Source: Crocinitomicaceae bacterium (GTDB lineage: Bacteria; Bacteroidota; Bacteroidia; Flavobacteriales_D; Crocinitomicaceae). Taken from it: a stretch of 51,484 bases of DNA. The notes beneath the pieces are model-generated. The model ran no database searches. It was not told the origin of the DNA and saw only the letters and a list, made by a program, of their open reading frames with translations. The first letter of the stretch is position 1. Every line of letters starts with the position of its first letter. Positions 1 to 51,484 of the stretch are shown piece after piece. The position numbers and the translations under genes are program-made. The stretch lies in assembly GCA_014762645.1 (NCBI GenBank), contig JABURP010000030.1, forward strand, positions 1 through 51,484. The letters are read 5' to 3'.

Positions 1-1
1 T

Positions 2-703
2 GAACTGGGAGGAAAGAACCCCAACATCATCTGTGCTGATTGTGACTTTGACGCAGCCGTGTCTACTACAAGGCGTTCCAGCTTCGCAAATCAGGGGCTG
101 ATTTGCCTATGTGGGTCGCGCATATTTATCGAACGCCCCATCTATGAAAAATTTAAAAAAGCATTTGTAGAGAAGACTGAAAAGTCAAAAGTGTCATTTC
201 CGGAAGACCCTGAGGCAAAATTGGGTGCTGTTGTATCTAAATCTCACATGGAAAAAGTACTTTCTTATATAAAACTTGCTCAGGAAGAAGGCGGAACAAT
301 TTTGACGGGAGGAGAACAGGTTAAACTGGAAGGTGAATATGCAGAAGGTTTTTATTTACGCCCTACAATTATTGAAGGATTGAGTTATGATTGCCGGACG
401 AATCAGGAAGAGATCTTTGGTCCTGTCGTTACCATCACTCCTTTTGACACGGAAGAGGAAGCGCTAATGATGGCCAACTCCACCGAATATGGTCTTGCGG
501 CAACCGTATGGACCGAGAGTCTGAAAAAGGCGCACCGGGTTGCTGAACAGTTACAATCGGGAATAGTATGGGTCAATTCATGGTTGGTCCGTGATTTGCG
601 GACACCTTTTGGAGGAGTAAAAAACTCAGGAGTAGGTAGAGAAGGAGGATTTGAAGCTTTACGGTTCTTTACCGAACCTAAGAATATCTTTATTAAGAAC
701 TAA
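2..703 (+). CDS. Aldehyde dehydrogenase, C-terminal part (cut by window edge)
   Basis: This is the 3' part of an NAD(P)-dependent aldehyde dehydrogenase; the reading frame is already open at the first bases of the window (ELGGKNP...), so the start lies outside. Seen: the general-base glutamate motif ELGGK, the catalytic-cysteine motif NQGLICLCGSR followed by IFIE, and the late motif EEIFGPV, then the usual C-terminal block ending near PFGGVKNSGVGREGG. The cysteine context resembles the 2-aminomuconate / 2-hydroxymuconate semialdehyde dehydrogenase branch (ALDH8-like), which would suggest kynurenine or aromatic-ring catabolism, but the substrate is inference. The stop codon TAA overlaps by one base with the ATG of the protease gene that follows. 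The GTG at 59 is internal, not a real start. Confidence 0.9.
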   Translation, partial: ELGGKNPNIICADCDFDAAVSTTRRSSFANQGLICLCGSRIFIERPIYEKFKKAFVEKTEKSKVSFPEDPEAKLGAVVSKSHMEKVLSYIKLAQEEGGTILTGGEQVKLEGEYAEGFYLRPTIIEGLSYDCRTNQEEIFGPVVTITPFDTEEEALMMANSTEYGLAATVWTESLKKAHRVAEQLQSGIVWVNSWLVRDLRTPFGGVKNSGVGREGGFEALRFFTEPKNIFIKN

Positions 704-2787
704 TGAAGCAGACACTACTGGCCATTACCTTGCTGATTACCCTAAGTACATTGGGGCAAACCACACAAGTTGGCAAAACTTCTTATAGAATTGATCGGCT
801 GGTGCAACGTTACCATTATGAATCCAAACCCTTGGATGACTCCCTTTCACATTATGTTTTTCATGAATTTATAGATGTGATCGATCCCAGCGGTTATTAT
901 CTTCTCAAAAAGGATATCGAACAACTCAAAAAGTATGAGTTTGAAATAGATGATCAGATAAAAGAAAGTTCATCTGTATTCTTTGATGAATTGGCAGATA
1001 TCTATTACAAACGATTACTGGCTGCTGATTCACTGGTGGATGAAATCATGAGTAAGCCCTTTGATTTTGAAGTAAAAGAAAATTTGGTGTATGAAAATGA
1101 AGAAGTAAGTTTTTTAGAAGATTACCCGGCCTTAAAAGAACGTTGGCGATTATGGTTGAAGTCCAGTATTCTGGAAGAGTTATTTGATGGTGATTATCTT
1201 GAAAATCCCGTCACTGCACCACTTGACTCACTTAAGCTTATGCTTCCGGAGGCAAGCAAAACCGTTCAGGACTATGAGAAATTTGAAATCAGTTCGTATG
1301 TCAATCATCCTTCGGGGTATAAAAATTACCTGGCTACCTACTACCTGGATGTCATTGCGTCCTATTATGATCCACATACCACCTACTTTTCAAATATAGA
1401 CAAGGAACATTTTGAGGCAAGCCTGTCTAAAGACAATTATGCCTTTGGATTTTCTTTGCGAGAAGATGAAAAGGGTCAAATTCTGATTGCAGGTTTAACA
1501 CCGGGTGGATCTGCGTGGATGTCAAATGCAATAAATCAGGATGACGTCATACTCAAAGTTGAATTTGATAAAGGCAGACCTGTTGATGTTACACAATTGA
1601 GACTGGATGATCTCATGCTGATCTTTGAAAACACCAATTCAGAGCGACTAATCTTAACCCTGAAAAAAGCAAATGGAAGGGTAGAAGAGGTGGAACTGCT
1701 TAAATCTGAGATTTATGTGGATGATGATGTGATTAAAAGTGTCATCCTCCAGGGGGACAAGAAAATAGGCTACATTACCTTGCCAGACTTTTACACCGAT
1801 TGGGATCAAACAACAGGCCTGGGTTGTGCCAATGATGTGGCCAAGAATATTGTAAAGCTTAAACAAGAAGATATCGACGGGCTCATATTGGATTTACGAA
1901 ATAATGGCGGTGGATCTTTAAAAGAAGCCATTGATTTAGCAGGTATTTTTATAGACGCAGGTCCCATCACGATTGAACAAGGCAAGTATCGTGAACCGAA
2001 GAGCATTAAGGACATGAATCGTGGGGCCATATACCTGGGGCCATTAGTAATAATGGTAAATGGTTTAAGCGCATCTGCTTCGGAGTTATTCTCCGCTGCC
2101 ATGCAAGATTATAACCGCGCAATTATTGTTGGATCGAAGACCTATGGAAAATCCACCGGTCAAGTTGTGTTACCACTTGATCCTACCTACAGTCTGACAT
2201 TGGACAATATGGACGAAGTTGATGAAAGTTATGGCTATCTGAAGTTAACGCGAACTAAATTTTATCGTGTTACAAAAGAAACACACCAAAAAGAAGGCGT
2301 AGTGCCGGATATTGCGTTGAGGGATTATTATGAGCTATACGAATACTCCGAAGCATTGAATAAAATGGCACTGGAAAAAGATCAGGTGGACAAGAAGGTT
2401 TATTATACACCATTTGCAGAGTTTCCGGTATCAAAATTGCAATCCAACAGTAACTTTCGTATGGGGATGAACATTTTATATCAACAGATGTGTACAGTGA
2501 TGGATTCAATCAACAATTTCACCGCATATTACGAAAATTCACCATTAAACCTGGCTGATTATCAAGAAAATGAACGGATAATTACTAATTTGTATGATCA
2601 GTTATTCACCGAAGAATTAAATGTATCAGAACAGTTTGAAGTGATAAACAATAAGTTTGATGCCGAAATAATGAAGATCAATGAGTATCGTGCTGAGTTA
2701 AATAAGGAATACCTTGAGAATGTTAGCAAAGACTTGTATATTTCGGAAGCCTACAACGTGCTTGTAGATTATATTAACTCAAAATAA
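703..2787 (+). CDS. Tail-specific (C-terminal processing) periplasmic protease, S41 family
   Basis: This is a 694-residue exported serine protease of the Tsp/Prc type, which degrades or trims envelope proteins from their C termini. An N-terminal signal peptide (about residues 1-18, ending ...LGQ) is followed by the helical Prc N-terminal region, a PDZ domain (about 235-330) and the S41 catalytic domain. Visible catalytic features are LDLRNNGGG, the nucleophile motif SASASE (serine at about 458) and the lysine in TYGKSTGQ (about 483), spaced 25 residues apart as in E. coli Tsp. Length fits the long Prc class rather than short CtpA proteins. It begins on the stop codon of the aldehyde dehydrogenase gene (TAATG) and is followed 5 bases later by an exported protein gene, so the three probably share a transcript. 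Confidence 0.93.
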   Translation: MKQTLLAITLLITLSTLGQTTQVGKTSYRIDRLVQRYHYESKPLDDSLSHYVFHEFIDVIDPSGYYLLKKDIEQLKKYEFEIDDQIKESSSVFFDELADIYYKRLLAADSLVDEIMSKPFDFEVKENLVYENEEVSFLEDYPALKERWRLWLKSSILEELFDGDYLENPVTAPLDSLKLMLPEASKTVQDYEKFEISSYVNHPSGYKNYLATYYLDVIASYYDPHTTYFSNIDKEHFEASLSKDNYAFGFSLREDEKGQILIAGLTPGGSAWMSNAINQDDVILKVEFDKGRPVDVTQLRLDDLMLIFENTNSERLILTLKKANGRVEEVELLKSEIYVDDDVIKSVILQGDKKIGYITLPDFYTDWDQTTGLGCANDVAKNIVKLKQEDIDGLILDLRNNGGGSLKEAIDLAGIFIDAGPITIEQGKYREPKSIKDMNRGAIYLGPLVIMVNGLSASASELFSAAMQDYNRAIIVGSKTYGKSTGQVVLPLDPTYSLTLDNMDEVDESYGYLKLTRTKFYRVTKETHQKEGVVPDIALRDYYELYEYSEALNKMALEKDQVDKKVYYTPFAEFPVSKLQSNSNFRMGMNILYQQMCTVMDSINNFTAYYENSPLNLADYQENERIITNLYDQLFTEELNVSEQFEVINNKFDAEIMKINEYRAELNKEYLENVSKDLYISEAYNVLVDYINSK

Positions 2788-2792
2788 TAAAG

Positions 2793-3821
2793 ATGAAAAA
2801 GTTTGGAATACTAACCCTGTTACTTCTAGGAACTGGTATTTTGTTTGCCCAATATGAAGGGCCGGGACAATACCTGGATGCAATAGGCGAAAACTACAAA
2901 AACATTCAAAAAGAAATGTGGGATTACACCTCGGCTGCAGCTCATGGCAAAAATGCGCGAACTGTGGACAAGAAGCGTGTAAAACTGATTCAAACCACTA
3001 AAGAAGCCAAAAGCAAGGTGCGATCAATGAAAGGGTACGAAGGAAACACGGCCTATCGTGATTCTGTGGTTTCTTTTTTGAATATCTACTATTTGGTACT
3101 CACTCAGGATTATGCCAAAATTGTTGATATGGAAGATATTGCGGAGCAGTCTTATGACCTTATGGAGGCTTACATGTTGGCAAAAGAAGAGGCAAATAAT
3201 AAATTAACCGAGGCCTCAGAAATGTTAATTGCTGAGCAAAAGAAATTTGCCGAACAGTTTGATGTAGAGTTGGTCACGACCGAAGATGAGCTGAGTGAAA
3301 AGATGCGAGTTGCGGATGAGGTATATGACTACTACAATAAGCTCTACCTCATTTTCTTCAAAAGCTATGTTTCCGATATTTATTTGTCAGATGCAATTGC
3401 TAAGGGAGATGTTAGTGCTATTGAACAAAATAAAAGTGCGCTTTCAATGGCTTCCGCTGACGGGTTGAGTAAACTGAAGTCGGTAGAACCATTTAAGGGA
3501 GATAATAGTTTGGTGGCGGCGTGTCAGGATATTCTTAAATTTTACCAGGATGAAGCAGACAATCAGGTAGATAAGATCACAAATTATCTGATAAAAACGG
3601 AAAATTTTAATACGATAAAAGCTTCATTTGATCAAAAAAAGGAAAAAGATAGAACGCAGGAAGATATTGACCAATATAATAACGCGGTGAAAGAGGCAAA
3701 CGAAGCTGCCCAAACGTATAATTCCACCAATCAAACAATATTCGAAAACCGTAAGTCGAAGATAGCAGCCTGGAATGAAGCTGTGCAATCATTTACGGAT
3801 AAACACGTTCCGAAGAAATAA
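2793..3821 (+). CDS. Exported helical protein of unknown function
   Basis: This is a 342-residue protein with a clear signal peptide (MKKFGILTLLLLGTGILFAQ). The mature part is almost entirely predicted helix, rich in Glu, Lys, Ala and Tyr, with many short runs such as EAYMLAKEEANNKL; I see no catalytic motif. The layout loosely recalls LIC11966-type surface proteins known from Leptospira and Bacteroidota, but I cannot confirm this. It starts five bases after the Tsp-type protease and is probably its operon partner, so it could be a substrate, adaptor or unrelated envelope protein. A hairpin with a T run follows its stop codon. Confidence 0.8.
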   Translation: MKKFGILTLLLLGTGILFAQYEGPGQYLDAIGENYKNIQKEMWDYTSAAAHGKNARTVDKKRVKLIQTTKEAKSKVRSMKGYEGNTAYRDSVVSFLNIYYLVLTQDYAKIVDMEDIAEQSYDLMEAYMLAKEEANNKLTEASEMLIAEQKKFAEQFDVELVTTEDELSEKMRVADEVYDYYNKLYLIFFKSYVSDIYLSDAIAKGDVSAIEQNKSALSMASADGLSKLKSVEPFKGDNSLVAACQDILKFYQDEADNQVDKITNYLIKTENFNTIKASFDQKKEKDRTQEDIDQYNNAVKEANEAAQTYNSTNQTIFENRKSKIAAWNEAVQSFTDKHVPKK

Positions 3822-3828
3822 TAATTTG

Positions 3829-3860
3829 AACCCAGCTCTGCAGTTTCCAGGGCGGGTTTT
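3829..3860. terminator. Bidirectional intrinsic terminator
   Basis: A hairpin with arms AACCC(A)GCTCTG and CAGGGCGGGTT (one bulged A and one G-T pair), a 7-base loop and a following TTTT run sits between two convergent genes. It most clearly terminates the plus-strand protease/exported-protein transcript; on the minus strand the T run is weak. Confidence 0.6.
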
Positions 3861-4709
3861 CTATTTTAATTTAGAAAATACGCCATCAAAACTGGCGTAA
3901 GCACCGTGCCAACCGTCACAAGAGTGTTCTATTACAATGATCTGATCTTCTTCGCTTAAATCAAATTCAATATCACAAATTTCCCATTCTTCTTTTTCCT
4001 GAGAAAACCGGGCTTTATCACCTGTTATTTTTGCCACGCCACTCACTGATCCAACATGACCATTAGTTCCTGTGACGTCTATAAAAAATGCGAGAAACTC
4101 ATCATTGATTATGGCCACTTTTAACGCATCAGTGACTAAATCGTCATCTGTACCGTCTCCATTATAAAACATGATTTCATGTTCATAGCCGTATTCACCA
4201 AACTCTATAGCAATATTCATATCATCTGCCGAACCTCTATCCAGCAATTCAGAATGCAGTTCCTGTTGATCCTCTGAAGATGGTGAGGGTGCCCAAAATG
4301 AGTGTTCAGCATTACCAATAACAAATTCCATATATCCGGTTTCTTCTCCTTTATAGGATTCCGTCAGTTGATACAAACCGGTTTTTGGCGTGAACGTACC
4401 CTGAAGATCGAGGAATTTTTGATGCTTTACATAAAAATAATAGCCATCTACGGTAATAACTCCTTGATTATTAATAGGAGATTCTTTGAGCACCAGAATA
4501 GCTTGTTCCTGATAAGTTCCAATTTTTGCCGAAACAATTCGCTGAAAATCTACGCTATATTCTTCTTCATTGCTATTATCTGAAACAGCAGTAGTCGTAT
4601 CATTTTCTGTAGATTCATTAGTCTCATTCGTATCATTTTGCTCTGCTTCAGAACCAGTGCATGAAACCAATAGAATGCTAAAAATAAGGGGATAGAATAA
4701 TTGTTTCAT
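3861..4709 (-). CDS. Lipoprotein of unknown function
   Basis: This is a 282-residue predicted lipoprotein: a short hydrophobic signal ends in the lipobox LVSC with the lipidated cysteine near residue 17, followed by a low-complexity linker rich in Asp, Glu, Asn and Thr. The mature domain appears beta-rich and contains a calcium-loop-like stretch NGDGTDDD near its middle; whether it binds calcium is inference. I do not recognise the family. It is transcribed alone, with about 75 bases separating it from gldA upstream of the next gene on the same strand. A TATCTTCG stretch upstream of the start resembles the Bacteroidota -7 element with one mismatch. Confidence 0.8.
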   Translation of the reverse strand: MKQLFYPLIFSILLVSCTGSEAEQNDTNETNESTENDTTTAVSDNSNEEEYSVDFQRIVSAKIGTYQEQAILVLKESPINNQGVITVDGYYFYVKHQKFLDLQGTFTPKTGLYQLTESYKGEETGYMEFVIGNAEHSFWAPSPSSEDQQELHSELLDRGSADDMNIAIEFGEYGYEHEIMFYNGDGTDDDLVTDALKVAIINDEFLAFFIDVTGTNGHVGSVSGVAKITGDKARFSQEKEEWEICDIEFDLSEEDQIIVIEHSCDGWHGAYASFDGVFSKLK

Positions 4710-4786
4710 AATTGCTTAGTGTGAACTTTTCGAAGATACGAATTACTCTTTAAAGCTATTTGAAGCAGAATGAAAACGGAAGTGGG

Positions 4787-5692
4787 TTAATTGTTGGTCA
4801 ACTCCTTGAATACTTCTTCCATGCTTTTTTCTTCCAGTCTCATGGTTAAAGTCAGAAGGTTGTTTTGTTGTGCGTACTTGGCAATATCTGCCCGTATATC
4901 TCCTTTGGCCTCAATGAGCCACTGGTTACCTTCTATGTTCTTGATGTCCTGAGCACCCTTGATTTTTTTCAATTGGCTGCGCGATACTTCCTGGTCAAAT
5001 TCCACAAAAATGATCTTTTTCTCAACCACCTTTATGTGTTGCATTTGATCTGTTTTGTCATCTGCAACGATTATACCGTCTTTGATAATGATGACCCGAT
5101 CACAAATAGCTTCAACCTCTTGCATAATATGTGTGGACAGCATCACTGTTTTTGTTTTTCCAATGTTCTGAATAACTTGCCTGATTTCTACCAGTTGGTT
5201 GGGATCCAAACCTGAGGTGGGTTCATCCAGTATCAATACTTCCGGGTCATGAATTATGGCTTGCGCCAAACCTACACGTTGACGATAACCTTTGGATAGG
5301 GCACCAATTTTCTTGTTTTGCTCTTTTTCCAGGCCAACAAGCTTGATCATTTCAGCAACGCGTTCCTTTTTGTTTTTGAGTTTGTAAATACCTGCTACAA
5401 AATGCAAGTACTCCTTCACATACATATCAAGATAAAGCGGGTTGTTTTCTGGTAAGTATCCTACCTTCTTTTTAACCTCAATCGCATGTTCTTCAACATC
5501 TAAGCCACAAACCTTTACTTCACCTGCAGACATAGGAATAAAGCAGGTAATAATCTTCATCATGGTAGACTTTCCTGCGCCGTTCGGTCCTAGAAACCCA
5601 ACTATTTCACCGGATGAAATATCGAATGACACCCCACCGAGTGCAGCTTGTTCACCGTAATATTTGAAGACATTTTTAACCTGTATTGACAT
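4787..5692 (-). CDS. gldA: Gliding-motility ABC transporter ATP-binding protein GldA
   Basis: This is a 301-residue cytoplasmic ABC ATPase. Seen: Walker A GPNGAGKST, a degenerate signature (LSKGYRQRVGLAQ), Walker B LILDEPTSGLDP and the H-loop STHIMQE, followed by a C-terminal extension of about 80 residues as in the drug/Nod/Gld exporter group. The sequence style and length match GldA, which in Flavobacterium works with the permease GldF and the protein GldG in gliding or type IX secretion-related functions. GldF and GldG are not adjacent here, which is common in this phylum, so the assignment rests on family resemblance. It could also be another ABC-2 type exporter ATPase. The gene stands alone between a lipoprotein and the hutI pair. 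Confidence 0.8.
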   Translation of the reverse strand: MSIQVKNVFKYYGEQAALGGVSFDISSGEIVGFLGPNGAGKSTMMKIITCFIPMSAGEVKVCGLDVEEHAIEVKKKVGYLPENNPLYLDMYVKEYLHFVAGIYKLKNKKERVAEMIKLVGLEKEQNKKIGALSKGYRQRVGLAQAIIHDPEVLILDEPTSGLDPNQLVEIRQVIQNIGKTKTVMLSTHIMQEVEAICDRVIIIKDGIIVADDKTDQMQHIKVVEKKIIFVEFDQEVSRSQLKKIKGAQDIKNIEGNQWLIEAKGDIRADIAKYAQQNNLLTLTMRLEEKSMEEVFKELTNN

Positions 5693-5771
5693 CTGAGTAA
5701 AGACTTTTCAGGATTCGTTCACGAAAATAACGGATTTATTCGGGTTAATTACAGGCAGAACTTTAAAATAT

Positions 5772-5831
5772 GTGAAGAACTGATTGATCGGGACCAATTT
5801 TCAATATTGTTGGTTCTTCACTACTTTTTTT
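5772..5831. terminator. Terminator-like inverted repeat after the hutI operon
   Basis: Nine-base arms GTGAAGAAC (5772-5780) and GTTCTTCAC (5813-5821) enclose a 32-base loop. On the minus strand the structure begins directly at the stop codon of the small membrane protein and is followed by ATATTTTAAAG, so it probably ends the hutI transcript. The T-rich stretch at 5824-5831 would serve the other strand, where no gene needs it. Confidence 0.4.
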
Positions 5832-6009
5832 TATTCTTCCTTTTTTGTCGAAGATAAGATGAAATAAGAACGAATATAACACCAACAGAAATAAAGAGAA
5901 GATACATATCCCATGTTGAGAGTTTCTTTTCACTGAACCCGGACCACAAGTAAATTTGGATGAGAATAACACCTAAAACAAGTGCAATCAATATCTCCAA
6001 AAAGCGCAT
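5821..6009 (-). CDS. Small two-helix membrane protein
   Basis: This is a 62-residue protein with two hydrophobic segments (about residues 4-22 and 36-54), a short polar loop between them and a strongly basic C-terminal tail (RQKRKNKKK), giving an expected topology with the tail in the cytoplasm. I chose the ATG at 6009, which overlaps the TGA stop of hutI by one base (TGATG) and implies translational coupling; the GTG just upstream is an alternative. I do not recognise a family and its link to histidine catabolism is only positional. Confidence 0.65.
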   Translation of the reverse strand: MRFLEILIALVLGVILIQIYLWSGFSEKKLSTWDMYLLFISVGVIFVLISSYLRQKRKNKKK

Positions 6010-7244
6010 CACGCGATTATAGTTTGCTCAACCACATTTTCTCCAAACGAATACGGAATATATTCCAGAGATGGGATTTCTTTGGTAAGGATCAAATTAG
6101 CTTTTTTTCCTACAGTTATGGACCCCAGTTCGTCACCCAGTTCCATAGCATACGCACCATTTATGGTTGTTGCATTTAATGCTTCTGCAGGTGTTAACTT
6201 CATCTTTATGCAAGCCAAAGCATTGACAAATTGCATATTTCCACTTGGCGTGGATCCCGGATTAAAGTCAGTTGCCAGGGCACAAGCAATATTGTTATCC
6301 AATAATTTTCTTACTGGTGTATAAGGAATAGATAAGAAGAAAGAACAAGATGGCAATCCGGTAGCAATAGTACTTGAACCTTTTAGGGCTTCAATATCTT
6401 TTTCATCCAGTTCTTCCAGATGGTCTACAGAGACAGCATTGTGTTTTACGCCGATACCAACTCCACCCATGACAGAAAATTGATTGACATGGATCTTTGG
6501 TTTGAGTCCCGCTTTCACACCAGCTTCTAAAATACGATCGGTTTGTTCAGCTGTAAAATAATTCCGTTCGCAAAAAACATCAATGTATTCTGCAAGGTCT
6601 TCGCCTACCACTTTAGGAAGCATCTCATTAATAATAAGGTCTACGTAGGCATCCTGGTTTTCTTTGTATTCAGTAGGAAAGGCATGTGCACCCAGAAAAG
6701 TGGCCTTTATGGCTACATCAGATTGTTGTTTCAATTTTTTTACCACCCGGAGCATTTTGAGTTCAGCATCCACAGAAAGGCCATACCCACTTTTGATCTC
6801 AATGGCACCTGTCCCATAAGATTTTATAAGCTCCAGCCGCTTGAGTGCATCTTCTACCAATTGTTCTTCGGGCATGTCGGCTAATTTCCGGGCCGAATTA
6901 AGGATACCTCCACCTTTTTTACCGATCTCCTCATAAGAAAGGCCCTTGATCCTGTCAACAAACTCATCTTCACGGGTTTTGGCAAACACCAGGTGTGAAT
7001 GTGAATCACAGAAAGCCGGTAACACGTACTTCCCCTCAGCATCAATGACTTCCAGGTCATTCCAATCCGTAATTCCGGCCAGGTCTTCCATTTTTCCGTA
7101 CATGGAAATACGTCCGTCTTCAATCGCTAAAAAGGCGTTTTCAATAACCGTTAATTGATCCAGTTCTGACCCTTTTAATGGGCCATTGTTGTTTTCAAGA
7201 ACTCCGGCTAATCCTTTGATGTTTTTAATGAGAAGTTTGCTCAT
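6009..7244 (-). CDS. hutI: Imidazolonepropionase
   Basis: HutI hydrolyses 4-imidazolone-5-propanoate to N-formimino-L-glutamate, the third step of histidine degradation, in the cytoplasm. The protein has the amidohydrolase fold signs: the metal-binding pair in CDSHSHLVF (about His82, His84), the substrate-region motif EIKSGYGLS, a later metal histidine in KIHVNQFS, and the aspartate in ATDFNPGSTPS. I start it at the ATG at 7244 (MSKLLIKNIKG), giving 411 residues, the normal family length; an upstream extension of about 39 residues is open but unlike the family. No hutH, hutU or hutG is nearby. A CAACTTTG box lies only four bases before the ATG. Part of its 5' end is repeated at 8469-8536. Confidence 0.93.
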   Translation of the reverse strand: MSKLLIKNIKGLAGVLENNNGPLKGSELDQLTVIENAFLAIEDGRISMYGKMEDLAGITDWNDLEVIDAEGKYVLPAFCDSHSHLVFAKTREDEFVDRIKGLSYEEIGKKGGGILNSARKLADMPEEQLVEDALKRLELIKSYGTGAIEIKSGYGLSVDAELKMLRVVKKLKQQSDVAIKATFLGAHAFPTEYKENQDAYVDLIINEMLPKVVGEDLAEYIDVFCERNYFTAEQTDRILEAGVKAGLKPKIHVNQFSVMGGVGIGVKHNAVSVDHLEELDEKDIEALKGSSTIATGLPSCSFFLSIPYTPVRKLLDNNIACALATDFNPGSTPSGNMQFVNALACIKMKLTPAEALNATTINGAYAMELGDELGSITVGKKANLILTKEIPSLEYIPYSFGENVVEQTIIA

Positions 7245-7265
7245 AGTGCAAAGTTGGGAATAATT
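7198..7265. repeat. Direct repeat, copy 1 (hutI 5' end and upstream region)
   Basis: This 68-base segment covers the first 15 codons of hutI, its start codon and about 20 upstream bases. It matches 8469-8536 in the same orientation with 59 of 68 bases identical by eye, including a perfect 32-base block (7198-7229). The two copies bracket the lipoprotein gene at 7300-8466. Confidence 0.9.
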
Positions 7266-7299
7266 TTCATCTTTGTTTGATTGTGTAAAAATGTACAAC

Positions 7300-8466
7300 A
7301 TGAAATATTCAACAATTATATTGATAAGTTTATTTTTCCTGTCTTGTGGAGGAAGTGACACAAATGATAATACGAATGATGATCATGAACTTGTAACCTC
7401 TGAGCAGACAGTTGATATGCTTAATTTTTCGCAACCGGACTCATTGATAGAGATGTATAGAACCATTAGGAAATCAACGTTACAGAATTCAACTGAAGTG
7501 CATATTTCAGGTAGTTTGTATTTCCAAAATGATGATGTATATATCATCAATTTCAGTGAATTGTGGAATATAGAGAGTTATGACTTTGCTCTTGTGTTTG
7601 GCACCAAAGAAAAAGTTAATGAGTTAGTAGGTGAAGAAAATGTATTTAGTGATATAGTGGAACTCTTTGAACGTCATTCTGACAAAGATTACTCCCTTTA
7701 TCGGGGCAACTTTGAAGAGGCTCCTCCTTATGATATTGGTGGTCATCCAATATTTAAAAATGTAGAATGTATTGCTTATAGAAGTTCAATTGATTGCAAA
7801 AAGAGAATCTTTGGTTTGAACAATACCGACTTGTTTGAACTAAAAGCGACGGCATATACTATGGGGGAAGTGGGAATATGCGAAGATATAATTGGGTATA
7901 GGGAGAATTTTATTTTAGGTGAGGACCCAAAGGATATTCTTGTTGAAGTTGTAGACAATAAATACAAAAATATGGACGATTGCCAGGTAGAGTGTTCTAT
8001 TCGATATACAAAATTAATTGATGATTATTGGGACAGTAAAAGCTATGCTCATAATATTTTTATCACCAACGTTTACGATAATCCAACTTATCAGGAAATA
8101 AGCTCATTGATATTTTACCCGATTGAAGAAATAGATGGAGATTCAGTAATTACAACCGAAGTGATGAGTTTCTCAGAATATACAATAATGGATGAGAAAA
8201 CTGGGGTATACATAACTTTTCAAACCTCAGATGCCTTTGTTTCACATATTTTATTCGAAGTGGTAAAGTTGGATGATTTCACGTATCTTTTATACACACG
8301 TGAAGCTATGATTTCGGCAGAGCCCAACGAAAGAATTGAACTTAACCCAGTACAAATTAAACAAAATCCTACCCGGAAGGACATGTTTCAGGTTCTATTT
8401 TATAATGATGTCCAATGGTATACGACTACGAAAGATAAGTATCCTGTCCTTACAGAGCATGGTTAG
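7300..8466 (+). CDS. Lipoprotein of unknown function, bracketed by direct repeats
   Basis: This is a 388-residue predicted lipoprotein: MKYSTIILISLFFLSCGG gives a typical signal and lipobox (cysteine at about residue 16), followed by an Asp/Asn/Thr linker. I start at the ATG at 7300; an upstream TTG at 7273 would add residues before the signal peptide. The mature domain has several cysteines spread over residues 140-220 and no motif I recognise. It is divergent from hutI and convergent with recJ. The gene and its promoter region lie exactly between two direct copies of the hutI 5' end (7198-7265 and 8469-8536); the second copy begins three bases after the stop codon. This suggests it arrived by duplication or insertion and could be lost by recombination between the copies. 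A CATCTTTG box at 7268-7275 may be its -7 element. Confidence 0.8.
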   Translation: MKYSTIILISLFFLSCGGSDTNDNTNDDHELVTSEQTVDMLNFSQPDSLIEMYRTIRKSTLQNSTEVHISGSLYFQNDDVYIINFSELWNIESYDFALVFGTKEKVNELVGEENVFSDIVELFERHSDKDYSLYRGNFEEAPPYDIGGHPIFKNVECIAYRSSIDCKKRIFGLNNTDLFELKATAYTMGEVGICEDIIGYRENFILGEDPKDILVEVVDNKYKNMDDCQVECSIRYTKLIDDYWDSKSYAHNIFITNVYDNPTYQEISSLIFYPIEEIDGDSVITTEVMSFSEYTIMDEKTGVYITFQTSDAFVSHILFEVVKLDDFTYLLYTREAMISAEPNERIELNPVQIKQNPTRKDMFQVLFYNDVQWYTTTKDKYPVLTEHG

Positions 8467-8468
8467 TT

Positions 8469-8536
8469 AGAACTCCGGCTAATCCTTTGATGTTTTTAAT
8501 TAGAAGGTTCCCCATGTAGCAAAATTGCGAATAATT
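8469..8536 (-). pseudogene. Fossil of hutI 5' end (direct repeat, copy 2)
   Basis: Read on the minus strand, this keeps an ATG at 8515 and the codons for MGNLLIKNIKGLAGVL, which match the hutI N terminus MSKLLIKNIKGLAGVL except at residues 2 and 3. After that the homology ends. Nine substitutions against the copy at 7198-7265, most of them around and upstream of the start codon, show that it is decaying or diverging. It is too short to encode an enzyme. Confidence 0.85.
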
Positions 8537-8568
8537 GAAGAAAGGAGGTGAAATATCCTGTTTTTCTT
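8537..8568. terminator. Weak hairpin between convergent genes
   Basis: GAAGAAA and TTTCTTC can pair, with an inner AGG/CCT, just after the recJ stop codon on the minus strand. It has an internal loop and no clean T run, so a terminator role for recJ is only possible. Confidence 0.25.
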
Positions 8569-8570
8569 CT

Positions 8571-10304
8571 CTAGAGTGGTCGTTTACTGGCTTTCATATC
8601 CTTCACCATTAATTGTAGATTTACGTAACCATTCCAATGGTTTTCCTCAATAGTGTAGGCAATATCTACGGGTCCGTTTTGAAGGATTTCGTACCAGTGA
8701 GCCATACCAAAGGCAATACCATTCAGCACAATATCCGGATACTCTTCCTGAACAAGTGATAATTTCAGGTGTTCATCTTTTAGTACTCTTGAACTACCGG
8801 CATCCCTCACATTTCTTGATACAAAAACAGGGCGCATATTTCCTGGCCCGAACGGAGCCAATTGCTTCAAAATTCTATAAAAACGGGGTATACCACTCCT
8901 TTGTTCTTCGTAGATATCGCGAAAATCTATTTCACAATCAATTTCAATTTCCGGCACAAGCATTTCATCTGATATTGAAGATTCTACCACTTCGTTGAAA
9001 CGCGTCTTGAAATCGTCTACTTTTTCCATTTCCATTGTCAATCCTGCAGCATAGAAATGACCGCCAAACTGTACCAAAAGATCTGCACAGGCATTGATCG
9101 CCTCATAGACATTGAACCCTTTTACGGATCGCGCAGAGCCTACGGCCATTCCGTTGGATTCTGTTAACACAATAGTGGGCCGATAATAAGTTTCAGTTAA
9201 ACGTGAAGCTACAATACCCACCACACCTTTGTGCCAATCTTCTTTAAACACTACTGTAGATTTAGCATTGAGCAGCCAATCATCATTGACAATCATCTCC
9301 AGTGCCTCCTTAGTCATCTCACGGTCCAGGTCCTTCCGTACCTCATTGTGTTGGTTGATTGCCTTGCTGATATCATCCACTTCATCCATGGTTTCGGCCA
9401 ACAAGAGTTCTACAGCTTTATTTCCGGTATCTATCCTGCCTGCAGCGTTGATTCGGGGAGCAATGGTGAACACCACATCAGTTACGGATAACTCACCGGT
9501 CTTTTGTGCAAGGGCCAGCAATTGTTGAAACCCGATTCGCGGATTGTTATTGAGAACGTGCATGCCGTAATACGCCAAAATTCTGTTTTCACCTGTCATG
9601 GGAACAATATCCGCTCCGATAGCTACCATCACAAGGTCAAGCAGGTGGTAAATATCTTCAATTGTACCCCCTCTTGTTTGGTTAATGGCTTGTGCTAACT
9701 TAAACCCTATACCGCATCCGCAAAGTTCATCATAGGGATATTCGCAGCCCTCTTGTTTAGGATTGAGAACGATAGCATCCGGTAATTTGTCTCCCGGAGT
9801 ATGGTGGTCACATACAATTACGTCTACACCATATTCTTTGGCAAAAGCAATTTGTTCTATTGCTTTAGTTCCACAATCCAATGCTATGACGAGTGAAAAA
9901 CTATTGTCAATGGCAAACTGCATTCCTATTTCGGATATACCATACCCTTCTTTATAACGATCCGGGATATAATACCCCACCTGATCATAGTCCATTGTGA
10001 GATAACTATACATTAACGCCACTGCTGAGGTTCCATCTACATCATAATCACCATAGATTAATATATTCTCATTGGCAGCAATCGCTTGTTCAATCCGTGT
10101 TACGGCCTCCTCCATATTCTTCATCAAAAAGGGATCATGAAGGTCCTCTATTTCCGGTCTGAAAAATGCTTTGGCTTCTTCGTAATTGGATATACCCCTT
10201 TGCGCCATAATGGTAGCTAAAGGTTTGGTAATGCCTACATCTTCAATGAGTTTTGCAATGGTCTCCCGCTTGGGTTCTGGTTTGATAACCCACCTTTTTT
10301 CCAT
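8571..10304 (-). CDS. recJ: Single-stranded-DNA-specific exonuclease RecJ
   Basis: RecJ degrades single-stranded DNA 5' to 3' and acts in recombination, mismatch and base-excision repair. The 577-residue protein has the normal family length. Seen: DHH-family motifs YGDYDVDGTSA, DCGTK and CDHHTPGD in the first 170 residues, the motif VAIGADIVPM, and the DHHA1 motif FGGHFYAAGLTM near residue 420, followed by the C-terminal OB-like region. It stands alone, facing away from the exported protein gene at 10467 and towards the repeat-bracketed lipoprotein. Confidence 0.96.
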   Translation of the reverse strand: MEKRWVIKPEPKRETIAKLIEDVGITKPLATIMAQRGISNYEEAKAFFRPEIEDLHDPFLMKNMEEAVTRIEQAIAANENILIYGDYDVDGTSAVALMYSYLTMDYDQVGYYIPDRYKEGYGISEIGMQFAIDNSFSLVIALDCGTKAIEQIAFAKEYGVDVIVCDHHTPGDKLPDAIVLNPKQEGCEYPYDELCGCGIGFKLAQAINQTRGGTIEDIYHLLDLVMVAIGADIVPMTGENRILAYYGMHVLNNNPRIGFQQLLALAQKTGELSVTDVVFTIAPRINAAGRIDTGNKAVELLLAETMDEVDDISKAINQHNEVRKDLDREMTKEALEMIVNDDWLLNAKSTVVFKEDWHKGVVGIVASRLTETYYRPTIVLTESNGMAVGSARSVKGFNVYEAINACADLLVQFGGHFYAAGLTMEMEKVDDFKTRFNEVVESSISDEMLVPEIEIDCEIDFRDIYEEQRSGIPRFYRILKQLAPFGPGNMRPVFVSRNVRDAGSSRVLKDEHLKLSLVQEEYPDIVLNGIAFGMAHWYEILQNGPVDIAYTIEENHWNGYVNLQLMVKDMKASKRPL

Positions 10305-10466
10305 ACTTAAAAAGAAATTTAATGTGTTGGAAAAGGAATTATTTCCTTCTCATAAGCGCGAGTTGATCGCAAGATAATTAATTTAATTTTTTCGTGACAA
10401 AAATGTCAAGTGAACTTTTCATCTGTGACGTTGTATGAAATATTGCGCAACTAAAATCTACAGATC

Positions 10467-11114
10467 ATGATCCATTCTATTCGTCTAGTTTTTTTATGTT
10501 CACTTTTATGGTGTTCACAAGTAGTTGGTCAAACCAAACTAATAGCCTGGAAAAGTCATTCGGGTGCTATGCATCATTTTTATAAAGCGGTAAAAACCGG
10601 GACATTTGATTTGTCAAATCACAACCTGGGAATGGCTCCTCAGAAAATTGTCAAAGGTGCACAATTGGATTCGGTGATATATGTAGACGACACCACTACA
10701 ATTATGGTAACAAGTGAAGTTTGCTGGAATGTTAACAGACCCAAATATTCAAAAAATGTATGGAGAGCAGGTAAAGATACGGTTAGCAACGACACGGTTT
10801 GGAATCGGGAGGATCCTGAAGAAATAAAGAAAGAATTAAAACGGAGTTTTCATTTTCAAAACAATATTGATAGTGTCACCTTCATAGGATTTCCGGGAGC
10901 ACCAATTGTTGAACCTGCGCCTCCCGGGCGAGAAGAAGGGAGTATAATACCAGAAGATAGAGAGGACGTGGTTATACCTGTTGTACCGGATCAAAAACCT
11001 GGAATGATGTTGCCTCTGCTCATTGTGGGTGTAAGTACGCTGGCTATTTTTATTGGGCTGATTTCCTGGCGGCGTTCATTGGAAAAACAACAACGATTGG
11101 AGCGTACGATTTAA
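10467..11114 (+). CDS. Exported protein with C-terminal membrane anchor
   Basis: This 215-residue protein has an N-terminal signal peptide (about residues 1-21, ending VVGQ) and a single hydrophobic segment near the C terminus (about 181-200), followed by a basic tail with WRRSLEKQQR. The expected topology is therefore a periplasmic domain anchored in the inner membrane. The segment before the anchor is rich in Pro, Glu and Asp and probably an extended linker. I do not recognise the family. It is the first gene of a run of five plus-strand genes, separated by 36 bases from the DoxX-like gene, so the run may be one operon. Confidence 0.75.
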   Translation: MIHSIRLVFLCSLLWCSQVVGQTKLIAWKSHSGAMHHFYKAVKTGTFDLSNHNLGMAPQKIVKGAQLDSVIYVDDTTTIMVTSEVCWNVNRPKYSKNVWRAGKDTVSNDTVWNREDPEEIKKELKRSFHFQNNIDSVTFIGFPGAPIVEPAPPGREEGSIIPEDREDVVIPVVPDQKPGMMLPLLIVGVSTLAIFIGLISWRRSLEKQQRLERTI

Positions 11115-11150
11115 AGAAGTCACTTCAGGCAATCTTTGTAATATTGACAA

Positions 11151-12359
11151 ATGAGATCGATCCTCAAGACGTTCATCTATTTCTTTATCTTATTGGGTGT
11201 TGTATTCATCCCCATGGAATCTTACGTCATCCCAATTCAAGGTGAACTGGCCATCTGGGTATTTGGTGATTTGGCTAACCTTCTTGTTGAAGATCATCTG
11301 GCATTTTCTTCAGATACGCTGGGTTTAAATGTGCTGATATTCTTTTTGCTCCTACTGGCCTTGATAATTTCATTTTTTTTATCCCCAACTAAATATTGGT
11401 CTGAGAAGAAGACAAAAATTCTCCATATTATAAGTTTGATTGGAGTGTATTATCTCTCAAGTCGATTGTTGATTTATGGGTTTGACAAAGTTTTCCAAAC
11501 TCAATTTTATACACCTGAACCTAATATTTTATATACACCCTTCGGTTTCTTATCCAAAGACATTTTATTCTGGAGCACCATGGGGACATCCACCTGGTAT
11601 TGTGTTTTAAGTGGTCTTGCTGAAATTATACCAGCAGTATTATTGTTGTTCAGGAAAACCCGGGTTGCAGGTTTGCTACTTACATTGTTTGTATTGCTAC
11701 ATGTCCTTGTAATCAACATTGGATTCGACATTTCAGTAAAGTTGTACAGCACTTTTTTACTTCTGATAACGCTAGTTTTAATTGCACCATATTATAAATC
11801 TCTGATTGCCTTCTTCTTCAAAGAGGAAGCGGTAAGGATAAAAGTTTTACCAATCACATTTGTCAATCATCACTGGCGCAAAAGTTTAAAATTTTTCGTG
11901 GTTGGTATGATGTTGATTGAAGCATTAAAGTTTCCTATATCGACTGGTTATTTGAGTGATGATCGCTATCCACGTCCTTACCTGCATGGTGCCTATGAAG
12001 TAGTGGATATTGAAGAGACAGAGCATGAAGACACCCTTGTGTCATCTACGATTAAACGAATATTTGTTCACCGAAGAGGGTTTTTAATCTTGCAGTATGC
12101 AGATGATAGAACAGAAGATTTTCAATTGAACATTGATAGGGAACAAGAAGTTTTTGAAGTCCAAAGTATGGATGGTGAGTTGAAGAAGTTGCCTTATCGT
12201 GTTGATAAAACTGAAACCATTCTAAAACTTGGAGATTATACGTATGATGATCAGTTGGTATGGATTGTGTCAGAAAGATTGAACTGGGAAGCCCTTCCGG
12301 CATTGCAAGATGAATTTCACTGGACCATTGACGAATTTAAAGTGGACGGAAATCATTAA
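11151..12359 (+). CDS. DoxX-like integral membrane protein with exported C-terminal domain
   Basis: This 402-residue protein has about seven hydrophobic segments in its first 265 residues, arranged as in the DoxX/MauE-like family (helices with the motif-like region GLAEIIPAVLLLFRKTRVAGLLL), followed by a soluble domain of about 130 residues that contains HRRGFLILQY and looks beta-rich. DoxX-like proteins are often linked to redox or quinone-related envelope functions, but that role is not visible here. The gene lies between an anchored periplasmic protein and a small exported protein, with 11 bases to the next start. An AATCTTTG box twelve bases before the ATG may indicate its own promoter. 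Confidence 0.65.
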   Translation: MRSILKTFIYFFILLGVVFIPMESYVIPIQGELAIWVFGDLANLLVEDHLAFSSDTLGLNVLIFFLLLLALIISFFLSPTKYWSEKKTKILHIISLIGVYYLSSRLLIYGFDKVFQTQFYTPEPNILYTPFGFLSKDILFWSTMGTSTWYCVLSGLAEIIPAVLLLFRKTRVAGLLLTLFVLLHVLVINIGFDISVKLYSTFLLLITLVLIAPYYKSLIAFFFKEEAVRIKVLPITFVNHHWRKSLKFFVVGMMLIEALKFPISTGYLSDDRYPRPYLHGAYEVVDIEETEHEDTLVSSTIKRIFVHRRGFLILQYADDRTEDFQLNIDREQEVFEVQSMDGELKKLPYRVDKTETILKLGDYTYDDQLVWIVSERLNWEALPALQDEFHWTIDEFKVDGNH

Positions 12360-12370
12360 ATTTAAAGCGT

Positions 12371-13087
12371 ATGAAAAAGGTATTGTTGATTTGGATGTTG
12401 TTGGCATTGCACCCCGCATGGTCACAAAATGAACAGGAGGAAGTTTTTTCCTTTTATTTTGATGAGGCAGCTGTTTTTGTGTTGAATAGTGTCAAGGTGA
12501 TTAATCCAAGATTGTATGGTAAATATGAGTTGAGTGACACACCTCAAAATGAATTGCGTAGGGCTGCGGGTGAATTTTTGGTTGTAGATGAGACTGGCGT
12601 TTATCTGGAGAAAAACCGTTTATTATCCATCAGCAGGGAAGAAGTAAGGGAAAATTCGCAATACAGAGTTTCAAAAGGGTGGTTACATGGTGTTGTAGAG
12701 AACGACTCTGTTCCATGTGCTTTGGATGGTGACAGTTATTTTTTCCTCGTGCCGGCAAAAACCTACCTTTATGGAAGAAGTGGAGGAAGACCGGAACGAT
12801 TGGTGCAAATATCCGGATCATCTTATGCCTTGTTTAATCAGGCAGATAACGGACACTTTTCAGCCATTATTGTCAACTTTATTCAGAATGGTGTTCAGTT
12901 AAAGGATATCGTCTTTTCAACAAAAGAACCTAACGATATCAACCAAATTGAGAAAAAGAAGAAGAAGGAAGTCGAGGGCAACGACTTTATCACGTATATT
13001 TTGTCCCCAACTAAAGAAGAGTGGGACTCATTTGTATTCAAAAATTGCCTGGAAACCTATGATTCCTATTCGCTTGTAAAAGAATGA
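12371..13087 (+). CDS. Exported protein of unknown function
   Basis: This is a 238-residue protein with a signal peptide (about residues 1-18, ending PAWSQ) and no other membrane segment. The mature part starts with an acidic stretch (NEQEEVFSF), and a Lys-rich run (EKKKKKEVEG) lies near residue 200. I do not recognise a family. Its TGA stop overlaps the ATG of the next gene by four bases (ATGA), which implies translational coupling and a shared function with the small membrane protein and the HExxH lipoprotein downstream. Confidence 0.7.
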   Translation: MKKVLLIWMLLALHPAWSQNEQEEVFSFYFDEAAVFVLNSVKVINPRLYGKYELSDTPQNELRRAAGEFLVVDETGVYLEKNRLLSISREEVRENSQYRVSKGWLHGVVENDSVPCALDGDSYFFLVPAKTYLYGRSGGRPERLVQISGSSYALFNQADNGHFSAIIVNFIQNGVQLKDIVFSTKEPNDINQIEKKKKKEVEGNDFITYILSPTKEEWDSFVFKNCLETYDSYSLVKE

Positions 13088-13371
13088 AAGGAAAACTATT
13101 TATTGCCGGAATATTTATTGGAGTTTATACGTACGTGTATTTGAGTTCCGCATTGGTAAGTGCCACAGGTGATGCCAAAATAATGGCGAAGTATTGGTTG
13201 AATGATTTACAAGTTCAGCTCGTCCTCTATTCAATAATTATTGTGGTTCCGGCACACTTATATTTGGCGTATGTTGCCCGTAAAAAACACCATATGGACT
13301 GGGCCGTTTTAATACCCTTTGTGGTGCTTCCTTATATGTTAGGCGTAACTGTGCAGGCAATGATCTTATGA
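13084..13371 (+). CDS. Small three-helix membrane protein
   Basis: This 95-residue protein has three hydrophobic segments (about residues 4-25, 44-63 and 73-93) and a basic loop ARKKHH between the second and third. It overlaps its neighbours by four bases at the front and four at the back (ATGA and ATGATG junctions), so it is translated as part of a tight operon. No family recognised. Confidence 0.7.
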   Translation: MKGKLFIAGIFIGVYTYVYLSSALVSATGDAKIMAKYWLNDLQVQLVLYSIIIVVPAHLYLAYVARKKHHMDWAVLIPFVVLPYMLGVTVQAMIL

Positions 13372-14243
13372 TGCGTTTTATAGCTGGTGTATTATCAATC
13401 TCTTTGTTATTCTCAGCTTGTGATCAGCAGGCAGATGATTTAAATTCTCAGGATAATTCCTCTTCAGATCAAACTCAGAAAGGAGGTTCTAATTTCGGAA
13501 CACAAAATTTCATTTGGGAGTTTAAGGGCGAATTCACTGCTGACGAAAAGGAAATGCTGAAAGAGTGGATTACAGAAGTTGGAGCAGCGACAATTGAAAC
13601 GTTAGGCCAATACCCTTTTGATGTGTTGGTGGTCTTTCACGCGTCTGAATCCAAAAGTGATAACGAACCTGTTATTTTTGGTCATACTGATCGCGGACCG
13701 CAGGAAACAGTACACTTTTATGTAGACCCGGATTATCCACTTGACAAATTTCTTCAAGGATGGACCGCTCCGCATGAGATCGCACATCTTTCTTTACCTT
13801 TTGTTGGAAGGCATAGTCGTTGGTTTTCGGAAGGTTACGCAACTTATTTGAGCCGAAGAACCATGATCAATATGGGCTATTATTCAGAGGCTGAGTTCGA
13901 CTCCCTTTATCGATCAAAAATTCATCAGGCCATGGCATACTTTAGCAGCACTACTAGTACTCATCTTGAAGTTGCAGATAGCCTGATGGAAAATCATGAT
14001 TACGGCAGTATGTACTGGGGAAGCAGCAGCTTTTTTATGACTGCTGATTCGCTCTTACAACAAGAACACCACATGCGTTTTGAGGATGTTGTAATGGAAT
14101 ATCAATCCTGTTGCCGGTTAAAGGACAAAAGCCTGCTTGAAGTAATAAAATCGTACGACAAAATTATCGGTGATACGCTTTTCAGTAACTTAATGTACCG
14201 TTATAGGAACTTACCAAGTAATGAAGTAATGAAAGGTTATTAA
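13368..14243 (+). CDS. Lipoprotein with zinc-metallopeptidase motif (gluzincin-like)
   Basis: This is a 291-residue predicted lipoprotein (lipobox LFSAC with cysteine near residue 17). It carries HEIAH at about residues 136-140 and a glutamate in WFSEGYATYLS (about Glu155), the arrangement of gluzincin zinc peptidases such as M1, although the spacing of 14 residues between the second His and the Glu is shorter than in classic M1 enzymes. It would face the periplasm or the cell surface. Substrate and exact family are unknown. Two starts are possible, ATGATG at 13368 or 13371; the first overlaps the previous stop. It ends the operon and its stop codon overlaps that of the convergent gene at 14240 within a TTAA. 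Confidence 0.75.
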   Translation: MMRFIAGVLSISLLFSACDQQADDLNSQDNSSSDQTQKGGSNFGTQNFIWEFKGEFTADEKEMLKEWITEVGAATIETLGQYPFDVLVVFHASESKSDNEPVIFGHTDRGPQETVHFYVDPDYPLDKFLQGWTAPHEIAHLSLPFVGRHSRWFSEGYATYLSRRTMINMGYYSEAEFDSLYRSKIHQAMAYFSSTTSTHLEVADSLMENHDYGSMYWGSSSFFMTADSLLQQEHHMRFEDVVMEYQSCCRLKDKSLLEVIKSYDKIIGDTLFSNLMYRYRNLPSNEVMKGY

Positions 14244-14872
14244 GACGATTGTTTAGACTCATCTTTTGAAGCGTCATCCTTACCGGATTCGTTTTTTTCA
14301 TCATCATCCTCATCACGATCAAATTTATCTTCAATCTTGTCACCCAGGTCTTCAACTTTGTCTTCTACCTTGTCACCGAAATCTTCCATGGTGTCTTCAA
14401 AATCTTCAGCACTATCTTCAATGTCATCCGCAATTTCTCCGGGAGTTGCCATTCCAAGGCTACCATCTTTTTTAAACATATAAGGAATAGTCAGGTTGAT
14501 CAGTGATAGTACAAAAGCTACATAAACACCATAGGCTGGTGAATAGTGACTTTGTATAAGAAAAATGCTTATTACGATAACGTGATAAAACACACCAAGT
14601 CCGTTGGTGAGAAGCAGTGCAAATTTCACTGATCCTGTTGGGATCACGGCTTTTCGATTACCCATTAATGGTATAAGTAGTGCAACAGCAAAGATAAATA
14701 GGGTGCCATAACCATATCCGCAGCCAATACCAGTTTCAGTAGCCACTTTGTCAACATTTGTGAGGGCAGATAATCCGACTTCACTTAACACGTCATGGTA
14801 CCTCCATACAAATAAGGTGGAAATTATTGTAAGGCCGGCAACAACCAGCATGGCTATTCTACTCTTGTGCAT
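14240..14872 (-). CDS. Four-helix membrane protein with acidic repeat tail
   Basis: This 210-residue protein has four hydrophobic segments (about residues 6-24, 50-70, 82-104 and 110-130) and a C-terminal tail of about 70 residues dominated by Asp, Glu and Lys in short repeats such as EDFGDKVEDKVEDLGDK, likely a charged helix or disordered segment on the cytoplasmic side. A cysteine- and glycine-rich bit, GIGCGYGYG, lies between helices one and two. I do not recognise the family. It lies downstream of the two SpoIIE genes on the same strand but is separated from them by about 290 bases of repeats. Confidence 0.7.
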   Translation of the reverse strand: MHKSRIAMLVVAGLTIISTLFVWRYHDVLSEVGLSALTNVDKVATETGIGCGYGYGTLFIFAVALLIPLMGNRKAVIPTGSVKFALLLTNGLGVFYHVIVISIFLIQSHYSPAYGVYVAFVLSLINLTIPYMFKKDGSLGMATPGEIADDIEDSAEDFEDTMEDFGDKVEDKVEDLGDKIEDKFDRDEDDDEKNESGKDDASKDESKQSS

Positions 14873-14953
14873 AATTTGAATTTTCTACTAATCTAGAACA
14901 AAATTATATGTTATCTGCAACGGGGGGTGTTTTAATTGGGGTTGATGACGTCA

Positions 14954-14999
14954 ATGTGTTCTACTTCGTCCGCTAAACGCGAACTCCTATAACACAGAC
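14954..14999. repeat. 46-base exact direct repeat, copy 1
   Basis: This segment is identical over 46 bases to 15147-15192. On the minus strand it reads as the end of a SpoIIE domain (VCVIGVRV, stop) plus the first 19 bases after the stop codon. Confidence 0.95.
14973..14999 (-). pseudogene. SpoIIE C-terminal remnant (VCVIGVRV-stop)
   Basis: On the minus strand these 27 bases encode VCVIGVRV and a TAG stop, identical in sequence to the true end of the Cache-SpoIIE gene at 15166-15192. No upstream coding sequence of a third gene remains; the preceding bases are the CCCGC hairpin instead. It is a scar of a lost or recombined paralogue or a copied 3' end. Confidence 0.75.
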
Positions 15000-15083
15000 C
15001 CGCAAAGGCGGGATCAGTTAGATCTGGGGTTCGATCTTTGATCTACGATCAAATTCTCACCCCGATAACACAGACATCATCAA
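14977..15083. repeat. About 108-base repeat shared with 17171-17280, copy 1
   Basis: This block matches 17171-17280 with only about five substitutions and two single-base gaps. It contains the CCCGC-AAAG-GCGGG hairpin, the palindrome TTTGATC-TAC-GATCAAA, and remnants of two SpoIIE C-terminal coding tails, one at each end. Confidence 0.92.
15049..15081 (-). pseudogene. SpoIIE C-terminal remnant (DDVCVIGVRI-stop)
   Basis: On the minus strand these 33 bases encode DDVCVIGVRI and a TGA stop, the same ten residues that end the TPR-SpoIIE gene at 17244, with only silent changes. It lies downstream of the wrong gene (the Cache-SpoIIE gene), with only non-coding sequence before it. Confidence 0.75.
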
Positions 15084-15137
15084 TCCCGAAAAGTATTTTC
15101 TACGTCAAATTAATCCTTGAAAATATCTATCGGGATT
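15082..15137. other. Long imperfect hairpin downstream of SpoIIE gene
   Basis: Outer arms AATCCCGA (15082-15089) and TCGGGATT (15130-15137) and inner arms TATTTTC (15094-15100) and GAAAATA (15119-15125) can form a two-part stem. On the minus strand it follows the Cache-SpoIIE stop codon by about 28 bases and could act as a terminator or mRNA 3' stabiliser, though no long T run follows. Confidence 0.5.
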
Positions 15138-15146
15138 TATTCCGTC

Positions 15147-15192
15147 ATGTGTTCTACTTCGTCCGCTAAACGCGAACTCCTATAACACAGAC
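15147..15192. repeat. 46-base exact direct repeat, copy 2 (end of the Cache-SpoIIE gene)
   Basis: This copy is the genuine gene end: it covers the last eight codons and stop of the Cache-SpoIIE gene plus 19 bases downstream. It is identical to 14954-14999. Confidence 0.95.
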
Positions 15193-17100
15193 GTCATCAA
15201 TTTGTTCGAAATCTCCACGCCAGTTTTGAAACTCTTTTCCTACCTCAGATAATTGATCTTCCATAGATTTGTCCTGGACGGAAACGAGGAAATTTTTAAA
15301 GGTTTTGCTTTTGTATTTCTTGCCATTATCGCCTCCGAATTGGTCTGGGAAACCATCCGAAAAGATATAAAATGAATCTCCTTTTTCCAGTTTAATTTGA
15401 TGCGAAGTAAAAGGCTGTGCTTTTCCGTATTTACCAATGGGTTGTTTGTCTGCTTTGATTTCCTCCACTTCATTTGCGCCCTTTCTCAAAATCCAAAGCG
15501 GATTATTTGCACCGGCCCACTGCATGGTGTTGGTCTTAAGGTTGATAGCACATAGTGAAATATCCATACCGTCTCTGATCTCTTCATCACTCTTTCCGAA
15601 TCTATCAATGACTAAGTCTCGCGTTCTGTCCAGTAATTTACCAACATCCTGAATTTTTTCTTCAATCAGGGCTTTGGATAAGGCGTTAGAGCACACAAAG
15701 GACACCATTGCTCCAGGCACTCCATGACCTGTACAATCTGCAGCTGCAAAATAGATGATATCATCCACTTTTTCCATCCAGTAAAAGTCACCAGCAACCA
15801 CATCCTTCGGCATGTAAAAGATGAAAGACTCGGGAAAGTATTTTTTGAACTCATTCCGTTGAGGGAGTATTGCATCCTGAAGCCGTTTGGCATACGCAAT
15901 ACTTCCCAAGATATCCTGGTGTTGTTCTTCAATTAATAACTTCTGGTTGAAGATTTCTTCGTGTTGTTTGGTGATTTCATCCCGTTGCTTAGTGATCTCC
16001 ACATTTTTAGCCGATAGTGCTACGTTGGCTTTTCTCGTTTGCCCATACGAGTACAGTACAAATCCGGTGAGGATAAGTACAAATATGAAACTTCCTATGA
16101 TAATGCGTTTTGTCTGTTGTACTTTACTTAGTATGTCTTTTTCCGGAATGATTACCCCGACAGTAAAATGGCGGTCATCAGCTATATTATAACGGATGAG
16201 TTTTCCCCACCAATATTCACCTTCGGTTTTGAATTCAAAAGCTTCATTTGATCTGTTTGAATCTTTCCAGGATTTAAGTGCATCTTTTACTTCGGGAATA
16301 TCAACACTATCCGGATGTTTAAGGACGGAAGATTGAATAGATTCATTTGAACTGAGCAGTTCATCCCGTGGTAGTCCAATATATTCGTCCTTATCAGAGA
16401 GCACAAAAACTTTTCCGTTTTTACTTACCTTGAGGTTTTGCGTGAAAGCTGATACATCTGCCAATGTCAGATCAAAGGCCATTATGTATTTCAAACTATC
16501 TTCAGGGCGGTGCCACCGTACAGAAGCTGTCATTCCTATTTCGAATGTGGTATTGTAGACATACGGTTCGGTCCAATTAACCTTGTTTCTGCTTTTTTCC
16601 AGGGCTCCCGTGAACCACGGACGGACACGTGGATCATGTTTTACAACATCTTCCCAGGACTTTATATTACTCCATTCATGAGTAATTGAATCATATTTCC
16701 ATGAGCTCCATTTTTCTACATCACCCCAGCCATCTATCCAAACCACTCGGTGCTGCCATGTAGCATCACCTGGTAAGACATCATACTCATAGCCTGAAGT
16801 ATTGGCCAGCCCCATAGAGGACAATTGTGGAAAGTTCTTTATGAGGGGAGTAAAGTAAGTATTCATTTTGGCTGAGGTAGCCGTATCAAAGTAACCAAAC
16901 GAACCATGATCTCTGCTGGTTTTAAGGATGTTTTCGACGGGTTCAAAGAATCCATCCAGGTGAACTTCAGCACTTTCCATTGGCTTTTCAATCAACGAAT
17001 GCGCCAGCGACTTTTCCGTGCTATTGATGTCGTAAATCAGGAAGGTCATTAACCCACCGGCTACGATCAAAATAATTATGGCCAGGTTGCGTAAGTTCAT
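15166..17100 (-). CDS. Cache-sensor SpoIIE-type serine phosphatase
   Basis: This is a membrane-bound PP2C-type phosphatase predicted to dephosphorylate a partner-switch protein in response to an extracytoplasmic signal. I start at the ATG at 17100 (MNLRNLAII), giving 644 residues; 17 upstream codons are open but precede the first membrane helix. Order: TM helix (about 6-24), a large periplasmic double-Cache-like domain (about 30-325) with many Trp residues, a second TM helix (about 330-350), a coiled coil, then the SpoIIE domain (about 420-644). Metal and active-site motifs present are GDFYW, DCTGHGVPGAMVS, DGMDISLC, FSDGFPDQFGG and the final DDVCVIGVRV. It lies directly downstream of a TPR-SpoIIE paralogue. 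No anti-sigma factor, antagonist or STAS protein is in the window. Confidence 0.88.
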   Translation of the reverse strand: MNLRNLAIIILIVAGGLMTFLIYDINSTEKSLAHSLIEKPMESAEVHLDGFFEPVENILKTSRDHGSFGYFDTATSAKMNTYFTPLIKNFPQLSSMGLANTSGYEYDVLPGDATWQHRVVWIDGWGDVEKWSSWKYDSITHEWSNIKSWEDVVKHDPRVRPWFTGALEKSRNKVNWTEPYVYNTTFEIGMTASVRWHRPEDSLKYIMAFDLTLADVSAFTQNLKVSKNGKVFVLSDKDEYIGLPRDELLSSNESIQSSVLKHPDSVDIPEVKDALKSWKDSNRSNEAFEFKTEGEYWWGKLIRYNIADDRHFTVGVIIPEKDILSKVQQTKRIIIGSFIFVLILTGFVLYSYGQTRKANVALSAKNVEITKQRDEITKQHEEIFNQKLLIEEQHQDILGSIAYAKRLQDAILPQRNEFKKYFPESFIFYMPKDVVAGDFYWMEKVDDIIYFAAADCTGHGVPGAMVSFVCSNALSKALIEEKIQDVGKLLDRTRDLVIDRFGKSDEEIRDGMDISLCAINLKTNTMQWAGANNPLWILRKGANEVEEIKADKQPIGKYGKAQPFTSHQIKLEKGDSFYIFSDGFPDQFGGDNGKKYKSKTFKNFLVSVQDKSMEDQLSEVGKEFQNWRGDFEQIDDVCVIGVRV

Positions 17101-17166
17101 GGATTTCAACACCAATATAGCAATAATTGAAATGTGACTAACATTAAACACACTGTGCTCAGTGTA

Positions 17167-17193
17167 TCATACGCGGACTCCTATAACGCAGAC
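17167..17193 (-). pseudogene. SpoIIE C-terminal remnant (VCVIGVRV-stop)
   Basis: On the minus strand these 27 bases encode VCVIGVRV and a TGA stop. They lie between the end of the TPR-SpoIIE gene and the start of the Cache-SpoIIE gene, without any preceding coding sequence. It is the counterpart of the remnant at 14973-14999, differing by a few bases. Confidence 0.7.
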
Positions 17194-17280
17194 CCCGCAA
17201 AGGCGGGATCAGTTAGATCTGGGGTTCGTTCTTTGATCTACGATCAAATTCTCACCCCGATTACACAGACGTCATCCAAT
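17171..17280. repeat. About 110-base repeat shared with 14977-15083, copy 2
   Basis: This copy includes the genuine last ten codons and stop of the TPR-SpoIIE gene (17244-17276), then hairpins and a foreign SpoIIE tail. It is nearly identical to 14977-15083. Confidence 0.92.
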
Positions 17281-19337
17281 TGCTCTAAATTTCCTTTCCA
17301 CTTTTCAAATGTACTATTCAGGTACTCTTTTTGCGCTTCCATGGATTGACTTTGCACTGAGATGAGGAGTTTTTTAAAGTTGGAGGCTTTAAATTTTTTG
17401 CCTTTTTCTCCACCAAACTGGTCAAGAAATCCATCCGTGAAAATGTAAATAGAGTCTCCTTTTTTGAGTTCAAGAGAATGCGTGGTATAAGGTTTTGGAT
17501 TCGGATAATCTCCAATAGGTTGTTTATCTGCTTTTAGTTCAACAAATAGATAGTTTTTAAAGCGTTCGACTTTGGCCTCAGGTGGAAAGTGATGTTTAGC
17601 ATTTTCATCCTGATTTGCCAATGGTCTAATAATCCACAAAGGGTTATGAGCTCCTGAATATTGGACTTTGGTTCCATTCAATCTGCACAAAGCGATATCC
17701 ATTCCGTCTTTTACTTCATCATCAGACTTTTCAAACTCCTGCAGCACCAATTGTCGCGTTTTGTTGAGAATTTCACCTGGATCAGTAATGAAGTGTTCAC
17801 GCACAGAACGATTGAGTGCATTATTACAAATTACGGAGACCATTGCACCCGGTACTCCATGACCTGTACAGTCTGCAGCAGCAAATAAAACAGTACTCTC
17901 TTCCTGTGTAGTTCCATCTGAGCCAGGAGCACCTTCAGCTGTTTCAAGCCAGTAAAAATCACCAGCAACCACATCTTTAGGTTTATAAAGTACGAATGAG
18001 TCTTTGAGGTGGGTTTTAATAACGCGTAAAGGAGGTAATATGGCGGCTTGAATACGTTTGGCGTAAGTTATTGAATCCAAAATTTCGTTATTCTTTTCTT
18101 CCAATTGATCATAGGCCTCATCTACCGCCAATTTTTGTTCCTCAATAATCGTTTTTTGCTTGTTAGATTCTCTCAATCGGTAAAAAATAAATGCACCTAT
18201 TAATATGACTATGCCCAAACTACCGAACAGAATTAATTTTTGCTTTTCTTCTTTCTGTATTTCTGCTTGATGTTGTAGTTCCCTCATTTCTGTTATTCGA
18301 ACGTTTTCCAGGCTATCTGCGAGTTTTTGCTTCTCAAAGTCAAAATTCATCTCCATTTTAGTGACTTCTACGATATTTTCTTTGTTGAGTAATGAATCTT
18401 CGAGGTCTTCTGTCAATAATAGATAATGGTACGCACTATCGTAGCGTCCTAACCCGGCGAAAGCATCTGTAAGACAAGAGCACGTAAAGAAATAGGCTGA
18501 ATGAGATTTATAAGCTGATGTAATCTGCTTTGCTTTGCGACACCAGCTTAAACCTTTGCTGTAGTTTGCTTTTTTGTTGTGGAAAATCCCCAGATTGTTA
18601 TAGATGGTGCCAACACTTTGGAAATCTCCAACTTCATTAGCTGTTTTCAGAGCATCTTCATACATCTCCAGGACTCCGCTATCTGCTCCCATGATATCAT
18701 AAGTTGCCGCAATATTGGTTTCTAAAACAGAGCGCATGTAGTCATGCCCAATTTCTTTGGCTATTTCAAGGGCTTTTTTGTAGTATTCGATAGCTTTTTC
18801 TTCGTGATCAGTTTCTCTCAGGAGGCCCGCATAATTAATATACGCTTCGGCTTTACGTTGTGGATCACCAAGTTTTTCTCCTATTTCCATGGCATCTTTC
18901 AAATGCTTTTCGGCATTTTTATAGTCAGCTGTTTGAATATACGCGTATCCCAGATTATTTTTAACTGCAAGGATGTCACTTTCACTTTTTGCTTTTTCGT
19001 GGATGCGAAGTGATTTTAAATAGAGCTGTATTGCCTGGGGAATATTACCCTGATCGGAATATACAATCCCCAGGGTATTATGGGCATAAGCCAACCACCG
19101 GGGGTCAGGAATTTTTTTAGCAAACTCAGTTTCAATTTGTGCATACTTTAACGCGGAGTCCAAATCTGTATAAATGTATTCCCAGGCTATGTCTTCTACG
19201 GCTCTTACACGCACGGTGTCATGCTTTTTAGGGTCATTGAATATCTGCCACTTTTCTTCAATATAGGCTGTGTCAGCCTGTGAGAAGTTATTGCCACAAA
19301 GCAGAATAAGGAATAAAGTGCAGAGTATTGTCCTCAT
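17244..19337 (-). CDS. TPR-sensor SpoIIE-type serine phosphatase
   Basis: This 697-residue protein combines an exported N-terminal TPR region with a cytoplasmic SpoIIE/PP2C domain. I start at the ATG at 19337 (MRTILCTLFLILLCG), which begins a signal peptide; nine earlier codons are open. Order: signal peptide, about seven TPR units (about 40-330), a coiled segment, one TM helix (about 373-392), a second coiled coil, and the phosphatase domain (about 445-697) with GDFYW, DCTGHGVPGAMVS, DGMDIALC, FTDGFLDQFGG and DDVCVIGVRI. The domain carries an insert near AEGAPGSDGTTQEE and another near ENAKHHFPPEAKVE compared with its neighbour. The layout is common in Bacteroidota and suggests sensing through periplasmic TPRs. 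It is first in a two-gene set with the Cache-SpoIIE gene. Confidence 0.88.
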   Translation of the reverse strand: MRTILCTLFLILLCGNNFSQADTAYIEEKWQIFNDPKKHDTVRVRAVEDIAWEYIYTDLDSALKYAQIETEFAKKIPDPRWLAYAHNTLGIVYSDQGNIPQAIQLYLKSLRIHEKAKSESDILAVKNNLGYAYIQTADYKNAEKHLKDAMEIGEKLGDPQRKAEAYINYAGLLRETDHEEKAIEYYKKALEIAKEIGHDYMRSVLETNIAATYDIMGADSGVLEMYEDALKTANEVGDFQSVGTIYNNLGIFHNKKANYSKGLSWCRKAKQITSAYKSHSAYFFTCSCLTDAFAGLGRYDSAYHYLLLTEDLEDSLLNKENIVEVTKMEMNFDFEKQKLADSLENVRITEMRELQHQAEIQKEEKQKLILFGSLGIVILIGAFIFYRLRESNKQKTIIEEQKLAVDEAYDQLEEKNNEILDSITYAKRIQAAILPPLRVIKTHLKDSFVLYKPKDVVAGDFYWLETAEGAPGSDGTTQEESTVLFAAADCTGHGVPGAMVSVICNNALNRSVREHFITDPGEILNKTRQLVLQEFEKSDDEVKDGMDIALCRLNGTKVQYSGAHNPLWIIRPLANQDENAKHHFPPEAKVERFKNYLFVELKADKQPIGDYPNPKPYTTHSLELKKGDSIYIFTDGFLDQFGGEKGKKFKASNFKKLLISVQSQSMEAQKEYLNSTFEKWKGNLEQLDDVCVIGVRI

Positions 19338-19487
19338 ACTTAGTGCAGTTAAATTGATTAGCAACTATCCGTAAAATATCTGATTTTACGAATAGGTTGA
19401 GAACGTCTAAACTAAGGATTTTTACTTGTTGATTTTAAATGCAGAAAATTTAGGCCCATATTTGTAACGAACCAAAACGTTAAGACT

Positions 19488-20069
19488 ATGGAAAAATTCT
19501 TGATGGGTATTTTGTCAATCTGCTTGTTATTTAACTCATGTGGAGGAGAAGAAGAACAAACTGAAGAAGTTTCTGAAGACCATCCTGAAATAGACCTACC
19601 GTTTGAAGAAGGAGGTGCAAAGACCCCCAATGCTTATTTTGACGGAGTTGTATTACAGGTAAAAGCAGTTGACAATAAATTACGCCATGTATTTGATTTG
19701 GATGAGATGAATGCATCTACTGATTCTATTACTTCAGAATTAGATTCAATGAAGACAATGATTGCAGAAGCCAAAGAGGTGTTAAAATTATATGAGGACA
19801 AAGATTGGCCGAAACGTGATGAATTCCAAAATTTGACATTGGATTGGTATAATGGGATGGAACATCTGGTAATGGATTATCTGTATGCAATGGCAGAGCC
19901 CATGTCACGACCAGATAAAACCTGGACGACTGAAGAGCAGGACTTCTATGACGAATATGCTGAAGCTTATTATGAATTTTACGAAGTCGATCAAGCCTGG
20001 GTTGAGTTTCAGGCTGAGTTTGCCGAAGCCAATAATTTTAAGTTAAAAGAGGAAGAAGCAGAACTTTAG
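19488..20069 (+). CDS. Helical lipoprotein of unknown function
   Basis: This 193-residue protein has a lipoprotein signal (MEKFLMGILSICLLFNSCGG, cysteine at 18), a run of Glu residues, then an all-helical acidic domain ending in many Tyr, Glu and Phe residues (YDEYAEAYYEFYEVD). Its style resembles the exported protein at 2793 and LIC11966-type surface proteins, but this is a loose impression. It is divergent from the TPR-SpoIIE gene and its stop codon overlaps that of the convergent MORN gene by four bases. Confidence 0.75.
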   Translation: MEKFLMGILSICLLFNSCGGEEEQTEEVSEDHPEIDLPFEEGGAKTPNAYFDGVVLQVKAVDNKLRHVFDLDEMNASTDSITSELDSMKTMIAEAKEVLKLYEDKDWPKRDEFQNLTLDWYNGMEHLVMDYLYAMAEPMSRPDKTWTTEEQDFYDEYAEAYYEFYEVDQAWVEFQAEFAEANNFKLKEEEAEL

Positions 20070-20629
20070 TATTGCTTTTCTGAGATTACGTCACCTTCCT
20101 GGTTATAAAGTCTCCATGTACCAGTACGACCCACTTTTTTGTTGAAACCGATATTTAATAGCGGAATAATACCAGCGCTTTTCAATTCCCGGTAGGAAGC
20201 GGTATCGATTCCGTATTCAAAATAAGAGGGCGTTAAAAATGGCTCGACAAGATTGTCGTATTTCAAGAAGCTTTTATCTAATTCCGGGTCGTAATGGCCT
20301 TTTTCATTGATGGATCCGTCATCAAAATAAAATGTCCATTCGCCACTTTTTTTATTGTTCTGATAAGTTCCGGTGCAATAAAGATTTCCATCATTGGACC
20401 AAATTGAAATAGGTCCGTGGAGAACGCCATTTATGTAAGTAGCCTCCATCTGAATCGCACTTTCTGCAAGGTCTTCAGGGGTATTGTAAAAATATGTTAT
20501 CTTACCATTAAGAGATTTGTCAACTCGGGGTTTAACAGGGTAATAATTTGAAAAATCCGGTGACTGAGCTACAAACTTGTGTTTGTCCTCATCAAGTTTA
20601 AATTTAGATGGAATTACTGGTGTTAACAT
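20066..20629 (-). CDS. MORN-repeat (YwqK-like) protein
   Basis: This 187-residue protein contains two to three MORN-2-type units, recognisable from patterns such as NGVLHGPISIWSNDGNLYC, SGEWTFYFDDGSINEKG and GRTGTWRLYNQEGDVI. Proteins of this kind are often annotated as YwqK-family antitoxin-like, but no partner toxin gene is seen here, so I give no toxin-antitoxin role. No signal peptide is apparent from the chosen start. The C-terminal part resembles a final MORN unit reporting an unfinished repeat. Confidence 0.7.
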   Translation of the reverse strand: MLTPVIPSKFKLDEDKHKFVAQSPDFSNYYPVKPRVDKSLNGKITYFYNTPEDLAESAIQMEATYINGVLHGPISIWSNDGNLYCTGTYQNNKKSGEWTFYFDDGSINEKGHYDPELDKSFLKYDNLVEPFLTPSYFEYGIDTASYRELKSAGIIPLLNIGFNKKVGRTGTWRLYNQEGDVISEKQY

Positions 20630-20692
20630 ATTTAATAGAAGCCTTTCTTATAATAACGACTATTAAGTCCTAATGGTTAGGTACGTTAACAA

Positions 20693-21163
20693 CTATTTAA
20701 CAGAATGTTCTTTTTCGAAATTTTTGTGCTCCGGTTGAATCTCACAATTTACCATCCAGTTAATACCGAATTTATCTTCACACATTCCAAACCAGGATTG
20801 CCAAAACGTTTTGTCAAAGGGCATTGTGATTTTACCATTTTCTGCCAATGCATTGAAGATACGTCTGGCTTCCTCTTCGCTATTGGAGTTAACGGAAACA
20901 GAAAAATTGTTTCCCTGAACGATCTTCTTTCCCCAGTCACCTCCCGAGTCACTTCCCATAATTGATGTTTCGTCACTAATTGGGAGGCTAACATGCATGA
21001 GTTTTTCACCTTGTTCAGGAGGCATTTCCGGTGCGCCATCTACTTTTGGCATCTCTTTGAATCTTCCTATGTATGAAAATTCACCGCCAAAAATGTCCTT
21101 ATAAAAATTAAAGGCTTCTTCACAGTTTCCGTCAAATGTCAAATAAATATTTACCGTCGGCAT
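20693..21163 (-). CDS. VOC-superfamily protein (PhnB/glyoxalase-like)
   Basis: This 156-residue cytoplasmic protein has the vicinal-oxygen-chelate fold signature of the PhnB/3-demethylubiquinone-like group: IYLTFDGNCEEAFNFYKDIFG at the start, then MHVSLPISDETSIMGSD, and WFGMCEDKFGINWMVNC near the end. Members are usually dimers without a firmly known substrate; metal ligands are not conserved in many. It starts 35 bases after the stop of the TonB-type receptor gene and could be on its transcript. Confidence 0.85.
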   Translation of the reverse strand: MPTVNIYLTFDGNCEEAFNFYKDIFGGEFSYIGRFKEMPKVDGAPEMPPEQGEKLMHVSLPISDETSIMGSDSGGDWGKKIVQGNNFSVSVNSNSEEEARRIFNALAENGKITMPFDKTFWQSWFGMCEDKFGINWMVNCEIQPEHKNFEKEHSVK

Positions 21164-21198
21164 AATTATAGTTTAGCTATTATACAATGTAGTAAATT

Positions 21199-23661
21199 TT
21201 ACTGACGACCACCGCTACCTTCTCCTTCTCCACCTGTACGTTTCTTCTCTTCTTCTAATCCGGTTTTACGATCTTTAATTTTTTTCATTTCATTATTCCC
21301 AAAGTTATAGCTCAGATTAATACCAACTTTTCTACTTTCCCATCCACCGGATCCATCTATGAAGAGACTACCATATTGAAGGTCTGCCCGCCAATATGAA
21401 GTGAAGAATATATCATTGGCAAATACCCGAACAGACAACCGGTCTTTTAGGAACTTCTTCTCCACGGCCATATTTACGGATCCCATGCTGCTCACCAGAT
21501 ATGTTCCGCCCCAGATAGAAGGAGAGTTAAACCAGCCCGAAACTTCCAGTTTAAATCCTGCAGGTAAAAGGAATGTATTAGACGCAAATGCATTTCCAGT
21601 GAACCGATCTACCGCAATAAATTTTTCATCTTTTGAAATATAAGAGGTGTGGTAACCACTTAGGTTAATAAACAAGCTCCACCACTTGGTAATTTGGAAT
21701 GGTAAACTTGCTGTCAATGTAATAGTTTGCTCATCAGCAACATTACGGGTTTGCATAAAGTTTTGTGCATACCCCAATGTATCGGTGACCTGCGCAAAAT
21801 AATTCTGTACATAACTATAGCTGAGAGCCGTTGTAAACCTGAACTTAAATGTGTGTGATACACGAACATTGTTTGAATAAGAAGGTTGTAATGTTGGATT
21901 TCCCTGTCGGTAAGACAGTTCATCCAGCTGTGTCTGGAATGGATTTAAAGTTTGATAGTTGGGACGTGTAATTCGACGACTGAATGTCAACGACCACATG
22001 TGTTTCATACTCGGTGTATACGTTAATCCTCCTGAAGGAAAAAGCTGACCGTAAACCAGGTCAACAGTATCCGTACTTGTTCCCTGGGTGGTGATCAAGT
22101 CACCTTTTGCAAATGTATGCTCATAGCGCAGCCCCAATTGTAGATTCCATTTCATTCCAAACTTCTTGGCGTAGTTGACATAAGCGGCACCAATTGTTTC
22201 ATTGTAGTTAAAGTCATTACTACGATCACTGTATAAGGAGTCTTGACCGTCAAATACTTCGTAAAATCTGAAGTTATTTTTGGTGTTCACCAGTGAGTAC
22301 TTACCTCCAAAACTGATTTGTCCACCCCAGGCATATTGCGAATAATCAACTTTTCCGGATATAATTGAAATTTGAGTAGGGGTCACTATACGGTAATTGT
22401 TTTCATAAAGGGTATTTCCTGCTGTATCCATGTAGACATTGGGCTGATATGAACTGGCTTGACGGTCAAAATACGCGTAGTCTGCGTCTGCTGTCAATTC
22501 ATGTCCCAGTGTGTCGGCAAACCGGTAATTGATGTTTCCTGAACCTTGAATATTTCTTCCGTCTGTGATATTGTCAGCCGTTAGTATTTGTACCGGATCT
22601 GAATTTTCCGGACCGATATACGTTCTGGTATCACTTACAGATCCTGCATTAAAGAAATTACCAGAAGCCAAAATACCAACTGTGTGTTTTTCATTTAGCA
22701 ACCAATCAAACCCAAGTCGTGAACTGTGATTGTTCAGCAAACTGGTGATATAGGATCTGGAATCATAACGATAATCATTTTGTCTTCTATCAAATAATAA
22801 GAAAACCCGGTGTTTACCCTGACGGGTGTTGTACGAGCCGTATAGGTTGGTTTTTTTTGTTCTGTTGTTAAAACTAACAGATCCATTATACCGGTGGTTG
22901 AGTCCTTCGCCTTCCTTACCGATACCATATTCGTACCCGCCAGTCACTGTTCCATTCGTACCTAGATTTTTATCTCTTTTTAAGATGATATTAATGATCC
23001 CGGCATTACCGGCAGCATCATATTTGGAGGATGGCTGTGTGATGATTTCTATATTATCAATATCACTGGCTTGCATAGATTTTAAATAATTGACAAGGTC
23101 TTCACCAGCCAGTTGTGAAGGCTTGTGATCAATATACACCTGAACACCAGATTTTCCTTCCAATAGTATATTGTTGTTGTTATCTATAATAACACCTGGT
23201 GCTTTTCTCAGTAGGTCAAATCCATTTGAACCTGTTGCATTAAGTGTGTTATCCACATTAAAAACCATCTTATCAGGATGAACCTCTACTATAGGACGGA
23301 TCTTCACAACTTCAACCACGTTAAGATCTGCATTGATTACCATTTCAATTTCACCCATATCAACATTTGCACCAGCTACTTCAAAGTTTTCCGAATAATA
23401 TTTTTGCAAGCCAACACTGGAAATTTCCAAAAAGTAGGAACCATTTGGAACACCAACAACATTAAAAATTCCGAGTGAATCGGATAATCCAAATTTTACT
23501 ATGGATGAGTCTGCAATACTCCTCACTTTGACCTGGGCAAAAGGAACGGATTCTTCATTTGAAGTAATGAGCCCTTTGACTTTATAAGTAGATTGTGCTT
23601 GAGCAGATAGACTTAAAAACAGTAGAAATAATAGTACGAGCGAATTTTGTATGGTTTTCAT
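21199..23661 (-). CDS. TonB-type outer-membrane beta-barrel protein
   Basis: This 820-residue outer-membrane protein begins at the ATG at 23661 (MKTIQNSLVLLF), which gives a signal peptide ending AQAQ; a longer reading frame adds 12 unlikely residues. Order: carboxypeptidase-regulatory-like domain (about 22-110), a plug domain (about 125-225, with PGVIIDNNNNILLEGKSG), then a large barrel with the C-terminal strand ending LSYNFGNN. The layout fits the outer membrane protein beta-barrel family of Bacteroidota. An unusual tail of about 30 residues rich in Lys, Glu and Gly (EEEKKRTGGEGEG) follows the last strand. The substrate is unknown. No SusD-like partner is adjacent; the nearest neighbour upstream is a two-domain lipoprotein with its own promoter. 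Confidence 0.88.
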   Translation of the reverse strand: MKTIQNSLVLLFLLFLSLSAQAQSTYKVKGLITSNEESVPFAQVKVRSIADSSIVKFGLSDSLGIFNVVGVPNGSYFLEISSVGLQKYYSENFEVAGANVDMGEIEMVINADLNVVEVVKIRPIVEVHPDKMVFNVDNTLNATGSNGFDLLRKAPGVIIDNNNNILLEGKSGVQVYIDHKPSQLAGEDLVNYLKSMQASDIDNIEIITQPSSKYDAAGNAGIINIILKRDKNLGTNGTVTGGYEYGIGKEGEGLNHRYNGSVSFNNRTKKTNLYGSYNTRQGKHRVFLLFDRRQNDYRYDSRSYITSLLNNHSSRLGFDWLLNEKHTVGILASGNFFNAGSVSDTRTYIGPENSDPVQILTADNITDGRNIQGSGNINYRFADTLGHELTADADYAYFDRQASSYQPNVYMDTAGNTLYENNYRIVTPTQISIISGKVDYSQYAWGGQISFGGKYSLVNTKNNFRFYEVFDGQDSLYSDRSNDFNYNETIGAAYVNYAKKFGMKWNLQLGLRYEHTFAKGDLITTQGTSTDTVDLVYGQLFPSGGLTYTPSMKHMWSLTFSRRITRPNYQTLNPFQTQLDELSYRQGNPTLQPSYSNNVRVSHTFKFRFTTALSYSYVQNYFAQVTDTLGYAQNFMQTRNVADEQTITLTASLPFQITKWWSLFINLSGYHTSYISKDEKFIAVDRFTGNAFASNTFLLPAGFKLEVSGWFNSPSIWGGTYLVSSMGSVNMAVEKKFLKDRLSVRVFANDIFFTSYWRADLQYGSLFIDGSGGWESRKVGINLSYNFGNNEMKKIKDRKTGLEEEKKRTGGEGEGSGGRQ

Positions 23662-23782
23662 TACGCAGGTTTTTTGTATGGTACAAATATCTGACATGAA
23701 TCAGGTAATAAATGTTAAAATAAGATGAGCGATCAACAAAACGTTCAAGCGCAAAATAGTTTGTTTAATTGGTTTTTGTAAT

Positions 23783-23818
23783 AAAAAAGGGAGTCAAACA
23801 AATGACTCCCCCGTTTTT
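23783..23818. terminator. Strong bidirectional intrinsic terminator
   Basis: GGGAGTCA and TGACTCCC form a perfect eight-base stem with a six-base loop; T runs follow on both strands (six T on the minus strand, five T on the plus strand). It lies 21 bases after the stop of the two-domain lipoprotein gene and separates it from the TonB-type receptor gene. Confidence 0.85.
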
Positions 23819-23839
23819 CATTTCAAAATAAAGTTTTCG

Positions 23840-24850
23840 TTACTCACACTCTTGTGTACAGTACTCGCTATACCATCCCCAGTTATTTCCTGAGAATCCG
23901 GTTCCTGAACTCCAACCAGTTTCAGTTTGAACTACTTCACCTTCTTCATTGATCATCATTACTTCAGCATGAGCTGCAATTGCATAGCACTCATTCAATC
24001 CAGCCAATGGAATCGTGTAGGTGTATGATTGTACAGCTGGGTCATGTGATTCCTGATAAGGGAATTGACCTGGCATTGGGTTTCCACCGCCATTAACCGG
24101 GATACCAGCAGCATCACCAACATAAAGATGGGTGTGTCCCATGTACCAATCACCTGTGAAGTTGAATGTTACATATAAGTAATCTGCATCATTTGTTACA
24201 TCCAGCGAACCAATTTGAATATTTTGTCCGGCGAAATACTCGTACGAAACAGTTTCGTACTCACATCCACATTCTAACAGACAAAACTCAGAGTAAGTAG
24301 CCCAGCTACCACCACTATTAATTTGTGGTCCGTTACTCCATGCTGTTTCCTGCTGTACAATTTCTCCCCACTCATTCATAAGTGAAACAGAAGCGTGTGC
24401 AGCAATTGCATAGCACTCCAAATTTGGATCGATTGGAATGATCACAGTAAATGACGTTGCACCATTGTGTGTGTCATTATAAGGGAATAATCCAATTTGT
24501 GGATTTCCAGAGTTGTTGGTTGGAATTCCAGCAGGATCACCCGCATAAACATGCGTTTCATTCAACACCCATCCACCTTCAGTATTGAAGGTCACATAGA
24601 TATAGTTTTCGTCATTGGTAACAACAACTTCACCTACATCAATGGATTGGCCTGCGTAAAGCTCAAAAGTCTCTTCGCATCCTTCGGATGTTTCATTAAA
24701 ACTAGGTTCTACTAATAGATTGGTTTCGTTCTCAAGCGCAATAGGGTTTGCGGTTTGAGTATTTGAAGGTTCAACAGGGGCGATAACTTCTTTCTCGCAG
24801 GCTACCAGTGTTAAAACTGTAGCGGCAAGAAGCAGTGGAAGTCGTTTCAT
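23840..24850 (-). CDS. Lipoprotein with two tandem homologous domains
   Basis: This 336-residue predicted lipoprotein (lipobox LVAC, cysteine at 19) contains two copies of a domain of about 130 residues (roughly 55-185 and 200-335). Shared landmarks are AGQ at the start of each unit, VTND, YVTFN, HVYAGDPAGIP or HLYVGDAAGIP, a GNP...FPY block, ECYAIAAHA, and a terminal YSE(F/Y)C cysteine cluster. The paired cysteines probably form disulfides in the envelope. I have seen similar single-unit domains in secreted Bacteroidota proteins but cannot name the family. It is a stand-alone gene with a canonical promoter and a strong terminator, so it may be well expressed. Confidence 0.8.
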   Translation of the reverse strand: MKRLPLLLAATVLTLVACEKEVIAPVEPSNTQTANPIALENETNLLVEPSFNETSEGCEETFELYAGQSIDVGEVVVTNDENYIYVTFNTEGGWVLNETHVYAGDPAGIPTNNSGNPQIGLFPYNDTHNGATSFTVIIPIDPNLECYAIAAHASVSLMNEWGEIVQQETAWSNGPQINSGGSWATYSEFCLLECGCEYETVSYEYFAGQNIQIGSLDVTNDADYLYVTFNFTGDWYMGHTHLYVGDAAGIPVNGGGNPMPGQFPYQESHDPAVQSYTYTIPLAGLNECYAIAAHAEVMMINEEGEVVQTETGWSSGTGFSGNNWGWYSEYCTQECE

Positions 24851-24878
24851 GCCTGTTTGTTTTTAAAGGTTTCGGGCG

Positions 24879-24909
24879 CAAAAGTAGTACAATAATCGAT
24901 TATTCCAAA
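24879..24909 (-). promoter_or_regulatory. Canonical Bacteroidota promoter of the two-domain lipoprotein gene
   Basis: On the minus strand, TTTG (-33 element, 24906-24909) is followed after exactly 19 bases by TACTTTTG (-7 element, 24879-24886). This matches the known primary sigma consensus of the phylum, TTTG-N19-TAnnTTTG. Transcription would start near 24873, about 23 bases before the ATG. Confidence 0.8.
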
Positions 24910-24976
24910 CAACTTATCGAAAAAACATTGTGGAAATAATTGGATTGCTATCGGTAGATCATGGTCATAATTTGGT

Positions 24977-26200
24977 TCAGGAATGTAGTTCCATCAATGT
25001 GATCTCCGGCATAATACCTAGACGCCCAGCGTAACCTATAAAGCCAAATCCGCGATTAACATAAAGATATTGGCCATTCTCATTATACAATCCCGCCCAC
25101 TTTTCATAGCGCAACGATATTGGGCTCCATTTGAAACCTCCAGTTTCAATTCCTATTTGGGCGCCGTGTGTATGACCTGAAAATGTTATATCTATATCCT
25201 TAAATTCTTTTGTCACAACTTCATCAAAGTGAGTTGGATCATGGGATAATAACATTTTTACCGGAGCATCACATCCCAGATAAGCTTTGTGCAAATCACC
25301 TTCCTGATGAAATCCTTTCCCCCAGTTTTCTACACCGATCAGGCAAATTTTTTCACCATCCTTCTCAATGTAGACATGCTCATTTAATAACAATCTCCAG
25401 CCTAGGCGTTGGTGGAGTTCGCGTATTTTCCTGTTGTTCTCCTCTTTTGCTTCTTTGGATTCCCAACGAACATAATCACCGTAGTCATGATTTCCGAGAA
25501 TGGAGTAGACTCCGAGCGGCGCCTGAATCTTCGAAAAAATATCCATATACGGCTCCATTTCTTCGGCACGGTCGTTAACGATATCACCTGTAAATAAAAT
25601 CAGGTCCGGTTTTAAGGCAAGTAGCATATCGATACCACGTTCCACAGCTGAGGTGTTGTAAAAACTGCCGGAATGAATGTCAGAAATCTGCACTACTTTA
25701 AGTCCGTTAAAGGCAGGTGGAAGATTTGGAAGGTTGACTTTTTCGTGAAATATCTTGTAGCGATAAGGTCCGGCAATCATTCCCCAGCTTAATCCCATTA
25801 AAGGAATTGTTGCAGCTGCCATTCCTGTTTTTACTAAAAAATCCGACCTAGAAATCCGCTCATCATCTTTGGTCTTCATAAGTTTTGATCGGGTTAATAG
25901 TCCAATCCTTCTTAAATCATCTAAGGCAAGAAAAAATGCAAATGTCAGTTTTGTAAATAGGTTACACATTAAGAATGTAAACCAGAAGTTCAGAGCTGCC
26001 CGGGAAAAAAATGATTCAAAAACAAAGAGCATAAGAATGGACACACCAAAAAAGCCCAACAATATGAAATAGGTAATTTTTGTGGTGGTCTTGAGCCAGG
26101 AACTCCATTTTTCCCAGCGTTTTGCCAATGCTGCATACGTATACCATTCCAGTAATCCTCCGATTACGACAAATGAGATGATTAATACAACAAAACGCAT
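24977..26200 (-). CDS. Membrane-anchored metallophosphoesterase (YkuE-like)
   Basis: This 407-residue protein has three to four N-terminal TM helices (about residues 1-110), a short stretch ISRSDFLVKTGMAAATIP that resembles a Tat-type signal but with one Arg only, and a calcineurin-like phosphoesterase domain (about 165-400). Metal motifs are all present: SDIHSG, FTGDIVND, GNHDYG, LSHDP and SGHTHGAQIG. The domain is expected to be outside the cytoplasm. Relatives act on UDP-diacylglucosamine-like lipids or other phosphodiesters, so the substrate here is inference. It stands alone. Confidence 0.88.
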   Translation of the reverse strand: MRFVVLIISFVVIGGLLEWYTYAALAKRWEKWSSWLKTTTKITYFILLGFFGVSILMLFVFESFFSRAALNFWFTFLMCNLFTKLTFAFFLALDDLRRIGLLTRSKLMKTKDDERISRSDFLVKTGMAAATIPLMGLSWGMIAGPYRYKIFHEKVNLPNLPPAFNGLKVVQISDIHSGSFYNTSAVERGIDMLLALKPDLILFTGDIVNDRAEEMEPYMDIFSKIQAPLGVYSILGNHDYGDYVRWESKEAKEENNRKIRELHQRLGWRLLLNEHVYIEKDGEKICLIGVENWGKGFHQEGDLHKAYLGCDAPVKMLLSHDPTHFDEVVTKEFKDIDITFSGHTHGAQIGIETGGFKWSPISLRYEKWAGLYNENGQYLYVNRGFGFIGYAGRLGIMPEITLMELHS

Positions 26201-26332
26201 AAAGGGGTTATTAGTAGATTACCTATGACGATTGAGGGGTAAAGATATTTCAATTCACTGGAAATTTTAAAACTATATAAGTAATAGGATTTCCCGGTAT
26301 TTACTATCTTATTCATTCAAAAGGCTTACCAC

Positions 26333-27568
26333 ATGCAAACGAACAAGCTCAAGAAGGATCTTACACTTCCATTACTGATTTTTTACGGAGTAGGTACCAT
26401 TCTGGGGTTAGGGATTTATGTATTGATAGGTAAGATAGGTGGGGAGGCTGGAATGTTATCCCCTTTCGCCTTTTTAATAGCAGCCATTTTAGCTGGATTC
26501 ACAGGCGTTTCGTACGGGGAATTATCGGCCCGTATCCCCAAGAGTGCAGGGGAAGTCAATTATATGGATGCCGCTTTTGGAAAATTTACCTTATCAGCTT
26601 TGGTGGGATGGTTGATCGTCATTTCAGCCATAATATCTACATCAACTGTTGTAAATGGTTATGTGGGGTATGTGCAGATATTTGTAGAATGGCCCTCATG
26701 GCAGATTATTACCCTCTTTACACTCATTCTCGGAGGAGTTGCTATTTGGGGGATAAAAGAATCTGCGCTTTTGATCATGGTCGTTACAATAGTGGAAGTT
26801 ATTGGTATTGTGATTGTCATTGTGGTGGGTTCTGATCATCTGACCTCAGTGCCTGAAAAGTTACCTGAATTGTTGCCCGGTTTTGTTTTTTCAGATTGGC
26901 AGGCTATAGCCGCAGCTGCTTTTTTGGCATTCTTTGCCTTCATTGGGTTTGAGGATATGGTCAATGTGAGTGAAGAAGCGCGAAATCCGCAACGGGATAT
27001 GCCCCGTGCGATTATTATTTCATTAGTGATCCTTACCGTATTATATATATTGGTGGCTCTAATCTCGGTTATGGCTTTGAGTCAGGAACAGCTGGACCAA
27101 AGCGAGGCTCCTTTAGCCGATATTGTTGCTGAGTACGGAGATTTTTACCCGGAGATGGTCGGTTTAATTGGTCTTGTTGCCATTATTAATGGTGTGCTGG
27201 TGCAGATCATTATGTGCTCAAGAGTGATGTACGGTATGGCAAGGGATACAACATACGGTAAGCACATGGCGCCAAAAATTTTAGGAAAAGTAAATCCAAA
27301 AACGCGGACACCCATTTGGGGAACCTTATTGACCGTGTGCCTGGTTTTACTCCTGGCGCTCAACTTTGAATTGGAATGGCTGGCGCGGGCAACGAATTAC
27401 GTCCTGCTTGTTGTTTTTATTATGGTGAATCTGGCTTTGATCAGAGTAAAGCGAAAAGACCCTAAACCGAACGGTGTACGTGTTTACCCCTTATTAATTC
27501 CATGGCTAGGATTCATCTTTAGCTTAGCGGTGCTTATAATGGAAGTGCTGTCCAATTTTATTTCTTAA
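26333..27568 (+). CDS. APC-family amino acid permease
   Basis: This 411-residue inner-membrane transporter has about twelve hydrophobic segments and the family signs GVGTILGLGIY at the first helix, the glycine-rich loop GVSYGELSARIPKSAGEV, and FFAFIGFEDMVNVSEEARNP in the middle. The length suits the shorter APC permeases; the substrate cannot be read from sequence. Its stop codon lies immediately next to that of the convergent flavodoxin-like gene, leaving no room for a terminator. Confidence 0.9.
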   Translation: MQTNKLKKDLTLPLLIFYGVGTILGLGIYVLIGKIGGEAGMLSPFAFLIAAILAGFTGVSYGELSARIPKSAGEVNYMDAAFGKFTLSALVGWLIVISAIISTSTVVNGYVGYVQIFVEWPSWQIITLFTLILGGVAIWGIKESALLIMVVTIVEVIGIVIVIVVGSDHLTSVPEKLPELLPGFVFSDWQAIAAAAFLAFFAFIGFEDMVNVSEEARNPQRDMPRAIIISLVILTVLYILVALISVMALSQEQLDQSEAPLADIVAEYGDFYPEMVGLIGLVAIINGVLVQIIMCSRVMYGMARDTTYGKHMAPKILGKVNPKTRTPIWGTLLTVCLVLLLALNFELEWLARATNYVLLVVFIMVNLALIRVKRKDPKPNGVRVYPLLIPWLGFIFSLAVLIMEVLSNFIS

Positions 27569-28279
27569 TCAACTCTTATTTGGATGAGTGAACTTCCAGC
27601 GTTGCCCATCCTCCCAGTCCTTTGGTGAGTTGCCATAATTGGAATAGCCATTGTTTTCTTTGAGTAATTGGGCGAGATGAAGAAGATTATAAGTCATGAA
27701 GGTGGTATTTCGATTGGTAAAGTCATTTTCATGTGCATGTGCTTCTTCATCCCGATAGCTGGGGCCTGGACCTATTTCTCCTAGCCATCCACAATCAGCT
27801 TGTGGGGGAATACTATAACCGACATGTTGAAGTGCATAAAGAATCCCCATGGCGCAGTGTTTTGCTCCATCTTCGTTTCCGGTAATTACACATCCACCTA
27901 CTTTACCATAAAATATGTATTGCCCCTTTTCGTTTAGTTTCCCGCTCATGCTGTAAAGCCGTTCAATTAGTTTTTGTGCCTGTGAAGATTTTTCTCCCAG
28001 CCATATTGGTGTACCAACTATGAGAATATCCGCCTCCATAATTCGTTCAAACAAGTCGGGCCATTCGTCTTTTTCCCACCCTTGTTCAGTCATGTCCGGA
28101 TAAACACCTGAAGCGACGTCATGGTCTATAAAACGAATGGAATCTACCTGAACGTTTTCTTTTGCCATAATGTCTTTGGAGACTTGCATAAGTCCTGCTG
28201 TATGACTGGTTTCTGGTGATTTTTTTAATGTACAGTTGATATAAATTGATTTGAGGTTAGAAAAGTCCGGGGTGGTCAT
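27569..28279 (-). CDS. Flavodoxin-fold NAD(P)H-dependent oxidoreductase
   Basis: This 236-residue cytoplasmic protein fits the FMN-binding NADPH-dependent reductase group: an N-terminal strand with INCTLKKSPETSHT for phosphate binding, and the motif ILIVGTPIWLGEKSSQ, followed by a conserved GCVITGNEDGAKHC. The C-terminal segment is longer than in simple flavodoxins. The substrate is unknown; quinone or iron reduction is plausible. The gene is monocistronic. A TACCTTTA stretch about 13 bases upstream of the start resembles a -7 element. Confidence 0.85.
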   Translation of the reverse strand: MTTPDFSNLKSIYINCTLKKSPETSHTAGLMQVSKDIMAKENVQVDSIRFIDHDVASGVYPDMTEQGWEKDEWPDLFERIMEADILIVGTPIWLGEKSSQAQKLIERLYSMSGKLNEKGQYIFYGKVGGCVITGNEDGAKHCAMGILYALQHVGYSIPPQADCGWLGEIGPGPSYRDEEAHAHENDFTNRNTTFMTYNLLHLAQLLKENNGYSNYGNSPKDWEDGQRWKFTHPNKS

Positions 28280-28333
28280 GTTGATATGTTTAAAGGTATT
28301 CCTTATAAGGTAATAATTTTTAATGAGTCACCT

Positions 28334-29335
28334 TTAGTTGTTATGGATACCTCCATCTATTCGGTTTGCGTATTTTTTGAGTAGTCGAATGGACGATCGG
28401 TAGAATAATGCGCGTTCAGGAAATGCATGTTTATCCCAGAAATCGGCAATTTTTTCAAAGCGATAAGTTTCTTCAATCTCAAGTCCCTGACTCACCTTCA
28501 TAATGTCATGCGGGCACAAATAGTAAGGTTTATTATCAGATTCTTGTAAGCTATTTGATCCATTCATCAGACATTCGTATTCCACGCAATGCCTGAAACC
28601 AAATATATGTCCTAGTTCATGTGTAGCCAATTTTAATGTACGGGATAGACACTGACGATATGCCGTAGAATCCCATTCAGGAAAACCCAACCGATTTATG
28701 GAGTAAATACCTAAATAACCACCAATTTTACCCTGTCCGAAGACAAAATTATAGCTGTCGTTGGGATAAAGATCAACATTGGTAAATCCCATATAAGCTC
28801 TGGCATCTTTTGGCAATTTTGGCTGCAGAATCTCATTCATAATATAGGTTGTTTGAAACTGCTTCCGTTTAAATTCATCTCCTGGAAGCAATACCATTCT
28901 TGTGTTTTCTTCTGGTATTTCTGAACTTGAAATTGAATCCAAAATAATGCACTCCACATGGTAAAAAACACTTATATATTCACTTGTAGTTTTCAATATT
29001 TCAGTTTGCTCTTTTGAAAATGAACCAATAGGTTGGATATAAACTTTGTTACGTTTTTCTTCTAAAATATTGGGATGTTCCTGCAAAAATTGATGAGGGT
29101 ATTGCTGTAGTTCCCGATTGTGATACAACCACTCACCCGGAATAGGATTGGATTTAATATGGTGTAATGAATCAAGGCTACTTTCCAGGTACCTCAAATG
29201 GTCTTTGTATTTTTTGGGAGGCACTGTGACTTCCGGACACGGTTCTTTATCCTTAGAAGTAATGGTTGCACCTACTGTACAGCCAATTGCTAGTAATATT
29301 ATTGCTGATAGAACTAAGAAGATCGACCTTTTCAT
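28334..29335 (-). CDS. Archaemetzincin-like lipoprotein zinc protease
   Basis: This 333-residue protein is a predicted lipoprotein (lipobox LAIGC, cysteine at 19) with an archaemetzincin signature in its C-terminal third: HELGHIFGFRHC (His239, His243, His249) followed after four residues by Cys255 and Met257, then Cys274. In typical archaemetzincins the signature ends with a CxxC zinc pair; here it reads CPHD, so the last cysteine is an aspartate. Most archaemetzincins are cytoplasmic, so the lipid anchor and envelope location are unusual. Substrate unknown. It is monocistronic. Confidence 0.8.
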   Translation of the reverse strand: MKRSIFLVLSAIILLAIGCTVGATITSKDKEPCPEVTVPPKKYKDHLRYLESSLDSLHHIKSNPIPGEWLYHNRELQQYPHQFLQEHPNILEEKRNKVYIQPIGSFSKEQTEILKTTSEYISVFYHVECIILDSISSSEIPEENTRMVLLPGDEFKRKQFQTTYIMNEILQPKLPKDARAYMGFTNVDLYPNDSYNFVFGQGKIGGYLGIYSINRLGFPEWDSTAYRQCLSRTLKLATHELGHIFGFRHCVEYECLMNGSNSLQESDNKPYYLCPHDIMKVSQGLEIEETYRFEKIADFWDKHAFPERALFYRSSIRLLKKYANRIDGGIHNN

Positions 29336-29510
29336 GTGTTTTGGTATAGAATTACACAGGTAATATAATCGATCAAACTACAAAAAATCGGGGTTGATGT
29401 GTAGAAAATGTCGGATTAGTCGAAATAAATTTGGTTCAACAAGGTATTTTGCGTAAATTACTATGCAGACATAAGAACCTTTTAATTGTTTTACCCTTAA
29501 GACCCCCGCC

Positions 29511-29939
29511 ATGAGAACCCTCAGTCTAATAATAGTAGCCTTGTTTTCCCATACCTCTCTCCTTGCACAATTTGCAAAGGACACTGATGAACTGATAGAA
29601 AAGCATGTTGTTGGCAAGTGGATACATGAAAGCTCTTCTTTTCCCAACGGGGACGTAGTTGTTTACAAACGAGACCTTGAACTGTTTGCAGATGGTAGTG
29701 GTGTGTGCACCAAATACCTGCAAGATGACACCCTAACCCTTAACTTTAATTGGGAAGTAAAAGACAGTGTGGTTTACATTTTTGTGATGAACAAATTTGG
29801 TAAACGCGTTGACACAGATTCCCATTACATCACTTATGTAGATGAAGTAACATTGTTACTCGACCAGAATTACGGTCCGCTGGATTTACGAAAAAACAGT
29901 TATTACCGTAAGGAATCTCAAGAAATGGCAAAGTACTAG
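29511..29939 (+). CDS. Small exported protein (lipocalin-like size)
   Basis: This 142-residue protein has a signal peptide ending SLLAQ (about residue 20) and a mature beta-rich domain with GKWIHESSSFPNGDVVVYKR, the kind of opening seen in lipocalin-like or DUF4488-type domains (GxW motif). No catalytic residues are visible. It is flanked by genes on the opposite strand and stands alone. Confidence 0.6.
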   Translation: MRTLSLIIVALFSHTSLLAQFAKDTDELIEKHVVGKWIHESSSFPNGDVVVYKRDLELFADGSGVCTKYLQDDTLTLNFNWEVKDSVVYIFVMNKFGKRVDTDSHYITYVDEVTLLLDQNYGPLDLRKNSYYRKESQEMAKY

Positions 29940-29971
29940 GAGCTTGCCTGTTTACTAGTTTCAAATCTAAT

Positions 29972-30274
29972 TTACAGTACCTCACCAAAGGCCAGGTAGA
30001 AATTGACCACAGTGAATAATAGCGTGGATAACGCAATGATCAGGAAGGTTCGTTCCTTTTTATTTTTAAAGACAATAAAGGCCAAAATGGATGAAATAAA
30101 TAAAAATACACATCCAAATCCTCCAACAATATCATCAATTCTTCCATCTGTGGCTTCAGCCATGGATTGAATAAAGTTTATGTCTTTTACGACGCCAATA
30201 TCTAATAGGATAGTGAGGAAGCCAATGATCCCCAAAATGGCAAATAAATAGGTGAGAAATTTTGCTAGTTTCAT
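29972..30274 (-). CDS. Small three-helix membrane protein downstream of polA
   Basis: This 100-residue protein has three hydrophobic segments (about residues 7-27, 50-70 and 77-95) separated by short polar loops. It starts 16 bases after the polA stop codon on the same strand and therefore probably shares its transcript. No family recognised; no evidence links it to replication. Confidence 0.65.
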   Translation of the reverse strand: MKLAKFLTYLFAILGIIGFLTILLDIGVVKDINFIQSMAEATDGRIDDIVGGFGCVFLFISSILAFIVFKNKKERTFLIIALSTLLFTVVNFYLAFGEVL

Positions 30275-30290
30275 AACCTTAAGATAAGGA

Positions 30291-33089
30291 TTAATGCGCT
30301 TCTAACCAATTGTTCGCGAATTTGTAGTCAATATCAAGAGGCACTGCCAGTTCAACGGCATTTTCCATTCCATCTTTAACCAGTTTTTCCATTTCTTCCT
30401 TCTCTTCTTTTACCACATCAAACACCAATTCATCATGTACTTGCAACAACATTTCAGATTGCATTTTTTTGGCTTTCATCTCCTTGTGGATTTTTATCAT
30501 GGCAATTTTTATGATGTCAGCAGCTGACCCCTGAATAGGTGCGTTTACGGCATTTCGTTCAGCAAACCCACGGACTATTGCATTAGCAGATTGAATATCC
30601 TTAAGGTATCTACGGCGTTTCATAATCGTTTGTACGTAGCCTTTTTCACGTGCAAATTCTACAATATCTGACATGTATTGCTTAATCTTCGGGTATTGCT
30701 CCCAATAACTGTCAATGATAGCTTTTGCTTCTTTTCTGGAAATTCCAAGGTTTTGTGATAAACCAAATGCAGATTGACCATAAATGATTCCAAAATTCAC
30801 AGCTTTGGCAGATGATCGCTGTTCGCGAGTTACATCTTCGATTTTATCCACGCCAAATACGCGGGCTGCCGTTGCTGCATGAATATCATGTCCTCTTCTA
30901 AAGGCATCTATCATGTTCTCATCTTCACTTAATGCAGCTATAATTCTTAATTCTATTTGTGAGTAATCAGCTGCGAGTAATTCATGCTGATCATCTTTGG
31001 CAATAAATGCTTTTCGAATTTCACGCCCTCTTTCAGTTCGAATGGGGATATTTTGCAAATTCGGATTGTTAGAAGCCAAACGACCGGTTGCAGCTACGGT
31101 TTGTAAATAGCTGGTGTGAATTCGGTGATCGTTTTCGTTGACCATATCCGGCAAGGTATCCACGTAGGTACTTTTGAGTTTGCGCAATGAACGGTAATTC
31201 AATATAAGCGGAATGATGTCGTGTTTTCCTTCAAGTTTGGTTAGGACATCTTCGGACGTTTTGTATTGACCGGTTTTAGTTTTTTTCGCTTTCGCATCAA
31301 TCTTCAAATGATCAAACAACACTTCTCCCAATTGCCTTGGTGAATCAATATTAAAGTCACCGATACCGGCTATTTCTTTTATTTGTTTGTCAAGTTCTGC
31401 TATTTCTTTTTCAAGTTCCAGTGAGAATTTTCTGAGCGCTTCCACATCCAGATTTATTCCCGACATTTCCATGTCTTTAAGGACACGGACCAATGGCATT
31501 TCAATTTCATAAAACAGGTGCTTTAAATGATCCTTTTTGATTTCCGGTTCAAATAACTGTTTTAATTGATAAGTAATATCGGAATCTTCGCATGCATAAT
31601 CCGTGATCTTTTCCGGTTTTACATCTGCCATACTGCCCTGGTTTTTACCTTTTTTACCGATCAAAGTTTCAATGGAAACGGGCTTGTACTGCAAATACAA
31701 TTCTGAGAGGTGGTCCATTCCGTGCTTTCCTTCCGGAGTGATAAGGTAATGCGCTATCATGGTGTCAAACAAAGGGCCTTTGACCACAACACCATATTTC
31801 TCCACTATTTTGAGGTCATATTTAATATTATGCGCAATTTTTTCAATGGATTCATCTTCAAAAAAGGCTTTAAAGTCCTGAACAACTTCTTCTCGTTCTT
31901 CTGGAGCGGCATATACATAAAAACCTGTTTTCTCTTTGAAAGTGAACGATAACCCAACTATTTCAGCTGAAATGGGATCTACCCCTGTCGTTTCGGTATC
32001 AAAACACACTGATTTTTGCTGAAGCAAAGCCTCCAGTAATTCTTTGCGTTTCTCTTTTGTAGTAATAAGCTGATAGTCGACCTTTACATCCTGGATAGTT
32101 TTTAGCTCACTACCAATGGCTGTTTCAACTGCCACTGATTCAATAGCAGGACCGCCAAAAAGATCGAGTTGTCCTTCTGAAAGTTGACCTTGTCCTACAG
32201 CAATTTCTTCACCAAGTACCCGCTTGGCTAGCGTTTTAAATTCGAGTTGCGTAAAAATTTCCTTAACCTTTTCGGTATCCGGTTCTTCCATGATAAGCTT
32301 ATCCGGTTCAAACTCAACGGGTACATCCAAAATTATGGTTGCCAGCATTTTTGACTGAAGTCCTTGTTCTGCAAATGCCGCCACATTCTCTTTCTGTTTG
32401 CCCTTTAGTTCATCCGTATGTGCAATCAAACCTTCAACAGATCCATATTGCTTGACAAGTTTTTTCGCCGTTTTTTCACCTATTCCCGGGATACCAGGAA
32501 TATTATCGGCAGAATCTCCCCATAGTCCCAGAATATCAATAACCTGTTCGGGCGTTTCTACCTCAAATTTTTTCTGTACTTCTGGGACACCCCATATTTC
32601 TGCAGGCTTTCCACCTCGGCCTGGTTTATACATATAGATGTTTTCAGACACCAGCTGGGCGAAATCTTTATCTGGCGTCATCATATAGGTGAGGAAACCT
32701 TCTTTTTCAGCTTTTTTGGCTATGGTTCCGATAATATCATCCGCTTCATAACCGGGTTTAATTAATACCGGTATGCGAAAGGCTTCTACAATTTGTTTAA
32801 TGGGTTCAACCATACTGGCAATATCTTCCGGCATGGCTTCCCGGTGGGCTTTATAATCCGAATATTCTTGTTGACGATTGGTTTCCTCCGGTGCATCAAA
32901 AACCACTGCAATATGCGTTGGGTTTTCTTTTTTGATCACGTCCAGCATAGCAGTAGTAAAACCAAAAGCGGCAGAGGTGTTTTGTCCTTTGCTGTTCATA
33001 CGCGGGTTTTTTATAAATGCATAATAAGCCCTGTAAATAAGTGCATAAGCATCAAGTAAAAACAGCTTTTTCGGATGGTCGTCGGTCAT
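30291..33089 (-). CDS. polA: DNA polymerase I
   Basis: Pol I fills gaps, removes RNA primers and assists repair. The 932-residue protein has all three domains: 5'-3' exonuclease (about 1-300; LDAYALIYRAYY, PDKDFAQLVSENI), 3'-5' exonuclease (about 345-520) with its acidic residues kept (FDTETTG, YACEDSDITY), and polymerase (about 560-932) with motif A ADYSQIELR, motif B RSSAKAVNFGIIYGQ and motif C QVHDELVFD. The proofreading site is intact, unlike in Taq or Bacillus enzymes. The ATG at 33089 lies five bases after TTAATTTG, a near match to the -7 promoter element. Confidence 0.97.
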   Translation of the reverse strand: MTDDHPKKLFLLDAYALIYRAYYAFIKNPRMNSKGQNTSAAFGFTTAMLDVIKKENPTHIAVVFDAPEETNRQQEYSDYKAHREAMPEDIASMVEPIKQIVEAFRIPVLIKPGYEADDIIGTIAKKAEKEGFLTYMMTPDKDFAQLVSENIYMYKPGRGGKPAEIWGVPEVQKKFEVETPEQVIDILGLWGDSADNIPGIPGIGEKTAKKLVKQYGSVEGLIAHTDELKGKQKENVAAFAEQGLQSKMLATIILDVPVEFEPDKLIMEEPDTEKVKEIFTQLEFKTLAKRVLGEEIAVGQGQLSEGQLDLFGGPAIESVAVETAIGSELKTIQDVKVDYQLITTKEKRKELLEALLQQKSVCFDTETTGVDPISAEIVGLSFTFKEKTGFYVYAAPEEREEVVQDFKAFFEDESIEKIAHNIKYDLKIVEKYGVVVKGPLFDTMIAHYLITPEGKHGMDHLSELYLQYKPVSIETLIGKKGKNQGSMADVKPEKITDYACEDSDITYQLKQLFEPEIKKDHLKHLFYEIEMPLVRVLKDMEMSGINLDVEALRKFSLELEKEIAELDKQIKEIAGIGDFNIDSPRQLGEVLFDHLKIDAKAKKTKTGQYKTSEDVLTKLEGKHDIIPLILNYRSLRKLKSTYVDTLPDMVNENDHRIHTSYLQTVAATGRLASNNPNLQNIPIRTERGREIRKAFIAKDDQHELLAADYSQIELRIIAALSEDENMIDAFRRGHDIHAATAARVFGVDKIEDVTREQRSSAKAVNFGIIYGQSAFGLSQNLGISRKEAKAIIDSYWEQYPKIKQYMSDIVEFAREKGYVQTIMKRRRYLKDIQSANAIVRGFAERNAVNAPIQGSAADIIKIAMIKIHKEMKAKKMQSEMLLQVHDELVFDVVKEEKEEMEKLVKDGMENAVELAVPLDIDYKFANNWLEAH

Positions 33090-33134
33090 TTTTTCAAATT
33101 AAGGGTGAGCCTTTAAAGATAGTAGATTAAATAC

Positions 33135-33193
33135 AAAAAAACCGGATACTCCAGGTGAACAATCACTTGATTTGTTTCACGCGTAGTATCCGG
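33135..33193 (-). terminator. Branched intrinsic terminator downstream of the glutamate-synthase-like gene
   Basis: On the minus strand, CCGGATACT and AGTATCCGG form a perfect nine-base stem followed at once by seven T. The large loop itself holds a second hairpin (CAAGTGA pairing with TCACCTG around TTGT). It lies about 63 bases after the stop of the FMN-binding glutamate-synthase-like gene and upstream of polA. Confidence 0.8.
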
Positions 33194-33255
33194 CAATAAG
33201 TTTAAATGTGATGAATCAGTATATTTTAATTTACACGGATCAAACTGTTGTGTGT

Positions 33256-34809
33256 TTATACTGCCACACCGGCTTTTGCACCGGCTTTTTCACCAGTAAG
33301 TTTGGCAATCATGTGCCATGACTTAATGATTTCGGTATACGTCCAAACGTCACCATCTTCTGCCATTCTCTTAATATTGTCCGTATCCAGTTCACTAGGA
33401 TGCTTGGCTCCAGTTGCTCCCATTAATTCAAGGAATGAGTGAACTGTATTGTGGTGGAAGTTAAAACATCTCACATACTTGTCATTGACATTTAATCCTC
33501 TCATCAAGGAAGTGTTCTGTGTAGCTACACCAACCGGACATGTGTTTGTGTTGCAAAGTTGAGCATGTATACAACCAATGGACAACATAAATCCTCTGGC
33601 AGATTGTGTTAAATCCGCACCCATTGAAATTGCTTTAACCATATCAAAACCGGTGAATATTTTTCCGGATGCGATAAGTTTTATTCTATCTCTAAAACCA
33701 TATTTTTTTAGCAAGGTATCCGCCATTACCAGGCCTACATAAAGTGGTAGTCCAACGTGATTAGCGAATTCAAGGGGTGCTGCACCAGTACCACCCTCAC
33801 CACCATCTATACTGATGAAGTCAGGATAACTTCCTGTTTCTTTCATGGCTGCACAGATTGCTTCAAATTCCTGAGGTTTTCCAATACAAAGTTTAAAACC
33901 TGTTGGTTTTCCTCCGGATAATTCTCTGAGACGGTTACAAAATTCCAATAACCCTTTGGGGTCTGAAAATGCCGAATGGGATGGAGGAGAAAGGATTGTG
34001 ATCCCAGGCTCAACACCTCTAATAGCCGCAATTTCAGGTGTGTTTTTCTTGCCGGGAAGAACGCCTCCGTGTCCGGGCTTAGCTCCCTGAGATAGTTTTA
34101 CTTCTATCATTTTTACTTCAGGGCGGGTAGCGTTAGCGACGAACATCTCATCTGAGAATGTACCGTCTTTATTTCTGCAACCAAAATATCCTGTTCCTAT
34201 TTGCCAGTTGAGGTCACCACCTTGTAAGTGGTAAGGAGATACTCCTCCTTCACCCGTATTATGAAAGAAATTTCCTTTTTGTGCTCCTCTGTTCAATGCC
34301 ATTACTGCATTTTTTGAGAGCGATCCAAATGACATGGCGGAAATGTTATACAGTGACGCAGAATACGGTTGTGCGCATTGCCCTTCACCGATCATTATAC
34401 GGGGTTCTTCTGTTACGTGAACAGGATATAGAGAATGCGTCACAAATTCATAACCTTCTTCATATACATCCATTTCTGTTCCAAATGGGTGAGTAGCTCC
34501 GAGATTTTTTGATCGCTGATAAATAATTGCTCTTCGGTTTTTATTTATCGGAGAGCCATCCGTTCTTCGCTCTACAAAATATTGTTGGATTTCAGGAGAA
34601 ATTCCCTCCAGCAAATATCTTAAATTTCCAATTACCGGGAAATTTTTCTTGATGGCATGCTTGGATTGAAACATATCTCGCAATCCAATCAGGATTAACG
34701 GTCCAAATAGAATGAAAAGAAACATCCAGTTCCAATCTATAAAATATCCAAGAGCAGTTATACCCGCCGAAATTGAAATGGCGGAAAGTAAAAAGATTGT
34801 TCTAACCAT
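33256..34809 (-). CDS. FMN-binding glutamate synthase family protein (GltB domain 2-like)
   Basis: This 517-residue protein resembles the FMN- and iron-sulfur-binding central domain of glutamate synthase. Seen: two N-terminal hydrophobic segments (about 3-45) that likely anchor it to the membrane, motifs GGVSPYHLQGGD, SQGAKPGHGG, SIDGGEGGTGAAP, and the Fe-S cysteine set C-x5-C-x4-C in CIHAQLCNTNTCPVGVATQ. There is no glutaminase domain, so it is not a full glutamate synthase; relatives are stand-alone enzymes of unclear substrate. A palindrome resembling a PerR/Fur operator lies 65 bases upstream of the start, which might suggest oxidant or metal control. Confidence 0.85.
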   Translation of the reverse strand: MVRTIFLLSAISISAGITALGYFIDWNWMFLFILFGPLILIGLRDMFQSKHAIKKNFPVIGNLRYLLEGISPEIQQYFVERRTDGSPINKNRRAIIYQRSKNLGATHPFGTEMDVYEEGYEFVTHSLYPVHVTEEPRIMIGEGQCAQPYSASLYNISAMSFGSLSKNAVMALNRGAQKGNFFHNTGEGGVSPYHLQGGDLNWQIGTGYFGCRNKDGTFSDEMFVANATRPEVKMIEVKLSQGAKPGHGGVLPGKKNTPEIAAIRGVEPGITILSPPSHSAFSDPKGLLEFCNRLRELSGGKPTGFKLCIGKPQEFEAICAAMKETGSYPDFISIDGGEGGTGAAPLEFANHVGLPLYVGLVMADTLLKKYGFRDRIKLIASGKIFTGFDMVKAISMGADLTQSARGFMLSIGCIHAQLCNTNTCPVGVATQNTSLMRGLNVNDKYVRCFNFHHNTVHSFLELMGATGAKHPSELDTDNIKRMAEDGDVWTYTEIIKSWHMIAKLTGEKAGAKAGVAV

Positions 34810-34874
34810 TAGTTTGAGTTTAAGTGCCCATTAAAAATACAAGAATTGTAGTGTTTTAAGGAGATAACAGCTAA

Positions 34875-34891
34875 TTTAGAATAATTCTAAA
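34875..34891. promoter_or_regulatory. Perfect 8-1-8 palindrome, PerR/Fur-like operator candidate
   Basis: TTTAGAAT-A-ATTCTAAA is a perfect inverted repeat with one central base. Its pattern (TTAGAAT-N-ATTCTAA) is close to the 7-1-7 boxes bound by PerR/Fur-family repressors in other bacteria. It lies between the mscS stop and the glutamate-synthase-like start, 65 bases upstream of the latter. Confidence 0.5.
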
Positions 34892-34919
34892 CAAGAATCA
34901 AATCAAATCAGGGTTAATT

Positions 34920-36071
34920 TTACTGAGAGGAGTTGGTACCAGCAGATTCTGTTGGTTTTAAATGTACATCCATCTGTGGGAATGGGTAGGTAATACCGTT
35001 GGCTTTGAATTCTTTATCAATAGCAAAGCGAATTTCACTCTTATGTCGTTCAATATGGAAATTTTGGTTGGCCCAGAAGACAAGATCCAGTTTATAACCA
35101 TTATCTCCAAATTCCAACAAACGTACAATGATATCCATATTTTTGAGCACCTTCTTATGTTCCTTTGCACACTTAAGTAAGCATTCCCTTGCTTTTTCAA
35201 GATCGGTTCCATAGCTGACCGTTACAGTAATAGCGAACCGATTGGTATTGTCACCACTTGTCCAGTTATTTACTTGCTGATGTGTTAATTGGGTATTAGG
35301 TACAATCAATATTTCACCATCTCTGGTACGTACTTTTGAGGTACGCATATTGATTTCTAATATTCTGGCTACAAAGTTCTCCTCTCCTTGCTTGGTGCGA
35401 TCAATCTCTACAATATCTCCGACTTTCACCGAACCTTCAAACAATAATAAAAAGCCACCGAAAATTTCTTTGAAAATATCCTGTAATCCCAGTGCGATAG
35501 CAACTGATAATGGGATCATTGCCTCGATAAAAGTGTTGAGGTCAACGCCCATACTGCGGAGCATCAAAATTATCCCAATAGAGATGACCAGGTATTTTAT
35601 GAGCTGGAAGTAAACGTATTCCGTCCCCTGATCCAGTCTATTAGAACGTTTAATTCTACGCAGAAGATAGATTCGGATAAGGCTGAAGGTGATTCTACCG
35701 CCAAAATAGAGCATGATCATCACAAAGATGTGATACACTGCCAGGTGGAACTTGTCAAACCGGAAAAATTCGTACTTCAATAATTGGGAATACTCCAAAT
35801 GCGGGTTGTTTACCGCAAGTGTTTTAAAACCAATTAATAAAATGGCCAGCCAAATAATTTGCTTGGTTAGTCTCCAAACCGGAATTTCTTTTCCTTCAAC
35901 AGTCAGTTTTTTACCTGATAAATCTTGCTGTTTAAAGAATCTCTTAAGATATAGAATCAGGACCTTACCAACAATGAAGAGCGCAATGAAGATGATAAGA
36001 TTGATCAGGCCCAACTCCAGGTCCTCGATTTCCAGCAATGGATAAAATAATATGTCTTTTAAAACTTCCAT
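34920..36071 (-). CDS. MscS-type mechanosensitive ion channel
   Basis: This 383-residue inner-membrane channel has four to five hydrophobic helices in its first 200 residues, then the pore-lining helix and the MscS beta domain: AIALGLQDIFKEIFGGFLLL, GDIVEIDRTKQGEENFVARI and VPNTQLTHQQVNNW. Function: opens under membrane tension to release solutes on osmotic downshock. The start lies one base after the dnaG stop codon, so it is translated from the dnaG transcript. Confidence 0.9.
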   Translation of the reverse strand: MEVLKDILFYPLLEIEDLELGLINLIIFIALFIVGKVLILYLKRFFKQQDLSGKKLTVEGKEIPVWRLTKQIIWLAILLIGFKTLAVNNPHLEYSQLLKYEFFRFDKFHLAVYHIFVMIMLYFGGRITFSLIRIYLLRRIKRSNRLDQGTEYVYFQLIKYLVISIGIILMLRSMGVDLNTFIEAMIPLSVAIALGLQDIFKEIFGGFLLLFEGSVKVGDIVEIDRTKQGEENFVARILEINMRTSKVRTRDGEILIVPNTQLTHQQVNNWTSGDNTNRFAITVTVSYGTDLEKARECLLKCAKEHKKVLKNMDIIVRLLEFGDNGYKLDLVFWANQNFHIERHKSEIRFAIDKEFKANGITYPFPQMDVHLKPTESAGTNSSQ

Positions 36072-36072
36072 C

Positions 36073-38067
36073 TTAATGAATCACTCGTCCTAAACTATCA
36101 TTATTGGTAAGTAAATTGATCACTTTATCCAGTTGTTTTTGCCGTGCCATAAGGGTCATGATCTCATCATAATTGCTCTCATAACTACCCTCGCTTAACT
36201 TCTTAATTTCCGTCTGGATAACTTCTTTTTCTCTTTTAATCCTTGCTGTTTTATACGAGTAGATAGATTGCTTTACGGCCAGTTCCAGGTTATCAACTTC
36301 TGTGTTGGTATATACTTTTTTATCCGTCCATTTTGGAGATAGTTCATACCGATTAGAAATAATATCAACCGCGGTTCTCGCAATCTCAGGATCGGCGTAT
36401 TGTACGAAATACTTTTCCCCTCGCAATTCGCCCAGGTCAATTCCTTCTTTTATCTCGTCAAATATTTTTCTGAACAGCGGGTTCTCCAATTCTAGTTCAT
36501 CTTTATCTATTTCATGAACAATTAGTTCGGAAACCGCTACTTCCACTTCTGTAATTACCTCGTTCTCGTCTTCATCCAACTCAACATGTTGTGTTTTTAC
36601 CTGAAAAACTCCATAATTCAGCATAATTCGAACAAGGTCCAGCTCGTGCGAATAAATATTCTCATCCGTACGTTTTTCTCTTTGCTGGTGGTCAGATTGC
36701 TCTACTTGTTCTGTTGGAACCTCGAGTGATTTTATTTCAGGAGCCCCGTGCTTTTTGGCAATGACATTACGTCTTAATTTGGTAATTTCAGTCACGAGAA
36801 TTTGCTCCTCCATTCCAAACATAGAAGCACATTCTCTGGTGTATACCTGTCGCGTAATGGCGTCCGGGATTTTAGCAATAGATTGAATAATATCGCGAAT
36901 CAGAGAAGCTTTTTGAACCGGATCTCCACCCGCTTCTTTTAGAAGCACATCCGATTTAAAGACAATAAAATCTTTGGAATGTTCTTCAATGTATTCTTCA
37001 AGCTCAGTTGCGGTAGATTTCTTGGCAAAAGAATCGGGATCTTCACCTTCAGGAAACAGTACAACTTTCACGTTCATTCCCTGTTCTAGAATGAGGTCAA
37101 TTCCCCGAAACGAAGCTTTTATACCGGCCGGATCTCCGTCGTATAGAATTGTAATGTTTTCGGAATATCGTTTAATGAGTTTAACCTGATCCTCTGTGAG
37201 TGCTGTCCCGGATGAGGCAACGACATTTTCAATCCCGGATTGATGCAGTGAAATCACATCTGTATATCCTTCTACCAGGAAACACCGGTCATATTTAATG
37301 ATGGCGTTTTTAGCAAAGTACAGTCCGTACAGGATTCGTGATTTATTGTAGAGTTCACTTTCCGGAGAGTTAAAATATTTAGCTGTTTTTTTGTCAGAAC
37401 GAAGTGTTCGACCTCCAAAACCCAGAACTTTACCTGCAACGGAATGTATCGGAAACATTACCCGTCCTCTGAAAAAATCAAAGGTCCGTTCATCTTTTTT
37501 CTTCGTCAGCCCGGCCTCAATGAGGTACTCGAGCTTGTAGTTTTTCTCCAGAGCAGCCTTAGTAAACGCATCTGACTCATCCAAACAATAACCAAGTTGG
37601 AACTTCTTAATAATATCTTCTCTGAAACCTCTTTCAAGAAAATATGATAATCCAATGGCCTTACCCTGTTCATTATTGTGCAGATTATGCACGAAATAGT
37701 CCCGGGCAAATTCGTTGATAATGCTGAGGTTCTCACGAAGGGTATACGCGGCTTTTTCTTCCGGCGTTTTTTCATGATCTTCTTTGATCTCAATATTATA
37801 CTTGTTCGCCAACCAGGTTAACGCCTCAACGTACGAATAATGTTCGTGTTCCATTAGAAATGAAACCACATTTCCTCCCTTACCTGAACTAAAACATTTC
37901 CAAATTTGCTTGGATGGAGAAACCATGAATGACGGCGTTTTTTCATCCACAAAAGGACTTTTCGCTTTCAGATTAGAGCCTGCTTTTTTCAAATGCAGAA
38001 AATCGCCAATAACTTCTTCTACTCTGGCGGTCTGAAAAATTTCGTCTATGGTTTGCTTAGGGATCAC
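36073..38067 (-). CDS. dnaG: DNA primase
   Basis: DnaG makes the RNA primers for replication. The 664-residue protein has the N-terminal zinc-ribbon region (about 1-100), the catalytic core with Toprim motifs EGYTDVISLHQSG and ILYDGDPAGIKAS (about 260-330), and a C-terminal region for helicase contact. The zinc ribbon is degenerate: positions of the usual CxxH...CxxC ligands read Ser37, Val40, Cys58 and Ser61, so three of four are lost. The start is a GTG at 38067, only five bases after a perfect -7 element TAACTTTG, suggesting a leaderless message. mscS follows with a one-base gap. Confidence 0.95.
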   Translation of the reverse strand: MIPKQTIDEIFQTARVEEVIGDFLHLKKAGSNLKAKSPFVDEKTPSFMVSPSKQIWKCFSSGKGGNVVSFLMEHEHYSYVEALTWLANKYNIEIKEDHEKTPEEKAAYTLRENLSIINEFARDYFVHNLHNNEQGKAIGLSYFLERGFREDIIKKFQLGYCLDESDAFTKAALEKNYKLEYLIEAGLTKKKDERTFDFFRGRVMFPIHSVAGKVLGFGGRTLRSDKKTAKYFNSPESELYNKSRILYGLYFAKNAIIKYDRCFLVEGYTDVISLHQSGIENVVASSGTALTEDQVKLIKRYSENITILYDGDPAGIKASFRGIDLILEQGMNVKVVLFPEGEDPDSFAKKSTATELEEYIEEHSKDFIVFKSDVLLKEAGGDPVQKASLIRDIIQSIAKIPDAITRQVYTRECASMFGMEEQILVTEITKLRRNVIAKKHGAPEIKSLEVPTEQVEQSDHQQREKRTDENIYSHELDLVRIMLNYGVFQVKTQHVELDEDENEVITEVEVAVSELIVHEIDKDELELENPLFRKIFDEIKEGIDLGELRGEKYFVQYADPEIARTAVDIISNRYELSPKWTDKKVYTNTEVDNLELAVKQSIYSYKTARIKREKEVIQTEIKKLSEGSYESNYDEIMTLMARQKQLDKVINLLTNNDSLGRVIH

Positions 38068-38072
38068 TTTTT

Positions 38073-38080
38073 CAAAGTTA
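38073..38080 (-). promoter_or_regulatory. -7 promoter element of dnaG
   Basis: TAACTTTG on the minus strand matches the TAnnTTTG consensus exactly. Its last base lies five bases before the GTG start of dnaG, so transcription should begin at or near the start codon. No TTTG is found 19 bases upstream. Confidence 0.5.
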
Positions 38081-38087
38081 ATTTATT

Positions 38088-38095
38088 TACTTTTA
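38088..38095 (+). promoter_or_regulatory. Candidate -7 element of the DUF6090-like gene
   Basis: TACTTTTA (one mismatch to TAnnTTTG) ends four bases before the GTG start at 38100. It faces away from the dnaG element within a 32-base divergent gap. Confidence 0.35.
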
Positions 38096-38099
38096 ATCC

Positions 38100-39020
38100 G
38101 TGACACAGAATAACAAGAAGAAAGAAAAGAAATTTAAGGTTGATCGTGTTTGGTTCATTGACAAAGGCATTGAGCTTAGCATTTTTGTTTTAGGATTCCT
38201 GATTGCCCTGTATATTGATGATGTGCGTGATGCCAACAACATCAAACAACTCAAGGAGCATTATATGCATATTGTGCAGTCAGATCTTGAAAAGGATGTG
38301 AAGAGTTATGAGAATGCGTACAATCATGATTCACTAAGAGTTGACGGATGTGATTTTATCCTTAAATTCTTAATCAAACGACAAAACTCAGAGTTTCATT
38401 CGTATGGTAAATTGCGTCACAACTCAAAAGGTAAAATTGGGCCCGGGTTTGACTTTGAAGACGGTAGAGCTTATTCAGCAGGAGATACGATACAGATTGT
38501 CGCAGAAAAAAAAGGATGGTTCCTGGATACATCAGGTTATTGGGTGAATAAACAGATCGTAAGTAATCTGGACAATACGTTCAACTGGTTTTCGGAAGAA
38601 ATAGATGATTCGGTGCGGGCAAAAATTGATTTTTATGAGCATTATTTAGATGAAACGCGATCGGTTTTTCAACATACAACAGGATATAAAGGATTAATGG
38701 CACAAAATACTTCTGCTTTTTTAAATACAACAACCATTGAATCAGAACTTTCTGATTATTACAGCTTTGGTAGTTATCTAAATTGGTTGGAGGATTATTA
38801 CAGGGATAGTCATTATCCGAAATTTTGTGAATTGCGTTATTCATTTGGGGATATAAGCTTTTTTCAGTTTTTATATTTGTTGAACAATGAACAAAACAAT
38901 GAGTTGATTCGACAATTAACGCTGGCGGGAATTCACGCAAAAAAAGAAATGCGTTATTATCAGAAGGCCCTTAAAATGAATGGTGGAATTCAGCAACTCA
39001 TTAAGGATAGAAAATATTAG
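38100..39020 (+). CDS. DUF6090-like single-helix membrane protein
   Basis: This 306-residue protein starts with a GTG, has a basic N-terminal stretch (KKKEKKFKVDR), one TM helix (about 21-40; IELSIFVLGFLIALYIDD) and a large helical domain outside the cytoplasm. The sequence just after the helix (LKEHYMHIVQSDLEKD) recalls the DUF6090 family of Bacteroidota membrane proteins; function unknown. Its TAG stop overlaps the GTG start of the SprT-like gene by one base, and manC-like follows, so the three genes look like one operon divergent from dnaG. Confidence 0.7.
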   Translation: MTQNNKKKEKKFKVDRVWFIDKGIELSIFVLGFLIALYIDDVRDANNIKQLKEHYMHIVQSDLEKDVKSYENAYNHDSLRVDGCDFILKFLIKRQNSEFHSYGKLRHNSKGKIGPGFDFEDGRAYSAGDTIQIVAEKKGWFLDTSGYWVNKQIVSNLDNTFNWFSEEIDDSVRAKIDFYEHYLDETRSVFQHTTGYKGLMAQNTSAFLNTTTIESELSDYYSFGSYLNWLEDYYRDSHYPKFCELRYSFGDISFFQFLYLLNNEQNNELIRQLTLAGIHAKKEMRYYQKALKMNGGIQQLIKDRKY

Positions 39021-39673
39021 TGGAGAGAACGGAGAAAATAGTTGTATTTAGTGAAAAGTTAAGGCCATTTTTACCTGCCGGTTCAGAGGTTTATGTGGCC
39101 GAGTTTATCGTTGAAAAGACGGTTCACTTTACAGTGTCAAAACCGAGAAAAACCAAGTTGGGTGATTATCGCCAACCCTGGGACGGCAAGCCACACCGCA
39201 TCTCTGTTAATGGCAATCTTAACAAATATGCATTTTTGATTACAACGATTCATGAAATGGCACATTTAACCACTCATGAAAAATACGGAAACCGGGTTAA
39301 ATCGCACGGAACCGAGTGGAAATCAGAATTCAAAAAACTGTTTCAACCTCTTATTACGAGAGAGTTACTCCCAACTGATGTGAGCATGGCCGTTAATAAT
39401 TATTTAAAGAATGCAAAAGCAGCATCTTGTTCTGATGATAAACTTTACCGGGTGTTGCGACGTTACGATAAAGATCCAAGTACTTTAGTGGAGCATTTGG
39501 AACAAGGTGATATTTTTGAGCTGAAAGGAAAACGCTTTATTCTTGGAAAAAAATTACGAAAGCGCTACGAATGTAAAGAAGTAAATACAGGTCGAACCTA
39601 CAGGGTTTTAGGACTGGCAGAAGTTGAGGAAGTTGTAACCGCAGAGATTGAGGACAGCATACGACGCTATTAA
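39020..39673 (+). CDS. SprT-like zinc-binding protein
   Basis: This 217-residue cytoplasmic protein has the SprT-like core with the metal motif TIHEMAHLTTHEKYG, preceded by RISVNGNLNKY, the usual strand arrangement. SprT-like domains are putative metallopeptidases, related to Spartan, which cleaves DNA-protein crosslinks in eukaryotes; the bacterial role is unproven. It starts with a GTG that overlaps the preceding TAG by one base. The C-terminal 60 residues form a small basic domain (KGKRFILGKKLRKRYECK). Confidence 0.85.
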   Translation: MERTEKIVVFSEKLRPFLPAGSEVYVAEFIVEKTVHFTVSKPRKTKLGDYRQPWDGKPHRISVNGNLNKYAFLITTIHEMAHLTTHEKYGNRVKSHGTEWKSEFKKLFQPLITRELLPTDVSMAVNNYLKNAKAASCSDDKLYRVLRRYDKDPSTLVEHLEQGDIFELKGKRFILGKKLRKRYECKEVNTGRTYRVLGLAEVEEVVTAEIEDSIRRY

Positions 39674-39693
39674 TGAATTGTGAAATAAGATAG

Positions 39694-40758
39694 ATGGAAA
39701 ATAATTTTGGAGTGATAATGGCCGGTGGAATTGGGAGCAGGTTTTGGCCCATGAGTCAGGAGGACAGGCCCAAGCAATTTTTAGATGTTTTGGGTATCGG
39801 TAAAACCTTAATTCAAATGACGGTAGAAAGGATGAAGCGAATAGCTCCGGCTGACCAGATCTACGTCATGACCAATAAAGATTATGCTGATCTTGTACAC
39901 GAACAAACCGGCCTGCCTTACGATCAGATTCTGACTGAGCCTATGCGAAAGAATACTGCTCCATGTATCGCTTATGCAGCTCATAAAATCCACGCATTAA
40001 ATAATGAAGCTAATCTCATTGTTGCACCGGCAGATCATTTGATACTCAAAGAGGGTGAATTTGTCAAAACGATTGAAACCGCCATTCAATCTGCTGAAAA
40101 TGGTCAAATTGTTACGCTGGGAATTAAACCATCCAGGCCCGATACAGGATATGGCTATATTAATTTTGATTCCAGTATTACCTTTCCTAAAATCGGAGAA
40201 GTAAGCAAAGTTGTAAAGTTTACGGAAAAGCCCGATTTAGAAAAAGCACAGCAATTTTTGGCCAGTGGTGATTTTTACTGGAACTCAGGAATTTTCATTT
40301 GGAAAACAACCACGATTATAGATGCATTGCAAAAATTCAAACCAGAAATTCACACGTTATTTTGCTCAAAAGGGAATGATTATAACACAGGAATAGAACA
40401 GGAATTTGTGAACAATGCATTTGAAAAGACGGAAAGTGTTTCTATAGACTATGCAGTGCTAGAACAAGCTGCTAATGTCAGTGTGGTGTTGTCCGATTTT
40501 GGCTGGTCTGATCTTGGTACATGGGGGTCATTATATACACACTTAAATCATGATGAAAATGGAAATGCAGTAGTGGGTGATAAGGTCCATCTGTTCGAAT
40601 CAAAAAACTGTATTGTTCATGTTCCTAAAGGGAAAAAGGTTGTTTTGCAGGGTTTGGATGATTATATCGTTGTGGAGGCTAACAATACGCTCATGGTAAT
40701 TCGAAAAGAAGATGAACAGAAAATCAAGGAATACTCAGCGATAGCAGATAAAGATTAA
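39694..40758 (+). CDS. Mannose-1-phosphate guanylyltransferase
   Basis: This enzyme makes GDP-mannose from mannose-1-phosphate and GTP in the cytoplasm, feeding glycan and fucose synthesis. The 354-residue protein is the short, single-domain form without the isomerase domain. Seen: nucleotide-binding start GGIGSRFWPMSQEDRPKQFL, TEPMRKNTAPCIAYAA, the VAPADHLI stretch, VVKFTEKPD, and WNSGIFIW, followed by FGWSDLGTWGSLY. It follows the SprT-like gene by 20 bases. Its stop codon overlaps that of the convergent lipoprotein gene within TTAA. Confidence 0.93.
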   Translation: MENNFGVIMAGGIGSRFWPMSQEDRPKQFLDVLGIGKTLIQMTVERMKRIAPADQIYVMTNKDYADLVHEQTGLPYDQILTEPMRKNTAPCIAYAAHKIHALNNEANLIVAPADHLILKEGEFVKTIETAIQSAENGQIVTLGIKPSRPDTGYGYINFDSSITFPKIGEVSKVVKFTEKPDLEKAQQFLASGDFYWNSGIFIWKTTTIIDALQKFKPEIHTLFCSKGNDYNTGIEQEFVNNAFEKTESVSIDYAVLEQAANVSVVLSDFGWSDLGTWGSLYTHLNHDENGNAVVGDKVHLFESKNCIVHVPKGKKVVLQGLDDYIVVEANNTLMVIRKEDEQKIKEYSAIADKD

Positions 40759-41396
40759 CAGCCGCAATACCAGGACACGGTGTATAGACTATCATCATCA
40801 AGCTCAATATTGTAGTGACACCCTGCACCATCTGGTGAATATTCTGTGGAATCCTCATTCCAAACATTATCCTCACTATAAATCAGAACAGAAAGTGTTT
40901 CATAGAATTCTTTCCGATTTTTTATTGTACAAGAAGTTCTAAGTTCAGCATTTGCTCCTGCTTCAGGATGTTTGATATATTTAAAGACAAGACCATTTGA
41001 AAAATTCTGGTTCCATTCCAGTATTCCCCAATCAGGATCAGTTTTGTCTACTTGCTTTGTATTCAGTGAATCCAGGTGGGTGATCAGGTAGTTGTAGATC
41101 AATCCATAAAAAATGCCATTCTTTCCAAAAACTTCATAAAGTGAATCCGTTTCACACCAGGTAAGAAAACGTTCGTGTGGATAGGGGAGACAATAGTCAC
41201 TTTCTACAGTAAAACGCGGGATTTCAATAGGCGGCTCAGGTAATTCTTCCTGCTCCTCTTCAGTTGCGTCAGTGGAATCACTATCACTTTGTGCCGTGAT
41301 ATTCTTATTCTGAACGGATCCATTTTCCGTATCTTCATTTGCCCCGTTACAAGCAAACAGAAGAGCAACTGGTATGACAATAAAGAAAATTCGCAT
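40755..41396 (-). CDS. Lipoprotein of unknown function
   Basis: This 213-residue predicted lipoprotein has the lipobox LLFAC (cysteine at 16) and an acidic Asp/Glu/Ser/Pro-rich linker (about 17-60), then a compact domain with several cysteines, ending WYCGC. Start codon and the sppA stop codon overlap by one base (TAATG), so it is co-translated with sppA and may be an envelope partner or an unrelated rider. No family recognised. Confidence 0.75.
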   Translation of the reverse strand: MRIFFIVIPVALLFACNGANEDTENGSVQNKNITAQSDSDSTDATEEEQEELPEPPIEIPRFTVESDYCLPYPHERFLTWCETDSLYEVFGKNGIFYGLIYNYLITHLDSLNTKQVDKTDPDWGILEWNQNFSNGLVFKYIKHPEAGANAELRTSCTIKNRKEFYETLSVLIYSEDNVWNEDSTEYSPDGAGCHYNIELDDDSLYTVSWYCGC

Positions 41397-43201
41397 TACT
41401 CAACCCAAATTAAATAAGGTAACCGGGCTTGAATACTCTTTCTTGTACCCATGGTTCGGAAATAATTACAAATTTCCAGTAACTGCGCTTCTACAGCTGA
41501 ACGACTTGAAATAGACACTTGCTCATCCATGTCTTCCATGACTTCAAGCATCTCCATGAAACCATCTTTTTTCCGTTTAGGGAAGAATTGAATTTCAATT
41601 TTATCTTCAGAAATATCAGCTTGTTCAGCGGCGTAGTTAATAGCGTCATAGATTCCGCCAAATTCATCAATCAACCCAATTTCCATGGCGTCAACGCCCG
41701 CCCAAACACGACCTTGACCAATACTGTCTATCATCTCTTTCGACATGTCTCTGCCTTCTCCAACTTTTGTTATGAAGTCATCATAAATATCGTCAATTTC
41801 TTCCTGAACGATTAGTAGCTCTCTGTCAGTTAGTCGTTTATTAAGGGACAGGACGGCATGGTTATTTGTTTCAACCCGGTCAAAGGTGATTCCCAGTTTA
41901 TTTTCAAACATTTTACCGGTATAAGGGATAATACCAAAAACGCCAATTGATCCAGTAATTGTATTTGGTTGAGCATAGATTTTATCTGCGGCGCACGAGA
42001 TATAATATCCACCAGATGCCGCGACGTCACCCATTGAAACAACTACGGGTTTACCAGCTTCTTTGGTCAAAATCACTTCTCTCCAAATCATGTCACTCGC
42101 CAAAGCAGACCCGCCTGGCGAATTCACACGCAAAACAACTGCCTTGATATCCTCATCTTCACGGGCTTCACGGATCATTTTTGAGGTTGAACTTCCGCCA
42201 ATTTGACCATGCTGACCGTTGCCATCTACTATCTCTCCTTCAGCAAAAATCACTGCAATGTTTTTCTTTTTGAGTTTATCCAAAACCCGGTCGTTTTTAG
42301 TCTTCTTTAATGCATACTTTTTAAAAGAAACCAATTGCAGGTCCTTATCTTCTTTTGTCTCTGATTTTTCCTTTAACAAATCCAGGATCTCGTCATAATA
42401 CTTGACACCATCTGCCATTTTATAGTCTACTGCATCACCAGACTTTCTAATAAAAACACTATCTGCAATAACATTTAAGCGTGATTTTTCAACCCCCCTG
42501 GATTCAGAAACAGCATTAAGGACTTCATTCCATAATGCATCTACATATTTTTGGGTTTGAATTCTGTTGGCTTCACTCATTTCAGTATAAATAAGTGGTT
42601 CAACAGCAGATTTAAATCGGTTGTTGGATCCACGAATAATCTGCATTTCAACATCCAGTTTCTCAAGAGCACCCTTAACAAACATCAATTCAGCTCCTAA
42701 ACCTAAAAAATTAATCATTCCGGTTGGGAAAACATAAAGTTCATCTGCAACGGTAGATAAATAATAGGATTTAGTACTGTAATATTCCGAATACGCCAAA
42801 ACAAATTTGCCCGACTCCTTGAAGTCAGCAATTCCATCTCTGATTTCTTTAACGGATGCAAACCCGGCATCCACACCATCACACTCAATGAAGATTCCTT
42901 TTACCTTGTCATCCTCTTTAGCAATTTTTAAAGCATCAAGAATTTCCATTACACCAAACTGTTTGTCAATTTGAAAGGTGGACGGGTTAAAATCAGCTTT
43001 AGAGTAATCACCTATTTCTGATCCTAACTTCATGTGTAAAACGCTATTTTCTTTGATTTTGAAGGGCTTTGGTTTAAACATCCCATCAAGATTAGAAAGC
43101 ATAGCGTTAAGGATGGTAAAGAATAACACTGTTACAATAATTCCAGCCAAAACAGTTGCTAATAAACTCGCCCAAAAGGTTTTCCAAAATGTCATATTCA
43201 T
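41396..43201 (-). CDS. sppA: Signal peptide peptidase SppA, long (67-kDa) type
   Basis: SppA digests leftover signal peptides in the inner membrane. The 601-residue protein has one N-terminal TM helix (about 5-30) and two S49 peptidase halves, as in the E. coli type. The catalytic lysine is likely Lys144 (YYSTKSYYLSTVADELYV) and the serine Ser396 (VAASGGYYISCAADKIYA); GGSALASDMIWREV lies in between. The start could be either of two ATGs (MNM). It is followed by a lipoprotein gene overlapping by one base. Confidence 0.95.
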   Translation of the reverse strand: MNMTFWKTFWASLLATVLAGIIVTVLFFTILNAMLSNLDGMFKPKPFKIKENSVLHMKLGSEIGDYSKADFNPSTFQIDKQFGVMEILDALKIAKEDDKVKGIFIECDGVDAGFASVKEIRDGIADFKESGKFVLAYSEYYSTKSYYLSTVADELYVFPTGMINFLGLGAELMFVKGALEKLDVEMQIIRGSNNRFKSAVEPLIYTEMSEANRIQTQKYVDALWNEVLNAVSESRGVEKSRLNVIADSVFIRKSGDAVDYKMADGVKYYDEILDLLKEKSETKEDKDLQLVSFKKYALKKTKNDRVLDKLKKKNIAVIFAEGEIVDGNGQHGQIGGSSTSKMIREAREDEDIKAVVLRVNSPGGSALASDMIWREVILTKEAGKPVVVSMGDVAASGGYYISCAADKIYAQPNTITGSIGVFGIIPYTGKMFENKLGITFDRVETNNHAVLSLNKRLTDRELLIVQEEIDDIYDDFITKVGEGRDMSKEMIDSIGQGRVWAGVDAMEIGLIDEFGGIYDAINYAAEQADISEDKIEIQFFPKRKKDGFMEMLEVMEDMDEQVSISSRSAVEAQLLEICNYFRTMGTRKSIQARLPYLIWVE

Positions 43202-43339
43202 ACTTGAGTGCTTTATCGTAATGTAAATATACAGTAAGAAATCGCGTTAAATAACGGATTTATTTAAATGGACAATGATAATGTTAAAAACTTAAAATTG
43301 AGGATAATTGGTAGAGCAATAAATCATGGTTAAATCAGT

Positions 43340-43347
43340 TAAATTTG
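43340..43347 (+). promoter_or_regulatory. -7 promoter element next to a GTG start
   Basis: TAAATTTG matches TAnnTTTG exactly and ends four bases before the GTG start of the glycosyltransferase gene at 43352, which implies a leaderless or nearly leaderless message. Confidence 0.5.
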
Positions 43348-43351
43348 CCGC

Positions 43352-44497
43352 GTGACACCTAAAAAGAAAATAATAGTCTCAGTGACCAATGACCTGTTCA
43401 CCGATCAAAGGGTTCGAAAGGTTTGTGAATTTTTGGTAGCGAATAATTTTGATGTCACCCTCGTTGGTCGCAAACTGAAGCATAGTCAAACTATGCCGGA
43501 GTTGCCGTATAAAACAAAAAGGTTTCGGCTTTGGTTTACGAAAGGTCCGCTCTTTTATGCAACATATAATCTGCGACTGTTTTTTTACCTTTTGTTTCAT
43601 AAAGCAGATGTCTTGTTGTCGAACGACCTGGATACACTTTATGCCAACCATTGGGCGCGTAAATTTAAACGTAATTGTACGTTGGTGTACGATTCGCATG
43701 AATACTATTGTGAAACTCCTGAGTTGGTGGATCGGCCAAAAATTCAACGGTTTTGGAGAAGAATTGAAAAGAGGTGCGTACCGAAGGTGGATATAATGTA
43801 TACGGTTAATGAATCGATTGCAAAATTATACCGGGAGGAATACCAACGAGAGGTATTTGTGGTCAGGAATATTTCAGACAGAAAAGATATCCCCTTGACA
43901 AAAACACGAGCTGATCTGGGTTTACCCGAAAATAAAAAGGTCGTGATCATGCAGGGTGCAGGAATTAATATCCAGAGGGGTGCTGAAGAAATGGTAGAAG
44001 CTATTCCGTTTGTGGATAATGCCGTGTTGGCCGTTGTAGGTGATGGGGACGTAGTGCCTCAATTAAAACACAAAGTACAAGAACAAGGTTTGGGTGATAA
44101 AGTGCTGTTTTTTGGTAAACGACCGTATGATGAGCTTCTTCAATTTACAATGAATGCCGACGTGGGAGTATCAATGGATAAAGACACGAACATCAACTAC
44201 AGATTTGCACTGGGCAATAAAATATTCGATTACATTCATTCCGGCATTCCCTTGTTCGTATCAGACCTACCAGAAATTGCAGGGATTGTAAGAAAGTATG
44301 AACTGGGTGTAGTGTGTCCATCTCATGACCCGGATGTTATTGCGACTAAATTGAACGAGTTGTTTCTAAATCATGATATTTACAATCACTATAAAGAAAA
44401 CACAAAAGCCGCAGCAAAGGAACTCACCTGGAATAACGAGAAAAAGATGCTTCGAATGATCTATATTGATCTGCTTCAAAACTTTCAGCCATCTTAA
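43352..44497 (+). CDS. Glycosyltransferase, GT4-like (GT-B fold)
   Basis: This 381-residue cytoplasmic or membrane-associated glycosyltransferase starts with GTG. Seen: N-terminal ISVTNDLFTDQRVRKVCE style opening, VYDSHEYYCETPE, a mid-protein VVGDGDVVPQLKHKVQEQGLGDKVLFFGK stretch and the C-terminal donor-binding part with DYIHSGIPLFVSDLPEIAGIV. This is the GT-B plan of family 4; donor and acceptor are unknown. Nine bases separate it from a second glycosyltransferase in the same reading frame, so both act together, perhaps on a surface or lipid-linked glycan; a GDP-mannose enzyme lies 2.6 kb upstream. Confidence 0.88.
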   Translation: MTPKKKIIVSVTNDLFTDQRVRKVCEFLVANNFDVTLVGRKLKHSQTMPELPYKTKRFRLWFTKGPLFYATYNLRLFFYLLFHKADVLLSNDLDTLYANHWARKFKRNCTLVYDSHEYYCETPELVDRPKIQRFWRRIEKRCVPKVDIMYTVNESIAKLYREEYQREVFVVRNISDRKDIPLTKTRADLGLPENKKVVIMQGAGINIQRGAEEMVEAIPFVDNAVLAVVGDGDVVPQLKHKVQEQGLGDKVLFFGKRPYDELLQFTMNADVGVSMDKDTNINYRFALGNKIFDYIHSGIPLFVSDLPEIAGIVRKYELGVVCPSHDPDVIATKLNELFLNHDIYNHYKENTKAAAKELTWNNEKKMLRMIYIDLLQNFQPS

Positions 44498-44506
44498 TAT
44501 TTAAAA

Positions 44507-45643
44507 TTGGATAAACCTAAAGTACATATTATAGCTTTTGATGTGCCATATCCGCCAAACTACGGAGGCATTGCAGATGTTTTCTATAAACTGAAAAGCT
44601 TACACGAAGCAGGGGCTGAGATTATCTATCATTGCTTTTATTATAAAGGACACAATCCCCCTACAAAAGAATTGGAAAAGTACTGCTCAAAATTGTACTA
44701 CTACGAGCGAAAACAAAGCATTTTTAAACTGCTGTTTAGTAAGTTACCCTATGTGGTTGCAACACGGAATGATTCAATTCTTTTGCTCAATATCCTATCA
44801 GATCCGGCACCGGTATTAATGGATGGAATCCAGTGTACCTACTGGTTGTTACACAATGACGTACAGGATCAAAAAATACTGTACCGTGCCAACAATATTG
44901 AACATGAATATTATGAAGGTCTGGCCCATGTGGAGAAAAATATCTTCAGGAAATGGTATCTGAAAATGGAAGCAAAAAAGCTTCGAAATTACGAATGGCA
45001 GATTCGACATGCAGATATAACCCTATGTGTAGCAAGACAGGATATCCCACATTTTGAGCAGTACGGTAAAACGATTCATTTGCCGCCTTTCTTTGACGAT
45101 ACACACACGCTGGATTTTTCACAACCACAACCCGAAGAAAAATTTGTGCTGTTTCAGGCAAATCTTTCCGTAACTGAAAATGAAAATGCAGCAACGCATA
45201 TCATAGAGCAAATTTCTCCATTAACGGAACACAAAATAATAATTGCAGGACGTGGACCTTCTGCTTCACTTAAATCTTTGGCGGGTTCATCTGCAAATGT
45301 TGAATTGATAGATACACCTGATCAGGAAACTATGTCTTCTTTGATTCGGGATGCTCAAATCCATTTGTTGCTAACATTCCAGCAGACCGGAATAAAGTTG
45401 AAACTACTTCATGCGTTGCAATCGGGAAGGCATATTATTATTAATAAATACATGGATGATGATGGCATTTTTGCTGAAATGTGTGATGTTGTAAATGAGT
45501 CAAACAAAATTGCCGATCGAATTGATGAATTGATGAATCTGGAGTTTACCAAAGAAATGAAAGCAGATCGGGATCAAAAGTTCAACGCTATCTACAGCAA
45601 TAAAATCAAAGCTGAAAAAATCCTAAAATTTCTGAAGAGTTAG
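44507..45643 (+). CDS. Glycosyltransferase, GT-B fold, second of a pair
   Basis: This 378-residue protein begins at a TTG (MDKPKVHIIAFDVPYPP); it is the first possible start after an in-frame stop, and the conserved opening motif lies only a few codons later, so no ATG start fits. Seen: HIIAFDVPYPPNYGGIADVF for acceptor binding, YRANNIEHEYYEGLA, and KLLHALQSGRHIIIN in the donor-side domain. The protein is transcribed with the preceding glycosyltransferase. Donor unknown. It converges with the ftsE-like gene with a 13-base gap. Confidence 0.85.
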   Translation: MDKPKVHIIAFDVPYPPNYGGIADVFYKLKSLHEAGAEIIYHCFYYKGHNPPTKELEKYCSKLYYYERKQSIFKLLFSKLPYVVATRNDSILLLNILSDPAPVLMDGIQCTYWLLHNDVQDQKILYRANNIEHEYYEGLAHVEKNIFRKWYLKMEAKKLRNYEWQIRHADITLCVARQDIPHFEQYGKTIHLPPFFDDTHTLDFSQPQPEEKFVLFQANLSVTENENAATHIIEQISPLTEHKIIIAGRGPSASLKSLAGSSANVELIDTPDQETMSSLIRDAQIHLLLTFQQTGIKLKLLHALQSGRHIIINKYMDDDGIFAEMCDVVNESNKIADRIDELMNLEFTKEMKADRDQKFNAIYSNKIKAEKILKFLKS

Positions 45644-45656
45644 ATTAAGCTAAAAA

Positions 45657-46376
45657 TTATTCAAACCGAACTTGTTCAAACGGATTGAATTCATTCATAG
45701 GGTTAAGTTCTACTACTGTTTCATCTTTTACCTGCATGGTACGAGATGGGAACTGCTCCATAAGTGCAAGGTCATGCGTAGCCATAAGTACGGATGTTCC
45801 TTCTTTCGCAATAGCCATTAACACGGCCATTATTTCTTTGGATGTTTCCGGATCAAGGTTACCAGTAGGCTCATCTGCTAAAATAAATTCAGGTTTGTTT
45901 ACCAGAGCACGGGCAATAGATACACGTTGTTGTTCACCTCCTGATAGCTGGTGCGGCATTTTTGATTCTATGTGATCCAAACTTACCAGACGGAGTACTT
46001 CTTCCGCTCTTTTCTTAATGTCTTCCTTCTTTTTCCAACCTGTTGATCGCATAACAAACTTCAGGTTTTCAAAGATAGATCGATCTGATAGTAACTGAAA
46101 ATCCTGAAAGACTATCCCCAGTTTTCTTCTTAAAAACGGAATCTCTTTGCGTTTTAGTGTTGTGAGATCAAAACCTGCAACGTGTCCTTTCCCTTTTTTA
46201 AGGGGTAATTCACCGTAGAGGGTTTTAAGTAAACTACTTTTTCCGGTTCCGGTTCTACCAATCAGGTAAACAAATTCACCTTTTTCAAGATAAATATTTA
46301 CATCCTTCAAGATCAATTGATCTTTTTGGTGAATTTCTCCATGTTCTATAGAAAAGATGTGGTTTGTCGTTTCCAT
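45657..46376 (-). CDS. ftsE: FtsE-like ABC transporter ATP-binding protein
   Basis: This 239-residue ATPase starts at the ATG at 46376 (METTNHIF); the TTG just upstream is not needed. Seen: Walker [10 protein letters not shown], signature [15 protein letters not shown], Walker [13 protein letters not shown] and switch ATHD. Length and style fit FtsE, which with FtsX controls cell-wall hydrolases at division, but LolD-like ATPases are close relatives. No ftsX lies next to it, as is usual in this phylum. A TATTTTTA stretch seven bases before the ATG may be a -7 element. Confidence 0.78.
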
Positions 46377-46420
46377 CAATCCGTAAAAATAGCCATATCA
46401 ATGTTTTTTTGGCAACATTC

Positions 46421-46448
46421 TTGATAAAAGTTTGGGGAGAGTTATCAA
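46421..46448. promoter_or_regulatory. Inverted repeat in divergent intergenic region, possible operator
   Basis: TTGATAA (46421-46427) and TTATCAA (46442-46448) are perfect inverted copies spaced by 14 bases in the 227-base gap between ftsE and the TPR protein gene. The remainder of this gap shows a C-rich stretch (46506-46525) and no clear canonical promoter. Confidence 0.3.
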
Positions 46449-46603
46449 ACACTTTTCACATTAATACAATAAACTTAACAGACTTGCGTTTATAACTTTC
46501 GAGTACCCCCCTTAAAAACCCTACTCCTCGACGTTAATTTTACAAATTTAAGCAGGGCATTGTAAACACAAATTAAACGCTTTGCTAAAACTACAAACCA
46601 TTG

Positions 46604-49600
46604 ATGTTGAGATTGAGCCTCATACTTATGCTATTCGTCGGCTTTTCTGCAACAGCCCAGTTGACAGATAAGTACACTTCGGATTATGCCAATTTTTACC
46701 GTGCAGAAGAGTTGTTTGAAAAAGCAAAATTCTCAGCTGCACAGGAAGAGTTCAAGGTATTCATGAAGGATATCAATGAACCGAATCATCCTTTTTACAT
46801 CAAAGCAAAATACTATAACGCACTTTGTGCACTTTACCTGTATCATGCAGATGCAGAACTACTTTTATTAGGCTTTCTTAAAGAGTACCCGGAAAGTATT
46901 TATCGTCAAACCATCTATTTTGAGTTGGGGCGTTACTACTTCAGTAAAAATAAATTTAAAGACGTCATTAAATGGATGCAATTGGTTGATGTCAATGAGC
47001 TGGACCCGGAGATGCATCCTGAATACTATTTCAAATTAGGCTATGCCTATTTCAGAAAAGACCAGCCAAAAGCAGCGCGTGATGCTTTCTATGAAGTGAT
47101 TAATGTTGAATCTCAGTATCAAAATCCATCTCTTTACTACTATTCGCATATAGCCTATACTGAAGAAAACTACGAAGTGGCACTCCAGGGATTCAAAAGA
47201 CTGGAAAATGACCCTGCATTTAAAAAGTCAGTTCCAAAGTACATTGCTCAAATACTTTACCTGCAAGGTAAGTATGATGAATTGATTGAATATGCACCGG
47301 ATGTACAAAATGATCCTAGAAGTGATGTAGAAATGGCGCATCTGATCGGAGATGCATTTTACAGAACCGGCAAATATGATGAAGCAGTACCATTTTTAGA
47401 AGAGTACAATAGTAAGAGTGCTACTACGCGTGATGAAGATTACCAATTAGGATACGCATACTACAAAAGCGGTCAATACATGAAAGCCGTGCGCATGTTT
47501 GATAAAGTAGCTAATGTTCGTGATGAACTGGGGCAGATGTCGCTTTACCATATTGGTGAGTGTTACATGAAAAAAAATGAATATCTCTATGCACGAAATG
47601 CTTTTGAGTTGGCTGCAGCAATGCATTTTGATGAAGAAATTGCTGAAGATGCCTTGTATAACTATGCCATCCTTTCCTATAAGTTAGATTTTAATCCTTT
47701 TGATGAGGCTGTTGAAGCTTTAAACCTGTATTTGGAAAGGTACCCGGACTCACCAAGAAATCAGGACATTTACCAATATCTCGTAAACGTTTACACCACC
47801 ATGAAAAATTATAAATCGGCCATGGAGTCTATTGAACGTATTGAGAATATTGATTTTAATATGAAGAATGCCTACCAGATGATGGCGTTTAATTATGGGG
47901 TAGAGTTATTCGAAAATGGCCGTTTCATGGAAAGCATCCAAAATTTTAAACTGGCCAGGAAATATCCGGTTGATCCCCAGGTAAATGCTATGTCTCAGTA
48001 TTGGACAGCAGAAGCGTATTATAAAATGAACAAGTTTGATGATGCTATTTCAGTGTACAAAACATTTTTGCAGGTTCCCGGAAGCTATAACTTACCACAG
48101 CACAATGATGCATATTACAACATTGCCTATTGTTACTTTAAAAAAGAGGATTATAGTGCGGCTATCCAGAATTTCAGAACCTTTACGCAAGACCCTGGAG
48201 AACCCTCTCACACTAAAATTGCAGACGCTTACCTGAGAATAGGTGACGCGTATTTTATAAGCAAGCAAGATGAGCAAGCCATAGATTTTTACCGCAGAGC
48301 TATTGCTGAGAATGGCGGCCAGGTTGACTATGCTAAATATCAGGTGGGATTGACACAGGGATTTCAGGGGAATCAGGGGGCAAAAGCAAGTACTATGCTG
48401 GATATCGTGAACAATCACAAGGGATCCACATTTGCGGTTCCAGCACTTTATGAGGCTGCAGAAGCATTCAGGTTGAATAACGAAAATGGCAAGGCCAAGC
48501 AACACTATGAAAAATTGATCATTGATTATCCGAACCATCCTCAGGCAGTGTTTGCGGTCTTTCAAATTGCAACATTGGATTTTATAGAAGAGAGATATGC
48601 CGCTGCTGAAAAAGGATACTTAAGGGTGCTGAATGATTACAATAATGAAACTAAAAAACGTGAAGCACTCGCACGATTAAAAGACGTCTACACGGCACTT
48701 AATCAACCTGAAAAGTATATTGCCCTTGTTGAGAAATTCGGAGGAATGAACAACATGGAAAAAGATTCACTCCTGTTCTTTAACGCTTTCAATTTATATG
48801 AGGACTCACTTTATGAAAAGGCAATCAAAGCATTTGATGATTATTTAAAAGAATTTTCGAATCCAACTTTCTATCTAGAGGCAAATTATTATAAAGCAAC
48901 TTGTCATAACAGATTAGGCCAAAAGGATCAGGCCTATAAACACTATACAAACGTGCTGAGTCGTCCCGAAGGAATTTATACCGAGGTGGCAGCCATGTTT
49001 ACCTCTGAGTATGCATACGAACAAAAAAATTACAACGAAGCCATTCGGCACTACGAGAAGTTGGAAAAAGTGGCAACATACCCGGAAAATAAATTGCGAG
49101 CACATATAGGGATAATGCGTTGCAAGGCCTTACAGGAAAACTATCAAGGTGCTAAACCTTATGCGCAAAAAGTACTGGATAATGATATGTCGCTAGATAA
49201 CGTCATTACTGAAGCACATTACGTTATTGGTAAGGCAGCATTTGAAATGGCAAACTACCCCGTTGCTATAGAAGCTTTCCGAAAAGTGGCAAAACGCACG
49301 AAAGGTGTTATAGGAGCAGAAGCCCAGTACCGGGTAGCAGAGATCTATCACTTACAAGAAGAGTATAAAAAGTCTGAGGATGAAGTTAGAGTCCTGATGA
49401 AAGAGCACGCCGGATATGATTACTGGTCAGCCAAAGCTCTAATCCTCCAGGCTAAGAACTCAATCGGGATGGAAGATTATGCCCAGGCAGAGTATACTTT
49501 GCAATCCGTGTTGGATAACTATTCTGTTCAGGATGACGGCATCCTTGATGAAGCCAATGAAGTGATGCAATACCTGCAAAGCCTGAAAAACAAAGAGAAG

Positions 49601-49651
49601 CAAATAGAAAATAATGGTAATAACACTATTGAGATAGGAGGTGAAAAATGA
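46604..49651 (+). CDS. Large exported TPR protein
   Basis: This 1015-residue protein starts at the ATG at 46604 (MLRLSLILMLF); the TTG one codon upstream is unlikely. A signal peptide ends ATAQ (about 19), then the protein is made almost entirely of tetratricopeptide repeats (about twenty-five units, for example YNIAYCYFKKEDYSAAIQNF and YRRAIAENGGQVDYAKYQVG), with a short polar tail. It should sit in the periplasm or on the outer membrane and bind other envelope proteins. It overlaps the following barrel gene by four bases (ATGA), a pairing I recall as conserved in Bacteroidota without assigned function. Confidence 0.85.
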   Translation: MLRLSLILMLFVGFSATAQLTDKYTSDYANFYRAEELFEKAKFSAAQEEFKVFMKDINEPNHPFYIKAKYYNALCALYLYHADAELLLLGFLKEYPESIYRQTIYFELGRYYFSKNKFKDVIKWMQLVDVNELDPEMHPEYYFKLGYAYFRKDQPKAARDAFYEVINVESQYQNPSLYYYSHIAYTEENYEVALQGFKRLENDPAFKKSVPKYIAQILYLQGKYDELIEYAPDVQNDPRSDVEMAHLIGDAFYRTGKYDEAVPFLEEYNSKSATTRDEDYQLGYAYYKSGQYMKAVRMFDKVANVRDELGQMSLYHIGECYMKKNEYLYARNAFELAAAMHFDEEIAEDALYNYAILSYKLDFNPFDEAVEALNLYLERYPDSPRNQDIYQYLVNVYTTMKNYKSAMESIERIENIDFNMKNAYQMMAFNYGVELFENGRFMESIQNFKLARKYPVDPQVNAMSQYWTAEAYYKMNKFDDAISVYKTFLQVPGSYNLPQHNDAYYNIAYCYFKKEDYSAAIQNFRTFTQDPGEPSHTKIADAYLRIGDAYFISKQDEQAIDFYRRAIAENGGQVDYAKYQVGLTQGFQGNQGAKASTMLDIVNNHKGSTFAVPALYEAAEAFRLNNENGKAKQHYEKLIIDYPNHPQAVFAVFQIATLDFIEERYAAAEKGYLRVLNDYNNETKKREALARLKDVYTALNQPEKYIALVEKFGGMNNMEKDSLLFFNAFNLYEDSLYEKAIKAFDDYLKEFSNPTFYLEANYYKATCHNRLGQKDQAYKHYTNVLSRPEGIYTEVAAMFTSEYAYEQKNYNEAIRHYEKLEKVATYPENKLRAHIGIMRCKALQENYQGAKPYAQKVLDNDMSLDNVITEAHYVIGKAAFEMANYPVAIEAFRKVAKRTKGVIGAEAQYRVAEIYHLQEEYKKSEDEVRVLMKEHAGYDYWSAKALILQAKNSIGMEDYAQAEYTLQSVLDNYSVQDDGILDEANEVMQYLQSLKNKEKQIENNGNNTIEIGGEK
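49636..49641 (+). promoter_or_regulatory. Strong Shine-Dalgarno sequence for the barrel gene
   Basis: AGGAGG followed by TGAAAA lies six bases before the ATG at 49648, inside the last codons of the TPR gene. Such perfect sites are rare before genes in this window, so translation of the barrel protein is probably boosted within the coupled pair. Confidence 0.6.
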
Positions 49652-51345
49652 TTCGTAAGGCATTATATATAGCTCTGCTCGCTTGCTGTACAGTTCAGGT
49701 TGGAATTGCACAGGATGAATTTACCATTGTTGCAGACGCCGAACGTAAGGTTACGCCTGCGTATCGTATCACCGAACAACCTAAAGTAATCGACACGGTT
49801 ATTCCAATTCCTGATATCCACTATCCGTTATTAGTGAGGAATATGGACACGGAGATACACTTGAAAGATATAGAAGCATCAAAAATTAAGATTCGAGATA
49901 AACTGGATAAGCTCTACCCGGGTTATGTAAAAGTAGGGCTGGGTATGTATACTTCACCGCTTGCAGAAATTTATTATAACACCAAACGTAACCGAAGGAT
50001 GAATATGGGAGCACACGTCAAGCACTTCTCATCCTGGAGTAATCTTGAAGGATTCGCTCCCTCATCATATGATCAAACCAGTGGAAAGCTATTTGGTGAA
50101 TGGTTTACAACCAATTTCAAATTAGAAACAGAGCTGGATTACATGAATAACGGGTATCACTACTACGGGATTGTAGACACCACTGATTTCTTTAATAAAG
50201 ATACGTTGAGAAACCGTGTGCAACTAATAGGAGGAACTTTCCACATGGGTAATTTCTCTAAAAAGGACAGTGCAAAACTGTTGTGGGATGCGCATATCGG
50301 CAATCATTACTTTCATGAATTTGAGCCATATTGGGATAGCCTGGGAGACAAGCATGCCCGAAATAATAACTTTTTAATCGGAGCAGATTTTGCCTATAAA
50401 CAAGGTAAAAACACGTATCATCTTGATTTTGATTGGCAACATAACCGCTACTGGTATGCTGAAGATGATGCTTCTTTAGCTGTAGATGAACGATTCAACA
50501 TCAGAAATGCCCTGGTAACTTTCAGGCCAACCATTTCAACTTATGGAGATAAGTGGAAAGTCGTCTATGGTTTGGATATCAACTTTGACTTCCCGGTTCA
50601 GGATAAAATCTTTAAAGTCGTTCCGGTTGTGGAAGCAAAGTACAGTTTGTTTAATGATATGTTTATCCCGTATGTGGGAATTGACGGTGGTGTTACACAA
50701 AATTCCTTCTATACTATTAACCGTCTAAACCCATATATATATTCCGGGCAGGAAATGATGAACGAAACGGAGTATAATTTTTACGGAGGGATAAAAGGAA
50801 CACTGTCAAAAACTATTTCGTTTAATGTGGCTGCACATTACAGAAATTATAATAACAAGGCATTATTTGTTAATGAAAATACATGGTCTGATCTCAACAA
50901 ATTTGACGTCCGATATGAAGATATGCGCGTTTTTAGTGTAGAAGGAGGTATATCCTACCAAAATGGAGAGAAACTAAAAATTGACGCCATGGCAGAATGG
51001 AATAAATATTCACCGGAAACACAATTATTTGCATGGCATTTACCGGAATTAAAAACAACCGTTCGAGGTAGCTACAACCTCTTTGATAAGATATATGCAA
51101 AAGCTGATTTTACGTTAGAGTATGGTCGGAAATCGCCGGTTTATCTATTTAATCCTGCAGATGATGACATCCCCGTTGATATGCCAGTGATTGCAGATGG
51201 TAACCTAAGTGTAGAGTATAGGTACAACCCAAGGGTGTCTGCATTTTTACAACTGAATAATATTGCCGGACAGAAATATGATCGCTGGATGAATTACCGC
51301 GTTCAGGGCTTCCAGATTCTAGGTGGGGTTACCTTTGGATTTTGA
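49648..51345 (+). CDS. Outer-membrane beta-barrel protein, TPR partner
   Basis: This 565-residue protein has a signal peptide (about 1-21, ending VGIAQ), a short periplasmic N-terminal segment (about 22-85) and a long beta-barrel region of amphipathic strands ending in GVTFGF, the terminal Phe typical of outer-membrane proteins. There is no plug domain of the TonB receptor type, so it is not a classic receptor, although it may be annotated as TonB-dependent receptor-like. It overlaps the TPR gene by four bases and has a perfect Shine-Dalgarno site, so the two proteins are probably made together as a complex. Function unknown. Confidence 0.8.
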   Translation: MIRKALYIALLACCTVQVGIAQDEFTIVADAERKVTPAYRITEQPKVIDTVIPIPDIHYPLLVRNMDTEIHLKDIEASKIKIRDKLDKLYPGYVKVGLGMYTSPLAEIYYNTKRNRRMNMGAHVKHFSSWSNLEGFAPSSYDQTSGKLFGEWFTTNFKLETELDYMNNGYHYYGIVDTTDFFNKDTLRNRVQLIGGTFHMGNFSKKDSAKLLWDAHIGNHYFHEFEPYWDSLGDKHARNNNFLIGADFAYKQGKNTYHLDFDWQHNRYWYAEDDASLAVDERFNIRNALVTFRPTISTYGDKWKVVYGLDINFDFPVQDKIFKVVPVVEAKYSLFNDMFIPYVGIDGGVTQNSFYTINRLNPYIYSGQEMMNETEYNFYGGIKGTLSKTISFNVAAHYRNYNNKALFVNENTWSDLNKFDVRYEDMRVFSVEGGISYQNGEKLKIDAMAEWNKYSPETQLFAWHLPELKTTVRGSYNLFDKIYAKADFTLEYGRKSPVYLFNPADDDIPVDMPVIADGNLSVEYRYNPRVSAFLQLNNIAGQKYDRWMNYRVQGFQILGGVTFGF

Positions 51346-51461
51346 TCCGACTTTTCCAACTTTCTATCGAACAAACCCTTAGTTGCAATATTTAATTTTT
51401 ACTTTGGTATGATAATTGTCTAATGGGACACATAAATTATTAATCAATTAAAAATTAAATT

Positions 51462-51484
51462 ATGAAAAAATTATTCCTAGTAGC
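51462..51484 (+). CDS. Start of a further exported protein (cut by window edge)
   Basis: An ATG at 51462 opens a reading frame MKKLFLV that looks like the start of a signal peptide. Only seven codons are in the window. The 116-base gap before it is AT-rich, with a TTACTTTG at 51399-51406 as a loose -7 candidate but wrongly spaced from the nearest TTG. Confidence 0.5.

Follow-up and report, generated by a model that had tools for sequence, protein, structure and literature searches.

Hairpin units at SpoIIE phosphatase gene ends suggest targeted miniature mobile DNA in a Crocinitomicaceae bacterium and its relatives

The window considered here, a stretch of 51,484 nucleotides from a Crocinitomicaceae bacterium (assembly GCA_014762645.1, contig JABURP010000030.1), carries two SpoIIE phosphatase genes whose terminal codons, complete with stop codons, recur in the DNA 3' of each gene. 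The hairpin units to which these repeats belong suggest an unusual and precisely targeted kind of mobile DNA. They are probably miniature palindromic elements that are aimed at the SpoIIE gene family and rebuild the C-terminus they interrupt, and the extra tails are read as old gene ends pushed 3' by the inserted elements. These structured units occupy a precise location at gene ends, are dispersed over many paralogues and precede displaced tails that differ from one another, and sites free of elements exist as well.

Repeated gene ends in the window

Both genes and all of the units lie on the minus strand. The TPR-SpoIIE phosphatase gene (17244..19364), an open reading frame of 706 aa with Pfam matches to TPR_12 and SpoIIE, ends in DDVCVIGVRI-stop, and this ending is part of the 77-nt unit designated E1 (17194..17270), which comprises the gene's final 8 codons with their stop and two hairpins (about 17217-17261 and 17194-17207); an 88-nt stretch with this unit has a folding z of -3.6. 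A displaced older tail, recognized by tail motif and motif matrix, follows at 17167..17193. The second gene (15166..17151), 661 aa by its longest open reading frame, couples a SpoIIE domain (Pfam, 6.6e-22) to a Cache/PDC-like sensor whose MCP-like_PDC_1 match lies below the Pfam cut-off. Its end belongs to an E3-type unit (15082..15192; folding z -5.7) consisting of the tail-V codons and stop, a long hairpin built from these same codons, and a second hairpin ending TCGGGATT; hairpins resembling it, chosen by eye, are present in genomes G001, G003, G016, G022 and G025. Beyond this unit lies a displaced tail (15049..15081) that forms the head of a second E1 copy, whose hairpin part (15000..15048), when taken with its tail, is 96% identical to 17194-17276 (14999-15081 against 17194-17276, 83 nt, ungapped). 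The array closes with a further tail and the next 19 nt (14954..14999), the oldest displaced tail of the series. The units 3' of the two genes measure 76-117 nt and share one layout in which the C-terminal codons (VCVIGVRI/V-stop) supply one hairpin arm, a second hairpin follows, and the displaced tail comes last.

Much of this had been noticed in a sequence-only reading of the DNA. The three extra C-terminal tails that lack a gene body were confirmed, two of them as VCVIGVRV-stop (14973-14999 and 17167-17193) and one as DDVCVIGVRI-stop (15049-15081); the 46-base repeat is exact (14954-14999 equals 15147-15192); and the nearly identical block of some 110 bases after both genes was recovered as a match of about 106 nt at 94%. 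The proposed minus-strand order of tail-I, hairpins and tail-V after each gene holds for the TPR gene, whereas the Cache gene adds a further hairpin stretch between its own tail-V and the succession of tail-I, hairpins and tail-V. A Pfam search of the source genome for SpoIIE domains gave no match at the relic tails.

Dispersal, structure and junctions

The source genome (G000, 4.2 Mb) has 42 SpoIIE genes, which are spread over contigs and form no single array. A degenerate tail motif, allowed at most one mismatch, matched 32 times in the 4.23 Mb genome and the control, the same pattern read backwards, only twice, so that the tail repetition is beyond chance. All 32 matches lie at SpoIIE ends on the strand of the gene, 21 as gene ends themselves and 11 at 46-180 nt 3' of the end of a SpoIIE domain. 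A genome search for the downstream block, put forward in the sequence-only reading, likewise returned SpoIIE gene ends exclusively, in the same orientation (14/14), and the block is therefore not a general dispersed repeat. E1 with its hairpins occurs at 8 places, 6 of them nearly full length and all at SpoIIE ends, and the displaced tails are alike among these copies; in three further cases, genes carry tail-I codons without hairpins. Some arrays are plain tandem duplications, as on contig C75 (114-nt period, 2.2 copies, 100% identity).

Because the same architecture recurs in G001 and G025, each a single-contig genome, assembly artefact alone is excluded as the source of the repeated gene ends. 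One G001 element has 10 copies (93-97% identity to the query), each at a different gene end called SpoIIE-type by motif and open frame, and these ten copies precede ten different displaced tails. An exact gapped pattern of its second hairpin matched at 4 of the 10 sites and nowhere else. A scan of genome contigs with one exact pattern returned two stretches, both from Flavobacteriales bacterium UBA2798.

Scoring with a motif matrix placed a second tail above the best of 290 control genes at 34/106 ends in 14 genomes, the threshold being the control maximum, so that zero passing controls is by construction, and the ends in relatives having been chosen by tail motif rather than Pfam, so that the fractions there are not unbiased. 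The controls came from 400 kb of G001, in which 301 genes were called, after exclusion of 11 with SpoIIE-like ends, and the 106 ends were what remained of 122 after removal of 10 duplicates, 4 without a recognizable DD motif and 2 with too little downstream DNA. An earlier 24-nt matrix passed 19/106 when judged by the reverse-strand maximum, which was probably set by a convergent SpoIIE gene. Direct nucleotide comparison of gene ends with the DNA 3' of them, by which 2/11 SpoIIE-like ends exceeded the best of the 290 controls (17 of 24), was too weak as a general control because displaced tails differ from new ones, and motif matrices were used instead. Weak relics in genome G033 are uncounted by the matrix (0/13).

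Filled and empty sites can be paired by orthology. The single-tailed site at C55:4031 of the source genome corresponds to G001 L150, which has an element; conversely, C2:15493 carries E1 and its orthologs G003 L118 and G002 L148 carry no unit, while G022 L114 holds another family. At L171, Tandem Repeats Finder reported no array, and the units there were discerned by eye.

When the tail was included, hairpins folded more stably in carriers (median z -2.05, n=34) than in non-carriers (-0.20, n=74; p=3e-7), with some carriers folding no better than shuffles. Two base pairs of the G001 element are changed on both sides; two doubly changed pairs arose also in 53/500 shuffles (1/500 for cells). Covariation was seen across ten E3-like hairpins from four genera and one MAG.

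The boundary of the units can be followed in flanking identity. Upstream of the element, the G001 carriers are 0.49-0.81 identical to one another as against 0.44-0.79 among non-carriers (4 genes), and at VIGVR the identity jumps to 0.97 (0.79 in non-carriers); the coding sequences before the tail are thus no more alike in carriers than in non-carriers, and no conversion tract is visible. Carriers in the source genome have an upstream identity (-90..-30) of 0.49-0.58, compared with 0.40-0.41 in other SpoIIE genes, a likeness that could come from either closer kinship or conversion. The junction is not one fixed base and, depending on the family, ranges between about -14 and +9 relative to the V codon. 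Of 16 representatives, 15 have a hairpin foot, and in these its position and that of the junction were uncorrelated (rho -0.09). Unit boundaries bear direct copies of the tail, the start of which also varies by family; classical MITEs are characterized by terminal inverted repeats and by a target duplication of constant length.

Candidate mechanism and rival explanations

On the reading we favor, two-hairpin, non-coding elements of about 60-150 nt would insert in sense orientation into SpoIIE/PPM phosphatase genes, at the stretch of codons that leads into and covers the last strand (DD-VCVIGVR). At its 5' end, the element would bring a replacement copy of the codons of this region plus a stop codon, so that the phosphatase would still end normally, and the old terminal codons would come to lie 3' of the element, forming a displaced tail. 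Further insertions or tandem duplications at one place may then generate arrays in which the tail adjoining the gene is the newest. The replacement codons double as the left arm of hairpin 1, which ties what the element encodes to how it folds. A conserved gene family of many copies would serve the elements as a safe harbor.

The units are too short for a recombinase gene and encode no integrase, and we infer that they may be moved by a trans-acting enzyme that works on the folded strand. One option would be a hairpin-cutting single-strand transposase of the Y1/RAYT type, which is retained as a candidate. A profile search of 39 genomes found Y1_Tnp in 7/7 carrier genomes and in 2/7 motif-bearing non-carriers (p=0.02), where non-carrier status is weak, being read from 1-4 ends in six of the seven genomes and from 13 in G033; Y1_Tnp is also present in 21/32 of all other genomes (p=0.16). 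The match in the source genome is a 94-aa open frame. Comparison of eight Y1 loci with four elements, and a scan of five for tails, gave chance-level matches and no element-like flanks, and a search for inverted repeats near four loci yielded no clear palindromes, with one 14-nt AT-rich palindrome. Alternatively, a tyrosine recombinase might act through a short shared core (GTAATNGG in G001). In the integron integrase search, strong sub-cut-off matches to tyrosine recombinases, counted by eye among the matches listed, occur in at least 6/7 carriers and at least 7/12 other genomes, figures too weak to claim an association; three such loci were read. Reverse transcriptase homing was put aside, RVT_1 being found in 3/7 carriers and 7/19 genomes. 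It is conceivable, if rather doubtful, that the folded SpoIIE 3' end is the attachment site of an unrecognized recombination system whose putative enzyme uses the last-codon hairpin to exchange elements, and possibly entire sensor-SpoIIE genes, in cassette fashion, the conserved phosphatase end serving as the joint.

The main rival to targeted elements is homology-driven copying between tails. No dedicated enzyme would be needed if local tandem duplication of the hairpin-rich gene end, through polymerase slippage or a switch of template, gave rise to the units, and if gene conversion or template switching at short homologies carried them from one paralogous SpoIIE end to another, with entry at one tail and exit at the displaced tail, a scenario to which we give real but limited credence. 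The identical tandem units of C75, the repeated tails at G006 L124 and G001 L096, the three genes with tail-I codons alone, the upstream likeness of carriers in the source genome, the similar displaced tails among E1 copies and the family-dependent junctions are all consistent with it, and in 5 ends the downstream arms match the DDV codons of their own gene, a count that averaged 0.79 under permutation and was attained in 0/2000 permutations, as fold-back copying would give. The G001 carriers, however, have no tract of similarity into the coding region, and this, together with their ten different displaced tails, means that in ten separate cases both switches would have had to occur within some 20 nt of imperfect homology. 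The sequence-only proposal of gene conversion thus survives in part: recombination between ends may contribute where tail-I lacks hairpins and where source-genome carriers are alike upstream, but G001 has no tract.

That reading had also taken the repeats for footprints of SpoIIE paralogues lost from a longer array and used for sensor swapping. Tandem SpoIIE genes do occur (five in about 9 kb on contig C7) and the relics are SpoIIE tails, yet the same 60-150 nt unit stands at many unlinked loci (8 for E1, 10 for the G001 element), relic tails lack any SpoIIE domain match, orthologous sites with a single tail exist, and homologous loss between tails should, by reasoning, leave zero extra tails. 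Paralogue loss is accordingly very improbable, and sensor swapping is likewise unsupported: in G001 no conversion tract adjoins the tail, and a nearly constant element is followed by a different displaced tail at each site. Equally hard to credit is retention of immobile repeats for an RNA role as terminators or in mRNA 3'-end protection: strong sense-strand hairpins do stand directly 3' of genes, and one terminator-like match lies at 15012-14999, but terminator-like sites are near shuffle level (3 vs 2.2, sd 1.3), Rfam gave no match at gathering score, and the displaced coding tails would be left unexplained.

Significance and relation to known systems

If true, the targeted-element reading would define a category of tiny mobile DNA whose target is the terminus of a single protein family and not tRNA genes, intergenic regions or one particular housekeeping gene. 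The expanded regulator family would constitute a renewable safe harbor, and each insertion would rewrite the last residues of a signaling phosphatase. The filled and empty sites are offered for tracing the mobilizing enzyme. For annotation, gene ends repeated 3' of a gene are not necessarily a sign of paralogue loss; they also mark spots where assemblies appear to break. A literature search naming SpoIIE, with a coverage that mostly excluded subscription papers and preprints, found no paper.

Integron attC sites are folded hairpins with an outer stem, an unpaired spacer and an inner stem, located at gene 3' ends and assembled in arrays. The imperfect gene-end hairpins described here, with stems separated by a spacer, resemble them in these respects and in their arrays; unlike integrons, the genes are scattered over contigs, the core is by eye not attC-like, and no integron integrase (TIGR02249) exceeded the cut-off in 19 genomes.

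As short palindromes in many copies that form families near gene ends, the units also recall the REP sequences mobilized by RAYTs (PMC3733652), and Y1/RAYT-type genes, common in other genomes too, are present in all seven carrier genomes. They differ in their restriction to one place in one gene family and in bringing about eight replacement codons while displacing the old ones, and from RAYT-flanking REPs in that nothing element-like flanks the Y1 loci. Rickettsia palindromic elements and in-frame MITEs (PMC10969869) are similarly palindromic, of about 150 nt and compatible with the coding of their target; those elements enter unrelated genes and fuse an extra peptide, whereas here a conserved C-terminus is re-made within one family. 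A further parallel is provided by integrative conjugative elements that enter the 3' ends of conserved genes, with direct repeats of 12-54 bp that in some cases coincide exactly with the target gene's 3' end (PMC4701971). In both cases the gene end is rebuilt and the old one displaced, but the conjugative elements are large and bring their own integrase, and the elements described here span 60-150 nt and code solely for the tail.

Gene ends in the window and across its genome

The repeats and tails listed by the sequence-only reading were all found again when the window's sequence was re-examined. On the minus strand, the gene that combines TPR and SpoIIE domains by Pfam ends in the codons DDVCVIGVRI and a stop, followed by two hairpins and a second tail, VCVIGVRV-stop (17193-17167). 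The other gene, likewise SpoIIE by Pfam and with a Cache/PDC-like sensor that is a PDC match below the cut-off, ends in VCVIGVRV-stop and is followed on the same strand by a palindromic stretch, a further hairpin, and the tail DDVCVIGVRI-stop (15081-15049). Past this tail lie the two hairpins that also follow the TPR gene; after them, the first 46 nt of the Cache gene's own tail region are repeated exactly (14999-14954). The phosphatase domain of the Cache gene aligns with the solved phosphatase 6k4e up to the query's penultimate residue, and the target codons thus form the last segment of the domain. Their paired aspartates are presumably metal binders.

The block shared by the two gene ends matches 14 places in the window's own genome (G000), and a degenerate tail motif with at most one mismatch matches 32, vs 2 for the reversed control. 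Whether the block is confined to SpoIIE ends had been posed as a check, and it is: all 46 matches lie within about 180 nt of a SpoIIE domain end, the motifs always on the gene's strand. Reading of 41 G000 gene ends one by one revealed several families of units, i.e. short non-coding hairpin DNA starting with replacement tail codons. E1 (76-77 nt) is present with hairpins at eight places, nearly full length at six; E2 (61 nt) is found at five genes, four times ahead of an E1-type tail and once ahead of a V-type tail. E3-like units were recognized by eye at the window's Cache gene, on contigs C38, C42, and C75, and at C7:14119, and a further family is common to C62 and C52, both of which end inside the unit. 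A tandem array of units occupies C75 (period 114, 2.2 copies, 100%). At C7:31172 (L035), the coding frame passes through the hairpin palindrome and the C-terminus is extended to VCVIGVRASVRTITP; units therefore can also add residues. The last codons of three genes (C124:84107, C55:37181, C102:1364) match the E1 tail without E1 hairpins, possibly reflecting short-patch conversion or collapsed insertions.

The SpoIIE set of G000 is large, with 42 genes in 4.23 Mb by our count (43 domain matches, two within one gene) and very different open frame lengths. Five lie in tandem on one strand at C7:9993-19069, and the downstream neighbours of two of these gene ends recur at two SpoIIE ends that carry a different unit family in the relative G003 (L117). 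Contig ends fall inside or beside tail units on C62 and C52 and, in the relative G016, on C23, C32, and C36; assemblies seem to break at such arrays, and counts of copies may be too low.

Second tails and hairpins in related genomes

Of 39 genomes (G000 and relatives), 14 contain the exact tail motif, as do 55 of the 399 from the order. Gene ends from 14 genomes, G000 included, were fetched and then read or scored, those of relatives being picked by tail motif rather than by Pfam. G001, a single 4.37 Mb contig from the same genus, carries one element in 10 copies with 93-97% identity to the query, all directly downstream of open frames that end DD[VI]CVIGVRI, and the displaced tails downstream of the 10 copies are all different (e.g. 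GTAATAGGTGTGAGGGTTTAA, GTAATTGGAATAAGGGTATAG, GTAATTGGAGTACGAGTATAA). Other unit families are found in G003, G006 (two tandem units), G016, G022, and G025. By eye, about five units of two kinds stand behind a SpoIIE-like gene in the Flavobacteriales MAG UBA2798, an array not called by Tandem Repeats Finder, and weaker tail relics appear in G033.

A matrix built on the last seven codons was used to score second tails within 200 nt downstream, the threshold being the best score among 290 non-SpoIIE control genes (400 kb of G001). It was exceeded by 34 of 106 SpoIIE ends in the 14 genomes: 11/14 in G001, 13/38 in G000, 3/8 in G003, 4/7 in G022, 1/6 in G025, 1/5 in G006, and 1/2 in G016, with none above threshold in G002 (4 ends), G010 (2), G011 (1), G032 (2), G033 (13), G036 (3), or G038 (1). 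With a stricter, 24-nt matrix, 19 of 106 ends passed, and plain nucleotide matching of gene end against downstream DNA separated SpoIIE genes poorly from others.

Hairpin 1 has the replacement codons as its left arm. Compared with shuffles, eight representative units fold more stably (z -5.7 to -1.4), and across all ends, with RNA parameters, folding is stronger in carriers (median z -2.05, n=34) than in non-carriers (-0.20, n=74; p=3e-7), although some carriers fold no better and z is below -2 in 12 non-carriers. In the G001 element, two pairs are changed on both sides, each joining a synonymous third position to the non-coding arm; shuffling reached the observed cell number in 1/500 trials and the pair number in 53/500. 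Across ten E3-like hairpins picked by eye (G000, G001, G003, G016, G022, G025, and UBA2798), 84% of cells are paired and four pairs are changed on both sides, exceeding all slid controls. The reverse complement of a gene's own DDV codons lies downstream of five ends, vs 0.79 by permutation. Pairing of coding end and element is thus kept up, whether through selection or through some form of copying.

Insertion, loss, and conversion

The arrays had been proposed to be footprints of lost SpoIIE paralogues or of gene conversion, allowing sensor swapping. Upstream identity in G001 and comparison of orthologous sites lead us to read insertion in place of paralogue loss. Pre-tail coding sequence in G001 differs as much among carriers as among non-carriers (successive windows from -90 to 0: 0.49, 0.53, 0.68, 0.81 for 10 carriers; 0.50, 0.44, 0.74, 0.79 for 4 non-carriers), and at VIGVR identity jumps to 0.97 in carriers vs 0.79 in non-carriers; no conversion tract is apparent there. 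In G000, by contrast, likeness at -90 to -30 is also higher among carriers (0.49-0.58) than among the other 25 genes (0.40-0.41), for which either closer kinship or conversion could account. Identity at VIGVR is 1.00 for E2 and 0.98 for E1 carriers in G000, starting about 12-15 nt earlier in the latter (0.98 at -15 to 0).

Orthologous sites were paired across genomes by downstream neighbours. C55:4031 of G000 is single-tailed, and its G001 counterpart has the element plus a displaced tail; C2:15493 bears E1, against single tails in G003 and G002 and another family in G022; the ending at C7:14119 differs in each of three species. Two further sites have a unit in no species. Units are thus gained and replaced at one spot. 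GTAAT starts 9/10 displaced and 9/10 new tails in G001, a shared short core like that of site-specific recombination or short-homology joining, between which it does not discriminate.

Candidate enzymes and known systems

Location, precision, dispersal, and structure of the elements are documented here, together with sites that lack them; their mobilising enzyme we infer. On balance we favour miniature palindromic elements that target one gene family and rebuild its C-terminus; an enzyme working in trans on the folded strand probably moves them. An element would enter a SpoIIE gene end and supply new last codons, leaving the old tail downstream. Relative to the V codon, junctions fall between about -14 and +9, differing by family and without tracking the hairpin foot, which disfavours one strict cut site. 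The same variability suits homology-driven copying between tails, a live alternative that would also accommodate the tandem arrays and the three genes whose tail-I codons lack hairpins.

Y1_Tnp (RAYT/IS200 type) is present in 7/7 carrier genomes vs 2/7 motif-bearing non-carriers, in which few ends were read (p=0.02); against all other genomes, where it is present in 21/32, p=0.16. Flanks of Y1 loci contained nothing element-like. The sole Y1 match in G000 is a Y1/RAYT-like, 94-aa open frame running to the contig end (C82:3703-3894, L167). Reverse transcriptase is found in 3/7 carrier genomes, and an integron integrase above its cut-off in 0/19 genomes. The best integron-integrase-like match in G000, a solo tyrosine recombinase of about 394 aa (C36:52500-53288, L087), is a second candidate, and similar matches occur in many relatives.

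For 60-150 nt non-coding elements that target one phosphatase family and carry its last codons, literature searches naming SpoIIE returned no paper, and none was among the matches listed by searches for analogues. Parallels exist in part: REPs often give flanking genes their stop codons (PMC3733652), RPEs enter unrelated genes in frame (PMC10969869), and ICEs with tyrosine integrases integrate at gene 3' ends, where the repeats of 12-54 bp may equal the exact gene end (PMC4701971).
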